The notes beneath the pieces were generated by a model that ran no database searches, was not told the origin of the DNA, and worked only from the letters and a program-made list of their open reading frames with translations. 64,000 nucleotides of DNA, from NCBI GenBank assembly GCA_016791475.1, contig JAEUWI010000041.1:1-64000 (forward strand), written 5' to 3'. The stretch is from Candidatus Hydrogenedentota bacterium (GTDB taxonomy: Bacteria > Hydrogenedentota > Hydrogenedentia > Hydrogenedentales > JAEUWI01). Positions 1 through 64,000 of this stretch are shown here, one piece after another. The position numbers were made by a program, and so were the translations under genes. Numbering within the stretch: the first letter of the stretch is position 1; the number at the start of each line of letters is the position of its first letter.

Positions 1-1108
1 GGGCTTCGGATACCGACATTCGGGCGGCGGCGGCTATCTCGTCGACAAAGGAACCATCCTGACTCAGCACATCGAGCACGGCGCGCTCCAGCGGTGTCAC
101 GTTGGCTGCGGGAGACGGGGTAGAAGCCGCCTGGCCCGTCGGTGACGCGACGGCCGGTGCGGCGGGTCGGGGAGGCGGCGCAACCACATCGCGGGGCGCG
201 GGTGTATTCTGACGGGCGGGCGGACGATTCGCGGCCTCTATATCAAGCTCTACGAGAATATCCTGGGCCGTTTCCACCAGCTTGGCCCCTTCGCGAATGA
301 GGGCGTGGGGACCCCGGCTGTTGTAGGCGCCGGCCTCGCCGGGTACCGCGTAGACTTCGCGGCCCTGCTCCGCGGCATTGCGTGCGGTAATCAGGGCGCC
401 ACTCCCAATGGGCGCCTCAACAACCACGGTACCCATGGAGAGTCCGCTGATAATCCGATTGCGATACGGGAAATGGCCCTTGGAAGGTTTCACCCCCATC
501 TCGAAAGACGATACCACCGCGCCGTGTTGGACGATCCGGTGCATCAGCGCCGCGTTGGATGGGGGATAAACAATATCGACACCGCACCCGAGCACCGCGA
601 TCGTACGACCACCGGCCTCCATGGCCCCCTCGTGGGCGGCGGTGTCGATGCCTTCGGCCATCCCGCTGACAATGGTAATGCCGTGCGAGGCCAGTTCATA
701 GGCGAGATTGCGGGCCATGCGCGCGCCGTAGGCCGTGGGCTTGCGGGTACCCACCAGCGCTACCGCCTGATGGTCCGCCTCGGCAAGACTTCCCCGGCAG
801 AAAAGGACCAGGGGGGGATCGTAGATTTCGGCGAGGCGCAGGGGATAGGCCGGATCATCCATGGTCAACAGGGATGCGCCGTATTGGGCGAGGTGCATAA
901 GCTGTCGGTCGACATCCACCACGCCCCGATAGGCCCGGATGCGTTCGGCCAGCTTCGGGCCCACAACGTCGCTCAGGGCTGCTTCCGAGGCCCCCAATAC
1001 GTCCGCCGGCGTGCCGAAGCGCGACAGCAGTCGGATGAATAATGTTGTGCCCACCCCAGGAATCATTTTCAGGGTCAGCCACTCGAGTTGGTTTGCTGAA
1101 ATTGACAT
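1..1108 (-). CDS. dprA: DNA processing protein DprA (Smf), 3' end cut by window
   Basis: DprA binds incoming single-stranded DNA in the cytoplasm and loads RecA onto it during natural transformation. Reading down from ATG 1108 (start MSISANQLEWLTLKMIPGVG) the frame is open to the window edge, about 369 residues. An N-terminal helix-hairpin-helix-like segment (IPGVG) is followed by the Rossmann-type core with LVGTRKPTAYGARMA and IVSGMAEGIDTAAHEGA, which are the family's signature blocks, then a Pro/Ala-rich linker and the beginning of the C-terminal winged helix (TPLERAVLDVLSQDGSFVDEI). Only the last part of the winged helix is missing. No strong Shine-Dalgarno precedes the ATG. It is transcribed away from the gene-free region at 1109-1896. 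Family assignment is secure; a competence role in this organism is inferred. Confidence 0.93.
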   Translation of the reverse strand, partial: MSISANQLEWLTLKMIPGVGTTLFIRLLSRFGTPADVLGASEAALSDVVGPKLAERIRAYRGVVDVDRQLMHLAQYGASLLTMDDPAYPLRLAEIYDPPLVLFCRGSLAEADHQAVALVGTRKPTAYGARMARNLAYELASHGITIVSGMAEGIDTAAHEGAMEAGGRTIAVLGCGVDIVYPPSNAALMHRIVQHGAVVSSFEMGVKPSKGHFPYRNRIISGLSMGTVVVEAPIGSGALITARNAAEQGREVYAVPGEAGAYNSRGPHALIREGAKLVETAQDILVELDIEAANRPPARQNTPAPRDVVAPPPRPAAPAVASPTGQAASTPSPAANVTPLERAVLDVLSQDGSFVDEIAAAARMSVSEA

Positions 1109-1395
1109 GCTCGATACTATGCACGAGGCCTTGCGGATGGGTCAACCCCGGCGTTTCACCACGCTCCCGTGGTGAAGTAGTTTGTTGACAGAAGACCTCA
1201 AAGGGCCGCGCCTTTGTCAAGAGATTCAGGGCCCTTCCATGTCGCAATGAATTCTCGACGTTCACACCGCAGTTATAGTAATTCCGGCAGGAAAATCACT
1301 CAATTCCCGAAGTTTTTTTGAAAAAAAATTGAGCCGCGTCCGATTTTCGGACACATTATTTCGCGTAAGCCGTTGAATTTGAAGGAGATAGAGAA

Positions 1396-1587
1396 TAAAA
1401 AGGAAAAATATTCAGATCCACCCTGGATCGGGAATAAATAACGGGAAAGAGGGTGTTTCATTAGTAGCGTCCGACAAAGGTCATTCCCCCTGACCTGAAG
1501 ACGCCATCAGTCAGAAATGACTGGTTCCCACCACCGGCGAGTGCAATTATAACAGTTCCCCCGCTGTTTGCACTCGCCTCTTTTTTT
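1396..1587 (+). ncRNA. Candidate small regulatory RNA with C-rich hairpin loops
   Basis: There is no plausible ORF here, yet the plus strand can fold into a chain of perfect hairpins ending in an intrinsic terminator: GATCCA-CCC-TGGATC (1415-1429), AGGTCA-TTCCCCC-TGACCT (1478-1496), CAGTCA-gaaa-TGACTG (1508-1523), and the terminator stem at 1536-1578, whose loop also contains CCCCC. Repeated C-rich single-stranded loops are a known feature of bacterial sRNAs that pair with G-rich ribosome-binding sites. A weak promoter (TTGAAT 1373-1378, 17-base spacer, TAAAAA 1396-1401) would start the transcript near 1408. Known: the loop chemistry of such sRNAs. Inferred: that this is one. It could instead be a relic or a long leader. 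Confidence 0.4.
1536..1587 (+). terminator. Rho-independent terminator (first of a tandem pair)
   Basis: A perfect 11-bp stem GGCGAGTGCAA (1536-1546) / TTGCACTCGCC (1568-1578) with a 21-base loop is followed directly by TC and seven T residues. No protein-coding gene on the plus strand ends upstream, so it must end a non-coding transcript or insulate the next gene. Confidence 0.8.
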
Positions 1588-1597
1588 GTCTTATAAA

Positions 1598-1631
1598 CCC
1601 CTGCAAACAAACATGTTTGCAGGGGGTTTTT
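1598..1631 (+). terminator. Rho-independent terminator (second of a tandem pair)
   Basis: A perfect 12-bp stem CCCCTGCAAACA (1598-1609) / TGTTTGCAGGGG (1614-1625) with a 4-base loop is followed by G and TTTTT. It lies only 10 bases after the U-tract of the preceding terminator. Confidence 0.8.
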
Positions 1632-1896
1632 CTGGAAAAAACGGGTTAGGAATGGATGAGTTTTCGCCCCCTTAAGGTAGTGAACCTATTGACAATCCTA
1701 TAGTTATCGCATATAATGCGCCCAATGTATGGCCCACTATCCGAATCCTTGGATAGACACTCTCTGAAATCCCCTCGTTTTGTGAGTTGACTTGCAGCGT
1801 CGCCTGCACGGTTGGGCCCCCAAGGCAACCACGCATTATATGCAATTCCAAAACCCGGCCACCTGAAAGGCCAATCTTATGTTACAGGAGACCATA

Positions 1897-2874
1897 ATGA
1901 CCATGAAATTCTCCACGGGACTCTGGGTGTTTTCCCACCACCCCGACCGGTTCTGCCCGGAAGGATACCGTGAATCCCCTAAGGTGTCGGAGGCGATCGC
2001 CCTGGCCGCGAAGATCAAGGGCCTCAAGGCGGTGGAAGTGAGCCAGACGGATATCTCCTCCGAGATGCCCGTAAAGGAAATGAAGCGCATACTCAAGGAC
2101 AACGGTCTTCTGTGCTCGGGCGTGAATACGAATCTTGGTCATACGCGACGCTTCGCCCTCTCCGGCTTCGGCCACCAGCACCAGAAGACCCGTAACGCCG
2201 CGATCGATGAAGGCCGCAAAGCGACCGATCTGGCCCGTGCGCTGGGCGCCACGGAAATCACGCTGCGCCTCTACACCGACGGCTTCGACTACCCCTTCCA
2301 GGTGGACTACACGGCCCACTGGAACACCGTGATATCCTCCATCAAGACGATTGCGAAGTACGCCTCGCCGGACATTAACGTGGCGATCGCCTACAAGCCT
2401 CGCGAACCCCGGAAGCATCTGACCGTGGCGACGGTGGGCAAGGCCCTTTCCATGTGCCAGGAAATCGCGATGAAGAACGTGGGTGTGGCCATGAATTTTT
2501 CCCACGCCATGATGTCCGGCGAGAACCCGGCGGAGTCCATCGCCTTCCTGACGCGTTCGAACAAGTTGTTCCAGATGTACTTCAGCGATGGCTACCGCCT
2601 CTGGGACGACGGCATGATGCCGGGCAGCCTGAACCTGTGGGAGACCATGGAAGCGCTGTTCTACCTGAAGTCCTCGAAGTACAAGGGCTATTTCACCATT
2701 GACATGGTGCCCCAGCGCATCGAGCCGACCCACGCGCTCCAGATTGCCATCGGCAACTTGAGCATCCTCTTTAAGAAGCTGGAGAAGCTGGACACCTCCG
2801 AATTGCGAAAGGCGCAGAAGACTCTGGACGCCACCGAGTCGCAGCGCATCATCCGCCGCGTCATGCTCCAGTAG
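1897..2874 (+). CDS. Xylose-isomerase-like TIM-barrel protein
   Basis: A 325-residue protein of the sugar phosphate isomerase/epimerase (AP endonuclease 2) superfamily, presumably a cytoplasmic metal-dependent sugar isomerase or epimerase. The start GLWVFSHHPDRF, the strand AVEVSQTD, the block VAMNFSHAMMSGENPAESI (equivalent to the xylose-isomerase NxxH-G-H region) and LFQMYFSDGYRLWDDGMMPGS are consistent with a divalent-metal site in the barrel mouth. An ATG exists at 1879, but AGGAGA at 1886-1891 sits 5 bases before ATG 1897, which makes 1897 the better start. A terminator follows at 2899-2932, so the gene is probably monocistronic. The substrate cannot be told from sequence. Confidence 0.8.
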   Translation: MTMKFSTGLWVFSHHPDRFCPEGYRESPKVSEAIALAAKIKGLKAVEVSQTDISSEMPVKEMKRILKDNGLLCSGVNTNLGHTRRFALSGFGHQHQKTRNAAIDEGRKATDLARALGATEITLRLYTDGFDYPFQVDYTAHWNTVISSIKTIAKYASPDINVAIAYKPREPRKHLTVATVGKALSMCQEIAMKNVGVAMNFSHAMMSGENPAESIAFLTRSNKLFQMYFSDGYRLWDDGMMPGSLNLWETMEALFYLKSSKYKGYFTIDMVPQRIEPTHALQIAIGNLSILFKKLEKLDTSELRKAQKTLDATESQRIIRRVMLQ

Positions 2875-2898
2875 CATCGCCTTACAAAGTGCGCATAA

Positions 2899-2932
2899 TC
2901 GGCCCTGTTCTACAGAACAGGGTCGATTTTTT
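2899..2932 (+). terminator. Rho-independent terminator after the TIM-barrel gene
   Basis: A 13-bp stem (2899-2911 with 2914-2926, one G-T pair, core CCCTGTTCT/AGAACAGGG) is followed by six T residues, 24 bases after the stop codon. Confidence 0.85.
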
Positions 2933-3005
2933 GTTGTGCGGGCTTCGCGCGCCGTAGTAGGATCACCCCAGGCCCCAAACCCATACAAGTCAGGAGAGAT
3001 TCCCA

Positions 3006-4634
3006 ATGTTAAGTGGCAATACTACCGGTCTCAAGGCCAGCCATATCCGGCTCCTTGAGAACCTGTCCAAACGCAAGACCCCGTCGGAGAGCCTCATATC
3101 GCCCGAGTTGGCGCGGGCCATCACCGAGCTCGCCCGCGAACTGAATCGCCAGATCGGTCTGTTGATCGAGCGCAAAGGGCGCGTTTCCGCCGTAGTCGTG
3201 GGCGACGCCAAGTCCGTCTTTCTGCCCGATATCGACCGCAAGGGGCGCAACCGTCTCTGCGGGCTGCGTCTCGTTCACACGCACCTCAACGGCGAACCCC
3301 TCAGTGAAGACGACCTGACCGACCTGGCGCTCTTGCGTCTCGACAGTGTCGTGGCCATCGGCGTGGGTTCGGACGGTCTGCCGGGCAAGGTCTTCAGCGC
3401 CAATCTGCTGCCCGCAAACGAGGGTGACGAGCCCTGGGAAAAGCACGAATACCGCTCGGTGCACGAGCTGCCCTATGATTTTCCCGCCTTTATCGACGCG
3501 CTGGAAGATGAATTTGCGCGCCAGAGCTGGAGCCGCGACAGCCAGGGCAACGACGATCGGGCCATCGTCGTCCATATTTCCGAGAAAGCGCCGATTGCCG
3601 CCAAGGACTCCCTCGACGAGTTGCGCGAGCTGTGCCGCAGCGCCGGCATCAACGTCGTCCACGAACTGCAACAGCGCCGCACGCCCGATCCCAAGTATGT
3701 CATGGGCCAGGGCAAACTTAAAGCGGCGATCATCAAAGCCATGCAGGTCGGGGCGGAGACGCTGGTTTTCGATCTCAACCTGACGCCCTCGCAAATGAAA
3801 AGCGTGAGTGAGTTGACGGATTTGAAGGTGGTGGATCGAACCCAGGTGATTCTGGATATATTCGCGCTCCACGCCGTAACCCGGGAGGGCAAACTCCAGG
3901 TGGAGCTGGCCCAGCTCCGCTATCGCCAGCCCTTTCTGGGCATGAAGAGCTCCGCCTTTTCCCGTTTGACCGGCGGCATCGGCGGTCGCGGTCCCGGCGA
4001 GACCAAGCTGGAAGTGGATCGCCGACGCGCGAGCGATCGAATCGCCCGTCTGGAGCGCGAAGTCGACAAGTTGGGGGAGCGTCGCGAACTTCGACGTGGA
4101 GTGCGCCATCGAAAGGGCGTGCCCACCGTGGCCGTGGTGGGCTATACCAACGCGGGCAAGTCCACCTTGCTCAATTCATTGACCAACAGCGACGTCACGG
4201 CTGAAGACGCGCTTTTCGCAACGCTCAACCCCGTGTCGCGCCGGATACGCTTTCCCCAGGAACGTGAAGTTATCATCACCGACACGGTGGGCTTTATCCG
4301 TGATCTTCCGAAGGATCTCATGGCCGCTTTTCGTACCACCTTCGAAGAACTCCACGACGCCGATTTGCTGCTCCACGTGATGGACGCCTCATGTCCGGAT
4401 CTCGAAGACAAGTATGAGACCGTCTTCAGCCTGCTCCGCGATCTGGAGCTGGACCTGAAGCCCACGTACTACGTGCTGAACAAGCAGGATAAATGCGATC
4501 CCGATGTATTGCAGGGACTCGCCGAACGATTTCAGGGATTCCCCATCAGTGCCCTTGATCGGGATTCCTTTGCCGACCTTTTGAACCAGATGGAGGCCGA
4601 CCTGTGGTCGCAAGACTTGACGCCGGCGCACTAA
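3006..4634 (+). CDS. hflX: Ribosome-associated GTPase HflX
   Basis: HflX is a translation-factor-class GTPase that splits stalled or stress-inactivated 70S ribosomes. The 542-residue protein carries the HflX N-terminal domain and coiled-coil linker (GGIGGRGPGETKLEVDRRR), then a full G domain: G1 GYTNAGKS near residue 379, G3 DTVGF near 425, G4 NKQD near 491 and G5 SAL near 514. It is about 110 residues longer than E. coli HflX because of an extra N-terminal segment (residues 1-150), as seen in some other bacterial HflX proteins. AGGAGA lies 9 bases before the ATG. The stop codon overlaps the next gene's ATG by one base (TAATG), pointing to translational coupling. Confidence 0.95.
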   Translation: MLSGNTTGLKASHIRLLENLSKRKTPSESLISPELARAITELARELNRQIGLLIERKGRVSAVVVGDAKSVFLPDIDRKGRNRLCGLRLVHTHLNGEPLSEDDLTDLALLRLDSVVAIGVGSDGLPGKVFSANLLPANEGDEPWEKHEYRSVHELPYDFPAFIDALEDEFARQSWSRDSQGNDDRAIVVHISEKAPIAAKDSLDELRELCRSAGINVVHELQQRRTPDPKYVMGQGKLKAAIIKAMQVGAETLVFDLNLTPSQMKSVSELTDLKVVDRTQVILDIFALHAVTREGKLQVELAQLRYRQPFLGMKSSAFSRLTGGIGGRGPGETKLEVDRRRASDRIARLEREVDKLGERRELRRGVRHRKGVPTVAVVGYTNAGKSTLLNSLTNSDVTAEDALFATLNPVSRRIRFPQEREVIITDTVGFIRDLPKDLMAAFRTTFEELHDADLLLHVMDASCPDLEDKYETVFSLLRDLELDLKPTYYVLNKQDKCDPDVLQGLAERFQGFPISALDRDSFADLLNQMEADLWSQDLTPAH

Positions 4635-5662
4635 TGCGAACCATTTGCCTTACCCTTGGAACTTTGCTGTGCGCCCTGAGCGCCACGGCATCGGTGGAGG
4701 AGGCGCGGCAGCACCTGGCCTCGTACCGGATGGTTTTGACCGAGTTGCAGGACGCCCTGAACCGCCAGGACGCCGCGGCCTATGAGGCCCTGCGGGAAAA
4801 ATCCCTGGCGACCCTCGCGGAAGCTCGCAAGGCCTTCGAGGCGTCGGGGGCCGACGACAGCACGGATCCGGCCATCGTATTCAGCTATGCCGAGGTCCTC
4901 AAATTGGAGGGCGACGACGACTTGGGCGCCGAAATCGCCCGGAACGCCCTGGACAAGGGCGTGGAAAGCCCTGCTCTCTGGCGCATCTATGGCGAAATGT
5001 GCCTGGCCACGGGACCTTCTCACTATGCACGGGGCGTTGAAGCCCTTTTGAAATCCACGGCCCTGGATGGCACAAGTCCGGAGTCCGCGGACACCTGGTT
5101 TGCTCTTGGTCGATACTATCTTGATCGGGAGATGCCCGAAGCCGCGAGCAAGGCATTTGCCTCCGCGCTGGCTGCGAATCCCGACCATGTTCCCGCCCAG
5201 TTGGGGGACGCCGCGGCCCGTATCTACGCCGGCGATATCGCGGGCGCGGGCGCGATTGTAGAGCGCGTGGGACGGGCAGCCCAACCCCACGACGTGCTGC
5301 TCCGCTCGATGGTCCGTTCCGCGCTCTTTGACTTCGAACTCGCCCGTCGGGAATTCGATGACACGGCGGAAAACCACTTTTCCTTTTCCAGGCTGATGTA
5401 CATCGCCGGGCGATTTCCAGAGGCCGTGCTCGCGGCGAAGCGCGCGGGACGTCTGGCTCCGGAGCGTGTGGACATTTTGAATTTCCAGAGCGCGATCCAG
5501 ATTCAACTGGGCGACTATGCCGGCGCGATTCAAACCTGCGAGGCGTCTCTGCGCGCGAAAGCGGACCAGCCCCAGATCCAGCAGACACTGGAGCAACTTA
5601 AGCAGGCGGCCCAGCAACAACAGGCGCCGCAGACCGGCCAGGGCAAGGGCATGCTTCGTTGA
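4634..5662 (+). CDS. Exported TPR-repeat protein
   Basis: A 342-residue protein with a clear signal peptide (MRTICLTLGTLLCALSATAS) followed by tetratricopeptide-like helical repeats, for example DTWFALGRYYLDREMPEAASKAFASALAANPD and FSFSRLMYIAGRFPEAVLAAKRAGRLAPE. The C-terminus is a Gln-rich tail (QQQQAPQTG). It probably acts in the periplasm as a protein-protein scaffold; the partner is unknown. The ATG at 4634 overlaps the hflX stop codon, and no Shine-Dalgarno is visible, so it likely depends on hflX translation. The pairing of a cytoplasmic ribosome GTPase with an exported TPR protein has no obvious functional link. It converges with lipB across a 43-base gap. Confidence 0.75.
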   Translation: MRTICLTLGTLLCALSATASVEEARQHLASYRMVLTELQDALNRQDAAAYEALREKSLATLAEARKAFEASGADDSTDPAIVFSYAEVLKLEGDDDLGAEIARNALDKGVESPALWRIYGEMCLATGPSHYARGVEALLKSTALDGTSPESADTWFALGRYYLDREMPEAASKAFASALAANPDHVPAQLGDAAARIYAGDIAGAGAIVERVGRAAQPHDVLLRSMVRSALFDFELARREFDDTAENHFSFSRLMYIAGRFPEAVLAAKRAGRLAPERVDILNFQSAIQIQLGDYAGAIQTCEASLRAKADQPQIQQTLEQLKQAAQQQQAPQTGQGKGMLR

Positions 5663-5705
5663 GCACTTGAGCGCGGGCAATCCTGGTTTGCGCCGCACCC
5701 GATCC

Positions 5706-6347
5706 TCAGCCGAAGTGGCGTCGGAAGTGGTGGTCGAAGGCCGCCGCACATGTCTCCAGGGAAGGGGGCGAACCCAGGAGCAAGGCGAGCGATGTGACGG
5801 GCTTGTCCGAAATTCCGCAGGGAACAATCGTTCTGAAATGCGCCATATTCGGGTCAACGTTCAGGGCAATGCCGTGAAACGTGGTCCAGCGCCTCAGGCC
5901 CACACCGATGGCGGCCACCTTGGCCCCGTCGACCCAGACCCCCGTCAGCCCCTCTACCCGTTCCCCCCGAAGCCCGTATTCCGCGAGTAGATCGATGAGC
6001 ACGCTTTCGAGCGTACGAAGATACCAGCCGACCGACAGTCTCCAGGCGTTCAAATTGAGAATGGGATAGGCCACAAGCTGGCCTGGGCCGTGGTAGGTCA
6101 CGTCGCCGCCCCGACTCGTCTCGACGACATCAATGCCCTCGGCCGCATAGGCCGCTTGGGTTAGCAGCAGATTGTCGTCATGGGCCTCGCGCCCGAGCGT
6201 AACAACGGGGCTGTGCTCCAGCAAGAAGAGCGTGTTGGGGACTTCACCCGCGACGACCGCCCGGTGCCGGGACAACTGGCGTTCCAGCATGGCGGCATAC
6301 GGCTGGGGCTCGATAATTCGGATGGTCTCTATCTGGCGGTCAGCCAT
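5706..6347 (-). CDS. lipB: Octanoyl-[acyl-carrier-protein]:protein octanoyltransferase LipB
   Basis: LipB moves the octanoyl chain from acyl carrier protein to lipoyl domains, the first step of protein lipoylation. All 213 residues fit the family: RGGDVTYHGPGQ (79-90), the catalytic Lys143 in DGAKVAAIGVG and the acyl-accepting Cys177 in VPCGIS. The start codon overlaps the last 8 bases of the upstream HAD gene, and no independent ribosome-binding site is seen. The lipA and lipoyl-domain genes lie 3.4 kb upstream on the same strand, so the whole octanoyl-to-lipoyl route is encoded in one neighbourhood. Confidence 0.95.
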   Translation of the reverse strand: MADRQIETIRIIEPQPYAAMLERQLSRHRAVVAGEVPNTLFLLEHSPVVTLGREAHDDNLLLTQAAYAAEGIDVVETSRGGDVTYHGPGQLVAYPILNLNAWRLSVGWYLRTLESVLIDLLAEYGLRGERVEGLTGVWVDGAKVAAIGVGLRRWTTFHGIALNVDPNMAHFRTIVPCGISDKPVTSLALLLGSPPSLETCAAAFDHHFRRHFG

Positions 6348-7005
6348 TGCCGAGAAGTTCGGCGATCGATCCCAGCGTCACGCCTTCCAGGGTGGGGACG
6401 ATACGGTCCGCGAGATGGAGTTCCTCCGCGGTGAAGGAATTCGTTACCGCGAGCACTTTCATCCCCGCGCTGCGAGCGGAATCGACGCCTTGAATCGAGT
6501 CTTCCACGGCAACACACACCGCCGGGTCCAGACCGAGGTCATGAGCGGCACGCAGATATATCTCGGGATCGGGCTTCTTTTTCGTGATCATATCGCCGTG
6601 AATCCAAACGTCGAAGAGGTCGGTATTTACCCGGGCCGACTTCAACGTCTGGGCGGATTTCTTGCCGGGGCTGGAGGTGGCAATGCCGAGCTTCCAGTCG
6701 GGCGCGGCGTGGGCCGCCTCGATCAGGGTATGGATTCCGGGAAAGGAAATGTCCGGGTCGGTAACCAGCAGCTCCAGGAAATACTTGTGGCGCGTTTCCA
6801 CGGCCAGGGCGACATCGATATCAACTCCGTACTTCTTTCCGGGGCCAATACAATACAGTTCCGCACCCGTGCCGATGAAAGGGATATAATCCTCCGGCTG
6901 AACGTCCAGATTGTATAATTCCTTGAACATCTTCGTGGTGGCGATAACGCTCAAGCCTTCGGTGTCGCCAAGGACGCCGTCTACGTCGAAAATCAAGCCC
7001 TTCAT
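6340..7005 (-). CDS. HAD-superfamily hydrolase, beta-phosphoglucomutase-like
   Basis: A 221-residue cytoplasmic phosphatase or phosphomutase of HAD subfamily I. Motif I is FDVDGVLGDTE near the N-terminus, motif II is the Ser/Thr of ATSSPGKK, motif III the Lys in KKKPDPEIY, and motif IV AVEDSIQGVDSA; an alpha-helical cap lies between motifs I and II. A TTG codon at 7023 would add six residues; ATG 7005 is preferred because MKGLIFDVDG matches the usual family start and GGAG lies 12 bases before it. It overlaps lipB by 8 bases. The substrate is not evident. It sits downstream of hom and thrC where a homoserine kinase might be expected, but the fold and motifs are not those of ThrB or ThrH. Confidence 0.85.
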   Translation of the reverse strand: MKGLIFDVDGVLGDTEGLSVIATTKMFKELYNLDVQPEDYIPFIGTGAELYCIGPGKKYGVDIDVALAVETRHKYFLELLVTDPDISFPGIHTLIEAAHAAPDWKLGIATSSPGKKSAQTLKSARVNTDLFDVWIHGDMITKKKPDPEIYLRAAHDLGLDPAVCVAVEDSIQGVDSARSAGMKVLAVTNSFTAEELHLADRIVPTLEGVTLGSIAELLGNG

Positions 7006-7040
7006 GTGGGGAAACTTCTCCAATGTGAGATAATTGCGAA

Positions 7041-7076
7041 TGGGTCTTATGGGTCTTATGGGTCTTATGGGACTTA
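7041..7076. repeat. 9-bp tandem repeat, 4 units of TGGGTCTTA
   Basis: Four contiguous 9-base units (7041, 7050, 7059, 7068; the last has one change, TGGGACTTA). The same 9-mer recurs in the opposite orientation at 11092-11136. Confidence 0.9.
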
Positions 7077-7124
7077 AGGACCATTGGGCTGTCTTAGATC
7101 GGGCCGATCCGTCTGATAAGTCTT

Positions 7125-8228
7125 CTAGACGGCCAGCTCTTCTTCCGCCTCCAGGCCGATGGCGTCGAGGATGGCGTCTTCATCGTTCTCCACGGTAAGG
7201 GGGGCCTCGGCGGACTTGATGGCATTGTCGGGATCCTTGAGGCCGTGGCCGGTGAGGATACACGTAACGCGAATCTTGTCGCTGTAAGCCGGCGTCTTGT
7301 CGTCGAAGTAGCCTGCGGCGGACAACTTGATCAGGCCCGCGATGCCTGCGGCGCTCGCCGGCTCGCAGAAGACGCCCTCGGTAGCGGCGACTTTCTGGTA
7401 GGCGTCCCGGATCTCGTCATCCGTCACGGCTTCGATGAGGCCGCCGGACTCGTCGCGGGCCGCCACGGCGCTTTCCCAACTGGCGGGATTGCCGATGCGG
7501 ATGGCGGTGGCGAAGGTCTGGGGATTGTCCACGGGGTGGCCGAGCACGATAGGGGCGGAACCGGCCGCCTGGAAACCGAGCATCACGGGACGGTTCGGGC
7601 TCTTTTCTGCCTGGAGGTACTCCGTGTAGCCTTTCCAATAGGCTGTGATATTGCCCGCGTTGCCCACGGGCATGGCTTGGAAGTCGGGGGCGACGCCGCC
7701 GAAATCGTCGACGATCTCGAAGGCGCCGGACTTCTGGCCTTCAATGCGGAAGGGATTCACGGAATTCACCAGGGCGATGGGGTTGTCCTCACAGATCTTG
7801 CGAACCTGCGCCAGGGCGTCGTCGAAATTACCCTTGATCTGGATGACGCGGGCGCCGTGGATCATGGCCTGGGAGAGTTTGCCGAGCGCGATCTTCCCCT
7901 CGGGAATGAGCACGGCGCAGCGGATACCGGCACGGGCGGCATAGGCTGCGGCGGAGGCCGAGGTGTTGCCCGTAGAGGCGCACATGACGGCCTTGTAGCC
8001 CTCTTCCACGGCCTTGGTGATGGCCATGGTCATACCGCGATCCTTGAAGGAGCCGGTGGGATTCAGGCCTTCATACTTGAGCCAGATTTCGAGCTTCGGA
8101 TGAATCAGGCGGCTCAGGTTGTAGGCGGGTATCATCGGCGTGGATCCCTCGTTGAGGGTGATGATACAGGTATTGTCATTAACCGGCATGTACTGTCGGT
8201 AACGGTTGATCAGGCCTTCATTGCGCAT
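7125..8228 (-). CDS. thrC: Threonine synthase
   Basis: Converts O-phosphohomoserine to threonine with pyridoxal phosphate. The 367-residue protein has the PLP lysine in [12 protein letters not shown] (Lys62), [18 protein letters not shown] for phosphate/PLP contacts, and [14 protein letters not shown] typical of bacterial class II threonine synthases. ATG 8228 has GAGGT 7 bases upstream. It lies 52 bases downstream of hom on the same strand, forming a threonine operon; homoserine kinase is not in this window. The C-terminal acidic tail ([22 protein letters not shown]) is a little longer than usual. Confidence 0.95.
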
Positions 8229-8280
8229 CGGCGTACCTCGAGTTTTCGGGGAAAATCGGTGTTGGAGTTTGGAGTCGGGT

Positions 8281-9558
8281 TCAGGCGAGGATCCGGATCA
8301 TGTGGGTCGGCTCATCGATGATGGGTAGTGCGTCGATCTCGGCTATTGCGGCCTGCACATTGGCTTCCAGCGTCTCGTGGGTCACGATCACCACATGCGC
8401 CGGAACCGCTTCCTGTTCTTCCTTCTGAATGCACGATGAAATGCTGACGCCGTGCTTCCCGAGAATCGTGCAGATGGTGCCGAGCACTCCGGGGTGGTTC
8501 TCCGTGGTGAGGCGCAGGTAAAAGCGCCCCTTCAGGAGACCGCCGTCGCGAAGTTTCAAGTTGTGCGAGTAACGGAAAGGGGCCCGGGCGGGGGCGCCAT
8601 TGAGCCGCGCGATATCGACGATGTCCGCAACGACGGCGCTGGCCGTGGGGAATTTCCCCGCGCCCCGCCCGTAGTAAAGCGTGCCATCGGCGATGTCGGA
8701 CTTCACGTAGACGGCGTTGAACTCATACTTCACCGCCGCCAGAAGATGGGAATCGGGCACGAGGGTGGGGTGGACCCGAACCTCGATATCCTCGTCGGCC
8801 CGTTCGATTACGGCGAGGAGCTTCAACTGATAGCCCATTTCCGCGGCATAGGCCACGTCGAGGTGGGTCACCTTGGTGATGCCTTCGACATAGATATCTT
8901 CCAGCTTCACCGGTGTGCTGTAGCAAAGGCTCGCCAGGATCTGGCACTTGTGGGCCGTGTCGTGGCCCTCGATATCGAGGTCCGGCGGCGTCTCCGCGAA
9001 ACCTTTCTCAATGGCCTGCTGAAGGGCGGAATCAAAATCGAGTCCCGCGATCGCCATGTTGGTCAGAATGTAGTTGCAGGTGCCGTTGAGAATGCCGTAC
9101 ACCGCCTGGATATTGTTGGCGGCGAGGCTTTCGCGGATCGCTTTGATGATGGGGATGGTGCCGGCAACCGCCGCTTCAAAGCGGAGTTCGACCCCGTTTT
9201 TCACCGCTGCCTCGGTCAACTCCGGACCGGCTTTGGCCAGAAGCATCTTATTCGCGGTCACGACGTGCTTGCCGCTGTTGAGCGCCTCCAGGATAAAGGT
9301 CCGCGCGGGTTCGTAGCCGCCGATGAGCTCGCAGACCACATCGACTTCCGGGTCCGCGATCAGCGTGCGCGCGTCATTGCTTACCGTGATTCCATCCAGC
9401 GTGAAGTTGGCCAGAAGACTCTGATTCAATTCCGCCACATGGACCAGCCGCACTTCCGCGCCGGTCTTGTCGGCAACAACACCCTGATGGGACATGAGCG
9501 TCTCGATCACGCCTCCACCCACCGTGCCGGCACCGATTACGCCTACCTTTACCGCCAT
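8281..9558 (-). CDS. hom: Homoserine dehydrogenase with C-terminal ACT domain
   Basis: Reduces aspartate semialdehyde to homoserine in threonine/methionine synthesis. The 425-residue protein has the NAD(P)-binding GAGTVGGGV (9-17), the middle catalytic region with [25 protein letters not shown] and [19 protein letters not shown], and a C-terminal ACT domain beginning near [17 protein letters not shown], which usually confers feedback inhibition by threonine. AAGGA lies 8 bases before the ATG. It is the first gene of the hom-thrC unit. No riboswitch or attenuator was recognised in the 171 bases upstream, which contain only two GC-rich hairpins (for example CCGGCC/GGCCGG near 9620). Confidence 0.96.
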
Positions 9559-9729
9559 TGCTTGTCCTTTCTCAATCTTTCATGCCGTGCGTATCCGAGA
9601 GGAATGCACGCTGGTCCGGCCGGGGGGCCGGTTCATATTTCACAGAAATTTACGATAGCGCCGATCAGCAACGCGCCTCTCGGCGCAATAACACCGCCGG
9701 CACGGCGCGCCACATACCACAGGGCATTC

Positions 9730-9984
9730 CTATGCGCCCTGCTCCACGTCAATAACACAAATCACATCGCCCACCTTGACCTTGTCGCCAACTTGGACGC
9801 GGTGCTCCACGAGGGCGCCGCTACAGGGCGCGGGGAGGACGAATGCCGCCTTGTCCGTCGTAAGCTCGATAAGATCATCGCCCTCCGCAAGGGGCCCGGG
9901 CGCCGCATACCACTCGGTAATCGTTCCGCCGGTTACCGCATCGTCGTCGTCACCCAGACTGGGCAGTGTAATCTCAATCCGCAT
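9730..9984 (-). CDS. Free-standing lipoyl (biotinyl/lipoyl-attachment) domain protein
   Basis: An 84-residue protein that is essentially one lipoyl domain: ITLPSLGDDDD at the N-terminus, the swinging-arm lysine in ELTTDKAAF (Lys45), and GVGDxV-type C-terminal half (VQVGDKVKVGDVICVIDVEQG). The D/E-x-DKA context is that of lipoylated rather than biotinylated domains. ATG 9984 is chosen over 9996 because GGAG lies 6 bases before it; the start overlaps the lipA stop by 11 bases. It has no E2 catalytic domain and no subunit-binding domain, so it must serve another enzyme in trans or act as a carrier. LipA and LipB neighbours support lipoylation. Confidence 0.85.
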   Translation of the reverse strand: MRIEITLPSLGDDDDAVTGGTITEWYAAPGPLAEGDDLIELTTDKAAFVLPAPCSGALVEHRVQVGDKVKVGDVICVIDVEQGA

Positions 9985-10900
9985 GGGATGCTCCATTCAA
10001 TTCATTCCCGGCCATGCGCGACTGGGCGTAGGCCGATTCCAAGAGCGCTTCGGAGCGATAGGAACTCCGCACGAAGGGCCCGGCGACGGCGAATCCGAAA
10101 CCTATGCTCCACGCCAGCGCCTCAATTTCTTTAAACTGTTCGGGGGCAATGTAGGCCTGCACCGGGAAGTGCTTGGGTGTGGGTTGGAGGTACTGTCCGA
10201 TGCTTACGGCATCGCAACCCGCCGCCTTGAGATCCCGTAGAGTTTCTTCGATTTCAGCGGGCGTTTCGCCACAGCCCAGCATGAAGGCGGACTTGATGAA
10301 GCGTCCCTCACTGTATTCCCGGGCGATGCGCAGGACTTCCAGGGACTGTTCATAGGTAAAGCGGCGATCCCGGATTCGCGAAAAAACGCTCTTTACGGTC
10401 TCGATATTATGGCTGAAAATCTCTGGACCTGCGGCCTGCACCCGTGCAATGTCCTCGCGCTTTCCATCGAAGTCCTGCACGAGCACTTCGATCGTGGTCT
10501 CCGGCGTGGAAGCCTTGATCGCGCGGATCGTCCGGGCGATGTGGCCGGCGCCTCCGTCGGGGAGGTCATCGCGCGTGACCGAAGTCAGCACGGTATGCTT
10601 CAGCCCCAGGCGTCTAACCGCCTCCGCGATGTGTTCGGGCTCGTCGAGATCGAGTTCACCCGGTTTGCCGCTGTTGACGGCGCAATAAGAGCAGTGGCGC
10701 GTGCAGGTATTGCCCATCACCATGAAAGTCGCGGTTTTCCTGCCCCAGCATTCGGACTGGTTCGGACAATGGGCGCTCTGACAGACGGTGTGCAGCCGGA
10801 GATCGCCCAGCAGCGATTTCACTTCGCTGAAGGCTTCTCCCGACGGCCACGGCTGACGGATCCATCCGGGAAAGGTCTTGGGGGGCTGTGTCTTGCTCAT
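9974..10900 (-). CDS. lipA: Lipoyl synthase LipA
   Basis: Radical-SAM enzyme that inserts two sulfurs into protein-bound octanoate. The 308-residue protein has the auxiliary [4Fe-4S] ligands Cys40, Cys45 and Cys51 (CQSAHCPNQSEC), the radical-SAM triad Cys66, Cys70 and Cys73 (CTRHCSYC), and the C-terminal RSSY motif whose serine ligates the auxiliary cluster. Its stop overlaps the start of the lipoyl-domain gene. No Shine-Dalgarno precedes the ATG; a TATACT hexamer at 10951-10956 (minus strand), about 50 bases upstream, is a plausible -10 element but no convincing -35 is seen. Confidence 0.96.
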   Translation of the reverse strand: MSKTQPPKTFPGWIRQPWPSGEAFSEVKSLLGDLRLHTVCQSAHCPNQSECWGRKTATFMVMGNTCTRHCSYCAVNSGKPGELDLDEPEHIAEAVRRLGLKHTVLTSVTRDDLPDGGAGHIARTIRAIKASTPETTIEVLVQDFDGKREDIARVQAAGPEIFSHNIETVKSVFSRIRDRRFTYEQSLEVLRIAREYSEGRFIKSAFMLGCGETPAEIEETLRDLKAAGCDAVSIGQYLQPTPKHFPVQAYIAPEQFKEIEALAWSIGFGFAVAGPFVRSSYRSEALLESAYAQSRMAGNELNGASHAD

Positions 10901-10991
10901 AACGATATATACACCGGTGCGTTAAGATGGGGATTCCCATACGGGCGGAGAGTATAACACGCCGGGACACAGGGATTGAATAGCGGGGTGA

Positions 10992-11047
10992 GGATGAAGG
11001 ATGAAGGATGAAGGATGAAGGTTGAAGGATGAAGGATGAAGGATGAA
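10992..11047. repeat. 7-bp tandem repeat, 8 units of GGATGAA
   Basis: Eight contiguous 7-base units start at 10992, 10999, 11006, 11013, 11020 (GGTTGAA), 11027, 11034 and 11041. It lies between the alpha-E gene and lipA and encodes nothing convincing. The slippage-prone array could vary between strains. Confidence 0.92.
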
Positions 11048-11091
11048 GAATAGGTCCTATAAGTCTTATGGGTCAGTATGAAGACTGAGAT

Positions 11092-11136
11092 CCCATACGA
11101 CCCATAAGACCCATAAGACCCATACGACCCATAAGT
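11092..11136. repeat. 9-bp tandem repeat, 5 units of CCCATAAGA
   Basis: Units at 11092, 11101, 11110, 11119 and 11128 are CCCATAAGA or CCCATACGA. This is the reverse complement of the 7041-7076 array. A partial inverted copy (CTTATGGGTC) lies just upstream at 11064-11073. Confidence 0.9.
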
Positions 11137-11171
11137 CGCCCTCAAAACGCTTCCTGCTTCCTGATTTGCGC

Positions 11172-12191
11172 CTACTGCATCTGCACTTGAGGCTCCTCGT
11201 GCACGACCGGCATGTCCAGTGGCTTCCCCGGGATCTTCACTGGCTCGTCCACTTCGCGAAAGTCGAAAAACTGCTTCTGGATGGCGTTGCCGATGTCATT
11301 CAACTGAATCTGGAGGGAGTCAACAAACTCATGCAGGCCTGACTTCATGATATCCTCGACCCGGGCGCAGGCCAGATTCGAGCGCAGCCGATCGCAGCAT
11401 CGTTCGGCGTCGTTGGTGTATAGAAAGGGCGGCGAACCGGACACGTAGGCGATTGAACTCTGAAGCCGGTCCACGCAGTACTTGACCGAGCGGGGGAATC
11501 CATAGCCCAGGAGGAGTAGATCGACCACGTTGGGCGGCGTGATGGGCCCGTAATGCTGGCGATAGGCCTGAAGGGCGCTGGCGCTTCGCAGCAGGGCGGA
11601 CCACTGGATGTTGTCGTAGGGCGATCCCACATCCTCCACACGGGGCAGCAAATAGAAGTACTTCACGTCCAGAATACGCGAGGTCTTGTCCGCCCGTTCC
11701 AGCATACGCGCGATGCGGCTGAAATGCCAGCCCTCATCGTGCATCATGGTGGTGTAGCTTCGCCCGATAAACTCGTTGCTGCCTTTGACCACGAATTCCA
11801 GGAACTCGTGGGGCGACTCCAGCACTTCGTTGGTCAGCGTTGCCCGCTCCACTTCCTGGTAGAACTTATTCACATGCTCCCACAACTCCGAGGGAATGAT
11901 CTCGCGCACGGAGCGGGCATTCTCACGGGACTGGCGAAGGCAGTTGTAAATACTGTTGGGATAGTTGCGGTCACAGGCAAGAAACCGCACCACATTTTCC
12001 TGCGAGACCCCGGAATAGTGCTCGTTGAAATAGTCCTCGTCCGCCATGATGCTGATCAGCGGACCCCACTGGGGCTCGGACGAGGCATCGAGGGTGAGGT
12101 GCCAATTTACATTGACGACACGGGCGACGTTTTCGGCCCGCTCCATATAACGACACATCCAGTAAATGGATTCTGCGACACGGCTCAGCAT
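11172..12191 (-). CDS. Alpha-E domain protein (DUF403)
   Basis: A 339-residue all-helical protein of the alpha-E family, which always travels with circularly permuted ATP-grasp proteins and transglutaminases in predicted peptide/amide-ligase operons. The family signature MLSRVAESIYWMCRYMERAENVARV opens the protein, followed by further helices (SRENARSVREIIPSELWEHVNKFY, GRSYTTMMHDEGWHFSRIARMLERADKTSRIL). AGGAAGG lies about 8 bases before the ATG. It is the last gene of a three-gene operon, 22 bases after the ATP-grasp gene. The biochemical activity of the family is not established; no catalytic residue can be pointed to. Confidence 0.9.
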   Translation of the reverse strand: MLSRVAESIYWMCRYMERAENVARVVNVNWHLTLDASSEPQWGPLISIMADEDYFNEHYSGVSQENVVRFLACDRNYPNSIYNCLRQSRENARSVREIIPSELWEHVNKFYQEVERATLTNEVLESPHEFLEFVVKGSNEFIGRSYTTMMHDEGWHFSRIARMLERADKTSRILDVKYFYLLPRVEDVGSPYDNIQWSALLRSASALQAYRQHYGPITPPNVVDLLLLGYGFPRSVKYCVDRLQSSIAYVSGSPPFLYTNDAERCCDRLRSNLACARVEDIMKSGLHEFVDSLQIQLNDIGNAIQKQFFDFREVDEPVKIPGKPLDMPVVHEEPQVQMQ

Positions 12192-12213
12192 AAGAAGTAC
12201 TTCCTTCCTTGGA

Positions 12214-13650
12214 CTATTCGGCCAAAACCCACGTGTCCTTGCTTCCGCCGCCCTGGGATGAGTTCACCACGAGCGAGCCCTTCTTCAGGGCGACGCGTGT
12301 GAGGGCGCCCGGAAGCACATACTGGTCTTCACCATAGAGGGCATAGGGACGCAGATCCACATGACGCCCTTCGAAGCCGTCCTCGCAGAGCGTGGGAAGG
12401 CGTGACAGGCTCAGGGTCGGCTGGGCGATGTAATTGCGCGGATTGCGCTTGATCTGTTCCCGGTAGGCGTCGTGCTCCAGACGGGTCGCATGGGGACCCA
12501 CCATGATGCCCGCTCCGCCGGACTCGTTGGCCGGTTTCACCACCAGGTGCTGGAGATTGTCGCAGACGTAGCCGAGGTCCTCCGGGTTGTCGCAGAGATA
12601 GGTCGGTACATTGGGAATGATGGCCTCTTCACCCAGGTAGTACTTGATGATCTGGGGAACGTAGGCGTAAATGACCTTGTCATCGGCAACGCCGGTACCG
12701 GGGGCGTTGGCCAGGGCGACCCGCCCTTCACGATAGACGTCCATCAGACCGGGCACTCCCAGGCAGGAGTCGGGTCGGAAGCAGAGAGGGTCGATAAAAT
12801 CGTCATCAATGCGTCGGTAGATGACGTCCACGCGCCGGAAGCCCCGGGTCGTGCGGGTCTTCACGTAGCCATCCATGACGACCAGGTCGCGACCCTCGAC
12901 CAGTTCCACACCCATCTGGTGCGCGAGGAACGAGTGCTCATAGTAGGCACTGTTGTAGATGCCGGGGGTAAGCACGGCCACCGTGGGGCGCTCCACGCCT
13001 TCGGGCACAAGGTGGAGCAGCATCTCGAGCAGCTTGCTCGGATACTCTTCCACGGGGCGCACTTTGCCGACGCCGAAGAAGTTCGGCAGGGTCCGCTTCA
13101 TGATGTCGCGGTTCTCAAGCACATAGGACACGCCGGAGGGACAGCGCAAGTTGTCTTCCAGCACGTAAATCTGGCCGTCCTTATCGCGAACCAGATCCGT
13201 ACCGGTCACGTGGGCCCAGATGCCCCGCGGCGGCTTAAGGCCGATGCATTCCTTGCGAAAGCCCGCCGAGGACTTGACCAGCGTCTCGGGAATGGCCTTG
13301 TCCTTGAGAATCTTCTGGTCGTTATAGATGTCCTGGAGGAAGGCGTTCAGCGCGAAGATTCGCTGCTTGAGCCCCTGCTCGATCCAGTTCCACTCCGCGG
13401 CCGGGATGATTCGGGGTATCAGATCGAAGGGGAAAATACGCTCCGTATTTCCGTCTTCCGTTTTCAGCGTGAAGGTGATTCCGAGCTCGCGCAGGGTGCG
13501 CTCCGCGCTGCGCTGGCGCTTCACAAAATCTTCCTTACTGATGGAAACAAGTTTCTCCACTATATTTTTCATGCCGGAGCGCGGCGCGCCCGTGTTATCG
13601 AGCATCTCGTCAAAAAAGCCCTCGGTCTCATAGACGTCGAGAATCTTCAT
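12214..13650 (-). CDS. Circularly permuted ATP-grasp protein (DUF404/DUF407 type), intact copy
   Basis: A 478-residue predicted ATP-dependent carboxylate-amine ligase. It keeps the nucleotide and metal features expected of an ATP-grasp: [19 protein letters not shown] (acidic metal ligands), [15 protein letters not shown], and the Gly-rich lysine segment [17 protein letters not shown], and ends with [13 protein letters not shown]. Family members are predicted (amidoligase surveys of Aravind, Iyer and colleagues) to join amino acids or peptides; the true substrates are unknown. It follows the transglutaminase/DUF2126 gene by 91 bases and precedes the alpha-E gene by 22 bases, so all three are likely co-transcribed. 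A paralogue fused to alpha-E is encoded at 17303-19921. Confidence 0.92.
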
Positions 13651-13741
13651 GGGTTGTATCCTTCTTTGGGTGAATTAAAGGAATCGTGTTTCGCACAGGG
13701 GTGAATTGCGTTCAGACTTTTGTTGCGTTATTGAGGGGTAG

Positions 13742-16700
13742 TCAGGGGGGCGTGAAATCCCTCCGGAGATCCAGGGTCCACGGGTATTCCGCGCAGCATT
13801 CCGCACGCTTGAGTTTCATGTGGCCCGGGGTATGCCCGATCGGGCTGAATCGGGCCTCGCGGCGGGACTCCGCTTCGTAGGCATTGATCGGGTGGGTTTC
13901 GTAATTGCGGCCGCCGGGGTGGGCCGGCCAATAGGTGCAGCCGCCCAGAGAGCGCTCGTTCCACGTGTCCAGCAGGTCGAAAACCAGGGGCGCATGGGTG
14001 GGCACGTTGGGATGCATGCCATTAGGCAGGGACCAGGCCTTGAAGCGGATGCCGGCAACAAACTCGCCGGCCGTGCCGGTGGGATGGAGCGGTACCTCCA
14101 CGCCATTGCAGGCGACCTTGTGGCGGCTGTCGATCAGCCCGCGCACGCGAAGCTGGACACGTTCAAGCGAGTTGTCGACAAATCGGGTGGTACCCCCGGC
14201 GCCGGGTTGCTCGCCGAGCACATGCCAGGGTTCGAGCGCACCACGCAACTCGAGATGGACCCCCGCTTTGGCCACTTCACCATAGAGTGGGAATCGAAAC
14301 TCGAATTGGGGCGAGAACCACTCGTCTTCGAAGTGAATCTCCTGGCGACGCAGGTTCAGCAGCACGTCTTTAAAATCCTCCCAGACAAAATAGGGAAGCA
14401 CATTGCGATCATGTAGCGCGGTGTTCCAGCGAACCAGCGGAAAATCATAGGGCCGCTCCCAGAACGTCGCAACAAGACTGCGGATCAGTAACTGCTGCAG
14501 CAGATTCATCTGGGGATGGGGTGGCATCTCGAAGGCGCGCAACTCCAGCAGTCCAAGGCGCCCCCGGGAAGAGTCCGGGGAGAAGAGTTTGTCGATACAG
14601 AATTCGGTCCGGTGGGTATTTCCGGTAACGTCCACCAGGATATTGCGGAAGGCCCGGTCCACCAGCCAGGGGGGTGGGTTCTCCACGCCGCGGAGATGCT
14701 CAAAGGCGACTTCAAGCTCGGAGACCAGATCGTTCCGGGCCTCGTCGATGCGGGGGGCCTGGCAGGTCGGCCCGATGAAGTTGCCGCTGAAGAGGTAGGA
14801 AAGACTCGGGTGATTGTTCCAGAAATTCAGCATACTCTGGAGTACATCGGGGCGACGCAGAAAGGGACTTTCCGCCGGCGTGGACCCGCCCAGTACGATG
14901 TGGCATCCGCCTCCGGTGCCCATGGCCCGTCCATCGATGCCGTATTTCTCCGCACTGAGACGGCACTGGCGGGCCTCCTCGTAGAGCGTGGTGGTGAACT
15001 CCTTCAACTGCCCCCAATTCTTCGCCGGGTGGATGTTGACTTCGACCACACCAGGGTCGGGTTGGACGCTGAAATGGGAGAGGCGCGGATCGAAGGGCGG
15101 GGAGTAGCCTTCGATGATGACCGGCATTTCGAGTGCGGCGGCGGTCTCTTCCACCGCGCGGACGAGGGCAAAGTAGGCCTCCGCCGTTTCCACCGGCGGC
15201 ATGAAGATGTGAAGCCGTCCCTTGCGCGGTTCGACGCAAAGGGCCGTGCGGATGACGGGCGCCCATTGCTCGGAACCCTCCAGAAGAATGTTCTGCTCCA
15301 TCCGCGCGTGGGCGCGTCCGGGTGGGCCTTCGACCCGGAAGGGTGCGATGGCGTTTCGCGGGGGCGCCCCCATCGGATCGCGCTCGAAAACCTGGTGTCG
15401 CGCGAGCTCGGGCTCGTAGGGCAGGGCATCCAGCGGCAAACGGAACCCCATGGGAGAGTCGCCCGGCAGCAGGTAGAGACGCTCCGAGCGAAGGTGCCAG
15501 GTGCCGCTTTTCCAGGCCAGGTTGCCGTCGCGTGGTTCCACGCGAATCGGGAGCACCAGGCCGGTTACGCTGTCCAGGCCCTGTTCATAGATCTGGGCGA
15601 GACGATTCCGCTCTACCGGATCATCGAGTTTGCTGTCAAAGGGATCGGTGTTGACCGGCAGGCGCCGCTCTTTCCAGAGGTAGTAAAAGGCGTCTTCGTA
15701 GCCCGGAATCAGGTATGAGGGATCCACGCCGAGCACGCGCGTCAGGTGCTCGCCAAAAAGCTCCGCGTGATCCGCGGTAATTCCATAGTCCCGAAGGGGG
15801 TTGGCCAGCCAACGCGGAGCGCGCCAGAGCGGCGTGCCGTCGTCGAGCCAGTAAGAGTCCATGGACCACCGGGGCAGGGGTTCGCCAGGGTACCATTTCC
15901 CCTGGCCCAGATGCTGGAGGGGGTCCTGGGCAAAGCGCTTACACAGCCGCTCAAAAAGCTGGAAAGCCAGGTTGTACTTGCCCTCGCCCAGCGCCTCGCC
16001 ATGCCACATGGGGCTCTCGCGATCTTCCGCCGCGACGAAGGTGGGCTCGCCGCCCATGGTCAGGCCAACGCCGAGCCGCTCCAGTTTCTGATCGACGGTC
16101 TGGCCCAGGGTGTCGATGTGGATCCACTGATCGGGTGAAAAGGGCTTGGTCACACGGGGAGACTCGTAGACCCGACGGACCGACATGTCGAAGGTAAACG
16201 TCGTCTCGGCGATGCCCGTGCTACCGGTGATGGGGGCGGCGGAAACCGGGTCCGGGGTGGAGGCCAGGGGCAGATGCCCCTCGCCCGCAAGCAACCCCGA
16301 GGTAGGATCGAGACCCACCCAGCCGGCGCCGGGGAGGTAAACTTCAGCCCAGGCATGGAGATCGGTGAAATCCTGGGTCGCACCCGCCGGACCCTCCAGC
16401 GGTTTTTCGTCCGGCACCAACTGAATGAGGTAGCCACTCACGAAGCGTGCCGCCAGACCGAGGTTGCGAAGGATCTGAACCATGAGCCACGCGGAATCGC
16501 GACAGGATCCGCTGCGTTTCTTCAGGGTCTCCTCGCAGGTCTGAACCCCCGGCTCCATGCGAATCCGATACTCGATATCCTGGCTCAGGCGATGGTTCAC
16601 CGCGACAATGTAGTCGATGATCTGCTGCTTTTCCCGGGGGACGCTTGCCAGATACTTGCACATGAGGGTGCCCGGAGGCTGGATGAGCAGGTAGGGGGCC

Positions 16701-17041
16701 AGATCTTTGGCCGTTGCCTCGTCATAAGAAAACGGATAGGTGTTGGCATAGTCGTCGAGGAAGAAATCGAAAGGATTGACTACCGCGAGTTCGGCCACGA
16801 GGTCCACGTCTACAATGAGGGAATCGGCCGGCTCGGGAAAGACCAGACGAGCAAGATAGTTGCCATGGGGATCCTGCTGCCAGTTCAGGAAATGTTCGCG
16901 GGGCTGGACCTTCAGGGTATAGCTGCTGACGGCGGTCCGGCAGTGTGGCGCGGGCCGTAATCTTACAATATGGGGGGACAATCTTACCAAACGGTCGTAT
17001 TCGTAGCTTGTTCGGTGATGCAACGCGACGCGAACGCCCAT
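13742..17041 (-). CDS. Transglutaminase-like / DUF2126 large protein
   Basis: A 1099-residue protein. Residues 1-290 form a bacterial transglutaminase N-terminal beta domain plus a papain-like transglutaminase core with Cys180 (SGSCRDSAW), His229 (DLHAWAEVY) and Asp245 (GLDPTSG). The remaining ~800 residues are DUF2126, containing glutamine-synthetase-fold-like blocks (GGEPTFV, GTGGGCHIVLGGSTPAESPFLRRPDVL, EVNIHPAKNWGQL) which have been interpreted as a second amide-bond-forming module. No signal peptide is visible, so it is probably cytoplasmic. It is the first gene of the minus-strand ligase operon and shares a 261-base divergent promoter region with the fused ATP-grasp/alpha-E gene. Domain calls are firm; the reaction is unknown. 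Confidence 0.92.
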   Translation of the reverse strand: MGVRVALHHRTSYEYDRLVRLSPHIVRLRPAPHCRTAVSSYTLKVQPREHFLNWQQDPHGNYLARLVFPEPADSLIVDVDLVAELAVVNPFDFFLDDYANTYPFSYDEATAKDLAPYLLIQPPGTLMCKYLASVPREKQQIIDYIVAVNHRLSQDIEYRIRMEPGVQTCEETLKKRSGSCRDSAWLMVQILRNLGLAARFVSGYLIQLVPDEKPLEGPAGATQDFTDLHAWAEVYLPGAGWVGLDPTSGLLAGEGHLPLASTPDPVSAAPITGSTGIAETTFTFDMSVRRVYESPRVTKPFSPDQWIHIDTLGQTVDQKLERLGVGLTMGGEPTFVAAEDRESPMWHGEALGEGKYNLAFQLFERLCKRFAQDPLQHLGQGKWYPGEPLPRWSMDSYWLDDGTPLWRAPRWLANPLRDYGITADHAELFGEHLTRVLGVDPSYLIPGYEDAFYYLWKERRLPVNTDPFDSKLDDPVERNRLAQIYEQGLDSVTGLVLPIRVEPRDGNLAWKSGTWHLRSERLYLLPGDSPMGFRLPLDALPYEPELARHQVFERDPMGAPPRNAIAPFRVEGPPGRAHARMEQNILLEGSEQWAPVIRTALCVEPRKGRLHIFMPPVETAEAYFALVRAVEETAAALEMPVIIEGYSPPFDPRLSHFSVQPDPGVVEVNIHPAKNWGQLKEFTTTLYEEARQCRLSAEKYGIDGRAMGTGGGCHIVLGGSTPAESPFLRRPDVLQSMLNFWNNHPSLSYLFSGNFIGPTCQAPRIDEARNDLVSELEVAFEHLRGVENPPPWLVDRAFRNILVDVTGNTHRTEFCIDKLFSPDSSRGRLGLLELRAFEMPPHPQMNLLQQLLIRSLVATFWERPYDFPLVRWNTALHDRNVLPYFVWEDFKDVLLNLRRQEIHFEDEWFSPQFEFRFPLYGEVAKAGVHLELRGALEPWHVLGEQPGAGGTTRFVDNSLERVQLRVRGLIDSRHKVACNGVEVPLHPTGTAGEFVAGIRFKAWSLPNGMHPNVPTHAPLVFDLLDTWNERSLGGCTYWPAHPGGRNYETHPINAYEAESRREARFSPIGHTPGHMKLKRAECCAEYPWTLDLRRDFTPP

Positions 17042-17302
17042 ACAATCAGCTCTCTTCCTGTGCCCGATTCACGGGGTAAATCGGAGTACAACGTTTAAAA
17101 ATAGGGGCAAAAACGTTGATAATCAGTGCGAAACCGCTCCGGCGTGCGGACCCGGCCCATAATCGGGCCCGACTTCCCGGAAGTAGCGGGCACATTGACT
17201 TCGACGGTATAGAGCAAGTACTGTGCCAGTGCAATTTGATGGCACAAACCTTGCTCCGTAGACGGGTTAGAGCTTTGTGTGCAACGGGTACTGGGAAAGA
17301 GC
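17042..17302. promoter_or_regulatory. Divergent promoter region between the two ligase operons
   Basis: 261 bases separate the start codons of the minus-strand DUF2126 gene and the plus-strand fused ATP-grasp/alpha-E gene. The middle is AT-richer than its surroundings and includes a CAAATTTGATGGCACAA-like stretch near 17230. No hexamer pair stands out clearly enough to call individual promoters, but both operons must start from here. Confidence 0.5.
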
Positions 17303-19921
17303 ATGTTTCAAGAGCAAGGAAGCCGTTGGGCGAAGTCGCCAAGTGGGACGTTGAACAGCCTCATACAGGAATACAGCACGGTCGCCGGATCCAACGACGA
17401 ACTGCTGGATCCGCTCGGCAAGATCCGTCCGCACTGGCAATGGATCACGGAAGTCCTGGGCGAGTTGCCCTCCTCGGCCCTCTCGGAACGTCGCCGACAG
17501 GCGGAAGACATGGTCCGCCAGCACGGTATTACGTACAACGTGTACAGCGACGCCAAGGGCATGGATCGACCGTGGGCCCTGGATGTGCTCCCCGTGGTGT
17601 TGCCGGTGGAGGAGTGGGCTCATATAGAACGGGGCGTGCGCCAGCGCCTGCACCTGCTCAACCAGATCCTGGCCGATGTTTACGGCCCCGGAAACCTCGT
17701 CCGCGACGGTGTGCTGCCCAGAGAATTTGTCTACGCGAACCCCCAGTTTCACCGGGCCTGCCATGGCATCCCACCGGCGCGCCATGGCCACATCGCACGC
17801 TATGCCGTGGACCTGGTCCGAGATGCCTCCGGCCAATGGAAGGTCTACAGTGATCGGACCCAGGCCCCTTCGGGCGCGGGCTACACGCTGGAAAATCGGG
17901 TCGTCATGGCCCAGACCTTTCCGAACCTCTTCTCCGAAGGAAAGGTGGAGCGGCTCGCCGCTTTCTACGAAGCATTTCACACCACCCTGCGGGAGATGGC
18001 GCCGGGCGGCGCCCCCAACCCGACCATCGTTCTGCACACGCCCGGCCCCCTGAATGAAGTGTACTTCGAACATGTTTATCTGGCGCGCTATCTGGGAATC
18101 AATCTGCTGGAAGGCGCGGACCTCACCGTGCGCGACAACCATGTATACCTGAAGACGATTCAGGGGCTGCGAAAGGTCGATGTGCTGCTCCGGCGCATCG
18201 ACGACGCCTTCAGTGATCCTCTGGAGCTTCGCAAGGACTCGACCCTGGGCCTCGCTGGACTGCTTCAGGCGGTGCGCAGTGGTAATGTGGCGGTATGCAA
18301 CGCCGTGGGCAGCGGCATGCTGGAAGTTCCCGCCCTCGCGGCCGTTCTGCCCGCCGTCGCCCGCCATCTCACCGGCGGCGATCTTTCCCTGCCCTCGGTG
18401 CCCGCACGCTGGGGCGCCTTCGCCGAGGATCGCGCGTGGATGGAGAACCATTTTGAGTCCCTCCGCCTTCTGCCGGCCTTTGCAACCGGCGCCATTCACG
18501 CCATCAAGCCCGGTGAGATGTCCGAACTGGAACGGGATCGGTGGCGGGCCAACTGGCGCGAACGCCCCCATGATTTTGTCTCCGTGGAGCCCGTGTCGCC
18601 GTCAACCGCGCCCGTGTTTACGGGGGAACACCTGGTGCCAAACAGTCTGGTGCTGCGTGTCTATGCCGTGGGCGGCGAAACGCGGGACAGCATTCGCGTA
18701 TTGCCCGGGGGCCTCGCGCGCGTCAGCCCCAAAGACGACATCTTCGATATATCGATGCAGCAGGGTTGCGGAAGCAAGGATATCTGGGTGATGACGGAAG
18801 GGGAGACGCCCTTCCGGAGTCTCCTTCAGGATCGCGGTGTGCCCCTGGTGATCCGGCGCTCCCCGGGCAACTTGTCCAGCCGCCTGGCGGAGAATCTCCT
18901 CTGGCTGGGCCGCTATTGCGAGCGGGCCGAGGCTACGGTGCGTTTCCTGCGTTATCTGCTCAATCAGTGCACGGACGAAGCCGGCTACCGCAGTATCGGT
19001 GAGTTGCGCTCGCTGTTGCGCGCCGCGCCGAGGGGACTCTTCGGCAAGCAGGCCGACGAGCAGATGAGCGCCATGTGGACCCGGCAGGCGAGCGATGAAA
19101 AAGGCGCCTATGACTGGCTCGCCTCTCTGGATCGTGTGCAGACGGTGATATTGGATGCGGTGTTCAACGCGCAGCAGCCCAACACCGTGGTCAGCAATAT
19201 CATGGCGATCCGCCGCACGGCGTGGGTCGTGCGGGAGCGCTTTTCCGAAGATGACTGGCGAATCCTGAACAGCTTTACACTGGAGTTCATGCAGTTGCAG
19301 GAGCGCCGTACGCGGCCGGGCCTGGGTGAGGCACTCTACGCGATGAACCAGCTCGTGAGGGGATTTGCGGCCTTCAGTGGACTGCTGAGTGAGAACATGA
19401 CCCGGGAATCCGGTCAGGTCTTTCTGGATATGGGACGACGCCTCGAACGAAGCAGCCAGACCACCAACGTCGTGTTTCAGACTCTGGAACGGGCCACCGA
19501 ACACGAGGAGGCCCTGCTCCAGTCGTTGCTGGCCATCTGTGACAGCCCCATGACCTACCGGGCCCGCTATGGCTCCGTGTTTCAGGCGGCGCCGGTCATC
19601 GATCTTCTCGTGTGCGACGATACGAATCCCCGTTCGGTCGCCTATCAATTGAACCAGCTCATCAAGCATGTGAAGCGCCTGCCCAAAGCCGGTGGCGCGG
19701 GCCTCTTTAACAGCGAAGAGCGCATCATCGAACGTATCAACACCGAAATCCGGGCGGCCGACGCCAATGATCTGGCCCAGGCCGACGAGGACGGCGTTCG
19801 GGAAGGACTCCATGCGCTGCTCTTGAGACTCCACGCGGAACTTCCGAAGTTTGCCGACCTGCTGGAGCAGCGCTATTTCATCCACACGGCTCCCGCGCGG
19901 CCACTGGAAGAACTGAGATGA
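17303..19921 (+). CDS. Fused circularly permuted ATP-grasp / alpha-E protein
   Basis: An 872-residue protein combining in one chain what the divergent operon encodes as two. Residues 1-500 are ATP-grasp-like (DVLLRRIDDAFSDPLELRKDS, QQGCGSKDIWVM) and residues 530-860 are alpha-E (SSRLAENLLWLGRYCERAEATVRF). At the position where the intact copy has [11 protein letters not shown] this one has VYSDRTQAPSG, and no equivalent of [10 protein letters not shown] is found, so metal and nucleotide binding appear lost. A GTG at 17279 would add eight residues; ATG 17303 with the purine-rich GGGAAAGAG before it is chosen, with some doubt. A transglutaminase gene follows after 145 bases. It may be a non-catalytic partner of the intact enzyme. 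Confidence 0.88.
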   Translation: MFQEQGSRWAKSPSGTLNSLIQEYSTVAGSNDELLDPLGKIRPHWQWITEVLGELPSSALSERRRQAEDMVRQHGITYNVYSDAKGMDRPWALDVLPVVLPVEEWAHIERGVRQRLHLLNQILADVYGPGNLVRDGVLPREFVYANPQFHRACHGIPPARHGHIARYAVDLVRDASGQWKVYSDRTQAPSGAGYTLENRVVMAQTFPNLFSEGKVERLAAFYEAFHTTLREMAPGGAPNPTIVLHTPGPLNEVYFEHVYLARYLGINLLEGADLTVRDNHVYLKTIQGLRKVDVLLRRIDDAFSDPLELRKDSTLGLAGLLQAVRSGNVAVCNAVGSGMLEVPALAAVLPAVARHLTGGDLSLPSVPARWGAFAEDRAWMENHFESLRLLPAFATGAIHAIKPGEMSELERDRWRANWRERPHDFVSVEPVSPSTAPVFTGEHLVPNSLVLRVYAVGGETRDSIRVLPGGLARVSPKDDIFDISMQQGCGSKDIWVMTEGETPFRSLLQDRGVPLVIRRSPGNLSSRLAENLLWLGRYCERAEATVRFLRYLLNQCTDEAGYRSIGELRSLLRAAPRGLFGKQADEQMSAMWTRQASDEKGAYDWLASLDRVQTVILDAVFNAQQPNTVVSNIMAIRRTAWVVRERFSEDDWRILNSFTLEFMQLQERRTRPGLGEALYAMNQLVRGFAAFSGLLSENMTRESGQVFLDMGRRLERSSQTTNVVFQTLERATEHEEALLQSLLAICDSPMTYRARYGSVFQAAPVIDLLVCDDTNPRSVAYQLNQLIKHVKRLPKAGGAGLFNSEERIIERINTEIRAADANDLAQADEDGVREGLHALLLRLHAELPKFADLLEQRYFIHTAPARPLEELR

Positions 19922-20066
19922 GAATGGTGAATAGTGAATTCAGAATAGTGAATGAAGTATTTGAGGGAAAGCGAAGAATACTCCGCGCCTCTCACCGTTC
20001 CCAGTTCCAATGCGTGATTCTTAATTCTCTATTCATAATTCACAATTCTCAATTCCCCGAGGGCCA
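19922..20066. repeat. Imperfect inverted AT-rich intergenic repeat
   Basis: The gap between the fused ligase gene and the transglutaminase gene has GTGAATAGTGAATTCAGAAT-type units on its left (19925-19955) and the complementary motif (ATTCTCTATTCATAATTC, near 20021-20055) on its right. The two arms could fold as a long imperfect hairpin in the mRNA. Similar monotonous GAATTG/GTGAATT units look like a dispersed intergenic repeat. Confidence 0.55.
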
Positions 20067-20948
20067 ATGAAGTACCGAATCACCCATAGCACCAAATACA
20101 AGTACGAAGGCAAAGTGCCCATTGGTTACAACCGCGTCTACCTGACCCCCCGTACCTGTGCCGGGCAGGAGTGCCTTCGTTCCCAACTCGCAGTCGAGCC
20201 GGTGCCCGCCGTTTTCGGCCAGCGGAGCCGGGATTTCTATGGCAACGAAGTCATATTCTTCACAGTGCAGGAACAGCACGACGTGCTCGAAATCACAGCC
20301 CGCAGTGAAGTGCGCCTGAACCCGGTGCTTACGGTTGACCCGGCCTCCACAGCTCCCTGGGAGGAGGCCCTGCGCCTGGTTCGCGAGAGCAGGGACCCCG
20401 ATACCCACGATGCGCTCCAATTCACCTATCCCGCGGAGACCGTGGCGGTATCAACCGCGCTTCGGGACTACGCGCGCGAGTCTTTCTCACCCGGTACGCC
20501 CCTGCTGAAAGCGGCCGCCCACCTCATGACCCGGATCTTCAAAGAGTTCGCCTACGACCCGAACGCCACCACCGTCACCACGCCCGTGGAGGAGATTCTG
20601 GAAAAGCGTCGCGGCGTCTGCCAGGATTTCGCCCACCTCCAGATCGGATGCCTCCGCGCGCTCGGCCTGCCCGCGCGCTACGTGAGCGGCTATGTGGCCC
20701 CGAAGCATGCCGACTCCGGCCACGCCTACGTCGGCGCACAGGCATCCCACGCGTGGCTTTCCCTCTACACCCCCGGCGCGGGTTGGGTCGATCTCGATCC
20801 CACCAACAACTGCCTGCCGTCCGTCGAACACATCACGGTGGCCTGGGGCCGGAACTACGATGAAGTCAGTCCCGTCCGCGGCGTGATCCTCGGCGGCGGC
20901 ACCCAGCACCTGGCCGTGGAAGTGGATGTGGCCAGAATCGCGGAATAA
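20067..20948 (+). CDS. Transglutaminase-like cysteine protease superfamily protein
   Basis: A 293-residue protein with the bacterial transglutaminase N-terminal beta region (MKYRITHSTKYKYEGKVPIGYNRVYLTP) and a transglutaminase core having the full triad: Cys185 in RRGVCQDFAHL, His228 in ASHAWLSLY and Asp244 in VDLDPTN. Such proteins hydrolyse or transfer amide bonds and co-occur with alpha-E/ATP-grasp ligases, perhaps trimming or reversing the ligase product. No signal peptide. It completes the plus-strand ligase set (fused ATP-grasp/alpha-E plus transglutaminase). Substrate unknown. Confidence 0.92.
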   Translation: MKYRITHSTKYKYEGKVPIGYNRVYLTPRTCAGQECLRSQLAVEPVPAVFGQRSRDFYGNEVIFFTVQEQHDVLEITARSEVRLNPVLTVDPASTAPWEEALRLVRESRDPDTHDALQFTYPAETVAVSTALRDYARESFSPGTPLLKAAAHLMTRIFKEFAYDPNATTVTTPVEEILEKRRGVCQDFAHLQIGCLRALGLPARYVSGYVAPKHADSGHAYVGAQASHAWLSLYTPGAGWVDLDPTNNCLPSVEHITVAWGRNYDEVSPVRGVILGGGTQHLAVEVDVARIAE

Positions 20949-21247
20949 TACGGCGGTCGCCCTCCGGAAGAAAACTTTCCAGCGTGCGTGGCGACTGTTC
21001 CGGTAGCATCCCCGTCCTGTCCGATATGGCTTATTGCGCAGGTCAGTGTACGTCGCCGATATTGGCGGCCAACTCCGATGGGTGAGGAGCAACAAGAGAA
21101 AGAATAGGAGTGGGGCGCGCTTTGCCGGTGTGGACCATGCCCACAATACCGTTCGAAAATCTTCCGCTGCTCGCCTTGACGTGCTATGCTTTTATTCCGG
21201 TACCACAAACCGCCGCCAGCGTGTCGGTGGAGAAAGGCAGGCTCCCC

Positions 21248-22165
21248 ATGAACAATTTCATCAAATACGCCGGATGGATAGCACTTGTTCTGGTGCTGAT
21301 CGTTGGCGGCTTTGCATACAATGTACGAATCAATGCGGAGAAGTCGCGCGCGAAACACGCGGAGCAGGAGCTGGAGAAGGTGCAGGCGCTACTCTCCAAT
21401 TTGGAGGAAGAGGTGGCCCAACGGCAGGCGCACGAGAAGAACGAGGTCGCACCCGCCCCGATGCTCGCGTCTCCCGAGCCGCAGGTTGCTCCACCCGTGG
21501 AAGTTGACCCACCCGCACCGGAGTCCACGCCCCCGGCCCCGCCGACCCCTGACGCCGTCCCCAATGTGGATCTGGAAGATCGCGTCGCCACGGCCCAACT
21601 CAATATGATGGCGGAGATGACCTACCAGTCGCTCTTTGACGAACTCCAACTGACGCCCGAAGTGCGCGCCTCCTTGAAAGACGCCATAGCCGCGCACATG
21701 CTGGCCATGCAGCGCGAGACGGGCGCCGCGATGGGCGCAAAGAACGAGACGGCGAAGGCCTTCTACGCCCGAATCGAAGCGATGAAAGGCGCCATGCGCG
21801 ACGAGCTGGCCCAGTTTCTCAGTCCGGAGGAGCTGACGGCGTGGGATGAGTATGAGCCGGTGGCCGATCAGATGCTCTACGAGCGGTTGGTGGACGGACA
21901 GATGAACATGCTGGCGCCGGGGCTCACGAATGAGAACCGCGTCCTGGCAAGTCAGGTGATGGCGGAGGAGTTGGTGCGGGAGTTCGACGCGTTGGGCCAA
22001 AGCGACGAGATCTACAGCATGGACAGTCACAATGGCGCCCAGGCGCGGGCGCTCAATGCGAGTCTGGAACGTCTTGCCGAAGAACTGGATGAGGCGCAGT
22101 TAAGTCAGGTCCAGGGATTTGTCAATCAGGCGATTGCCATGTTTGACGCGATGAAAGGGCGGTAG
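21248..22165 (+). CDS. Membrane-anchored coiled-coil protein of unknown function
   Basis: Not recognised as a named family. The 305-residue protein begins with one transmembrane helix (YAGWIALVLVLIVGGFAY, about residues 5-23), then a charged coiled coil (KSRAKHAEQELEKVQALLSNLEEEV), a Pro-rich spacer (PQVAPPVEVDPPAPESTPP) and a C-terminal helical domain of about 190 residues with LSPEELTAWDEYEP. The C-terminal domain is thus probably held in the periplasm on a rigid-plus-flexible stalk. ATG 21248 has AGG 7-8 bases upstream; an in-frame ATG at 21110 would put 46 non-membrane residues before the anchor and is less likely. The 299 bases before it hold no other gene. Confidence 0.65.
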   Translation: MNNFIKYAGWIALVLVLIVGGFAYNVRINAEKSRAKHAEQELEKVQALLSNLEEEVAQRQAHEKNEVAPAPMLASPEPQVAPPVEVDPPAPESTPPAPPTPDAVPNVDLEDRVATAQLNMMAEMTYQSLFDELQLTPEVRASLKDAIAAHMLAMQRETGAAMGAKNETAKAFYARIEAMKGAMRDELAQFLSPEELTAWDEYEPVADQMLYERLVDGQMNMLAPGLTNENRVLASQVMAEELVREFDALGQSDEIYSMDSHNGAQARALNASLERLAEELDEAQLSQVQGFVNQAIAMFDAMKGR

Positions 22166-22231
22166 GGCGAGGGGCGCCGATCCATTGGGCAAGCGTTCGG
22201 CCTGCGCAAGTCGAGGTGCTGCCCCCCCTGG

Positions 22232-22296
22232 CCCCCGCAAGCGGGGGGAACCCTACCTGTTGGAGTAAACCTCTTGATCCCCCCGCTTGCGGGGGG
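22232..22296. repeat. Pair of inverted REP-like palindromes
   Basis: CCCCCGCAAGCGGGGG (22232-22247) and CCCCCCGCTTGCGGGGGG (22279-22296) stand in opposite orientation 31 bases apart, each flanked by runs of C and G. A third copy is at 37431-37448. The arrangement resembles bacterial interspersed mosaic elements placed between convergent genes. Confidence 0.8.
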
Positions 22297-22374
22297 GGGG
22301 AGGGGGGTAAGACTCCGACACGATTGTGATTCTTGGTGACGAACCAACATGTTCACAATTGAAGTAGTCTATCT

Positions 22375-23262
22375 TTAATCCCCAAAAATCCAATTGATCG
22401 TCAGCAACACCACCAGCAGAATCATCAGCCATTTGCCGATCAGCCAGGCGCGCAGGCCACCCTCCGCCGCCCGGATGCGCGCCACTTCTTCGCCCGCGTA
22501 GCGCGCCGTGCGCATCAGGATGTTTTTTGACGTCTCGCCGGCCTTCTCCACGACCTCCTTCACATCTTCGCGTTCGCTGAAGGCCTTGGCCTTTTCCGCC
22601 GCCTCCTGCCCGATGGTCGTGGCCTTTTCTTTCACCGCCTGGACATCTTTGCGGGCGCCGATGGCCTTCGCCTTGCGCGCCGCCACGATACCAATGGCTT
22701 TGGCGGTCGCTTTCAGTTCCTGGGCCTGCTCGCTTTCGCTGAACTCTTTGGCTTTCACATAGGCCTGCTTGCCCGCCGCGGTGATCTTCTCCTTGGCCGC
22801 CTTTACGTCTTCCCGTTCGGAAAACTCCATGAAGGCGTCGATTACGTCCTTGCCGACCTCCTTCAATTGCTCTTCCAGCGAGTCGTTCTTGCCGGGGATG
22901 TCTTCCATGGAGGCGCCGCAGTAGGGGCAATAGGGTTCATGGTCGCGGTAATGCAACTTGCAGGTGGGACACGCGGGATGGCGTTCGTCCGCAAAACTCT
23001 CCAGATCCTCCAGTGAAGAGCCACAGCGCGCCTCGTATTGTCCGGCCTCCTGATAATCCGGTTTCAGCGCCAGGGCCGATTCGAAGAAATAGCGTGCGGT
23101 GGCCTTGTCCTTCTCGAAGAACGTGCGGCCGAATAAGTACAGGGCCTCTGGATTTTTTGCGGCTTCGCCCTTGGCAAGCAGGGTTTTCAGATGCTCCCGT
23201 GCGCCCGCGAAGTCGCCAATCTCGACGCTCAGGCGGGCGGCTTTCAGAGTTTCATTTTCCAT
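22375..23262 (-). CDS. TPR / zinc-ribbon protein with C-terminal membrane anchor
   Basis: A 295-residue protein of unknown function. Residues 1-80 are TPR-like (LFGRTFFEKDKATARYFFESALALKPDYQEA). A zinc ribbon follows with two CxxC pairs (CPTCKLHYRDHEPYCPYCG, about 98-116). The middle is a long basic/acidic amphipathic helix with recurring units FSEREDVKAAKEKITAAGKQ, ARKDVQAVKEKATTIGQEA and FSEREDVKEVVEKAGE, and the C-terminus is a single hydrophobic helix (WLMILLVVLLTINWIFGD), suggesting a tail-anchored protein facing the cytoplasm. GAGGTGA precedes the ATG by 6 bases. It lies 21 bases upstream of the beta-CASP nuclease start-distal end on the same strand but is downstream in transcription, so it could be the last gene of that operon only by readthrough. 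Confidence 0.7.
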   Translation of the reverse strand: MENETLKAARLSVEIGDFAGAREHLKTLLAKGEAAKNPEALYLFGRTFFEKDKATARYFFESALALKPDYQEAGQYEARCGSSLEDLESFADERHPACPTCKLHYRDHEPYCPYCGASMEDIPGKNDSLEEQLKEVGKDVIDAFMEFSEREDVKAAKEKITAAGKQAYVKAKEFSESEQAQELKATAKAIGIVAARKAKAIGARKDVQAVKEKATTIGQEAAEKAKAFSEREDVKEVVEKAGETSKNILMRTARYAGEEVARIRAAEGGLRAWLIGKWLMILLVVLLTINWIFGD

Positions 23263-23283
23263 GGCTTCACCTCGCAGTTACTA

Positions 23284-24663
23284 TCAGACTTCCAGCGTCT
23301 GGCCTTCACGGGGAATCACGACTTTCTTGACGCCCGCATCATGCAACGCGCCCTGGAGGGATTTCATTCCCTCGGGTTCGCCGTGGACCAGGAGCACCTG
23401 CTCCGCGCAATCTCTGAAACGCGAGCCAAACTCGATCAACTCCCGGCGTCCGGCGTGGGCGCTGAACTCATTCATGATACGCACGTGGGCGTTGAGATCA
23501 TAATCGATGCCAAAGATGCGGATCCGGCGCGAGCGCTCCACGATCCGCCGGCCCAGGGTATTCTTTGCCTGAAATCCAATGATCATGATGGTGTTCTTCG
23601 GATTCGTGCAGTGGTTCTTGAGGTGGTGGAGAATGCGCCCGTGCTCACACATGCCCGCGGCGGAGATGATGATGGCCGGCCCTTCGAGCTTGTTAATCTC
23701 CATGGATTCCTCCACGGTCCGGATATAGCGTATCCGTTTCGTCATGAAGGGATCGCCGTTCTCGCTCATCGCGCGGCGGAATTCTTCATCAAAGGACTCC
23801 GTGTGGAGGCGGAAAACTTCCGTGATGTTCACGGTCAACGGGCTGTCCACGATCACCGGAATCTCGGGAATGAGTCCCTCGGCCTCCAGACGCTTCAGGG
23901 CGTAGACCATTTCCTGAGCGCGCTCCAGCGCAAAAGCCGGCACGATGACTTTGCCGCCCCGGTCCACGGTCTCATTGATATACTGGGCGAGTTTTACCTC
24001 CATGCGCTCCATGGAATCGTGGTCGCGATCGCCGTAGGTGCTTTCCATCATCACCACATCCGCAGGACCCGGCACCCAGGGATCTTCCAGAATCGCCATG
24101 TTTTTCCGGCCGATATCGCCGCTGAAGATGAACTTGCGCCGCTTTCCCTGCTCTTCATAGTCCAGCTCCACCATGGCCGAGCCGAGCACGTGGCCCGCAT
24201 TGTGGTAGGTCAGAAACACGTTTGGCATGACGGGGAAGCGAACTTCATAGGGTATGGAAACGAAGCGCTTGATGACTTCCCGGGCGTCATCTTCGGTATA
24301 GAGCGGCGGAATGAAAGTCATGTGCTTCTTCGAAAGCCATTCCGCGTCCCGCTTCTGGATCCGGGCGCTGTCCTGCAGCATCACGGCGCAGAGGTCGCGC
24401 GTGGCGGGCGTGGCGTAGATCACGCCGCGATAGCCGAACTTGGCGAGCATGGGGAGGAGACCGCTGTGGTCGATATGGGCGTGACTCAGGATGACGGCGT
24501 TCAGCCGGTCCATGTCGAAGTTCACCCTCCGGTTTTTTTCTTCCGCCTCCTTGCGCTTCCCCTGGAACATGCCGCAATCGAGGAGGATACGGGCGCCGTT
24601 GATCTCCAGATAGTGCTTGCTTCCGGTTACCTCTTCCGCGCCGCCGTAGGATGTGATTCTCAT
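23284..24663 (-). CDS. Metallo-beta-lactamase/beta-CASP RNA nuclease
   Basis: A 459-residue cytoplasmic zinc nuclease of the beta-CASP group (CPSF73/YSH1-like, RNA-specific type), presumably processing or degrading RNA. HAHIDH is at residues 61-66, with GSAMVELDY, FSGDIGR (zinc Asp) and STYGDRDHD downstream; the beta-CASP part contains SPLTVNITEVF, and the C-terminal histidine is in LVHGEPEGMKSL. The ATG at 24663 has GAGAGG 7 bases upstream and overlaps the TGA of the LOG gene (ATGA), indicating coupling. It is the last gene of a tlyA-recN-LOG-nuclease operon. The longer frame upstream of 24663 is the antisense-like alternate frame of LOG and not part of this protein. Confidence 0.92.
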   Translation of the reverse strand: MRITSYGGAEEVTGSKHYLEINGARILLDCGMFQGKRKEAEEKNRRVNFDMDRLNAVILSHAHIDHSGLLPMLAKFGYRGVIYATPATRDLCAVMLQDSARIQKRDAEWLSKKHMTFIPPLYTEDDAREVIKRFVSIPYEVRFPVMPNVFLTYHNAGHVLGSAMVELDYEEQGKRRKFIFSGDIGRKNMAILEDPWVPGPADVVMMESTYGDRDHDSMERMEVKLAQYINETVDRGGKVIVPAFALERAQEMVYALKRLEAEGLIPEIPVIVDSPLTVNITEVFRLHTESFDEEFRRAMSENGDPFMTKRIRYIRTVEESMEINKLEGPAIIISAAGMCEHGRILHHLKNHCTNPKNTIMIIGFQAKNTLGRRIVERSRRIRIFGIDYDLNAHVRIMNEFSAHAGRRELIEFGSRFRDCAEQVLLVHGEPEGMKSLQGALHDAGVKKVVIPREGQTLEV

Positions 24664-25238
24664 ATCGATGCCTCTCGCTGACTGATAATGGGACGGTCCT
24701 CCCGATAGGAAGCCACGCACCGCCGTACCAACGACTCGGGGTCTTCGTCGAAGAGTATTCGCGACCCCGTTTTTTTCTTGATAATCGGGAGAAAATCGTC
24801 CACGTGATCCGCCACGCCACCGGTGCCGGTGAGCACGCCGATGAGGCGACCTTCGTCGTAGGCGATGGCGAATTCGCCGAGGGTGCCCGAGCGCCCGCCC
24901 ACGATGAGCACGATGTCGCAACTGCGGATGCCGGTGACTTCGCGCCCCATGAGACCGCTGCCGGTGTAGATGAGCACGTCGAGGTGATCGGTCGGCGAGC
25001 CATAGCGCCCCACGTGCTCGTCGAAGCTGATGGCGGGGGAGATGCCGATGGTGAGGCCGCCCGCGCGCTTGCAGCCGATAACGGCGTGGTGGGGAAGACC
25101 GGGGCAGCCCCCGGTGAGAATGGCGCACCCTTCTTCCGCGATAGCCTGTCCAATACGCTCGCACTTGGCGATAAGCTCGTCGGCCATTTCACCGCCGGCC
25201 GAACCCATGACCCCGATCTTTATCCGGGCAACGTCCAT
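24660..25238 (-). CDS. LOG-family / TIGR00725-type nucleotide-binding protein
   Basis: A 192-residue Rossmann-like protein of the LOG (lysine-decarboxylase-like) superfamily, members of which hydrolyse nucleotide 5'-monophosphate glycosidic bonds or bind nucleotides such as Mo-cofactor derivatives. The GAGG/PGGxGT-like motif appears as VGGRSGTLGEFAIAYDEG, preceded by ILTGGCPGLPHHAVIGCKRAGG. ATG 25238 is used (AAAAGAGG about 5 bases upstream) because it gives the usual start ARIKIGVMGSAG; the frame upstream overlaps recN without homology. It overlaps the nuclease start by 4 bases. Exact substrate unknown. Confidence 0.82.
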   Translation of the reverse strand: MDVARIKIGVMGSAGGEMADELIAKCERIGQAIAEEGCAILTGGCPGLPHHAVIGCKRAGGLTIGISPAISFDEHVGRYGSPTDHLDVLIYTGSGLMGREVTGIRSCDIVLIVGGRSGTLGEFAIAYDEGRLIGVLTGTGGVADHVDDFLPIIKKKTGSRILFDEDPESLVRRCVASYREDRPIISQREASI

Positions 25239-25254
25239 TGCGCCTCTTTTCGAA

Positions 25255-26919
25255 TCAACACTTTCCCGACAACAGGGCCCGAGCATGTTCCAGGCTCACG
25301 CTGGACACGGAACCGTCCAGCAAGCGTGCAATTTCTTTTTCCCGCGACTCGGCTTCGATAGCGGTCACGTCGGTGCGCGTGCGCCCGTTTCCGCTCGCCT
25401 TGGCCACCGTGAAGTGCACATCGCCCACGGCCGCGATCTGGGCCAGGTGGGTCACGCACAGCACCTGATGGGACGAGGCGATGGACTGGAGCTTCTGGGC
25501 CACTTTGCGGGCCACGTCGCCGCCGACGCCCGCGTCCACTTCATCGAAGATGAGCGTGGGGATTGTGTCCGCACCCGCCAGGACCGTCTTGATGGCCAGC
25601 ATGATGCGGGACATTTCGCCGCCCGAGGCCACCTGCTTCAGGGGCTTCATGGATTCGCCCTGGTTGGCCGCCAACTGGAAGGTGGCGCGGTCGAAACCGG
25701 AGAGACTGAGAGGGACGCTCTCGATGCGCGCTTCGAAGCGGGCCCCCTTCATCCCCAGTTCCTGCACCGAAGCCGTGACTTCCTTCTCCAGTTTTTTGCC
25801 GGCTTTCTGCCGCGCGGCGCTGAGTTTTCCGCCCGCCTCGGTGATGGTTGCCAGCAGGGCGGTCGATTCGCGCTTCAGGCTGAGCAGTTGCTCGTCGCGA
25901 TTCTCATAACCGCTTAAATCCGCCCAGGCTTTCTCGCGATAGGCGAGCACATCGGCGATCGTGGCGCCATACTTCCGGCGCAGGGCTCCGATAAGGGTGC
26001 TGCGCCGGTTCAACTCGTTCAGTTCCTGGGGGTCGAACTCCATTTCGGCCGTGTAAACCCGCAATTCGGCCGCGATATTGTCCACCGCCGCCTGCACCTC
26101 GGCCAATTGACCGGCCAGGGGAGCAAAGCGCTCGTCAATCGCCGCCAGTTCATCCAGATCGCGCCCGACGGAAGCGAGGCGGTCGATCACGGCAATCTCG
26201 TCTTCTTCGTAAAGCAGGGCGTAGGCCCGTTGGGCGGTCTCGAAGATCGTTTCTGAATTGGTAATGAGGTTAATCCGGGCCTTCAGGGTTTCATCTTCCC
26301 CGGGCTCCAGGGCCGCCTCGTCGATCTCGTTCACTTCAAAGCGGAGAAACTCCATCTGGCGGGTACGGTCCCGATCATCGCTCTCCAGCGCCTCGATGCG
26401 ACGCTCGATATCGCGGTAGGTCTCGACTTGCCCGCGAAGGGCCTGCGCAGCCGCCTCGGTACCGCCGAAAGCGTCGAGGAGGTCCAGTTGGCGATCCGCG
26501 CGGAGCAGGGACTGGTGATCGTGCTGGCCGTGAACGTCCACCAGCTCATCCCCGATGTCGGACAATACCGCAATGGGCACCATGGCCCCGTTGATATAGC
26601 CTTTGGTCCGTCCATCGCGGGAGATGGTTCGGGAGAGGTGGAGTTCGTCGCCTTCCAGCACAATCTCGTGCTCTTTGAGCAGGGCCTTAAGGCGCTTTTT
26701 CGGCGTGCGCAGCAGAAAGATGGCGTCGATCTGGGCTTTTTCCGAACCGGCGCGGAGCACATCGCCCGTGGACCGAGCGCCAAGCACCAGATTGAGCGCA
26801 CCGATGAGAATCGACTTGCCTGCGCCGGTTTCGCCGGTCAGGACATTGAAGCCCCGTTGAAAGTCGATCTCGACGGTGTCAATCAGGGCGTAATTCTGTA
26901 TGCGCAGGGTGGCTAGCAT
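25255..26919 (-). CDS. recN: DNA repair protein RecN
   Basis: SMC-like ATPase recruited to double-strand breaks. The 554-residue protein has Walker A GETGAGKS at 29-36, long coiled coils in the middle, the signature segment ASGGEMSRIMLAIKTVL and Walker B PTLIFDEVDAGVGG near the C-terminus. Start ATG 26919 overlaps the tlyA stop by 7 bases and gives the standard N-terminus LATLRIQNYALID; the upstream extension in the same frame is coding for nothing recognisable. tlyA-recN adjacency is widespread in bacteria, which supports both calls. Confidence 0.96.
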   Translation of the reverse strand: MLATLRIQNYALIDTVEIDFQRGFNVLTGETGAGKSILIGALNLVLGARSTGDVLRAGSEKAQIDAIFLLRTPKKRLKALLKEHEIVLEGDELHLSRTISRDGRTKGYINGAMVPIAVLSDIGDELVDVHGQHDHQSLLRADRQLDLLDAFGGTEAAAQALRGQVETYRDIERRIEALESDDRDRTRQMEFLRFEVNEIDEAALEPGEDETLKARINLITNSETIFETAQRAYALLYEEDEIAVIDRLASVGRDLDELAAIDERFAPLAGQLAEVQAAVDNIAAELRVYTAEMEFDPQELNELNRRSTLIGALRRKYGATIADVLAYREKAWADLSGYENRDEQLLSLKRESTALLATITEAGGKLSAARQKAGKKLEKEVTASVQELGMKGARFEARIESVPLSLSGFDRATFQLAANQGESMKPLKQVASGGEMSRIMLAIKTVLAGADTIPTLIFDEVDAGVGGDVARKVAQKLQSIASSHQVLCVTHLAQIAAVGDVHFTVAKASGNGRTRTDVTAIEAESREKEIARLLDGSVSSVSLEHARALLSGKC

Positions 26920-27668
26920 GGAATCGGCTCCGCCGGTGCAAAATCGCGCAGCCAGGCCAGAAATTCTTTGTTGCCCGCGGGCCCGGTGAGGGGCGAGGGG
27001 ATCACGTCGATGGATTGAAAGCCCAGTCCCCGGGCCACGGCGCATACATCGTCCACAGTCTGCTGGCGCACATCCTCATCGCGCACCACGCCGCCCTTGC
27101 CGATCTGGCCCTTGCCCGCTTCAAACTGGGGCTTGATCAGCACGATGCCTTCGGGCGCTTCGCCCAGCACCGGCATGAGGGGCGGCAGCACGATCTTCAG
27201 CGAGATGAAGGAGCAATCCGCAACAAAGCGGGTGGGGGCCTCGTCGAGCATGTCCCGCGTGAGATTGCGCACGTTGCAGCGCTCCATCACCACCACGCGG
27301 GGATCTTGGCGGAGGTCCCAGGCGAGTTGGCCATAGCCCACATCGACCGCATAGACCTTGGTCGCGCCCTGCTGGAGGCAGCAATCGGTGAAGCCGCCCG
27401 TGGACGCGCCCACGTCGATACAGACATGCCCCGCCACGACAAAGGGGAAGTTTTCGAAGGCGGCGGCCAGCTTGTCGCCGCCCCGGCTCACGAATCGGGC
27501 CTGTTCGCGAATTTCGAGGGCGAATTCGCTGTCCACCCGAAGACCGGGCTTGTCCAGCTTGTTGCCGGAGGCGTCGAAGACCTGCCCGGTCTGAATCAGT
27601 CCCTGCGCCTTGGAGCGGGATACCCCCGCCTGCTGTTGCACCAGAATGTCGAGTCGCTCTTTGACCAT
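26913..27668 (-). CDS. tlyA: TlyA-family rRNA 2'-O-methyltransferase
   Basis: A 251-residue protein with an N-terminal S4 RNA-binding domain (RLDILVQQQAGVSRSKAQGLIQTG) and an FtsJ/RrmJ-like SAM domain (DVGASTGGFTDCCLQQGA, followed by DVGYGQLAWDLR, DCSFISLK and IKPQFEAG, the K-D-K-type catalytic positions). TlyA homologues methylate 16S and 23S rRNA riboses; some also act as haemolysins, a role not implied here. ATG 27668 gives the normal start MVKERLDILV. The gene heads the operon and is preceded by a good promoter at 27715-27742. Confidence 0.92.
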   Translation of the reverse strand: MVKERLDILVQQQAGVSRSKAQGLIQTGQVFDASGNKLDKPGLRVDSEFALEIREQARFVSRGGDKLAAAFENFPFVVAGHVCIDVGASTGGFTDCCLQQGATKVYAVDVGYGQLAWDLRQDPRVVVMERCNVRNLTRDMLDEAPTRFVADCSFISLKIVLPPLMPVLGEAPEGIVLIKPQFEAGKGQIGKGGVVRDEDVRQQTVDDVCAVARGLGFQSIDVIPSPLTGPAGNKEFLAWLRDFAPAEPIPC

Positions 27669-27714
27669 ATATCCGCTTACGTAGACCGTCGATACCACAA
27701 TAGGTTGTAGTGGG

Positions 27715-27742
27715 ATTATACGCGATCCGGCGGCGGAGTAAA
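27715..27742 (-). promoter_or_regulatory. Sigma-70-like promoter of the tlyA-recN operon
   Basis: On the minus strand TTTACT (27742-27737), a 16-base spacer and a perfect TATAAT (27720-27715) place the start of transcription near 27708, 40 bases before the tlyA ATG. Confidence 0.65.
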
Positions 27743-27800
27743 CACTTTTGAGGACCCTGAGCGTGGGACCGCAGGTCTTAGTCGATGAAAGAGCAAGACT

Positions 27801-27993
27801 GGGTGCCACCCGTACACGCAGGAGCCCCAGCGACTAAGTTTACGGGTGTATCGCTGAGACGAAATACCTTGCGAATTTCCTGCGACCTCAACGCACAGTC
27901 GTTGTAAGCATATTAAGATCTCTCAATTGCATCGGGTCAGCTCACCCGCAAGCTACCGACCGCCTCAGGCGGCCCGCGTGCGGGTGGCACCCC
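27801..27993. repeat. Inverted GGGTGCCACCC repeat in the tlyA / giant-protein gap
   Basis: GGGTGCCACCCGTACACGC at 27801-27819 reappears inverted, with a two-base deletion, at 27976-27993 (reverse complement GGGGTGCCACCCGCACGC). Each copy is itself partly palindromic (GGGTGNCACCC). The rest of the 340-base gap between tlyA and the giant gene's stop has only the tlyA promoter; no further gene was seen. Confidence 0.7.
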
Positions 27994-28008
27994 GGGTTGA
28001 GTTTTTTA

Positions 28009-31000
28009 CTACCGCGCGGGCGGGGCCGCCGTGAGCACCCGGGCGCCCGCCTCCTCGCTGATGACCAGGATCGCGAATTGCTTCACCTGGGCAATGTCCA
28101 GCGTGCTGGAGGAGGCATAGTCGAAGCGGCCCCGGAGGTCGGTGTAGCCATCGCGGTAGAAGACGGTCTCGCCGCTTTGCATCTGGGCGAATACCTTGAC
28201 GTATACCTTCGGCAAGGGCTTGCCGTCGGCTTTGCCGGTGACCTGTACCTGGCCGTAGCGCTCGATCAACTGAGCGACCAGGCTGCTGGCGTAGCGAATG
28301 CCGGAACGGTTGATGCCGCCCGCTTCCGCTTTCACAATGACATGGCGCGCGGCGAACTCGGCGGGGAGGGACACTGCAGTCTGGCTTTGGGCGGTGTCGA
28401 AGGTGACCGTGAGCGTCGCCACGGGTTTCACACCTGCGACCACGTTGGTGTCGGCGAGGGCGAAGGGACTCCGGGTGAAGAGCATTTCCAGATCGATGGG
28501 GTAGAAGCTGAGCACACATGACTTCAGGTTGCCGTAGCGAATGAGGAGCGAGTCCTCCTTCACCTCCAGATCGAGCTGGGGCTCTTGCGCGGCGAGGGCG
28601 TCCTGTCCGGGTTGCTTATCCGTCGCGGGCGTATTGGCCCCGACGATTTCGCTGGCCTGTGCCACGATGGCGGCGAAGCGCTCGCGCCAGGCGTCCACGG
28701 GATAATCCTTGTACTGCGCGGCGATGGTGGCCGCCGACGACGGATCTTCACGGTAGAAGGCGAGGTAGGCCTGAAGGTAGTCATACTGGATGCGCGTGGG
28801 CAGCGCCTCCGGCTGCACCTGCTCGAAGTAGGCCATGGCCTCGCCGACGCGATCCTGCAGGAGCAGGTAATAGGTCAGGGCGAGCAGATCCTCCTGACGC
28901 GGCGCGGTGCGATGAGCCAGCACGTTCAGCAGGGCGTTGTACTGCTGCTCCAGTTGGGCGTTGGTGATCATCCACTTGCCCTCCAGGTGGTGGGCCCGGG
29001 GATTGATGAGCGGCACGAATTCCATGTGCTGGTAGGTCTTTCGCTCCACGGGCACGATGGTCAGCAGGGCGCTCTCGAAGCTGGGGCCTGTCTGGGCTAT
29101 GAAGTCTTCCCGGTACTGGAGGAAGGTTTTTAGTCCATCTGCGTCGTTGTGGTGGACCGCATAGGCCCAGCAATCCGGCTGATACATCGCCCGGCCCTTC
29201 AGCAGCGTCAACACCTGCTGGTAGAAGGCCTGATCCTTCATCCGCCAGAGCACGAGCCCAAGATCGAGGCGGTTGAGGTTGGACTGCTTCAGGTACGCGA
29301 TGACCTCGTCCGCCGTGCCCTGCTGGGAGACGTAGGCCCACGAGGTGGTATCGGTCGTCGTGGGCACCTCCACGACCGCCATGGAAGCCGGTTCCGCGTG
29401 CGCGAGCAACTGGCCGTTCTGGCTTACGTGAACGGGGAAGTGGGTGAAGGTCCCGGCCTGCGGGAAGTAAAAGAAATACTCCAGTCGCGCCGTGCTGTAG
29501 GCGTCGAGGCCGAGACGCTCGCTCTTCGTATAGCGACCGCTGCCCACGGGCAACGCGCCTGCGGGGATCTGGTGGAGCACTTCGATTTGGAGGGGCGTGG
29601 AGGCCGGGTTGGTCGCCGTGACCTGACAGCCGTAAACGACACCCGTGAGGAATTCACCGGTCACGAACTTGTCGAATTGCTGGTTGCCCTCAAAGCGGAA
29701 GCGATCATCCTGGCGGAAGAAATTCTGACTCACCAGTACGGGCGTATCCGCGACGGAAGGCGCGGCGTCAATATCTTTGTAGAAGGCGATGGCCGCGCCG
29801 CCCGCTTTCACGGTGAAGAAACCGTCCGTGCTGCTCTGTTCGTGCTTCGGCGATTCAAAAGGCAGATCGAGCACCGCCAGAGCCAGCATGGCTTCGGTGA
29901 AGTTCGAAGCGGCTTCTGCGAGGTTACCGGACACGAAGGGCCTCGCCGGATCCGCCTCGGCATAATCGCGCCAGAAGGCATTCACGGGAATCAGCCCAGA
30001 GGTTGCCTGGCCGATGGGCAGCTTGTAGTAATCGTTTTCGAGCAGGGCCTTGGTTTTTTCGGGCGCGCGGTAAAGGGCCCGGTAGTTATCGAACAGAATT
30101 CCTACAGGCATTTCCTCTTTGGCCAGATTGGCGGCCCCACCAGTTGCGAAGTTGAATTGTCGGTTACCTTTCGAATCGACCAATTCCGGTAACGCTTGCG
30201 GCCTGTCTACTCCAGACGAACGGTTTCCGTCGGCATCCGATTCAACTCCTCGCCGTTTTGCTTTTTCTTCCATTTTCTTCTCGGGTCTGGCTTCGCCCGC
30301 ATTAAAAAAGTCTGTGCCGTTCCCATTGGCTTCAATGCCGACTCTGGGATCAAAGCCGCCATTGCCGGGACGCCCGAGGGGATCGCCGCCGACATCACTG
30401 ACCCCAAGGGAAACACCGGCCACGAAGGGCACTTCCTTGCCGACCGTAATACTTTCGTCGGCATATAAGTGCGAAGTATTGTACGTGCTGACCAGGTCAT
30501 GCACCGCGAACCCTGCCCTGGATCCCAGCGCGCCGCCATAGAGCGCGGTCATGAAGAGGGTGTTGAAATACTCCGGGTTAGGCGGTCGCATGTCCAGGGC
30601 ATCGCGCACGAAAGGCGAGACCACGGCCTGGGCCTCGGGGAATCGCCGGGCCAGCAGGATTTTCTCCACGAGGTTAAGCTGCCCGAGTTTCCAAGGCTCC
30701 AGGTAACCCTTCAGGTCTTCCTCCAGCAGCCACTGATCGATAAAGGTCTTCTGGTACTTGTTCGCGAGATAAGGGCGAACAACCGCATCGAAGAAGGCCC
30801 GGTCCTTGTGGTAGAGGAACAGGTTCAGCTCGTGGGATTCGTAGGTGGAGAACTTGGTTCGCTTCTCCGCATCGCTCAGGCTAGGCCAGCGCGACAGAAA
30901 GCTGAACTCCGCCAGTTTGGCGTCTCCATTGAGCGTCATGAACAAAGCCATCACCGACGGGACGGAATCGTAGACCTGCACGTTGGCCTCGCCGGTGAGA

Positions 31001-34000
31001 CTCACCTTCAATTCGGTGCCCGTCTCCAGCACCTGAATGCGCTTCTGCTCCACGAGTGACTTCGCGGGATCCAGGGCCTTCGCCAGGCGCTGATCGCGGG
31101 GTGTCCAGGCCTGCGCGGGCAGCGTGGCGTACGATGACACCGTGGCGAAGGGATCCGTGGCGACGATCTGGACAAAGCCCCGGCCCTGGAGTGCTTCGGC
31201 GGGGACCGCCACCAGGCCATTGGCGTCGGGCTTAAGGTTGTAGATCGCCGAGGATTCGCCATCGAGGAAATCGAAACTGGGGGAGAAAGGGATCACAGGC
31301 ATGGATTCACCGATCTCCGCCGTCCGCGCCGGGCTTGGCTGCTCGGAAGGCTTCGGGGGCGAAATCGCGACGGGCGCTTCCCCGGAACTCGCGGCGTCCT
31401 GCGCCGCCTGCGTTTCTTCGAAGCTCCACGGATTCAGCAACAGCGACGGACGCTCCAGCATGTTTCCCGGAAACTTCTCGGCGAAGCGGCGCTCCAGCAC
31501 ATAGCGGAATTCATCGCCGATTTGACGGCCCGAGGTGTAGAGCGCATAACCCTGGTTCAGGTTCCACGCCATGGCATAGGGCGGTCTGGTCACGTTAAAC
31601 TGTTGATAGGCGTAGCGGTCCGGTAGAAAGCGGGTAGAGACCACGTGGACGCGCGTGAATTCGTTGGCCCCGCCCACTAGCACCTCCAGGCCGCCGCTAT
31701 CGGTCTTGACTTGCTGAATCTGGAGCACGGCAGGTGCGGGCGTCTCCAGAATGCGATGGGCCGAAGCCACATAACCACCGGTGGCCTCGCCATCGGTAAC
31801 GCACACCGTGATCCGCCTCCCGGAGGCCTTCATGTGCAGTAGGTAGTCGCCCGCCGAAAGGCCCGACAGGGTGAGGTAGCCATCTTCCAGGGCGAGGGCG
31901 TCACTCCGATCCGCCGTGTAAACACCTTGGCGCATTTCGAGGAGAGACCCAGCGTCCGTGGCCTTGTCCGGCGCATCACCCGACAAGGGCACATACAGGA
32001 CCTCGCGTGTGCTGCCCTGGAGCACGGGGGGATAAGTGACGCCCGGCTTTGTCAGATTCCACGCCTGAGGCATGAAGCCGGGAGACGAAGCACTGACCTG
32101 ATAGATGTCTTTCAGGTCCCCCAATGAAATTTTTCCTTCACTATCGGTCTGGAGATCCACCGTCACGGGATCGGTGAAGTGGAGGTGATTCAAGGTAAAA
32201 TTGACCAGGCGATCGGCGATGGCCATTCCGTTCTTGTCGCGCATTTCCAGGCCGTAGCCCCCGTCCGACTTCGTGAGGAAGAGGGCGGCGGTCTGCGGTG
32301 TGGCGTGGATGCCGTTCACCGCAATGACCTGTTCCGCGCTCAGCGGCAGGGGCTCGCCGCCGGTCAGTTTCTCCAGGGTGCCATTCAGGGCGAAGGTCAC
32401 TTGTGCCAGATTCTCCGGCACGCGAAATTCGTGGATGGACAGCTCATTGTTTTGCAGGGCAAAGTCGCTGATCTGCTGGCTGCTCTCGATGCCGTCGTGG
32501 GTGCGGGAGCGAATCGAGAGCACGGGGTTTTTCAAGCGCGAGAGGGGTATGGGGGTGCCGTTGAGATAGAGGAGGGGGCGCACTGCAACTTTGGCCGACG
32601 TGCCTGCGCGCAGGGATTCCTGATCCACGTGGAAGCCCGCAGCGAGGTTATAGTTCTCGCCTGCATGCTGAAAATTCGCCAGGGTCGTGAAGTCACCCGC
32701 GCATAACAGTAAGGATTGCTCGCCGGGTGTCGTGGAGAAAGGGAGAGTGAGCTCGCCGTCCTTGTCTGCCGTGTACATGCGTTCGGAAAACCAGATGGAC
32801 GCGTCCGGCACTTTCGTTCCGGTTTCGTCGAAGACTGTAAAGACTTGTCCGCCGCTGCTGGTGCGGCTGAGGTATTGCAGGTCGCCTTTCGCCACCACCG
32901 CGCGGCTGCTGGTGCCGTTGCCCACGAACTCGATCACCCAGACGCCTCGTCCGGTCAGCTCGGGAAAGGAGAATTCCCGCCGCACGCGGGTGAGGGGGGG
33001 CTCGGTGTAGGTGTAGACCTGCTCTTCATTCGCCACAAGCCCGTCGAGGTCGATGGCGGTGTTGATGGGTTGTTTGAATTGCTGGTAGTAATTTCGCGTG
33101 TCGATCTCAAAGACCTTTACCAGCAGACGATCCACGTTCTTTACCCATAGGTCCAGGGTGACAGGCTCGTCAATGCCGAAGCGCCCCCGATTTTCCGGCA
33201 CAAAGGCCACCTCGACGCGATTTTTCAACTCGTCCACATCGGCGGGATTGAGCCATGTGTACCAGCGCTCCAGATCGCCCTTGCCCTGGGTGAGCTTCGC
33301 GGCGGCGAAGTGACGACGCAGGTAATCCTCACGTATGTACGGCTTGAAGGTGTCGTAGTCTGTGTCGGTCTCAAAGAAGGCGCGCAGGTAGAAGCCGATC
33401 AGGTCCTCGTCCGATTCCACGGCAGGTAGACCCGTGGCGCCGTCAAAGTTAAGCGAGAAATCGACCCGGTATACGGCGTTGTCGGGCAGTGTAAGATACT
33501 CGGGGTTCGTGTAGTCTGCCCGGCGGGGCAATTTAATGTACTGAAAAAATCGATCGCGGTTGTAAATGCCCTGACTCATGTCAAAAACAAGTCGGTGATA
33601 GAGCACATGGGCCTTCAGCGAGTTGTGGGCGGGCGCAAGACGTTGCACGAAGTCCCACAGGCGCTCCAGGTAGGCCTCCATGGCTGCTGGGTCCCGCTGC
33701 CAGTTGGCGTCGTCATTGCCGGGCGACAGGCGGCGCAGGTAGGCCTCGATGAACTGGGTATTGTCCAGCAGTTCTGGCTTGAGGGCGACCAGGGCGTCGA
33801 GTTGCTCCCGGGTCAGGAGCTTGTGAATGCCGAGCTCGCCGAAATTACCACTATTCGGCGCATTGAGGTCCTTAGCGATAAGTTCGGGCAGGCGTGGATA
33901 ATCCGGCAGGCTGAGCTTGGCCAAGAGGTTGCGGAGGCGCGCGGGGGAGAGGTCCGTGGCGAGGAGCCAGTCATAGGCCCCGGCACGAAATCCCTCCACC

Positions 34001-34464
34001 GTCTCCTGATAGTTCGCGTTGTTCAGCGTCCGCTCCAGGAAGCCCTCCCGGCTGACGAGCGCGGGGTCCAGGGCCGTGGGCAGGCCGGGAGCCTCGCCGG
34101 GCACCTGGCGCTGGTGGTCAAAAGAAAAGCCGAAGATGGATTTCAGGTACTCCAGCGTCTCCTCGGGCTTGGCGGGATAGCGCAGCAGCGCCTGGCGATT
34201 TCGGATCTCTCGGACCTGCTCCGTCTCGCCATAGCGCGCGGCCCAGGCCTCCAGCAGTTTCGGGACCTCTTCCAGCTTGCCCGTCTCCTGAAGGTGGAGG
34301 CAACTGAAGTAGTAGTAGTCCTCCGTACCGGGGACGAGCTCTTTCAGCACTTCCGCGCGGTCCTTCGCAAGGGCAAAACGCTCCAGGAACTGAAGATCGG
34401 CCCCCTTCGCGACACCCGCCACGCCCAATGCCAACAGCACGACCCACCCGATTCGCAGTTTCAT
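28009..34464 (-). CDS. Giant secreted alpha-2-macroglobulin-like protein
   Basis: A 2151-residue exported protein starting with a signal peptide (MKLRIGWVVLLALGVAGVAKGA). The middle holds repeated macroglobulin/Ig-like beta modules (LTRVRREFSFPELTGRGVWVIEF, FTVFDETGTKVPDASIWFSERMYTADKDGELTLPF, AGTSAKVAVRPLLYLNGTPIPLSRL) and a bait-like disordered stretch rich in charge near residue 1480 (EARPEKKMEEKAKRRGVESDADGN); the C-terminal third is helical, TPR-like, and ends with more beta modules. No CxEQ thioester motif was found, so it cannot trap proteases covalently. AGGGAG lies 7 bases before ATG 34464. It is transcribed alone. The macroglobulin relation is inferred from module style; true function unknown. 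Confidence 0.7.
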   Translation of the reverse strand: MKLRIGWVVLLALGVAGVAKGADLQFLERFALAKDRAEVLKELVPGTEDYYYFSCLHLQETGKLEEVPKLLEAWAARYGETEQVREIRNRQALLRYPAKPEETLEYLKSIFGFSFDHQRQVPGEAPGLPTALDPALVSREGFLERTLNNANYQETVEGFRAGAYDWLLATDLSPARLRNLLAKLSLPDYPRLPELIAKDLNAPNSGNFGELGIHKLLTREQLDALVALKPELLDNTQFIEAYLRRLSPGNDDANWQRDPAAMEAYLERLWDFVQRLAPAHNSLKAHVLYHRLVFDMSQGIYNRDRFFQYIKLPRRADYTNPEYLTLPDNAVYRVDFSLNFDGATGLPAVESDEDLIGFYLRAFFETDTDYDTFKPYIREDYLRRHFAAAKLTQGKGDLERWYTWLNPADVDELKNRVEVAFVPENRGRFGIDEPVTLDLWVKNVDRLLVKVFEIDTRNYYQQFKQPINTAIDLDGLVANEEQVYTYTEPPLTRVRREFSFPELTGRGVWVIEFVGNGTSSRAVVAKGDLQYLSRTSSGGQVFTVFDETGTKVPDASIWFSERMYTADKDGELTLPFSTTPGEQSLLLCAGDFTTLANFQHAGENYNLAAGFHVDQESLRAGTSAKVAVRPLLYLNGTPIPLSRLKNPVLSIRSRTHDGIESSQQISDFALQNNELSIHEFRVPENLAQVTFALNGTLEKLTGGEPLPLSAEQVIAVNGIHATPQTAALFLTKSDGGYGLEMRDKNGMAIADRLVNFTLNHLHFTDPVTVDLQTDSEGKISLGDLKDIYQVSASSPGFMPQAWNLTKPGVTYPPVLQGSTREVLYVPLSGDAPDKATDAGSLLEMRQGVYTADRSDALALEDGYLTLSGLSAGDYLLHMKASGRRITVCVTDGEATGGYVASAHRILETPAPAVLQIQQVKTDSGGLEVLVGGANEFTRVHVVSTRFLPDRYAYQQFNVTRPPYAMAWNLNQGYALYTSGRQIGDEFRYVLERRFAEKFPGNMLERPSLLLNPWSFEETQAAQDAASSGEAPVAISPPKPSEQPSPARTAEIGESMPVIPFSPSFDFLDGESSAIYNLKPDANGLVAVPAEALQGRGFVQIVATDPFATVSSYATLPAQAWTPRDQRLAKALDPAKSLVEQKRIQVLETGTELKVSLTGEANVQVYDSVPSVMALFMTLNGDAKLAEFSFLSRWPSLSDAEKRTKFSTYESHELNLFLYHKDRAFFDAVVRPYLANKYQKTFIDQWLLEEDLKGYLEPWKLGQLNLVEKILLARRFPEAQAVVSPFVRDALDMRPPNPEYFNTLFMTALYGGALGSRAGFAVHDLVSTYNTSHLYADESITVGKEVPFVAGVSLGVSDVGGDPLGRPGNGGFDPRVGIEANGNGTDFFNAGEARPEKKMEEKAKRRGVESDADGNRSSGVDRPQALPELVDSKGNRQFNFATGGAANLAKEEMPVGILFDNYRALYRAPEKTKALLENDYYKLPIGQATSGLIPVNAFWRDYAEADPARPFVSGNLAEAASNFTEAMLALAVLDLPFESPKHEQSSTDGFFTVKAGGAAIAFYKDIDAAPSVADTPVLVSQNFFRQDDRFRFEGNQQFDKFVTGEFLTGVVYGCQVTATNPASTPLQIEVLHQIPAGALPVGSGRYTKSERLGLDAYSTARLEYFFYFPQAGTFTHFPVHVSQNGQLLAHAEPASMAVVEVPTTTDTTSWAYVSQQGTADEVIAYLKQSNLNRLDLGLVLWRMKDQAFYQQVLTLLKGRAMYQPDCWAYAVHHNDADGLKTFLQYREDFIAQTGPSFESALLTIVPVERKTYQHMEFVPLINPRAHHLEGKWMITNAQLEQQYNALLNVLAHRTAPRQEDLLALTYYLLLQDRVGEAMAYFEQVQPEALPTRIQYDYLQAYLAFYREDPSSAATIAAQYKDYPVDAWRERFAAIVAQASEIVGANTPATDKQPGQDALAAQEPQLDLEVKEDSLLIRYGNLKSCVLSFYPIDLEMLFTRSPFALADTNVVAGVKPVATLTVTFDTAQSQTAVSLPAEFAARHVIVKAEAGGINRSGIRYASSLVAQLIERYGQVQVTGKADGKPLPKVYVKVFAQMQSGETVFYRDGYTDLRGRFDYASSSTLDIAQVKQFAILVISEEAGARVLTAAPPAR

Positions 34465-34703
34465 GGCAACGCTCCCTGTGATTGAGGTAATGACTATTCT
34501 ATGCCCGACCGACGGCAAAGGGTTTCCACATCAAGGTAACGCCCCGCCGGGAAAGATGTTCACGATCAGCGATCCATTAGACACCATCCGGGAACCCGAG
34601 TTCGCGAAATTCTCAACGACGGAAATTTGAATCCCTGCCCGCGATAAATGCAGTCCCAGGAAGGAAACGCACTCTTCTGGAGTTTCGTTGACGCAGGCGC
34701 TGT

Positions 34704-34732
34704 TTGACAACAACGCGCCAGTTGGGCAGAAT
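34704..34732 (+). promoter_or_regulatory. Promoter of the enolase/MetE-like operon
   Basis: A perfect -35 TTGACA (34704-34709), 17-base spacer and CAGAAT (34727-34732) lie about 55 bases before the enolase-superfamily start. The other ~230 bases of the 34465-34787 gap hold nothing else recognised. Confidence 0.6.
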
Positions 34733-34735
34733 CCT

Positions 34736-34747
34736 TTTCACGTGAAA
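34736..34747 (+). promoter_or_regulatory. Perfect 12-bp palindrome TTTCACGTGAAA (candidate operator)
   Basis: The dyad begins 3 bases after the -10 hexamer, so it covers the expected transcription start. A repressor bound there would block initiation. No regulator gene is adjacent. Confidence 0.5.
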
Positions 34748-34787
34748 CGGCTCTGCTTGGATTTTCACGCTGGAAATGAGAGAGACT

Positions 34788-36263
34788 ATGGGACATATGG
34801 ATTTACCCCGCCTGCGCATCGCGGACGATGCGTTGTTTCTGCGCAACATCACCATGCGCCTTCCTTTTCGCTATGGCAAGGCGGTGCTGGTGGCGGCGCC
34901 CTTGCTGCACTTGCGACTGGTCATGGAGGGGGCCGATGGGAAAAGCGTTATCGGCGTCGCGGCGGACATGCTGCCGCCGAAGTGGTTCGACAAGGACCCG
35001 GCCAAGAAGTTCGAAGACAACATCAACGACTTGATCGCCGCCGTGCGGATCGCGGGCAAGGTCTATCGCGATGCGGCGTCTGCTGCCGCTTCTCCCTTTG
35101 ACGTGTGGGCCGGCGCGCACCCGGTGGTGTTGCGCCAGGGCCACGAAGCCGGACTCAACGGACTCACCTCGCAGTTTGGCTCGTCGCTTTACGAGCGCGC
35201 GGTGATCGATGCCTTCGGCAAGGGCGCGAGGGCGAGCTTTCACGCCATGCTGCGCAATAATCTTCTGGGTATTCGTCCGGATGCCATTGCCCTCGGTCTG
35301 GAAGGGTTTGAACCCGGGACCTTCATCGCCCCCGCGTCGCCCTCGACAGTTCACATCCGCCACACGGTGGGTCTGGGCGATGCCCTGCGGGACAGCGAGC
35401 TACCCGAGGCCGAGCGGCGCGTGCAGGGCCTTCCGGTCACGGTCGAGTCGTGGATCCGCGAAGGCGGCGTGCACTATTTCAAGATTAAGGCCAGCGGCAA
35501 TGTGGACATCGACGGTCCGCGGCTGGCGGCGATTCACGCCCTCTTGCGCGAGTGCGCACCGGCGGATTATGCGGTGACCCTTGATGGCAACGAGCAGTTT
35601 GCTTCCATCGCCGCGCTGAAATCGTGGTGGGAGACGCTGTCGCAGGATGCCGGTCTCGCCAATTTCTGGCCCCGCGTGCTGTATTTCGAGCAGCCGGTCG
35701 ATCGGGCTCGCGCGCTGGAAGTGACCCGGGAAGAAGTGGCCGAGCTGGGTTCGGCCTTTCCGCCCTTACTCATCGACGAGTCCGACGATGCCGTGGACAC
35801 CTTTCAGCGGGCCGTCGACTGCGGCTATCGCGGCGTGAGCGCGAAGAACTGCAAGGGGGTGTTTAAGTCGATTCTCAATGCCGCGCTGGCGGCGCGGCTC
35901 AGCCAGGGGCGGCCCGGCGCTTTTTTCCTGTCGGCGGAGGACCTGTGCAACCAGCCCGTGGTGCCGCTGCAGCAGGATCTGTGCGTGGCCAGCGCGCTGG
36001 GCGTCACCCATGCCGAGCGCAACGGCCATCACTATGCGGGACTGCTGGATCATCTGTCGCCGACGGAACGCGCCCTGGCGCTGTCGGCCAACAGCACCCT
36101 TTACGAGCCCTTCGGTGACAGCGGACGTCTGCGCATTCGAAACGGCGCGGTGGATGTCAGCAGCCTCCAAGGGGCGGGACTGGGCCTGGCAGGTGACGTT
36201 GATTTCGAAAGCATGACGCCAGTTGAGGATTGGAAGTTTGAATCGTTGGGAATTGAAGAGTGA
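34788..36263 (+). CDS. Enolase-superfamily (mandelate racemase/muconate lactonizing type) protein
   Basis: A 491-residue cytoplasmic metal enzyme. The barrel shows the KxK acid/base motif (FKIKASGN), three metal carboxylates (TLDGNEQF, YFEQPVDR, LLIDESDD) and the opposing lysine in GVSAKNCKG, all in the right order for the superfamily, which abstracts a proton next to a carboxylate. The N-terminal capping domain (RLPFRYGKAVLVAAPLLHLRL, GVAADMLPPKWFDK) is distinctive. ATG 34788 has GAGAGAG just upstream; ATGs at 34776 and 34797 are alternatives. It is followed after 104 bases by a MetE-like gene. The substrate is unknown; a sugar acid or similar is a guess. Confidence 0.85.
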   Translation: MGHMDLPRLRIADDALFLRNITMRLPFRYGKAVLVAAPLLHLRLVMEGADGKSVIGVAADMLPPKWFDKDPAKKFEDNINDLIAAVRIAGKVYRDAASAAASPFDVWAGAHPVVLRQGHEAGLNGLTSQFGSSLYERAVIDAFGKGARASFHAMLRNNLLGIRPDAIALGLEGFEPGTFIAPASPSTVHIRHTVGLGDALRDSELPEAERRVQGLPVTVESWIREGGVHYFKIKASGNVDIDGPRLAAIHALLRECAPADYAVTLDGNEQFASIAALKSWWETLSQDAGLANFWPRVLYFEQPVDRARALEVTREEVAELGSAFPPLLIDESDDAVDTFQRAVDCGYRGVSAKNCKGVFKSILNAALAARLSQGRPGAFFLSAEDLCNQPVVPLQQDLCVASALGVTHAERNGHHYAGLLDHLSPTERALALSANSTLYEPFGDSGRLRIRNGAVDVSSLQGAGLGLAGDVDFESMTPVEDWKFESLGIEE

Positions 36264-36367
36264 TACCAGCATCGATTGTCTCTGAAGTCCTTTCGGTCCT
36301 TTATGTCCTTAGCTCGGCGAAGTAATCCGTAGTTTTGCCCAAAGTCCATCAACACAGGAAACCCACC

Positions 36368-37357
36368 ATGATCAAGACCACCGTCGTCGGCAGTTACCCC
36401 ACGCCCCTATGGTTGCGCGTCCACAGCACGCGCGAGGCCCTGCGCGATGCCATCATTGTCGTGCTTCAGACCCAGGAACAGGCCGGTATCGACGTGGTGG
36501 CCGATGGCGAGCTCAACCGTTGGGACATCAACCACGCCGAAACCAACGGCATGATCGATTTCTTCGTGCGTCCGCTGGACAACTTCCGGCGTGACCTGAG
36601 CTTTGCAGAACTGCAAGCCTGGCGTGCGAACGAGCAGATGAAGTTTCGATCCGCGCCTCCCGGCGTGGTCGTGGGAGCGCTCGGTGCGGGACAGCTCGAT
36701 TTGCCGGGCAACTACGCGCTTTTCAAAGGCCTCACCACGAAGCCGAAGAAGTTCACCGTGACCAGCCCGTACATGCTTGCGAAGACGCTGGTCGATCAGC
36801 ACTACCGCGATACGGAAGCGCTGATGATGGCCCTGGCGGACATCCTCCGTGATCAGGTTGCCTCCATCGATGCCGACGTGATCCAGGTGGACGAGGCGAA
36901 CGTTACGGGGCACGCGGAGGATGGCCTCATGGCCGCCCGGGGTATCAATCGTGTACTGGAAGGGGTAAAGGGGGAGAAGGCGGTCCACCTCTGCTTCGGC
37001 AACTACGGCGGACAGACGATTCAAAAGGGCGCCTACAAGCGGCTGGTGGAATTGCTCAATGCCCTCGAGGCGGATCACGTGGTCCTGGAGATGGCGCGCC
37101 GTACCGAGGACGATCTGAAGGCCCTGGCCGATGTGCGCCCCAGCTTGGGCATGGGCATTGGCGTCATCGACATCAAGGACAACGAAGTGGAGACGCCCAG
37201 CGAAGTAGCCGCGCGCATCGAGGCCGCCGCAAAGGTCCTGGGGGTTGATCGAATTCACTATGTGCACCCCGATTGCGGCTTCTGGATGCTGCCGCGCCCC
37301 GTGGCCGATGCGAAGATGAGGGCGCTGGTGAAGGGGCGCGATTTGTTTCAAGGGTGA
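36368..37357 (+). CDS. MetE-like (cobalamin-independent methionine synthase C-terminal) zinc methyltransferase
   Basis: A 329-residue single-domain relative of the MetE catalytic barrel/UROD superfamily. The zinc site is visible as HLCFGNYGG (His and Cys), a Glu in VVLEMARR and a Cys in HPDCGFWMLPR. Full-length MetE (about 750 residues) has an extra N-terminal barrel that is missing here, as in archaeal core methyltransferases and epoxyalkane:CoM-transferase-type enzymes. Its thiol substrate and alkyl donor cannot be told. AGGAAA precedes ATG 36368 by 9 bases; the 11 extra residues from 36335 lack a ribosome site. It is co-oriented with the enolase-superfamily gene and may act in the same pathway. 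Confidence 0.85.
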   Translation: MIKTTVVGSYPTPLWLRVHSTREALRDAIIVVLQTQEQAGIDVVADGELNRWDINHAETNGMIDFFVRPLDNFRRDLSFAELQAWRANEQMKFRSAPPGVVVGALGAGQLDLPGNYALFKGLTTKPKKFTVTSPYMLAKTLVDQHYRDTEALMMALADILRDQVASIDADVIQVDEANVTGHAEDGLMAARGINRVLEGVKGEKAVHLCFGNYGGQTIQKGAYKRLVELLNALEADHVVLEMARRTEDDLKALADVRPSLGMGIGVIDIKDNEVETPSEVAARIEAAAKVLGVDRIHYVHPDCGFWMLPRPVADAKMRALVKGRDLFQG

Positions 37358-37430
37358 GGACTGCGGCCAGAAATAGCGCGGGCGTGCGCGGTCAGCAGGG
37401 CGAGTTGAGCTTTGCTCGTCTACCCCCTAA

Positions 37431-37448
37431 CCCCCCGCAAGCGGGGGG
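37431..37448. repeat. Third REP-like palindrome
   Basis: CCCCCCGCAAGCGGGGGG, flanked by CCCCCTAA on the left and GAAGGGAGG on the right, between the convergent MetE-like and sulfatase genes. Same core as the pair at 22232-22296. Confidence 0.8.
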
Positions 37449-37545
37449 GAAGGGAGGTGGTAAGCACCCAGGCCGGCAAGGATGCCTTTTTGACCTTCTG
37501 ATTCCACCCCATTGCTCGTGTGACCGCGATCTATACCGTCATGTC

Positions 37546-38943
37546 TTACTCATATAGCCGTCCGTCCGGCGCTTCCGGGTTCTTCTGCGGCGGGGCTTCG
37601 GTGTGACTGGCTTCGAGCAGGGCGTACAGGCGCGCGAGCATTTCGGGATTCTGCTGTCTCAGATCCTGTGACTCGCCGGGATCCTCGCTCAGGTCGTAGA
37701 GCTCCGGCGCGCTGTCCGGGCCGCGCTGGATAATCTTCCAATCACCGCTCAGAAGGCCGGCGCGTTGTCCGGTGTCGTCCTCCCAGTAGAAGAAACGGGC
37801 GCGTGCGAGATCGGCCGACGGCTGGCCCTGGAAAAGACTCCGGATGGACTGGCCGTCAAGATTCCGCGGGGCCGAATCCTGCGCACCCGCAAGTTCGGCG
37901 CAGGTGGGGAGAAAGTCGGCGAAGTGCCAGGGCACGTGGTTTGCGTCGCCTGGATGGATGGTTCCGGGCCACCAGGCCAGCGCGGGCACGCGGATGCCGC
38001 CTTCGTACTGGTCGTACTTGTAGCCGCGCAGTGGACCGTTGGCGTCGAAGAAATCGGGATCGGGAATGCTGTAGTGATCCGGGCCATTGTCCGAAGTGAA
38101 GAGCACAAGGGTGTTCTCCGCGATACCCTTCGCCTTGAGGGCATCCAGGATCTGGCCCACGCCCCGATCCATATGGGAAATCATGCCGGCCATGGTGGCG
38201 CGGGGCGCGTCGGGCGTGTGGTAGCCCTCGCGCCAATTGAACTCGGGCGCCACTTCGGGAAACTGGCCGCGATAGGGCGCAATGGCCGATTCGGGGGCGG
38301 TCCATTCGTGGTGCGGGATCGTGATGGACACGAAGCAGAAAAAAGGCGCCGCGTGGTCCGCCTGAAGGTAATCCAGTGCTTTTTGCAGGATCAGGTCATG
38401 GGTATAGACCTTTCTCGCGCCGTTGCGGTTCTCGGGTATCAGGTGGCGCTTCTCGTTGTGCCACAGATAATCCGTGTATTGAAATTGAGCGTGGCGCTGG
38501 TGCAGCGTGCCGAAAAACTCATCGAATCCCTGTTTGTTCGGGGTGCCCGATGTGCCTGCTTCGCCGAGTCCCCACTTGCCGAAGAGGGCGGTGGTATAGC
38601 CGGCGGCCTTGAGCACTTCGGCCACGGTCACATCTTCGTCCCGCAGGGGAATGCCGCCGCCATTGGCCCGGACGGGCGTATGGCCGCCATGGTAGCCTGT
38701 CATCAGCACGCTGCGGGATGCGGCGCAAAGGGCGGCACCGGCGTAGGCCCGGGTAAAGCGCATGCCTTCCGCCGCCATTTGATCCAGCCGGGGCGTCTTG
38801 ATTTTCTGTTGGCCATAGGGGCCGATATGACCGTAACCCAGATCGTCCGTGAGGATCAGGACGATATTGGGGCGTTCGAGGCCGTGGGCGGTCATGGCGA
38901 AAACGATCAGCAGGACCGACAGACAGCAATCTAAGCAGCGCAT
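37546..38943 (-). CDS. Secreted sulfatase (formylglycine-dependent)
   Basis: A 465-residue arylsulfatase-type hydrolase with a signal peptide (MRCLDCCLSVLLIVFAMTAHG). The metal ligands start with LTDDLGYG (Asp33-Asp34); the modification site is C-A-A-S-R with Cys73, which fits the CxAxR variant of the sulfatase motif converted to formylglycine; ALFGKWGLG, ITIPHHEWTAP and FTSDNGPDHY provide the other active-site Lys, His and Asp/Asn. Start ATG 38943 has GGGAGAA upstream; the longer frame to 39027 has no signal-like start. It probably removes sulfate from polysaccharides outside the inner membrane. No anaerobic or aerobic maturase is in the window. Confidence 0.93.
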   Translation of the reverse strand: MRCLDCCLSVLLIVFAMTAHGLERPNIVLILTDDLGYGHIGPYGQQKIKTPRLDQMAAEGMRFTRAYAGAALCAASRSVLMTGYHGGHTPVRANGGGIPLRDEDVTVAEVLKAAGYTTALFGKWGLGEAGTSGTPNKQGFDEFFGTLHQRHAQFQYTDYLWHNEKRHLIPENRNGARKVYTHDLILQKALDYLQADHAAPFFCFVSITIPHHEWTAPESAIAPYRGQFPEVAPEFNWREGYHTPDAPRATMAGMISHMDRGVGQILDALKAKGIAENTLVLFTSDNGPDHYSIPDPDFFDANGPLRGYKYDQYEGGIRVPALAWWPGTIHPGDANHVPWHFADFLPTCAELAGAQDSAPRNLDGQSIRSLFQGQPSADLARARFFYWEDDTGQRAGLLSGDWKIIQRGPDSAPELYDLSEDPGESQDLRQQNPEMLARLYALLEASHTEAPPQKNPEAPDGRLYE

Positions 38944-39050
38944 GGGGTTCTCCCGTGTAAAAGCCCTGAACACACAACCTTTCGACAGGATAGCGACCAC
39001 GCGCAGGGAAGGCAAATCGTACTTCAATCCCAGAATCTAACCGTTTCCAT

Positions 39051-39079
39051 TTGCCTTGCGGGGTATTCCGGGGTATACT
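39051..39079 (+). promoter_or_regulatory. Promoter of the YjfB-like gene
   Basis: TTGCCT (39051-39056), exactly 17 bases, TATACT (39074-39079), placing the start about 35 bases before the small gene. Confidence 0.7.
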
Positions 39080-39120
39080 TCTACTAAATTACAGCATCAA
39101 CGACCACGGAGGGTACGTAC

Positions 39121-39300
39121 ATGGCTGGAATATCAGGTGTGGGACCGACGATGTCCGCACAGCAGATCGAACTGCAACGGACCGTGAAGACGGCGCAACT
39201 CCTCAAAGATGTGACTGAACTACAGGGCGATCTGGCCCTGAAGCTCCTCGATTCGGCCCAGGTGGGCGGAACGGGGCAGAATCTGAATATTCAAGTATGA
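39121..39300 (+). CDS. Small YjfB-like putative motility protein
   Basis: A 59-residue protein, MAGISGVGPTMSAQQIELQR and onward, with the helical core TVKTAQLLKDVTELQGDLALKLLDS and a Gly-rich end. The pattern (short N-terminus, a run of Gln-rich helix, then LxKxxxxxQ-x-LxLLxS) resembles the YjfB family of small proteins linked to flagellar motility. GGAGGG lies 9 bases before the ATG, and a strong promoter lies upstream, so the gene is likely real despite its size. No flagellar genes are nearby. Confidence 0.65.
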   Translation: MAGISGVGPTMSAQQIELQRTVKTAQLLKDVTELQGDLALKLLDSAQVGGTGQNLNIQV

Positions 39301-39386
39301 CGACATAACTCAATCGCGTTGGGTTTCGTTGGGAATGCCGCCCGGCGGTTGGGCGCATTAAAAAAGTACATACCGCCATGATTGAA

Positions 39387-39435
39387 CGACACGTCTCGAT
39401 ATACTCGGGTCGTGTCGATTCGTTTTCGGACGAAT
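39387..39435 (+). other. Two adjacent hairpins between yjfB-like gene and bpt
   Basis: CGACACG (39387-39393) pairs with CGTGTCG (39411-39417), extended inside by CTCGA/TCGGG; immediately after, ATTCG (39418-39422) pairs with CGAAT (39431-39435). There is no U-tract, so this is not a standard terminator. It could be a processing site or leader structure for bpt. Confidence 0.45.
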
Positions 39436-39523
39436 CGGTGAGAAAAACGTTTGTGGGGTGCTATAGTAAACGTTCAGGGTTCCGGATGCCGGGCCGCAGC
39501 GTTTTCAGGGTTGGCTGAATACC

Positions 39524-40273
39524 ATGAAGCTTGAGATCAACAGGGACGAACTGGAGTCCATCATCCACCTGGGGGACGTGACGGATCCCTGTCCTTACCT
39601 GCCCGGTAAGGAGGCGACGTTCCGCTTCGGGAATGGCCATCTGGCGAGCGGGCACTACGAGGAATTGCTGGCCTGGGGCTATCGGCGGAACGGGAACTAT
39701 GTGTACCGTCCCGTATGTGGCGCCTGCCGGGAGTGCTGGGTGCTGCGCGTTCCCGTGGATACCTTCAGGATGACCAAGTCGCAGCGGCGCGTTTGGAATC
39801 GGGGTGCCGAGGCTTTCGTGGTCTCGGTGGGCTCCTGCCAATACAGCGTGGAAAAGGCCGAGGTATACCGCCGCTACCTGGCCCACCAGCACGGAACGGA
39901 AGAGTGCGCGGTCACCGAAGAGCGCTACAGCACGTTTCTGGTGGAAAGCTGTCTGCGCCACGAGACGATGGAACTGCAATACCGGGTCGATGGTCGCCTC
40001 GCGGGGGTCGGGATTGTTGACCGCCTGCGACATTCCCTTTCCACGGTCTACTTCTACTTTGATCCCGATTTTTCTCGCCTGAGTCCCGGGACCTGGTCCG
40101 CCCTGTTTGAAATTCGACTTGCGAAAACCTGGGGGCTGCCTTACTACTATCTGGGCTATTTCATACCCGGATGCGCGGCGATGAACTACAAAGCGCGCTT
40201 TCAGCCCTGTGAACTGAAGCAGCCCGACCGACCGGGTTGGATCCCCTTCAGTCCGGAGCGATTCCCAATTTGA
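39524..40273 (+). CDS. bpt: Aspartate/glutamate leucyl(arginyl)-tRNA-protein transferase
   Basis: N-end-rule transferase that adds an amino acid from aminoacyl-tRNA to proteins with acidic N-termini, marking them for ClpS/ClpAP degradation. The 249-residue length and motifs match bacterial Bpt: CPYLPG (23-28), YVYRPVCGACRECWVLRVPV with the conserved cysteines, STVYFYFDPDFS and YYYLGYFIPGCAAMNYKARFQP. Bpt and eukaryotic Ate1 share the fold; Bpt typically transfers leucine. The gene stands alone with a 223-base upstream gap containing hairpins. The Cys-rich motif suggests redox or Fe-S sensitivity as described for relatives. Confidence 0.93.
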   Translation: MKLEINRDELESIIHLGDVTDPCPYLPGKEATFRFGNGHLASGHYEELLAWGYRRNGNYVYRPVCGACRECWVLRVPVDTFRMTKSQRRVWNRGAEAFVVSVGSCQYSVEKAEVYRRYLAHQHGTEECAVTEERYSTFLVESCLRHETMELQYRVDGRLAGVGIVDRLRHSLSTVYFYFDPDFSRLSPGTWSALFEIRLAKTWGLPYYYLGYFIPGCAAMNYKARFQPCELKQPDRPGWIPFSPERFPI

Positions 40274-40491
40274 CACACAACTCTGTCCCAAAATGGGAAC
40301 ACCGCCGTCGCGGTTGCCCCATCGAATCGAAGATCTGCCGCGACCCCAAAATTATAAACCTCTGTTGCCAGCGCGTTTAGCGAGATACGAGGGAATGAGT
40401 CGAAGTTGGTATGCATATTGCGCTTTAGCTCCGTGACAACAGTCATCTCCGGTGAGGAGGTTGTAGCAGTACGCTCGGCCTGAAGGAGTGC

Positions 40492-40606
40492 GAACCTGGG
40501 TTCTGACTTTCCCAGGGTTCATCGGGCTGCGGTAAGAGTACGCGCTTGCGGGGGCCTTGCAAGCGCAGGGGTTTCCTACGTAGAATGCACCGCGGGGGCG
40601 CGGTGC
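40492..40606 (+). other. Chain of hairpins in a 399-base gene-free gap
   Basis: The gap 40274-40672 has no convincing ORF but contains consecutive stems: GAACCTGGG/CCCAGGGTTC (40492-40520, one bulge), GCGCTTGC/GCAAGCGC (40542-40566, perfect), GCACCGCG-GGGG-CGCGGTGC (40587-40606, perfect), then CCGGGT-aat-ACCCGG near 40637. None has a U-tract. The set may be the leader of the small membrane protein gene or a non-coding RNA. Confidence 0.45.
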
Positions 40607-40672
40607 TGTCTGGATGGCGGCGCGTCTTTCCCGGGTAATACCCGGCCCCACCTGATCGAGGAGTACCCAGTC

Positions 40673-40897
40673 ATGAACGAAGCCACCCCGAACCCCAATG
40701 CGGGTGCCGGCCTTGAAGAGGGCCTGCCCACCAGGGACCCCTATCCCCGCATGATCCTGGTCTGCATGGGCATCTCCATGACCCTGATCGTCATCATTTT
40801 CGCGTGCCTGTTCTACGACTTCATGCACCGGAATGAGCAGAATGTTCGTCCGGTGACGCAACCCATCCAGCGCCCCGCCGAAGCCCCTCCGTCCTGA
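40673..40897 (+). CDS. Small single-span membrane protein
   Basis: A 74-residue protein of no recognised family. A polar N-terminus (NEATPNPNAGAGLEEG) precedes one transmembrane helix (MILVCMGISMTLIVIIFACLFYDF, about 27-50), and a short Pro-rich tail (VRPVTQPIQRPAEAPPS) follows. GAGGAG lies about 9 bases before the ATG. It converges with the response-regulator gene over a 22-base gap. Size and topology resemble small regulatory or cytochrome-accessory subunits, but nothing supports a specific role. Confidence 0.6.
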   Translation: MNEATPNPNAGAGLEEGLPTRDPYPRMILVCMGISMTLIVIIFACLFYDFMHRNEQNVRPVTQPIQRPAEAPPS

Positions 40898-40919
40898 GCA
40901 CAGCTTCCGGGTGGACGCG

Positions 40920-41837
40920 TCACGTACCGATGGCGCCCTGACCCCAGTGGTAGAGCACCCCGCCGTCGGGAAACTCCTGCTTTGCCTGCTCCAGGGCCTG
41001 CTCCAGGCGCGGCAGCACGACCTCGATGTCATCGCCATCGTCCGGCAGGGCCACGATGCTCGCGGTGAAGGTCAATGCAAAGCCCGCCACGGCATTGGCG
41101 ATGGCGCCAAGCTGGGCCTGGATGCGCTGGGTGAGGATGATCGCGCCATCGAGGGGGGTCTCGGGCAGAAACAGTATGAACTGTCCACCGTGATAGCGGC
41201 CTGCGATATCCATCACCCGGATATTGGTGAGTATGACGCCGGAAAGACAGGTCAGAAGCAGGTCGCCCATGGCCACACCGCTTTCGCTGTTCACCTCGGT
41301 AAATGAATCGATATCGATCAGCACCAGACTCGCAACCCGGTTGTAGCGCATGACCCGGCGGAGTTCCTCGGAAAGCTCCTTCTCCAGCGCGGGGCGGTTG
41401 AGCAGGCGGGTGAGGGGATCGACCCGCACCATTTCCTCGTAGGAGCGCCTGCGCTCGATTACCGCCTGCACATGGGCCACCAGGATCACCGGATCGAAGG
41501 GCTTGATGAGACAGTCATCCACCCCGCTGCGAAGCGCCCGCACGTGGCTCTCGGTCTGGGTGCCGTCGATGAGAAACAGGAAGGGGATGTCCCGCGTAAC
41601 GGGGTTCATCATGCATTTTTCCCGCAGCCGGGCACCATCCATATCGGTCACCGAATGCTCCGATACCACAATGTCGACGGGACCATCCTTCAGTCGCTTC
41701 AGGGCCTCCCAGCCATCCGGGGCGGTACGCACCCGAAAATTGGCCCGGCTCAGGTAGTCCCGCATCAGGTGGAGGGTGTTGGCATCGTCTTCGACGATGA
41801 GCACATGACGTTGACGCATATTCGACAGAATAGCCAT
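40920..41837 (-). CDS. REC-GGDEF protein with degenerate receiver and degenerate GGDEF motif
   Basis: A 305-residue two-domain protein. Residues 8-125 are a CheY-like receiver with the acidic cluster IVEDD and the KPF lysine, but the phosphoacceptor position reads VVSEHSV with Glu60 in place of Asp. Residues 138-300 are a GGDEF domain: DPLTRLLNR and DIDSFTEVN are present, but the signature is RYHGGQF (216-220) rather than RYGGDEF, so cyclic-di-GMP synthesis is very unlikely. Glu in the receiver can mimic a permanently phosphorylated state. It may bind GTP or c-di-GMP as a receptor, or be a scaffold. ATG 41837 has only a weak ribosome-binding site. Confidence 0.88.
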   Translation of the reverse strand: MAILSNMRQRHVLIVEDDANTLHLMRDYLSRANFRVRTAPDGWEALKRLKDGPVDIVVSEHSVTDMDGARLREKCMMNPVTRDIPFLFLIDGTQTESHVRALRSGVDDCLIKPFDPVILVAHVQAVIERRRSYEEMVRVDPLTRLLNRPALEKELSEELRRVMRYNRVASLVLIDIDSFTEVNSESGVAMGDLLLTCLSGVILTNIRVMDIAGRYHGGQFILFLPETPLDGAIILTQRIQAQLGAIANAVAGFALTFTASIVALPDDGDDIEVVLPRLEQALEQAKQEFPDGGVLYHWGQGAIGT

Positions 41838-41917
41838 AAATCCCGACTTTCCAGGTGGCGCGGCGCGCCCGTTGCTTTGTATCGGAGGGGAGCCTTTCAG
41901 GGTTCCCGAATTAAGCG

Positions 41918-43348
41918 CTAGTGGTGTTCGTTCGTCGCAAGCGCGGGCGGGTTGCCCTTGCTGGCGTAAAGCAGTATGGCCGTCCCCACGCTTCCGGCGA
42001 TGATGCTGGCCGTAAGTATACCAAGCTTGGCGCCCGCAAGGAGATCGGCGGCGTGCGCCGAAGAATCCGCTGGCCCATGGCCACTGTCATGCCCGAGGGG
42101 AAAGGCCAGGCCGGCGATAAACAGGGACATGGTGAAGCCGATGCCGGCAAGCCAGGTTACCCCCCAGAGCTGAAGCCAGCGCACGCCCTGTGGAAGATCC
42201 GCCAGGCCGGACTTGACCGCCAGCCAGCACGCCCCCATGATGCCGAGTTGTTTCCCGGCGACCAGCCCGAATATCACGCCCAGAGAAACCGGCTGGAGAT
42301 AGAGCTCGGCGATGCGGGAAAACTCAATCTGCACCCCGGAGTTGGAGAAGGCGAACACCGGCATAATGACGAACGCGGTGAAAGGGTGGAGCTTATGCTC
42401 GATCCGCTGCAGGGGGGCTTCGACGTGAACACATTCCGCTTCAATCGCCCGGACCACCCGCTGCTGGCGGGAGTTTACGAGCAGGGGATTCACATGGTCC
42501 TCGGCATCGTCAAAACGCTGGAGAAGTTGTGTAATCCGGCTGATGAACAACGGCGTCTCATAACGTGCGTCGGCCGGGATGGTGAAGGCGAACAGCACGC
42601 CCGCAATGGTGGCGTGAACGCCGGAGAGGAAGAAGGCCACCCAGATGACACCGGCAAGCAAAGCAAACACGAGGGCATTGCGAATACCCAGCCGCGCGAG
42701 AAGAGAGGACGTGAGAATGACGGCTATTCCCGTCAACAGGGGTGTCGTCGCGATGGTATCCGTGTAGAACAGGGCGATTACCGTCACCGAACCAAGATCA
42801 TCGACGATCGCCAGGGCAATCAGGAAGACCGCCAGCCCCGTGGGCACCCGCCGGGAAAGGAGGCCCAGGACGCCCGCGGCGAAGGCGATGTCGGTCGCCA
42901 TGGGGATGCCCCAGCCCGAAAGCCCGTCGCCTGTGGCGTTGATGGCGGAGTAGATGAGGGCGGGACAGACCATGCCACCGATGGCGGCAACGATGGGGAG
43001 CAGCGCCTTCCGGACCGAGGCCAACTCGCCGACCAGCATCTCGCGTTTGATTTCCAGCCCCACCAGGAAGAAGAAAATCGACATGAGTCCATCATTAATC
43101 AAGTGGTGGAGAGACTTCGCAATCACCTCGCCATGAAGGTATATGCCGAAATTCAGGTGCCACAGATCGGTGTACCATTCACTGAGGGGACGACCCCGCA
43201 CGATGAGCGAGCTGTTCGCCAGACAAAGCGCCGCGATGGCCGCCACGAGCAGAAACACGGCGGACATGGCCCCGTGGTGAAGAATTTTCTGCAAGGTAGA
43301 AACTTGCTCCAGTGGCGGCGGTGTGGGGGAAGAAGCACGTTTCGACAT
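41918..43348 (-). CDS. nhaA: Na+/H+ antiporter NhaA
   Basis: Inner-membrane antiporter exporting Na+ in exchange for H+, for pH and salt homeostasis. The 476-residue protein has the transport aspartates Asp183-Asp184 (IVDDLGSV), Asp153 in PMATDIAFAAGVL, and FFFLVGLEIKREMLVGELAS near residues 91-111. It is longer than E. coli NhaA (388) because of a hydrophilic loop (RFDDAEDHVNPLLVNSRQQRV) and a His-rich C-terminal part (GHDSGHGPADSSAHAADL). ATG 43348 has GAGG about 9 bases upstream. It is divergent from gltA. Confidence 0.95.
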   Translation of the reverse strand: MSKRASSPTPPPLEQVSTLQKILHHGAMSAVFLLVAAIAALCLANSSLIVRGRPLSEWYTDLWHLNFGIYLHGEVIAKSLHHLINDGLMSIFFFLVGLEIKREMLVGELASVRKALLPIVAAIGGMVCPALIYSAINATGDGLSGWGIPMATDIAFAAGVLGLLSRRVPTGLAVFLIALAIVDDLGSVTVIALFYTDTIATTPLLTGIAVILTSSLLARLGIRNALVFALLAGVIWVAFFLSGVHATIAGVLFAFTIPADARYETPLFISRITQLLQRFDDAEDHVNPLLVNSRQQRVVRAIEAECVHVEAPLQRIEHKLHPFTAFVIMPVFAFSNSGVQIEFSRIAELYLQPVSLGVIFGLVAGKQLGIMGACWLAVKSGLADLPQGVRWLQLWGVTWLAGIGFTMSLFIAGLAFPLGHDSGHGPADSSAHAADLLAGAKLGILTASIIAGSVGTAILLYASKGNPPALATNEHH

Positions 43349-43553
43349 GAATTGGAAACCTCACTGGAATTCAGGAACTGTGATTGTAGCCACCGGGCGG
43401 TGGCAAAGCTTCGGGCCGCCCGCGCAACCCGGGCGGGTTCCGCCGTGGCAGCTTACGTATTTTTCAGGAAAAGCACCACAAGTGTCAACTAAAGATCCCG
43501 TGAAATCCCGATTTTTCGGCCCGCGTGATCCACTTTGGACCGGGAATCTTGAA

Positions 43554-43583
43554 TTGCACTTTTTGGAAAACATGGTATATACT
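43554..43583 (+). promoter_or_regulatory. Probable gltA promoter
   Basis: TTGCAC (43554-43559), 18-base spacer and TATACT (43578-43583) precede a leader of about 120 bases before gltA. The 363-base nhaA-gltA gap contains no other gene. Confidence 0.55.
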
Positions 43584-43711
43584 TCCCGACTCACAGAGGG
43601 TTGACCTCAAATCGAGGAAGTCACAAGCCCGGAACCGGGCCGTTGGGGTGAATCGCGAATGGCGCCGGGGAGTGTCCATCCGGAAATCCGAATGCAGTAC
43701 GGAGATTACCA

Positions 43712-44977
43712 ATGAGTAGTGCCACGATTATACTCGATGGAAAAAGCAACGACTTCCCGGCCTTTGCGGGCACGGAAAACGAAGTCGCCATCGATTGCAC
43801 CCATTTGCGAAAAGTGACCGGCGCAATCACCTATGACCCCGGTTATGGCAACACGGGATCCTGCAAGAGCGCGATCACTTATATCGACGGTGATAACGGA
43901 ATTCTGCGCTATCGCGGTTATCCGATCGAGGACCTTGCGGGCACACTCCGCTTTTCCCAGGTGGCCTACCTGTTGATCCATGGCGAGCTTCCCAACGAGC
44001 AGCAGTTCAAAGTCTGGCGCGAGGAACTCACGCGGCACAGTCTGGTACACGAGAGTCTGCTGAAATTTTTCGACCACTTCCCCGTCACGGCGCACCCCAT
44101 GAATATCCTGGCGTCGATGATTTCCTCCATGTCTTCCTTTTATCCCTACGACGCCGAAGACGAAGAGCATATTAATCTGAACGTCATGCGTCTTCTCGGG
44201 CAGGTCAAGACGCTGGCGGCGTTCTCCTACAAGAAGTCCGTGGGTCAGGCGGTCATTTATCCGCAGAACAATTTGAGCTATGCCGCGAATTTTCTTCGGA
44301 TGATGTTTGGCCAGCCGACGGAAGAGTATGTAGTGTCTCCCGTGCTGGAACGTGCGCTGGACGCCCTGCTGATTCTTCACGCGGACCACGAGCAGAATTG
44401 CAGCACCTCCACGGTACGGATGGTGGGCAGCAGCCGCGCCAATTTGTACGCCTCCATATCTTCCGGCGTAAACGCCCTTTGGGGCCCCCTCCACGGCGGC
44501 GCCAACCAGGCCGTGCTGGAAATGCTCCAGATGATCCAGGCCGACGGCGGCGACTACAAGAAGTATGTGGAAAAGGCGAAGGATAAGGACGACAGCTTCC
44601 GCCTGATGGGCTTTGGCCACCGGGTCTACAAGAATTTCGATCCGCGCGCCAAGCTGCTTCGCGAAGCCTGCGACGACGTGTTGAAGGAGTTGGGAATCAA
44701 CGATCCGCTCCTCGATATCGCCAAGAACCTCGAAGAGATCGCGCTCAACGACGAGTTCTTCATCGAGCGCAAGCTGTACCCCAACGTGGACTTCTATAGC
44801 GGCATCATCTACCGCGCCATGGGTATCCCCACGGAAATGTTCACGGTGCTGTTCTCGATCGGTCGCATGCCCGGCTGGATCGCGCACTGGCTCGAAATGC
44901 GCAACGACCCCGATTTCCGGATCCATCGCCCGCGCCAGATTTACGTGGGGCCGACCGAGCGACGCTACAAGAAGTAG
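43712..44977 (+). CDS. gltA: Citrate synthase
   Basis: Condenses acetyl-CoA and oxaloacetate, the entry step of the TCA cycle. The 421-residue protein is of the bacterial type II length with an N-terminal beta region (VTYDPGYGNTGSCKSAITYIDG-like), and the catalytic residues in LILHADHEQNCSTSTVR, GPLHGGANQAVLEML, GFGHRVYKNFDPR and NVDFYSGIIYRAMGIP. GGAG lies 7 bases before the ATG. It has its own promoter and a strong terminator, so it is monocistronic. Confidence 0.97.
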   Translation: MSSATIILDGKSNDFPAFAGTENEVAIDCTHLRKVTGAITYDPGYGNTGSCKSAITYIDGDNGILRYRGYPIEDLAGTLRFSQVAYLLIHGELPNEQQFKVWREELTRHSLVHESLLKFFDHFPVTAHPMNILASMISSMSSFYPYDAEDEEHINLNVMRLLGQVKTLAAFSYKKSVGQAVIYPQNNLSYAANFLRMMFGQPTEEYVVSPVLERALDALLILHADHEQNCSTSTVRMVGSSRANLYASISSGVNALWGPLHGGANQAVLEMLQMIQADGGDYKKYVEKAKDKDDSFRLMGFGHRVYKNFDPRAKLLREACDDVLKELGINDPLLDIAKNLEEIALNDEFFIERKLYPNVDFYSGIIYRAMGIPTEMFTVLFSIGRMPGWIAHWLEMRNDPDFRIHRPRQIYVGPTERRYKK

Positions 44978-45041
44978 AGTCGGTCTCTTCCGCTTGATCG
45001 GCCCCCTCAATAGCCGGGCAAGTCTGGTGAAGATTGTTTTG

Positions 45042-45078
45042 GCGCGAGAATCTTATGGGATTCTCGCGCAGTTTTTTT
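45042..45078 (+). terminator. Rho-independent terminator after gltA
   Basis: A perfect 11-bp stem GCGCGAGAATC (45042-45052) / GATTCTCGCGC (45059-45069), 6-base loop, then AG and seven T residues. Confidence 0.92.
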
Positions 45079-45205
45079 CTATCCTGGCCGGAGGCCAGCC
45101 GGTCTCAAACGAATTCTACATGCCGATCAGCGTATCTTTGGCGCATGCGGCTCGATAATTACGCGTTCTTGCTCACGGTCCAGCTTGCCTGTGTGGGACG
45201 AAGGC

Positions 45206-46243
45206 TCAGGTTGTGTCATGTTTCTCGGCCAGATAGACCACAACGCCCGCCAAGTGGGGCAAGTGTTCGTGCAGCACCTCACGAATCCGCCGAACTAGCC
45301 TGCCAGCCTCTTCCACCGACAGCGCGGGGTCAAGGGCAATGCCCACCTCGGCACGGAGCTTGTGTCCGAGCCACCGCGCTTTCACTTCTACAACAGAATC
45401 ATGCTCGATTACGTGTTCCACGGCATGCTTGATGCCCTCGACCGTATCGGGTTCTATCCCATCCAGCGCGCGAATGGTTACAGCGCGCGCCGACTGCCAG
45501 ACGATTCCGAAGATGGCTGCCGAGATGCCCAGCCCGATGAGGGGATCGGCGAGGGGGAAGCCCAGCCAGACCCCCACGGCGCCCGCGAGCACGGCCAGGC
45601 TTGTCCAGCCATCCACCCGGGCGTGGTATCCATCGGCGATAAGGGCCACACTGTTGATCTCGCGGCCTACGCGAATGCGGAACAGGGCCACAGCCTCATT
45701 GCCGATGAACCCGACAATGGATGCCACAACAACCCCGCCGAGGTACTGAATGGGCTGGGGATGGATGAACCTGAGCACGGATTCGTAAGCCGCTACGAGT
45801 GCGCTGAAAAGGATGATCAGGACGATTACGGCGCCCGCGATGTCTTCGACTTTGCCGAGGCCATAGGGAAACCGTGGACTCGGCTTTCGCCGGGCAAAGA
45901 GGAATGCAATCCAGAGGGGCACCGCCGTGACGGCATCGCCGAAATTGTGAATGGTATCCGCCAGAAGCGCCACGCTGCCCGACATCGCCACCACGAACAC
46001 CTGTATCAACGCGGTGACCATGAGGCCAATGAAGGACCATTTGATGGCCCAGATGCCGCGCGACGTGGAAGCGATGGTGGCATCCACGACGCCATGAGAA
46101 TGCCCGTGTCCGTGTCCGTGGTGATGGTGTCCATGATGATGGCGCCCTTGACCATCGTGGTGATGCTTGGCGGAACCGTGCATGCGTCCACCCGCGCCCT
46201 CCGATTGACTTTCCGTCCTTGGGCGGACGCTTCGAATCTTCAT
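45206..46243 (-). CDS. Cation diffusion facilitator (CDF) metal exporter with His-rich N-terminus
   Basis: A 345-residue inner-membrane metal/H+ antiporter. The N-terminus is strongly His-rich (HHHDGQGRHHHGHHHHGHG, residues 27-48), a likely metal-buffering tail. Six transmembrane helices follow; the transport site is His99/Asp103 (HNFGD) in helix 2 and His207/Asp211 (HARVD) in helix 5, then a C-terminal cytoplasmic domain (VVEVKARWLGHKLRAEVGIALD). HxxxD in both helices suggests Zn, Co or Ni rather than Mn. It is the last gene on the minus-strand arm of the metal island, 94 bases after a lipoprotein gene. Confidence 0.92.
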   Translation of the reverse strand: MKIRSVRPRTESQSEGAGGRMHGSAKHHHDGQGRHHHGHHHHGHGHGHSHGVVDATIASTSRGIWAIKWSFIGLMVTALIQVFVVAMSGSVALLADTIHNFGDAVTAVPLWIAFLFARRKPSPRFPYGLGKVEDIAGAVIVLIILFSALVAAYESVLRFIHPQPIQYLGGVVVASIVGFIGNEAVALFRIRVGREINSVALIADGYHARVDGWTSLAVLAGAVGVWLGFPLADPLIGLGISAAIFGIVWQSARAVTIRALDGIEPDTVEGIKHAVEHVIEHDSVVEVKARWLGHKLRAEVGIALDPALSVEEAGRLVRRIREVLHEHLPHLAGVVVYLAEKHDTT

Positions 46244-46337
46244 GGTGACGGATCTTCCTTCGTTCTACGTATCGGCTTAAGACACCCGACGGGCCGGCCG
46301 CCCCGAATAGCGGGGGGGGCGGCGGCCGACGTATTCT

Positions 46338-46766
46338 TTAGCGCAGGGGAACGCTCCCCTTAAGTCGGTCCCCCGCAGGGGTCTCGATTTCGATCCAGAG
46401 GCGCGCGTCCGCAGGGATCGGGCTTGGCATTTCCACGTGACCGTGATGATAGTCGTTTTCAATCTCCGTTTTCACGACAACAACCCCCGAGGCGTCTTCC
46501 GAACCCACCCATTCCCGGATGGCGGCAACCTCACCGCCGGAAACCTTGATATTGAAGTGACCATCCTCAAGCTTTTCTTCGAACATCGGCTGTACGGTGT
46601 AAGGGCCGATAGTCACGGAGGCCAACTCGGTCATTGGAATAGCGGTCGGCGTGGCTGTGGGAGCCGCAGTTTCCGGCTGGGGGGTATTGCCGGCTTCCGG
46701 CTCGGGAGATGCGCCGCACCCGGCCATAAGGACCATTGCCGCGATTACCATACTGGAATTCTTCAT
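46338..46766 (-). CDS. Metal-island lipoprotein, paralogue B
   Basis: A 142-residue lipoprotein: signal MKNSSMVIAAMVLMAGCG with lipobox LMAGC, a Pro/Thr-rich linker, then a ~95-residue beta domain (TIGPYTVQPMFEEKLEDGHF, SGGEVAAIREWVGSEDASG, EIENDYHHGHVEMPSPIPAD, LWIEIETPAGDRLKGSVPLR). The domain is closely similar to that of its upstream neighbour and holds HHGH, a possible metal-binding cluster. ATG 46766 is used; the 10 residues upstream (from 46796) would precede the signal peptide. Probably anchored facing the periplasm in support of metal efflux. No named family was recognised. Confidence 0.75.
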   Translation of the reverse strand: MKNSSMVIAAMVLMAGCGASPEPEAGNTPQPETAAPTATPTAIPMTELASVTIGPYTVQPMFEEKLEDGHFNIKVSGGEVAAIREWVGSEDASGVVVVKTEIENDYHHGHVEMPSPIPADARLWIEIETPAGDRLKGSVPLR

Positions 46767-46820
46767 GGGACAGTCTCCTGGTTGGTATGAAGGCAACGAC
46801 GGAACGTACAGGAAATGGGA

Positions 46821-47267
46821 CTATTTGAGCGCTGTGCTCCCTTTCAGGCGGCCCCCCTCCGGCGTTTCGATTTCCACCCAGAGCCGGGCGTCCGCAGACA
46901 GGGGATCGGGCACTTCGATATGAGCGCAATGGTGGTCAACTTCAAATTCTGCTTTGGTGACAACGGTATCGGTGGCCCCTTCATCGCCGACCCACGCGCG
47001 CACGGTCGCGGGTTCGCCTCCCTTGACATAGAGGTTGAAGTGGCCCTTGGCCAGATCGCCTATGTGCAGAGAATCCACCGTAAAAGGGTCCAGCATGATC
47101 GGAGCGAGCGCCGTCTGCGCCCCGGTTTCGGCGAATTGGTTCTGGGATACCGGAGCGGCCTCCGGCGCCGGGGCGTCGGGGGCCTTGGCATCGGGCCCGG
47201 CCTGAGTGCAGCCGGCCACAGCGCCGAGGATTAGAAGACTCAAAAGGAAAGACGTGCAGCGTTTCAT
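46821..47267 (-). CDS. Metal-island lipoprotein, paralogue A
   Basis: A 148-residue lipoprotein with signal MKRCTSFLLSLLILGAVAGC (lipobox AVAGC), an Ala/Pro linker and the same C-terminal domain as the next gene: DGHFNI/KGHFNL, SGGE/KGGE, WVGSED/WVGDEG, and ADARLWIEIETPAG/ADARLWVEIETPEG align directly. Here the His cluster reads VDHHCAHIEVP. It starts 15 bases after the stop of the truncated RND gene and precedes paralogue B by 54 bases, so the three form one operon with the CDF gene. Role in periplasmic metal handling is inferred from context only. Confidence 0.75.
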   Translation of the reverse strand: MKRCTSFLLSLLILGAVAGCTQAGPDAKAPDAPAPEAAPVSQNQFAETGAQTALAPIMLDPFTVDSLHIGDLAKGHFNLYVKGGEPATVRAWVGDEGATDTVVTKAEFEVDHHCAHIEVPDPLSADARLWVEIETPEGGRLKGSTALK

Positions 47268-48151
47268 GGGTATTCTCCTTGTTCAGGACAGATCGTCCGC
47301 TTTGTCGGTTTCGTTCCTGGATTGAATCGGTTTCTTATGAAAGAGGAGGTAGTAGCCCGCGGGTACCACGACCAGATTGAGCAGGGTGGACGTGACCAGC
47401 CCCCCGAGGACGACGATGGCGAGGGGGGCAAGCAACTCGCTGCCGGGCTCGCCCTTGGCGAGGGCGATGGGAATCAGCCCCAGCACGGCGGTGAGGGCCG
47501 TCATCAGGATCGGGACGAGGCGCTCCAGGGAACCCTGAAGGATGGCGTCCTCAAAGGATTTCCCCTCGACCTCCATCAGGTGACTGTAGTGGTTGACCAG
47601 CAGGATGCCGTTGCGCACCGCAATGCCAAAGAGCGTCACGAAGCCCACCATACTGGCGATGGAAATCACCGGGGCCTTGTAGGCACCGATGCCGAAGAGC
47701 GCGGCGCTATTCAAGAATATGTTACCACTCTCCGACAGGAAAATGGCCACGATACCGCCAATGAGCGCAAGGGGCAGATTCAGCATGACCAGGGCCGCCG
47801 CTTTGGTGGAGTGAAAGGCACTGGAGAGCAAGACCAGAATAACCACGCTGACAAACGCGCCCATGAGGTAAATCGAGCGGCTTGCCGATTGCTGGGCCTC
47901 GAACTGGCCGCCATAGGTCACGGTGTAACCGAACTCCGTAACGATGGGCTCAACTTTGGCCTCCACCTGCTGCACCAGGTCGCCTATGTTGTAGCCCTCG
48001 GCCACGTTGAGCGAAACGACCGCTTTGCGCCGCCCGTTTTCTCGCTGGATGCCCAGGGCCATCAGCTCCGGCCGGATCTCGGCCACCTCGCTCAATTTCA
48101 CGAGTCCACCGCCCTCGCCCAATAGGAGCAAGATTTGGCACCTGAACAAGG

Positions 48152-48181
48152 TTGACATATTGCGAGTCACCTCTGTAATAT
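48152..48181 (+). promoter_or_regulatory. Promoter of the plus-strand czc operon
   Basis: Perfect -35 TTGACA (48152-48157), 18-base spacer, TAATAT (48176-48181). It lies at the junction with the truncated RND gene. Confidence 0.75.
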
Positions 48182-48187
48182 GAGGTG
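48168..48187 (+). promoter_or_regulatory. Candidate metal-responsive operator (CACCTC-N8-GAGGTG)
   Basis: A perfect 6-bp dyad, CACCTC (48168-48173) and GAGGTG (48182-48187), flanks the -10 hexamer. Position and symmetry suit a repressor or a MerR-type activator. No regulator gene is in the window. Confidence 0.55.
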
Positions 48188-48218
48188 TATGACAGGCTCG
48201 GCAGCAACAACCAAATCG

Positions 48219-48653
48219 ATGCTTCACACCCTTTTGACTGCGGTGGGTTTGATTTGCTGTTTATCCGGCCTGATTCTTCAAAGCAGCTGCGTACTCTGTG
48301 TTGGTGACAATGGTCATCTCGAGATCGAGGCTCTTGTTCGGGCGTGCTGTACCCAGCTGGCGGCACCGCGAATGCCAATTGGGGCATACACGACTCAAAT
48401 AGACGCAGCAAACGATAACAACGATCAATGTGGCGGTTGCGTGGACTTTCCTCTAAGCTCCACGCTGGCATTAAAATCTCAGACATCAGTTCGCAACATA
48501 CCGCCCCATTTCGCATCACAGACCTTGGTCGTGTTCGCCTTGCCAGCCAGCGGCATTGCATGCAATGCCGTTCAGCCCTCGCCTCCCCCGGCTGAACTAT
48601 CTCACTCTCGCCTGGCACTGAGATCCCTTCGCGCCACCGTGATCCGTATCTGA
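48219..48653 (+). CDS. Small exported Cys-rich protein heading the czc operon
   Basis: A 144-residue protein from ATG 48219: signal-like hydrophobic helix (MLHTLLTAVGLICCLSGLIL), then SSCVLCVGDNGHLEIE, a CC pair and CGGCVDFPL. Similar unannotated ORFs with CxCVGxDGHxxIE and a C-terminal CxxCxD motif stand upstream of czcCBA operons in other bacteria. The earlier ATG at 48180 overlaps the -10 hexamer and cannot be the start of the promoter-proximal transcript. The ribosome-binding site is weak. Probably exported and metal- or thiol-reactive; function unknown. Confidence 0.6.
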   Translation: MLHTLLTAVGLICCLSGLILQSSCVLCVGDNGHLEIEALVRACCTQLAAPRMPIGAYTTQIDAANDNNDQCGGCVDFPLSSTLALKSQTSVRNIPPHFASQTLVVFALPASGIACNAVQPSPPPAELSHSRLALRSLRATVIRI

Positions 48654-48763
48654 TTTAACCTCCCCGTCTCTCGTGGAACGTCCAGGAGAAGTGCATCTGG
48701 TCACTTCATCTGCCTGGCCGCGATGTTCGCAATGTGTTTTGAACTACGACGGAGAGTTGTATC

Positions 48764-48985
48764 ATGTCAAAGTACTTCCATTCCTTTAGAAGCTCGTGCC
48801 TTGTTGCCGCACTTTTGTTGACATTGAGCGTCGTGGCGCTGGGGTGTGCGCATGCGCCGATTTCATATGCACGCAACACGTTTACACCACGCGTCAATAA
48901 AAACGGCCCGCCGTATACCAAATATCCCCATCTTGGCCGCAATCACTTTACTCGCACGCCCCCCAAATCTAATGGAGGGCGATAA
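48764..48985 (+). CDS. Small putative lipoprotein preceding czcC
   Basis: A 73-residue peptide with Lys/Arg-rich start, hydrophobic helix and a Cys in VVALGCAHAPIS that roughly fits a lipobox; the mature part is short, basic and Gly/Pro/Asn-rich (RVNKNGPPYTKYPHLGRNHF). GGAGAG lies about 9 bases before the ATG, and the stop codon is one base before the czcC start, indicating coupling. No family recognised. It might be a leader peptide or an outer-membrane-associated accessory. Confidence 0.5.
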   Translation: MSKYFHSFRSSCLVAALLLTLSVVALGCAHAPISYARNTFTPRVNKNGPPYTKYPHLGRNHFTRTPPKSNGGR

Positions 48986-48986
48986 A

Positions 48987-50486
48987 ATGTCAAAGTTTCC
49001 ATACTATATTTTGGCGTGCCTCACCTTTTGGGCTGTTCCTGCTTATGTATGTTATGCCGTCGAAGCTGTGTCACAACCAGAGTTGACTGCTTTCAATAAC
49101 CCAACCGGCCCGTTGTCTCTAGCCGATGTCTTGGCCCTTGCGCTCGAACAGCATCCTGACTTGAAGGTGTACTCCTGGGATATCCGAGCCGCCGAAGCAA
49201 GGGAGATTCAGGCGGGGCTGCGCCCCAATCCAGAACTCTCGCTTGATATTGAAGATATCCGGATCGGTGGATCCAATAGCACAAGCGCTTCGTCTCGAAC
49301 GCTGGGCTTTTCGGGCGTTGACGGCCTCTCTGCCGGTATCTCGCGTTCGGAGGAATCTCCGCAAGACTCCGTGTTTGGAGAAACGGAAATTACCCTCGCC
49401 CTCTCCCAACTGGTTGAACTGGGAGGCAAGCGCGCCAAGCGCGTAATAGCGGCGAGCCGCGAACGGGACGTTGTCGCCTGGGACTACGAAGTTGCCCGCG
49501 TGGATGTATTGACAAAGGCGGCCCAAGCGTTCTACGCCGTAGTTGCCGCCCAGGAACACGTAGACTTGTCGAAAACACTGGCCGATCTGGCAAACCAAGC
49601 CCATGCGACCATTCAGACGCTGGTGCAGGCCGGCAAAGTATCGGCAATCGAAGAATCCCGAAGCCAGGTGGAGCTCGGCCAGCTCAGCATCGAGCGTGAT
49701 ACCGCGATCCACGAACTGAATGCGGCGCGTATCGAACTTGCCGGGACGTGGGGGTCGAACGAGCCAAGATTTGACACGGCAATCGGGAGCTTTCCTGAGT
49801 CCTTCGCCCCAATGTCCGCTGAAGATCTAGAGGCATCGATTGACAGGTCTCCCTATATGTCCCGTTGGGTCGCCGAACTGGATCGGCGCGACGCGGTGAT
49901 TGCATTGGAGCGGGCCAACGGTAAGCCGGATCTCACGGTGACTCTTGGTCTACGTAGCTCGGGATCCGGCGGTGCGGATTCAGGTACCAGGGATCTTTCT
50001 AGTGCAGACGGTCTATCGATAACTAGGGGAAGCACCGACTCCGATCGAGATGCACGCGTTGTGCTCGGTTTCTCCCTTCCCTTGCCTCTGTTTAACCGCA
50101 ACCAGGGCTCCATCGCGGAGGCGGAATATCTGGCTCGCAAGGCGTCCGATGAGCGTCGCGCTACCCAAGCGGCCATATCTAACGCCTTGGCGGTGGCCTC
50201 GGAGCGCGCATCGGCGTTCCATGCCGCTTACCTTTCAATGAAAATAACCGTCGTGCCAACGGCGCAAGAGGCCTTCGATGCCGTCCAGGAAGGCTACCTG
50301 GCGGGTAAATTCGGATTGCTGGATGTACTCATCGCACAGCGCGCGCTATTTGACGCGCAGCGCCAAATGACCCAATCACAAGCTTCCTTTCAACAAACCA
50401 TCGTGGAGATCGAGCGCTTCACCGGGATGACCTCGGAACCGGCACAGCCTGTTGAGTTAGTAGAGCCCATGGAGAAAAAACAATGA
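48987..50486 (+). CDS. czcC: CzcC-like outer-membrane efflux channel (TolC superfamily)
   Basis: Outer-membrane trimeric duct of a tripartite metal pump. The 499-residue protein has a signal peptide (SKFPYYILACLTFWAVPAYVCYA) and the paired outer-membrane efflux protein repeats: ALALEQHPDLKVYSWDIRAAEAREIQAGLRPNPELS and later ALERANGKPDLTVTLGLR / GFSLPLPLFNRNQGSIAEAEYLARKA. GGAGGG lies 8 bases before ATG 48987. Its TGA overlaps the czcB ATG (ATGA). Its base composition is lower in GC than its neighbours outside the island, consistent with transfer. The symbol reflects family, not proven metal specificity. Confidence 0.9.
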   Translation: MSKFPYYILACLTFWAVPAYVCYAVEAVSQPELTAFNNPTGPLSLADVLALALEQHPDLKVYSWDIRAAEAREIQAGLRPNPELSLDIEDIRIGGSNSTSASSRTLGFSGVDGLSAGISRSEESPQDSVFGETEITLALSQLVELGGKRAKRVIAASRERDVVAWDYEVARVDVLTKAAQAFYAVVAAQEHVDLSKTLADLANQAHATIQTLVQAGKVSAIEESRSQVELGQLSIERDTAIHELNAARIELAGTWGSNEPRFDTAIGSFPESFAPMSAEDLEASIDRSPYMSRWVAELDRRDAVIALERANGKPDLTVTLGLRSSGSGGADSGTRDLSSADGLSITRGSTDSDRDARVVLGFSLPLPLFNRNQGSIAEAEYLARKASDERRATQAAISNALAVASERASAFHAAYLSMKITVVPTAQEAFDAVQEGYLAGKFGLLDVLIAQRALFDAQRQMTQSQASFQQTIVEIERFTGMTSEPAQPVELVEPMEKKQ

Positions 50487-51793
50487 AAGTACTCAATATT
50501 GTCCTGGTTGCGCTGGTTGTTGTTGTCGGCGGCGGGTTTGCCTACTACTTTTCAACCATGGAGATGCCCGTCGCGGCCACCGAGGAAGGCGAGGCTGGCC
50601 ATGCCGACGAAGCGGGCGAAAAAGAACACGAGCACACCGGCGAGGAAGAACATGCCGAAGAGGGCGAAAAGCACGACGACCATGGGGAAGAACCCCATGA
50701 AGAAGGCGGCACGGATGAGCATGGGGACGAAGATGGTGCCCAACACGCCAAAATCGACGAAGCTACTGCTGAAAAGCATGGCCTCAAGTTCGCCCCCGCT
50801 GTCGGCGGCGTCCTGCAAAACCGTTTGACCTTGCCGGGGGAAATTGCCCTGGACGAAAACAGAGTCGTTCACGTAGTACCCCGCTTGAGTGGCGTGGCAG
50901 AGCAAGTCGCTAAAAACCTGGGTGATATGGTCGCCAAGGGAGACCTGCTGGCAAAAATCAACAGCCGCGAACTTGCCGACTTAAAGAGCGACTACCTGGC
51001 TTCGCTGGAGCGTCGCTCGCTCGCCCAGTCGCGCTTCGCGCGGGAAAAGGAACTTTTCGAGAAGAAAATCTCCCCCGCCGAGGACTTCCTCTCTGCTAAA
51101 CAGGCGTTGGCTGAAGAGGACATCATGATCCGAACGAGCGACCAGAAACTGCAGGCGCTGGGACTTTCAACGGAAGCGATTGCCTCGGTGCGTGACCGCA
51201 GCGACCGCAGCTTGACGGATTATTCTCTCATTTCCCCGCTTGATGGAACGGTGATCGAGAAGCATCTCACAACCGGCGAATTTGTGGAAGCCCAGGCGGA
51301 CGCTTTTGTGATCGCCGATCTCAGCCAGGTTTGGGTCTCCGTAGTGGTCTACGCCGCAGACCTAAAAAATATCCGTGACGGACAACAGGTGATCGTGCGC
51401 TCCGAGGATCTCGGTATTGAGGCCACCGGAGAAGTCGCCTACATAGGGGCCCTCGTTGGAGAACAAACCCGAACAACCAAGGCAACCGTCGAACTGCCCA
51501 ATCCCGAAGGACTGTGGCGGCCCGGCCTCTTTGTGTCGGTGGGAATAACCCAGGATGAATTTTCCGTCCCGATTGCCGTGGCTCTGGATGCCGTTCAATC
51601 CTTGAAGGATGAATCCGTAGTTTTCGTTCGCGAAGGCGATACGATCGAGTCACGCCCCGTTAAGTTGGGCCGCAGCGACGGGAAACAGGCCGAAATTCTC
51701 GAGGGTCTGAATCCCGGTGAAATGTATGTAACAGAGAACAGCTTTCTCGTCAAGGCCGACATCGAAAAAGCTGGCGCGGCGCACGAGCACTAA
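50483..51793 (+). CDS. czcB: CzcB-like periplasmic adaptor (membrane-fusion protein)
   Basis: Adaptor linking the inner-membrane RND pump to the outer-membrane channel. The 436-residue protein has one N-terminal transmembrane helix (VLNIVLVALVVVVGGGFAYYF), then an unusually long His/Glu/Asp-rich segment (residues 33-90, HADEAGEKEHEHTGEEEHAEE and on) that probably binds metal in the periplasm, followed by the barrel-sandwich hybrid and alpha-hairpin (VVPRLSGVAEQVAKNLGDMVAKGDLL, AREKELFEKKISPAED) and beta-barrel domains, ending AAHEH. It overlaps czcC by 4 bases and has GGAG upstream of its ATG. Confidence 0.92.
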   Translation: MKVLNIVLVALVVVVGGGFAYYFSTMEMPVAATEEGEAGHADEAGEKEHEHTGEEEHAEEGEKHDDHGEEPHEEGGTDEHGDEDGAQHAKIDEATAEKHGLKFAPAVGGVLQNRLTLPGEIALDENRVVHVVPRLSGVAEQVAKNLGDMVAKGDLLAKINSRELADLKSDYLASLERRSLAQSRFAREKELFEKKISPAEDFLSAKQALAEEDIMIRTSDQKLQALGLSTEAIASVRDRSDRSLTDYSLISPLDGTVIEKHLTTGEFVEAQADAFVIADLSQVWVSVVVYAADLKNIRDGQQVIVRSEDLGIEATGEVAYIGALVGEQTRTTKATVELPNPEGLWRPGLFVSVGITQDEFSVPIAVALDAVQSLKDESVVFVREGDTIESRPVKLGRSDGKQAEILEGLNPGEMYVTENSFLVKADIEKAGAAHEH

Positions 51794-51807
51794 CGGAGAC
51801 GATGAAC

Positions 51808-52146
51808 ATGAAAACAATCACTGCCGTTGTTCGCACCCACGTGCTGGACCGAGTACTACACGCCTTGGAGCGTTGTGAACATTTCCCCGGAGTCACCGTC
51901 AGCACTTGTCATGGTGAAAGCCGTGGCAGGGGCGCGGGCGGGACTTATAGCCCGGAACCGGGCCTGTCCATGCGCGAAATGGCACGACTTGAGATTTACT
52001 GCACCGACGACCATTGCGCGCACCTGGCCGAGGTTATCAGGACGGCGGCGCACACGGGTATTCCGGGGGATGGTGTGATCGGGATTGCGGATCTCGTCGA
52101 CATTGTTCGCATTCGCAGCGGCGAGCGCAACGACGCCGCCGTATAG
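51808..52146 (+). CDS. PII-like signalling protein linked to heavy-metal efflux
   Basis: A 112-residue ferredoxin-like protein of the nitrogen-regulatory PII superfamily, of the divergent group (PII-NG) that accompanies czc/cus operons. It has KTITAVVRTHVLDRVLHALE, then the short Gly/Arg-rich stretch GESRGRGAGGTYSPEPG in place of the uridylylated T-loop, and IRTAAHTGIPGDGVIGIADLVDIVRIRSGE, the PII C-terminal half. There is no conserved T-loop tyrosine, so uridylylation is not expected. It probably binds metal or a nucleotide and modulates the pump. ATG 51808 is preferred to 51802 because GGAG is 9 bases from it and only 3 from the other. Confidence 0.82.
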   Translation: MKTITAVVRTHVLDRVLHALERCEHFPGVTVSTCHGESRGRGAGGTYSPEPGLSMREMARLEIYCTDDHCAHLAEVIRTAAHTGIPGDGVIGIADLVDIVRIRSGERNDAAV

Positions 52147-52179
52147 CGCCTCCCCCTCGTCTCCTCTGAAAACGAATAA

Positions 52180-55368
<3,189 letters not shown>

Positions 55369-55488
55369 GCAAACCCTGATACTGAAAACCCATCCTCAAT
55401 CACCTTTATTTCCAGGGGTTTGGCGCGACCCGTTGGATTTTTCGAAGGGGTGGAGCGCATACTTGTGTTACGCCCTACAGGAGTATAT

Positions 55489-57639
55489 ATGGCCAAGCTT
55501 ACCCTTAAAATCGACGGCATGTGCTGCGCCGAAGAGATCGCGACCCTGAAGCGCGCGCTGGAGGGGATCGTGCCGGAGGAGACGCTTTCTTTCGATCTTC
55601 TCAACGGCCGCCTCGCTGCGGAAGGGGGCGAAGCCGCCGCCGATTCAATCATTAATGCCGTCAATAAAACCGGGATGCGCGCGGTGCGCTGGTCCGATCA
55701 CGTTGCGCGCCAGCAGGCGGGGGAGAGCTTCTGGAAGCGTTACGGACGGGTCATCTGCGCGGGCCTGAGCGCGGCGGCCATTGCGGTTGGCTTTCTGATC
55801 CACACCACGGCTGCGGGGCTGCATGCGGCATTCTCCGGCGGCGAGGGCGCGAATGTGCCCGTCGTCACCATCGCGGCCTATGCGGTCGCGGTCCTGAGCG
55901 GCGGATGGTTCGTCTTCCCCAAGGCCTGGTATGCCGCGCGGGCGCTGCGACCGGACATGAATCTCTTGATGGTCACCGCCGTCATTGGCGCGGGGCTGAT
56001 CGGCGAATGGTTCGAATCCGCCACCGTGTCTTTTCTCTTCGCCGTGGCGCTGCTGCTGGAATCCTGGAGCGTGGGTCGTGCGCGCAAGGCCATCGGCGCG
56101 CTCATGGATCTTGCACCGGCCAAGGCCCGCTTCATCTGCCCCAACGATGGCGACATTGAGGAAAAGCCCGTGGCCCAGGTTCCGCTGGGGGTTACCGTGC
56201 TGGTGCGGCCCGGCGAGCGCATTCCCCTGGACGGCATCGTGACCAAAGGAACCACCACCATTAATCAGTCCCCTATCACAGGCGAATCCGTGCCCGTGAC
56301 CAAAGTTTCGGGCGACGTGGTTTTCGCCGGAACCATCAATGAAGATGGGGCCATCGAGTTCAAAGCTACGTCGGCTGCGGACGACACTACGCTGGCGCGT
56401 ATTGTTCGCATGGTGGAGGAGGCCCAGCAGCGCCGGGCGGCTGCGGAACAGTGGGTAGAGAAGTTTGCCCGCTATTACACCCCCGCCATGATGTTACTGG
56501 CGCTGTTGGTTGCGTTATTGCCGCCTCTCGTATTGGGTGCAACGTGGACTCCCTGGTTTTATCAAGCCCTTGTGATGCTCGTGATCGCGTGTCCGTGCGC
56601 CTTGGTCATTTCAACGCCGGTGAGCATCGTAGCGGGCTTGAGTTGCGCCGCACGCCACGGCGTGCTGATCAAAGGCGGGGCCTACCTTGAAGCCCCCGCG
56701 CGTTTAAGAGCTATCGCCCTCGACAAGACCGGCACTCTGACCCAGGGCAAGCCGGACGTGCAGCGGATCGCGCCCATGAACGGCCACACCGAAGCCGAAC
56801 TGTTGGAGCGCGCCGCCGCCCTGGAAATGGGCAGCGGACACCCCCTCGCGCGCGCGGTGCTCGCACGGGCCCGGGCGGCAGGCATCACCCCGGCGGCGGC
56901 CGAGGACTTTCAATCGCTTCAAGGGCGCGGCGCGGAAGGCCGCATCGGCGGACGCGACTTCTGGATCGGCAGCCACAACCTGATGCACGAGAAAGGCGCG
57001 GAAACGCCCGAAATACACGACACCGCCCTGGCGATGGAAGACGCGGGCCACTCCGTGATCGCCATCGGCAATGACGACCATGTGTGTGGCCTGATCAGCG
57101 TGGGCGACGCCGTCCGTGCGGCGTCGGCAACCTCGGTAAAGGCCATGAAAGCAGCGGGAATCGAGCATGTGGCCATGTTGACCGGCGATAATGAGGGCAC
57201 GGCGCGGGCCGTCGCAACGCTCTCGGGGGTTGACAGTTTTCAGTCCGAGTTGCTGCCGGAAGGCAAGGTGGAGGCCTTGCGTACGCTCATGAGAGAATTC
57301 AAGTACGTGGCGATGGTGGGAGATGGTGTGAATGATGCGCCCGCCATGGCCGAGGCGACCCTGGGCATCGCCATGGGGGCCATGGGAACGGACGTCGCCA
57401 TCGAGACGGCGGATATCGCACTGATGTCGGACGACCTGTCGAAGATCGCCTGGCTCATTCGCCACTCCCGTCGCACGCTCTTCATCATCAAGCAGAACAT
57501 TGCTATCGCCCTGGGGCTCAAGCTGATGTTTATCGCCCTCGCCATGGCGGGCGTGGCAACCCTCTGGATGGCCATCGCGGCGGATATGGGGGCCTCACTG
57601 CTGGTGATATTCAACGGGCTGCGCCTCCTTCGCGGTTAG
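55489..57639 (+). CDS. P1B-type heavy-metal ATPase (Zn/Cd/Pb class)
   Basis: A 716-residue inner-membrane ATPase that exports soft divalent metals to the periplasm. It opens with one HMA domain whose site is GMCCAEE (residues 10-16), the CCxxE variant rather than CxxC. The transport motif is CPC (368-370) in VIACPCALVISTP; the phosphorylated Asp is Asp412 (DKTGT); SGHPLA, TGDNEGTA and GDGVNDAPAM follow. CPC with CCxxE fits Zn/Cd. ATG 55489 with AGGAG 5 bases upstream is used; the longer frame from 55420 has no pump homology in front. It may have its own promoter in the 120-base gap after czcA. Confidence 0.93.
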   Translation: MAKLTLKIDGMCCAEEIATLKRALEGIVPEETLSFDLLNGRLAAEGGEAAADSIINAVNKTGMRAVRWSDHVARQQAGESFWKRYGRVICAGLSAAAIAVGFLIHTTAAGLHAAFSGGEGANVPVVTIAAYAVAVLSGGWFVFPKAWYAARALRPDMNLLMVTAVIGAGLIGEWFESATVSFLFAVALLLESWSVGRARKAIGALMDLAPAKARFICPNDGDIEEKPVAQVPLGVTVLVRPGERIPLDGIVTKGTTTINQSPITGESVPVTKVSGDVVFAGTINEDGAIEFKATSAADDTTLARIVRMVEEAQQRRAAAEQWVEKFARYYTPAMMLLALLVALLPPLVLGATWTPWFYQALVMLVIACPCALVISTPVSIVAGLSCAARHGVLIKGGAYLEAPARLRAIALDKTGTLTQGKPDVQRIAPMNGHTEAELLERAAALEMGSGHPLARAVLARARAAGITPAAAEDFQSLQGRGAEGRIGGRDFWIGSHNLMHEKGAETPEIHDTALAMEDAGHSVIAIGNDDHVCGLISVGDAVRAASATSVKAMKAAGIEHVAMLTGDNEGTARAVATLSGVDSFQSELLPEGKVEALRTLMREFKYVAMVGDGVNDAPAMAEATLGIAMGAMGTDVAIETADIALMSDDLSKIAWLIRHSRRTLFIIKQNIAIALGLKLMFIALAMAGVATLWMAIAADMGASLLVIFNGLRLLRG

Positions 57640-57758
57640 GGTACGCGGAATTTGCTCATCAAATACTCATCAATCGCTGACTCCGTGTGGCTACCATAGC
57701 GAATAAATATGAAGCAGTGACCCTGAACCCTCAGTACCCACCCTTGGAGGCTTTTTTC

Positions 57759-58394
57759 ATGCTTGATCGCGGATTCTATTACGCGGGGGTCTTCGGATGC
57801 CTGATCCTTTCCGCCGTGGCCCTGGCGGGCTCGGAAGAGAAGAATGACGACGTGGCGCCAAGCGCGCAGGAAGCCAAACCTCTGGCTGTGGGTGTGGAAG
57901 TCCCCGATATCGAGGTGCAAACGATCGACGGCGCATCCGTGAATCTAGGCGAAGATCTGTCCGGCCAGGCGGCGGCCATCGTCTTTTATCGCGGCCACTG
58001 GTGCCCCTATTGCATGAAGCACCTTCAGAAATTGCAGGAAATCGAAGGGAAGATGCAAGAAGCGGGCGTGAAACTCGTGGCCATCACGACCGACAAGCCC
58101 GAAATCGCCGCAAAGACCCGGCAACAGGGCTTCGACTTTACGATTTATTCGGACAGCACGCTGAACGCGGCGAAGGCCATGGGGGTAGCGTTCCGATTGG
58201 ACCCGAATACGGCGGCGAAGTATCGCGACACACTCGTGGAAAACACGGGCCACGACAAGGGAGAACTTCCCGTACCGACCGTGTTTCTCATTGACAAGTA
58301 TGGAAAAATCCAGTTCGTCTTTTCCAATCCCGATTACAAGATTCGGCTTTCCAACGAAGATTTGCTTGGGGAAGTGAAAAAACTCGCCAAGTAG
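57759..58394 (+). CDS. Peroxiredoxin-like AhpC/TSA-family protein, exported
   Basis: A 211-residue thioredoxin-fold protein with a hydrophobic N-terminal helix (AGVFGCLILSAVALAGS) that looks like a signal peptide or anchor. The active site is FYRGHWCPYC (Cys82 and Cys85), of the 'peroxiredoxin-like' type, with AITTDKPEIAAKTRQQGF and PVPTVFLIDKYGKIQFVF downstream. Probably reduces peroxides or disulfides in the periplasm; protection from metal-induced oxidative stress would fit the context. TTGGAGG lies 8 bases before ATG 57759. It ends the plus-strand metal arm. Confidence 0.85.
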   Translation: MLDRGFYYAGVFGCLILSAVALAGSEEKNDDVAPSAQEAKPLAVGVEVPDIEVQTIDGASVNLGEDLSGQAAAIVFYRGHWCPYCMKHLQKLQEIEGKMQEAGVKLVAITTDKPEIAAKTRQQGFDFTIYSDSTLNAAKAMGVAFRLDPNTAAKYRDTLVENTGHDKGELPVPTVFLIDKYGKIQFVFSNPDYKIRLSNEDLLGEVKKLAK

Positions 58395-58717
58395 TGGTTC
58401 GCCCGGTTTCAGGGTAGGTCGTGTCTTGAATAGCGCTGCCTGTGGGTCATGCTGAAGGAACTGCTGGCCAATCGTGAATTACAGAGGCTGAGGCGCCCCA
58501 AGCTAATAACTGTCATCCACTTCGCGAAATGTCGACAGACTGGATTCAACGTCGCGACCTCATCACTCGCAAGCTATCGACTGATGGGGACATCGGTTTC
58601 GCCCGCAACTGGAGAGCCCTAGGTTCAGCGACGACGGTGAGCGTGAGATGCTGCGGCGCGTGGAGAGCGAACTTGTAGTCGTCCGTCAGTGAATCGACGA
58701 GTGCTCGCCACATACAT
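58395..58717. other. Gene-free gap, 323 bases
   Basis: No ORF with plausible start, no convincing terminator and no repeat match to the rest of the window were seen. It marks the border between the metal island and the restriction-modification pair. Confidence 0.5.
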
Positions 58718-59770
58718 CTATCGGATTTTAAAGTCGTTCAATTTGGTGCATTCGACCATTCGCGAAAGTGTCTTGGCGGTAAATACCTTTCCCCGCGTCG
58801 CAAGTATCATCTTCTTCATATCCTCTCGGCGAACACCGAATCCTCTGCCACCAATGCAGGCGATTACTTCATACTTTGGATTGTCCGGCGCCCGTCCCTC
58901 TACGCTCATTTGTCCGAGGTGTTGGATGCGGGTAGCTTTGTCGCGCGCAGTCCCGTCATCTTCCGTGATCTTGGCTTCAATAACCACTTGTGGATTAAAC
59001 TCGTTGGGTACGATGAAGTCGGGTGTTTGATCGAAACCGGCTATGCGTTCTGCGCGCTTCGTTTTGCGAAAACTAATCCCAGCCTGAGTGAGCACGTCCT
59101 CTATGGCGGATTCCAATACGTCGCCAATTATGTCACTGACGGAATCCCTATGACCTGCAAATGGACGCCCCAGAAAGCGTTCGTATAATAGCATCGAGTA
59201 GGGCACGCCCAAACTCGCCATCTGACCGAGACTCGCCAAGCCATCTTTTGTGTCTGCTTTGTCTAAACGATGCAGTTGCTGTTCAGTCGTATCAGGCGCG
59301 CTGGACGTTAGTATTTCACAAGCTGTTTCTACCAACGCACGGACGCGTTCACGGCTCGAGCTGCTGAGTTTCAATGGAGCTTCGGTAGCCATACGAACTT
59401 TGCGATCCAGGTTGCGCACAAATCCCTGCGAAACTTCCACACCCGTCCTTTGAGTAGCAACGTACCCCCATTCTGGAGGAGTGAAACCCAGCATCGTCCG
59501 TAGCACCACCAAGCCAACCGGCTTCTCGCAGACGTTTGAAAATACCGCGTCGGCTCTTAAGAGCCTGAACCCGCCGGTCGCGGACTTTAGTGCCTCGTAG
59601 GCCCAATCAAACGTAGCGTATTCTACGAATCCATTTCCCTTTGGCATGACGAGAAACTCGGACTCCAAGCATGAGAATACCGAATCGACATATCTGTCCG
59701 GCGCCTGTAAAACATCGTCGTAAGTTGCCTCAAAAGGATACAAATGCGGTATCTGCCCCATAGTCCTCAT
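58718..59770 (-). CDS. PD-(D/E)XK restriction endonuclease
   Basis: A 350-residue probable type II restriction enzyme. The C-terminal half carries the nuclease core: a helix Glu in IIGDVLESAIEDVL, Asp251 in TPDFIVPN and Glu265-x-Lys267 in VVIEAKITED, followed by GTARDKATRIQHLG and a predicted beta strand VIACIGGRGFG. No other domain recognised in the N-terminal 230 residues. The start lies inside the methyltransferase gene's end (41-base overlap), with GGAGG 3-4 bases before ATG 59770; ATG 59761 and a longer frame to 59827 are alternatives. Identity as the cognate nuclease rests on the overlap with a methyltransferase. Cleavage site unknown. Confidence 0.82.
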   Translation of the reverse strand: MRTMGQIPHLYPFEATYDDVLQAPDRYVDSVFSCLESEFLVMPKGNGFVEYATFDWAYEALKSATGGFRLLRADAVFSNVCEKPVGLVVLRTMLGFTPPEWGYVATQRTGVEVSQGFVRNLDRKVRMATEAPLKLSSSSRERVRALVETACEILTSSAPDTTEQQLHRLDKADTKDGLASLGQMASLGVPYSMLLYERFLGRPFAGHRDSVSDIIGDVLESAIEDVLTQAGISFRKTKRAERIAGFDQTPDFIVPNEFNPQVVIEAKITEDDGTARDKATRIQHLGQMSVEGRAPDNPKYEVIACIGGRGFGVRREDMKKMILATRGKVFTAKTLSRMVECTKLNDFKIR

Positions 59771-62015
59771 TTTCCTCCCACGCTTTAAACGTGGTTTGTA
59801 GTCCTTGTTCCGCGTGGGGACCGGCAACCAATTGGGCTTCTACGTCTTTCCAACTTCCGAATTCCCGAAGCCATTTTTCAACGCGGGCAATACGAATTGC
59901 CGTTGCCTGATGTTTGTCCCAGCCTTCTCTCAAGTTCCAGATAGCCAATCTTATCAAGTGGCCGTAGGTTACACACCGGATATCCCCAGCGGTCACGTTG
60001 ACGTTTCCCGCCTTCAGACTGTCCAAATCACGTTGGACGACAGCCGAGACTTCGACGATGGTATCCGCCAGCCACGAGCGACGCATGCTCCCAGTGGTTC
60101 TGCAAACAAATACTGTATCGATGATTGAGGAGCCTGTGTTCATTATATGTATTGATGCGCCCATTTCGGCCGGGCACGGCAACGAGGCGGAACACGTGAG
60201 CCCGGCGTCTAGAATGGCTACAGCGATAGGGAAGTAGGCCTCCATACTATTATGATGATACGTAAATGACAATGGCGCCCCGTTTTTTAAGGCTCTCGAT
60301 GCGCGCTGAAATACTAAGGAGATTCCTTCGGTGAAGTGGGCCAAGTCTCGACCCATGCTCGCATTGCCTGTCAACTCGTCTGGTGTGCGTGTGGACGGTG
60401 CGTTGAAGGCAGCGTAGTCCTTCCCAACAAGTTTTCTGAGCCAAACGTAACAAAAGTCCATAAGTTCGGCGTATTGAACATTTCCAAAGTAAGGCGGGTC
60501 GGTAAAAACAGCGTCAAGTGAGTTGTCCAGGATGTCCATGGTCGCAGAATCGGAGCATGCTATACTAATTGAGCGAGGAGAGGTCTTCCGATCGCCGCCG
60601 CGATACTCGCCAATCCATTCCCCGTCAATCGTCACGATTTTCTTGGCCTTGCCATTCTGCCGTATTTCAAAAGGTTCGTCACAATAGGATTTCGCTTTTC
60701 TGTACTTGTCAATTATATTCGCCCATCCACCGCTTCCTATGCTTGTTTTGCGAAGTGGGTCACCGATGCCCAGGATATTTGATTCGCACTGAACCAAGCC
60801 TACAGGAAATCCATGGACCGAAAAAATGTCTAGTGATTTTAGTGCCTGTGTGTCGTACCTGCAGAGCATATTCTGATAGCGGAGAAGATCGGATAAGTTG
60901 GTTGCCAGCGCATTGCGAACCCTCTGGTCGACAGTTTTTGCGATCAGCCGCGCCGAGAGCTCAAGGCCGAGAAGCTGCCGGGCATTAAACAACTCTCGAT
61001 ACTTGGAGTAGCCCCAACGATGCAGGCGGCTCGATTCATCACCATCAGGAATATCATCCGTAGGAACGTAGTTGAAGCGCATCTTTTCAATTCGAGTCTC
61101 CGCATTGCGATAGTTACACTGATCGCGTGCATCAGGCTTCTTGAAAAAGCGTCCTTCATGAGTTGGCTTACAGCGGAGACAGTGGTACTCGATGGCAAAC
61201 ATCCGATGCCTTGGAGCACCCAGATCTGGATTGGGATACCGGTTCTCGGCATCACAATGGGAGCAGGCACATCGATTCCGTTGCGCCGGAGCCCCCGATG
61301 TCAGCGGAGTATCGCAATGGCCACATTTTCCAGGTTTTCCACGGTCGGTCGTTTCCGATAGTTCTCCGCAAGACGAGCACACGAGGACATTCTTAGGATG
61401 TCGGGAATCGGTTGCTACCAAGTATCCGGGGAAAAGGTCGATGTCGCGCTTGCAATTGACGCAAGATTGTACTTTGACCCACAAGAAGTACTTCACGTGT
61501 GCATTGTCATCTCCACAAGCGCAGCAACGGGTACGATAGAGGTCGCCGATTTCTTTTTCCAAAGCTCCCCTAAGTGCCGCCGCGTTACCGGCATATGCCT
61601 GAAGGTCGAGATGCTCCAATTCCTCCTTGACGATCCAGTACGCCATAGGGTTGACGTCGATCCCAGTTACATCGCAACCCATGCGGTTAGCTTCGATGAG
61701 CGGGGTTCCGCCTCCCATGAACGGATCGGCGATGTGGAAGCCAGATAGGTCGTTTCCTCTGTAAAAGGCGTCCCGGAGTGGCTCCTTGGAGAATTCGGAA
61801 AGTATCAACCCGCGAAATAGAGTTCCGGGTCGACGCGCGAACCACTTATGGACGGCGATAATTGGCCTGTAATTCTGCTGGATTTGTTTTTCGCGACGTG
61901 CGAGGTCTGAAATGAATGCTATATCAAAATCACGTTCTATCAATTTGCTTGACTTTCGTTGTCGGCGGGTAACTTGCACGAATCCCGTGCGAATTGTAGC
62001 CTGCAACCATATCAC
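59730..62015 (-). CDS. Zinc-ribbon-containing N6/N4 amino DNA methyltransferase (modification enzyme)
   Basis: A 761-residue DNA methyltransferase. The SAM motif DPFMGGGTPLIEANRMG is at residues 97-113 and the catalytic DPPYFGNVQYAEL near 504-516, i.e. motif I before motif IV as in alpha- or gamma-type enzymes. Between them lies a Cys-rich insert (about 160-270) with CCACGDD, CVNCK, CSSCG, CGHCD and CACSHC, which makes several zinc ribbons, plus a probable target-recognition region. The N-terminal REKQIQQNYRPIIAVHKWFARRPG block is shared with DUF1156-like methyltransferases. Start GTG 62015 is uncertain; a TTG at LIERDF is another option. GC content and codon use differ from flanking genes. 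Confidence 0.85.
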   Translation of the reverse strand: MIWLQATIRTGFVQVTRRQRKSSKLIERDFDIAFISDLARREKQIQQNYRPIIAVHKWFARRPGTLFRGLILSEFSKEPLRDAFYRGNDLSGFHIADPFMGGGTPLIEANRMGCDVTGIDVNPMAYWIVKEELEHLDLQAYAGNAAALRGALEKEIGDLYRTRCCACGDDNAHVKYFLWVKVQSCVNCKRDIDLFPGYLVATDSRHPKNVLVCSSCGELSETTDRGKPGKCGHCDTPLTSGAPAQRNRCACSHCDAENRYPNPDLGAPRHRMFAIEYHCLRCKPTHEGRFFKKPDARDQCNYRNAETRIEKMRFNYVPTDDIPDGDESSRLHRWGYSKYRELFNARQLLGLELSARLIAKTVDQRVRNALATNLSDLLRYQNMLCRYDTQALKSLDIFSVHGFPVGLVQCESNILGIGDPLRKTSIGSGGWANIIDKYRKAKSYCDEPFEIRQNGKAKKIVTIDGEWIGEYRGGDRKTSPRSISIACSDSATMDILDNSLDAVFTDPPYFGNVQYAELMDFCYVWLRKLVGKDYAAFNAPSTRTPDELTGNASMGRDLAHFTEGISLVFQRASRALKNGAPLSFTYHHNSMEAYFPIAVAILDAGLTCSASLPCPAEMGASIHIMNTGSSIIDTVFVCRTTGSMRRSWLADTIVEVSAVVQRDLDSLKAGNVNVTAGDIRCVTYGHLIRLAIWNLREGWDKHQATAIRIARVEKWLREFGSWKDVEAQLVAGPHAEQGLQTTFKAWEENEDYGADTAFVSF

Positions 62016-62125
62016 ACGAGGGGGACTCTATTCGCAATTTACAACAGAGATTCTCGTAACAATTCAGGAATCTGGAGTTCTTGACGTTGCCTCGAACCTC
62101 ACCAATTGGCCATATTGTTCGCAAC

Positions 62126-62150
62126 TATTCGTGTCCATTCGTGATCTAGA
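62126..62150. repeat. Dispersed-type repeat TATTCGTGTCCATTCGTGAT
   Basis: A short intergenic segment of the TTCGTGTCCATTCGTG type, which is known as a dispersed filler sequence in several environmental bacteria. It lies upstream of the methyltransferase. Only one copy is in this window. Confidence 0.35.
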
Positions 62151-62230
62151 ACTTTAAATGATACTTCGGATGCCCAACGTGCAACTACGATCATCGTTCC
62201 AGCGCGAGGTCTTGATGTAGTGGCACCAGA

Positions 62231-62262
62231 ATAAAACGGGCAACCCAATCGGGATTGCCCGT
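62231..62262 (-). terminator. Rho-independent terminator after the DUF1501 gene
   Basis: On the minus strand ACGGGCAA (62262-62255) pairs with TTGCCCGT (62243-62236), with an inner CCC/GGG stem, followed by TTTTAT (62236-62231). It lies 22 bases after the DUF1501 stop codon. Confidence 0.82.
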
Positions 62263-62283
62263 GCATGATTCATCTGGAAAGCG

Positions 62284-63705
62284 TTATGCAAACAACTCCA
62301 TCACCGGTTTCCCCAAACCATCTTTGGTCACGTAGAAGGGGCGACCTTCGGTGGTGTAGCCATGGTCCGCGGGGATGCCGAGGGCATGGTACATGGTTGC
62401 GTGCAGCTCCTCGATGTGGATGGGTTTGTCCACGGTCTTGCAGGGCCGTTCGTCGGCGGTGGTGCCATACTTCACGCCCGCTTTGATGCCGCCGCCAAAG
62501 AGGAGGAGACTGCCGGCGTCGGTAAAGTGGCGGTGCATGCCGTACTGCTTCAATTCGGCCAGGGCGGGGGGAACGGGCACTTGGTCCTTTACGAGCTTGC
62601 CGGGCTTGCCCTCGGTGACCATGTCGCGGCTGAATTCACTGGCCAGTATGACGAGGGTACGGTCCAGCAGGCCGCGCTCTTCCAGATCGAGTATCAGCTT
62701 GGCTACGGGCGCGTCGATAAGGGCCTTCAAGTCCTTCATGCGCGTGTGACCGTCTTCGTGGGTATCCCATCGCTTGAAGGGTTCATACTCTGTTGTCACT
62801 TCGATGAAGCGGGTGCCGGCCTCACACAAGCGCCGGGCCAACAGGCAGCCCAGCCCGAATTTTCCGGTGTTGTACGCGTCATAGACCTCTTTCGGTTCTT
62901 CGGACAGGTCGAAGGCCTTCGCGGCGGGGGAGGTCAGCAGGCGGTGGGCATTGTCCATGGAGCGCAACAGGGACTGCTGCTGATAGTCGCTGCCATACTC
63001 GCCGATGGGACTCTTTTCCAGCAGTTGCTTGAAAAACTTGTTGCGGTCCTGAAAACGGCCCATGCTCATGCCGCCGGGCGGGCGGACGGTCGCGACCGCA
63101 TCTTCCGGATTCGGGATCATGAAGGGGCCGTACTCGCTGCCCAGAAAGCCCGCCGTGTGGAAGGCCTTCAATTCCTCCGCTTCACCCACGTTGAAGGTCT
63201 GGCCGATGTCTATGAAAGCGGGCATGTCGGGGTTGATGGGACCGAGGGCTTTGGCAACCCATGCGCCGATGTGGGGGGCGGCAACCGTCTGGGGCGGCGC
63301 GTAGCCCGTGTGCCAGTGGAACTGGTGGCGCGAGTGGAGGATGAAGCCAAGGTCACCCGCGGTATAGGTGTTGCAGATCGTGCCACGATCCATGATCTGG
63401 CCGATCTTCTCCAGGCCCTCGGAGAACTTCACGCCGTCCACCACCGTGTCGACGGCGGGGAAGGTGCTGAGGACCTTGGCGGGGTCAATACCGACTTCAA
63501 AAGGTGTATAGCGCTTCGGATCAAAGGTGTCCGTATGGGCCATGCCGCCGGCCATCCACAACACGATGACGCGGTCCGCCGTCGGGGTATGAGCCGGCAG
63601 GCTGGGATACGTCGTGGCCTGGGCCAGGCGCGGGGCCCCCGCCGCCAGGGCGGAAAGGGTTGCTGCGCTCGCGGTCTTGAGGAAATCTCGGCGTTTCATG
63701 GGCAT
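62284..63705 (-). CDS. DUF1501 protein (Tat-exported, sulfatase-like fold)
   Basis: A 473-residue protein of the DUF1501 family, common in Planctomycetota-type genomes and related in fold to alkaline-phosphatase/sulfatases. It opens with a Tat signal (KRRDFLKTASAATLSALAAGA, twin Arg) and has DRVIVLWMAGGMAHTDTFDPK and LLLFGGGIKAGVKYGTTADE. ATG 63705 is preferred because GGAGG stands 9 bases before it; ATG 63714 overlaps that site. It follows the DUF1553 gene by 28 bases, the usual DUF1549/1553-DUF1501 pair whose role is unproven (complex polysaccharide processing is often suggested). Terminator follows. Confidence 0.92.
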   Translation of the reverse strand: MPMKRRDFLKTASAATLSALAAGAPRLAQATTYPSLPAHTPTADRVIVLWMAGGMAHTDTFDPKRYTPFEVGIDPAKVLSTFPAVDTVVDGVKFSEGLEKIGQIMDRGTICNTYTAGDLGFILHSRHQFHWHTGYAPPQTVAAPHIGAWVAKALGPINPDMPAFIDIGQTFNVGEAEELKAFHTAGFLGSEYGPFMIPNPEDAVATVRPPGGMSMGRFQDRNKFFKQLLEKSPIGEYGSDYQQQSLLRSMDNAHRLLTSPAAKAFDLSEEPKEVYDAYNTGKFGLGCLLARRLCEAGTRFIEVTTEYEPFKRWDTHEDGHTRMKDLKALIDAPVAKLILDLEERGLLDRTLVILASEFSRDMVTEGKPGKLVKDQVPVPPALAELKQYGMHRHFTDAGSLLLFGGGIKAGVKYGTTADERPCKTVDKPIHIEELHATMYHALGIPADHGYTTEGRPFYVTKDGLGKPVMELFA

Positions 63706-63733
63706 TCGGTTCATCCTCCGATTCTCTTGGGAA

Positions 63734-64000
63734 TCAGTAAATCAATTGAAATTCGGGCAACATGGCCAGCGCCCAGAGAAGATCTTCCAGACCTTCCTGG
63801 CGCAGGGGCTCGCCCACAATGCCGTGGGCCAACTGGATCTCTTCGGTAGACGGGCTGCGCTGGAGTCCGTGCTGATACAGGGCGATAATCAGGCCCTCGG
63901 CGGTTCCGGGCCACTCCGTGCGAAGCGCTTCGGCACTCAACTGAATCTGCTGATACAAGGCCGTGCCATTGCTCAGTTCCAGCGCCTGAAGGGTGGTGCC
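63734..64000 (-). CDS. DUF1549/DUF1553 protein, C-terminal part only
   Basis: The last 88 residues of a gene cut by the window edge. GTTLQALELSNGTALYQQIQ and PSTEEIQLAHG with a C-terminal helix EDLLWALAMLPEFQLIY match the conserved end of DUF1553, the C-terminal half of PSD1-type Planctomycetota proteins that also carry a cytochrome-c-like PSD domain and DUF1549. The frame is open to position 64000 without a stop. It pairs with the DUF1501 gene 28 bases downstream. Confidence 0.88.
   Translation of the reverse strand, partial: GTTLQALELSNGTALYQQIQLSAEALRTEWPGTAEGLIIALYQHGLQRSPSTEEIQLAHGIVGEPLRQEGLEDLLWALAMLPEFQLIY

Follow-up and report, generated by a model that had tools for sequence, protein, structure and literature searches.

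A conserved candidate small RNA with C-rich loops and a sigmaH/sigmaR-type promoter in Candidatus Hydrogenedentota

Introduction

The first 64,000 nucleotides of contig JAEUWI010000041.1 from a Candidatus Hydrogenedentota bacterium (the window) carry, close to one end, a series of hairpins that raises the question of whether a small RNA (sRNA) is encoded there and, if so, what switches it on and what it acts upon. A preliminary description of the locus had pointed to four hairpins in series that end in a textbook terminator, with a run of C exposed in three of the loops, and all of these elements are in the sequence: CCC in GATCCA-CCC-TGGATC (hairpin 1, 1415-1429), TTCCCCC and CCCCC in two of the hairpins that follow, and a T7 run after the terminator stem (Table 1). 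The accompanying statement that the plus strand is free of ORFs from 1109 to 1896 is accurate only for ORFs of more than about 36 aa that are fully contained in that interval; the next ORF opens at 1879.

The explanation that we favor, with a probability of roughly 0.6 based on comparative sequence evidence, is that the locus is a genuine, independently transcribed and usually single-copy sRNA gene of ~120 nt that would be switched on by an ECF sigma factor and whose product would probably pair with G-rich mRNAs without Hfq. The components of this explanation that can be read directly from the genomes are the RNA family, its structure, the promoter motif, the co-occurrence of that motif with superoxide dismutase (SOD) and SufB genes, and an undetectable Hfq.

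Table 1. Features of the sRNA locus and its downstream neighbor (positions in the window)
Feature	Position	Strand	Description or evidence
Conserved promoter GGAATA-N18-GTT, sigmaH/sigmaR (ECF) type	1431..1457	+	-35 1431-1436; -10 GTT 1455-1457 (GTTT to 1458)
Candidate sRNA gene, ~120 nt	1465..1587	+	Covariance model R1 match 1.0e-34 in own genome; fold z -7.8
P1 hairpin	1467..1504	+	Outer stem 1467-1471/1500-1504; inner stem 1478-1483/1491-1496; loop UUCCCCC 1484-1490
P2 hairpin	1506..1525	+	Near-invariant CAGUCA-GNAA-UGACUG core in most relatives; loop GAAA here, not C-rich
Linker GGUUCCCACCACC	1523..1535	+	Single-stranded except for the first bases, which can extend P2
P3 intrinsic terminator GGCGAGUGC...GCACUCGCC	1536..1587	+	Stem-loop 1536-1578; loop CCCCC 1558-1562; U-tract 1581-1587
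Second intrinsic terminator	1598..1630	+	Terminator scan; no aligned equivalent in relatives, not conserved in the family
sigma70 promoter of downstream gene, TTGACA-17-TATAAT	1689..1717	+	12/12 consensus match
Syntenic neighbor, xylose-isomerase-like TIM-barrel protein (AP_endonuc_2)	1897..2874	+	PF01261, E 2e-20; ORF opens 1879, likely start 1897

Results and discussion

Extent and distribution of the RNA family

The gene was originally proposed to begin at the promoter-like sequence TTGAAT (1373-1378)-17-TAAAAA (1396-1401), to include hairpin 1 and to give an RNA of ~180 nt ending near 1587. Both the promoter-like sequence and the hairpin exist, but neither is conserved in relatives and both lie 5' of the conserved promoter GGAATA-N17/18-GTT, and they were dropped as parts of the gene. 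As the conserved promoter sits just 3' of hairpin 1, we place the transcript at ~1465-1587, which retains the 3' end of 1587 and reduces the length to ~120 nt; the 5' end at ~1465 is deduced from the spacing to the -10 element and the start of P1. The region 1380-1600 had a folding z of -4.5 relative to shuffled sequences, and for the trimmed RNA (1465-1588) z was -7.8, with none of the shuffled sequences being equally stable.

A DNA search of 60 relatives gave strong matches, to 5.5e-32, and these spanned several families within the order. When 29 aligned sequences were made into a covariance model (E cut-off 0.01), the sRNA was identified in 38 of 68 genomes of the phylum, mostly as one copy each, a count that takes in two weak calls, in genomes G055 (8e-6) and G039 (1.6e-4). 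Synteny indicates that the former is a real diverged copy; the latter, which has neither the P3 stem nor its C loop, appears to be due to chance. The G055 copy, from family f11, has lost P2 and has the loops CCCCUCCCC and UUCUCUCCC; a further decayed copy occupies the same syntenic place in another f11 genome (G047), and the sRNA is apparently missing from the remaining genomes of f11 and from those of family f7. Three copies were found in G060 and two in G013; G060 is listed as 7% contaminated, and so some of the copies may not be true paralogs.

A pattern scan of one genome per species (84,980 species) matched 29 stretches, 27 of them labeled Candidatus Hydrogenedentota or Hydrogenedentes and the other two "uncultured bacterium". 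The same scan of viral contigs gave no sRNA match, and a viral origin was set aside on that basis. No Rfam family matched the RNA of the window at the gathering threshold, and the matches below it (rli38 and others) were rejected as terminator look-alikes. A literature search for Hydrogenedentes or Hydrogenedentota together with small or noncoding RNA did not find a description of the sRNA.

Structure and covariation

From 5' to 3' the RNA consists of P1, P2, the linker GGUUCCCACCACC and P3. P1 folds into a stable hairpin, with 10 or more pairs and a median z of -3.3, in each of the 38 distinct RNAs. Its stem sequence is hypervariable among genomes with pairing retained, around a near-invariant UCCCCC loop; CCCC or CCCCC is present in this loop in 38/38 RNAs, and an additional diverged copy (L095) carries CCC there. 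The loop of P2 is usually of the GNRA type, and some relatives have two-sided changes in its stem (e.g., CAGCCG-GCAA-CGGCUG in L025). The linker is near-invariant in the 29-sequence alignment, with its 3' part unpaired in all eight folds and its 5' part partly paired in one of them (L016). In P3, the basal 9 bp are invariant in 29/29 sequences and the upper stem covaries round an invariant CCCCC loop. A UUCCC(C/A)C-like motif occurs three times in the sRNA: in the P1 loop, in the linker and in the P3 loop.

The proposal that the locus encodes a small RNA had been made dependent on relatives maintaining the stems, and they do: 96.8% of the cells in the alignment are paired, compared to 23-42% in slid-alignment controls, 10 pairs show two-sided change, and the C-rich loops are nearly fixed. 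There are 46 double-change cells, a number that none of 500 shuffles reached, although it is important to note that these counts are inflated by the relatedness of the sequences. The variation in P1 represents separate evidence, as the outer stem of P1 lies outside the covariation count. The hallmark of a base-pairing sRNA, namely conserved structure, compensatory changes and fixed unpaired segments, is present in this RNA.

A promoter of the sigmaH/sigmaR type

In Actinobacteria, ECF sigma factors of the sigmaH/sigmaR type answer thiol-oxidative stress. The sole conserved block upstream of P1, located ~12 nt ahead of it, is GGAATA-N17/18-GTT, which could be aligned in nearly all sRNA homologs (spacer of 17 in 22 and of 18 in nine). 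It is identical to the sigmaH consensus of Corynebacterium glutamicum (GGAAT-N18-19-GTT), in which trxB1 has GGAATA-N17-GTT and sufR has GGAATG-N18-GTT (PMC10012870). In the 7.7-Mb genome to which the window belongs, GGAATA-N17/18-GTTT has 19 matches, versus seven for a reversed control, and the motif also precedes genes for a BI-1-like protein, a response regulator and one copy of RIC; as a perfect motif was found at only one of 15 RIC genes, these were dropped as general regulon members.

The motif was scored within 230 nt upstream of oxidative-stress and iron-sulphur genes. Of the 28 SOD genes (among 30 loci) whose start was located by regular expression, 14 had a perfect motif, compared to 0.2 for a permuted-motif control; for SufB, 21 starts were located among 30 loci, and 14 of these genes had a perfect motif (control 0). 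Because starts were located in this way the counts are estimates, but the contrast is still large. Among ferritin genes, three of 30 had a perfect motif and 13 of 30 matched at least 8 of 9 positions (control 1.9). The background was low, as in 2 Mb of genome G001 the motif was near the start of two of 1285 called genes (control 1.6), one of which is SufB. Across Hydrogenedentota, the SOD and SufB upstream regions that were collected (L197-L256) show GGAATA-N17/18-GTT marking an apparent oxidative-stress/Fe-S regulon.

Since the same motif stands ahead of SOD and SufB genes yet near only two of the 1285 background genes, the most likely role of the RNA is that of a stress-regulon sRNA that works like the actinobacterial 6C RNA without being a member of that family. 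We infer that the sRNA is transcribed, that its sigma factor is of the sigmaH/sigmaR type and that it is induced by oxidative stress: such an ECF sigma factor would switch on the sRNA together with SOD, the Suf genes for iron-sulphur assembly and, in certain lineages, ferritin. Rough regular expressions for ECF sigma factors matched one ECF-like protein in each of two scans of the G001 DNA that was fetched; two earlier scans with crude patterns gave no match, and none of the four yielded the sigma gene itself.

The region upstream of a ferritin gene in G027 (L102) has a 36-nt stretch (83%) in common with the promoter of the diverged G055 sRNA, including the palindrome GGAATAATTCC. A repressor site at this palindrome was considered and set aside; because the palindrome is missing from most homologs, a sigma factor promoter is preferred.

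Possible partners and mode of action

Our proposal is that rigid stems would hold the three UUCCC(C/A)C-like patches open and that these would most likely pair with G-rich sequences in a small number of mRNAs, with no need of Hfq. Any particular target, and whether it would be repressed or activated, is purely hypothetical. Consistent with the last part of this proposal, Hfq (PF17209) was detected in none of the 68 genomes of the phylum, compared to five of 14 control genomes, and the sRNA is probably Hfq-independent.

The idea that the C loops attack G-rich ribosome-binding sites found no support in G001. The linker and loops were compared with the start regions of G001 (466 and 1285 called genes, up to 2 Mb), and their complementarity was no better than that of shuffled seeds. 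Gene starts were called naively, and a handful of real targets would go unnoticed in a comparison of this kind; a broad role against ribosome-binding sites is thus less likely, but a narrow one may exist. The usual start-region motif of G001 is AGGAG/GGAGG, which the UUCCCCC loops match in part only. A search for 12-mers exactly complementary to the linker led to the sRNA itself, gene bodies and a repeat in G044, but to no convincing start region. That the C loops may attack ribosome-binding sites is an idea now drawn from the analogy with the 6C/B11 RNAs. The G044 repeat, AATAGCCCACCACTTCAGTGGTGGGAACC...CGTAGGGACGGCA, is dispersed (L178, L184, L187, L189 and L192-L196) and sometimes in tandem, ~69 nt apart.

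The main rival to mRNA pairing is protein titration, in which the three patches would sequester an RNA-binding protein in the manner of CsrB/RsmZ-type RNAs with their GGA loops. The presence of the motif three times in one RNA and the lack of excess complementarity at start regions would both be accounted for, and so would the conservation in sequence, beyond pairing, of P2 and of the basal P3 stem. The invariance of the latter exceeds the need of a plain terminator and counts against the explanation that we favor. We nevertheless regard titration as unlikely, because the loops of the diverged f11 copy vary (CCCCUCCCC and UUCUCUCCC), a variation ill suited to a fixed site of protein binding, and because we know of no protein that binds the UUCCC(C/A)C motif in these bacteria.

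Transcription unit and remaining alternatives

In most loci an AP_endonuc_2 TIM-barrel gene lies a few hundred nt downstream of the RNA on the same strand, and this synteny would be explained if the RNA were a cis-acting leader or attenuator (riboswitch-like) of that gene. However, the gene has a separate sigma70 promoter after the terminator, which points to the sRNA being its own transcription unit. A similar promoter is upstream of the AP_endonuc_2 ortholog in genomes without the sRNA, and since the gene keeps its own promoter there, and additional sRNA copies (in G013 and G060) adjoin other genes, a cis-acting leader is improbable. An inverted repeat (GCATATAATGCG at 1708-1719 and CGCATTATATGC at 1832-1843) overlaps the downstream promoter, one of its arms lying across the -10 element.

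A housekeeping structured RNA (6S-, SRP- or tmRNA-like) that has diverged too far for Rfam would also be phylum-wide, mostly single copy and strongly conserved. It appears even less probable than a leader, given that there was no Rfam match other than sub-threshold terminator look-alikes, that the promoter is of a stress type unlike that of a constitutive RNA, and that most members of families f11 and f7 either lack the RNA or have a diverged form. A small protein gene, for which the ATG in P2 (opening a short frame, MTGSHHRRV..., and present in 33/38 RNAs) might speak, is very improbable, as the ATG is lost in 5/38 and has no ribosome-binding site ahead of it, indels in P3 shift the frame and the third positions of codons vary no more than the first two.

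Comparison with known systems

6C RNAs have two stem-loops, each loop with a run of about six C. The Hydrogenedentota sRNA is like the 6C family (including mycobacterial 6C/B11) in having two hairpins with C-run loops, usually of five C, in one short RNA and in occurring in bacteria without known Hfq. It differs in its extra P2 hairpin and conserved C-rich linker, in the location of its second C loop in the terminator, in its sigmaH/sigmaR-type promoter and in its phylum, and the Rfam 6C model (RF01066) gave no match at the gathering threshold or up to E 10. For B11 of M. abscessus, either C-rich loop is enough to repress eccB4, which has a G-tract in its leader (PMC10470900). We rate the sRNA as functionally closest to 6C/B11, not a member of that family by model match, and as a family new to Rfam.

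The loops of the Rhodobacter CcsR RNAs are C-rich as well. A stress sRNA with an alternative-sigma-type promoter, as proposed here, would resemble CcsR1-4 and other RpoE/RpoH sRNAs. CcsR1-4 are stress sRNAs under alternative sigma factors (RpoE/RpoH) in an oxidative-stress network; they arise by processing of the ccaF1 precursor and associate with Hfq (PMC8307010). The Hydrogenedentota sRNA, in contrast, stands alone behind a promoter of its own and occurs in bacteria in which no Hfq could be detected. The likeness to actinobacterial sigmaH/sigmaR (ECF) regulons lies in the promoter, GGAAT-N18-19-GTT; unlike those regulons, the putative one in Hydrogenedentota is known from its promoter motif, which marks SOD, SufB and the sRNA.

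Implications

For an uncultured phylum, these results establish from sequence a conserved, putatively regulatory RNA, along with the promoter motif of a putative stress regulon (SOD, Suf and partly ferritin). Tentatively, and with slightly more doubt than confidence, we suggest that the sRNA may belong, as a non-coding arm of ancient origin, to a sigmaH/sigmaR-like response to oxidative stress outside Actinobacteria, in which an Hfq-free triple C-rich motif either pairs with a few fixed mRNAs or titrates an RNA-binding protein. Because its loops are fixed while the stems vary, what the RNA partners with is a question that experiments can address directly. If our interpretation is true, Hfq-free C-loop sRNAs would exist in two distant phyla, and in Hydrogenedentota such an sRNA would be under a class of sigma factor otherwise known from actinobacterial thiol-oxidative stress.
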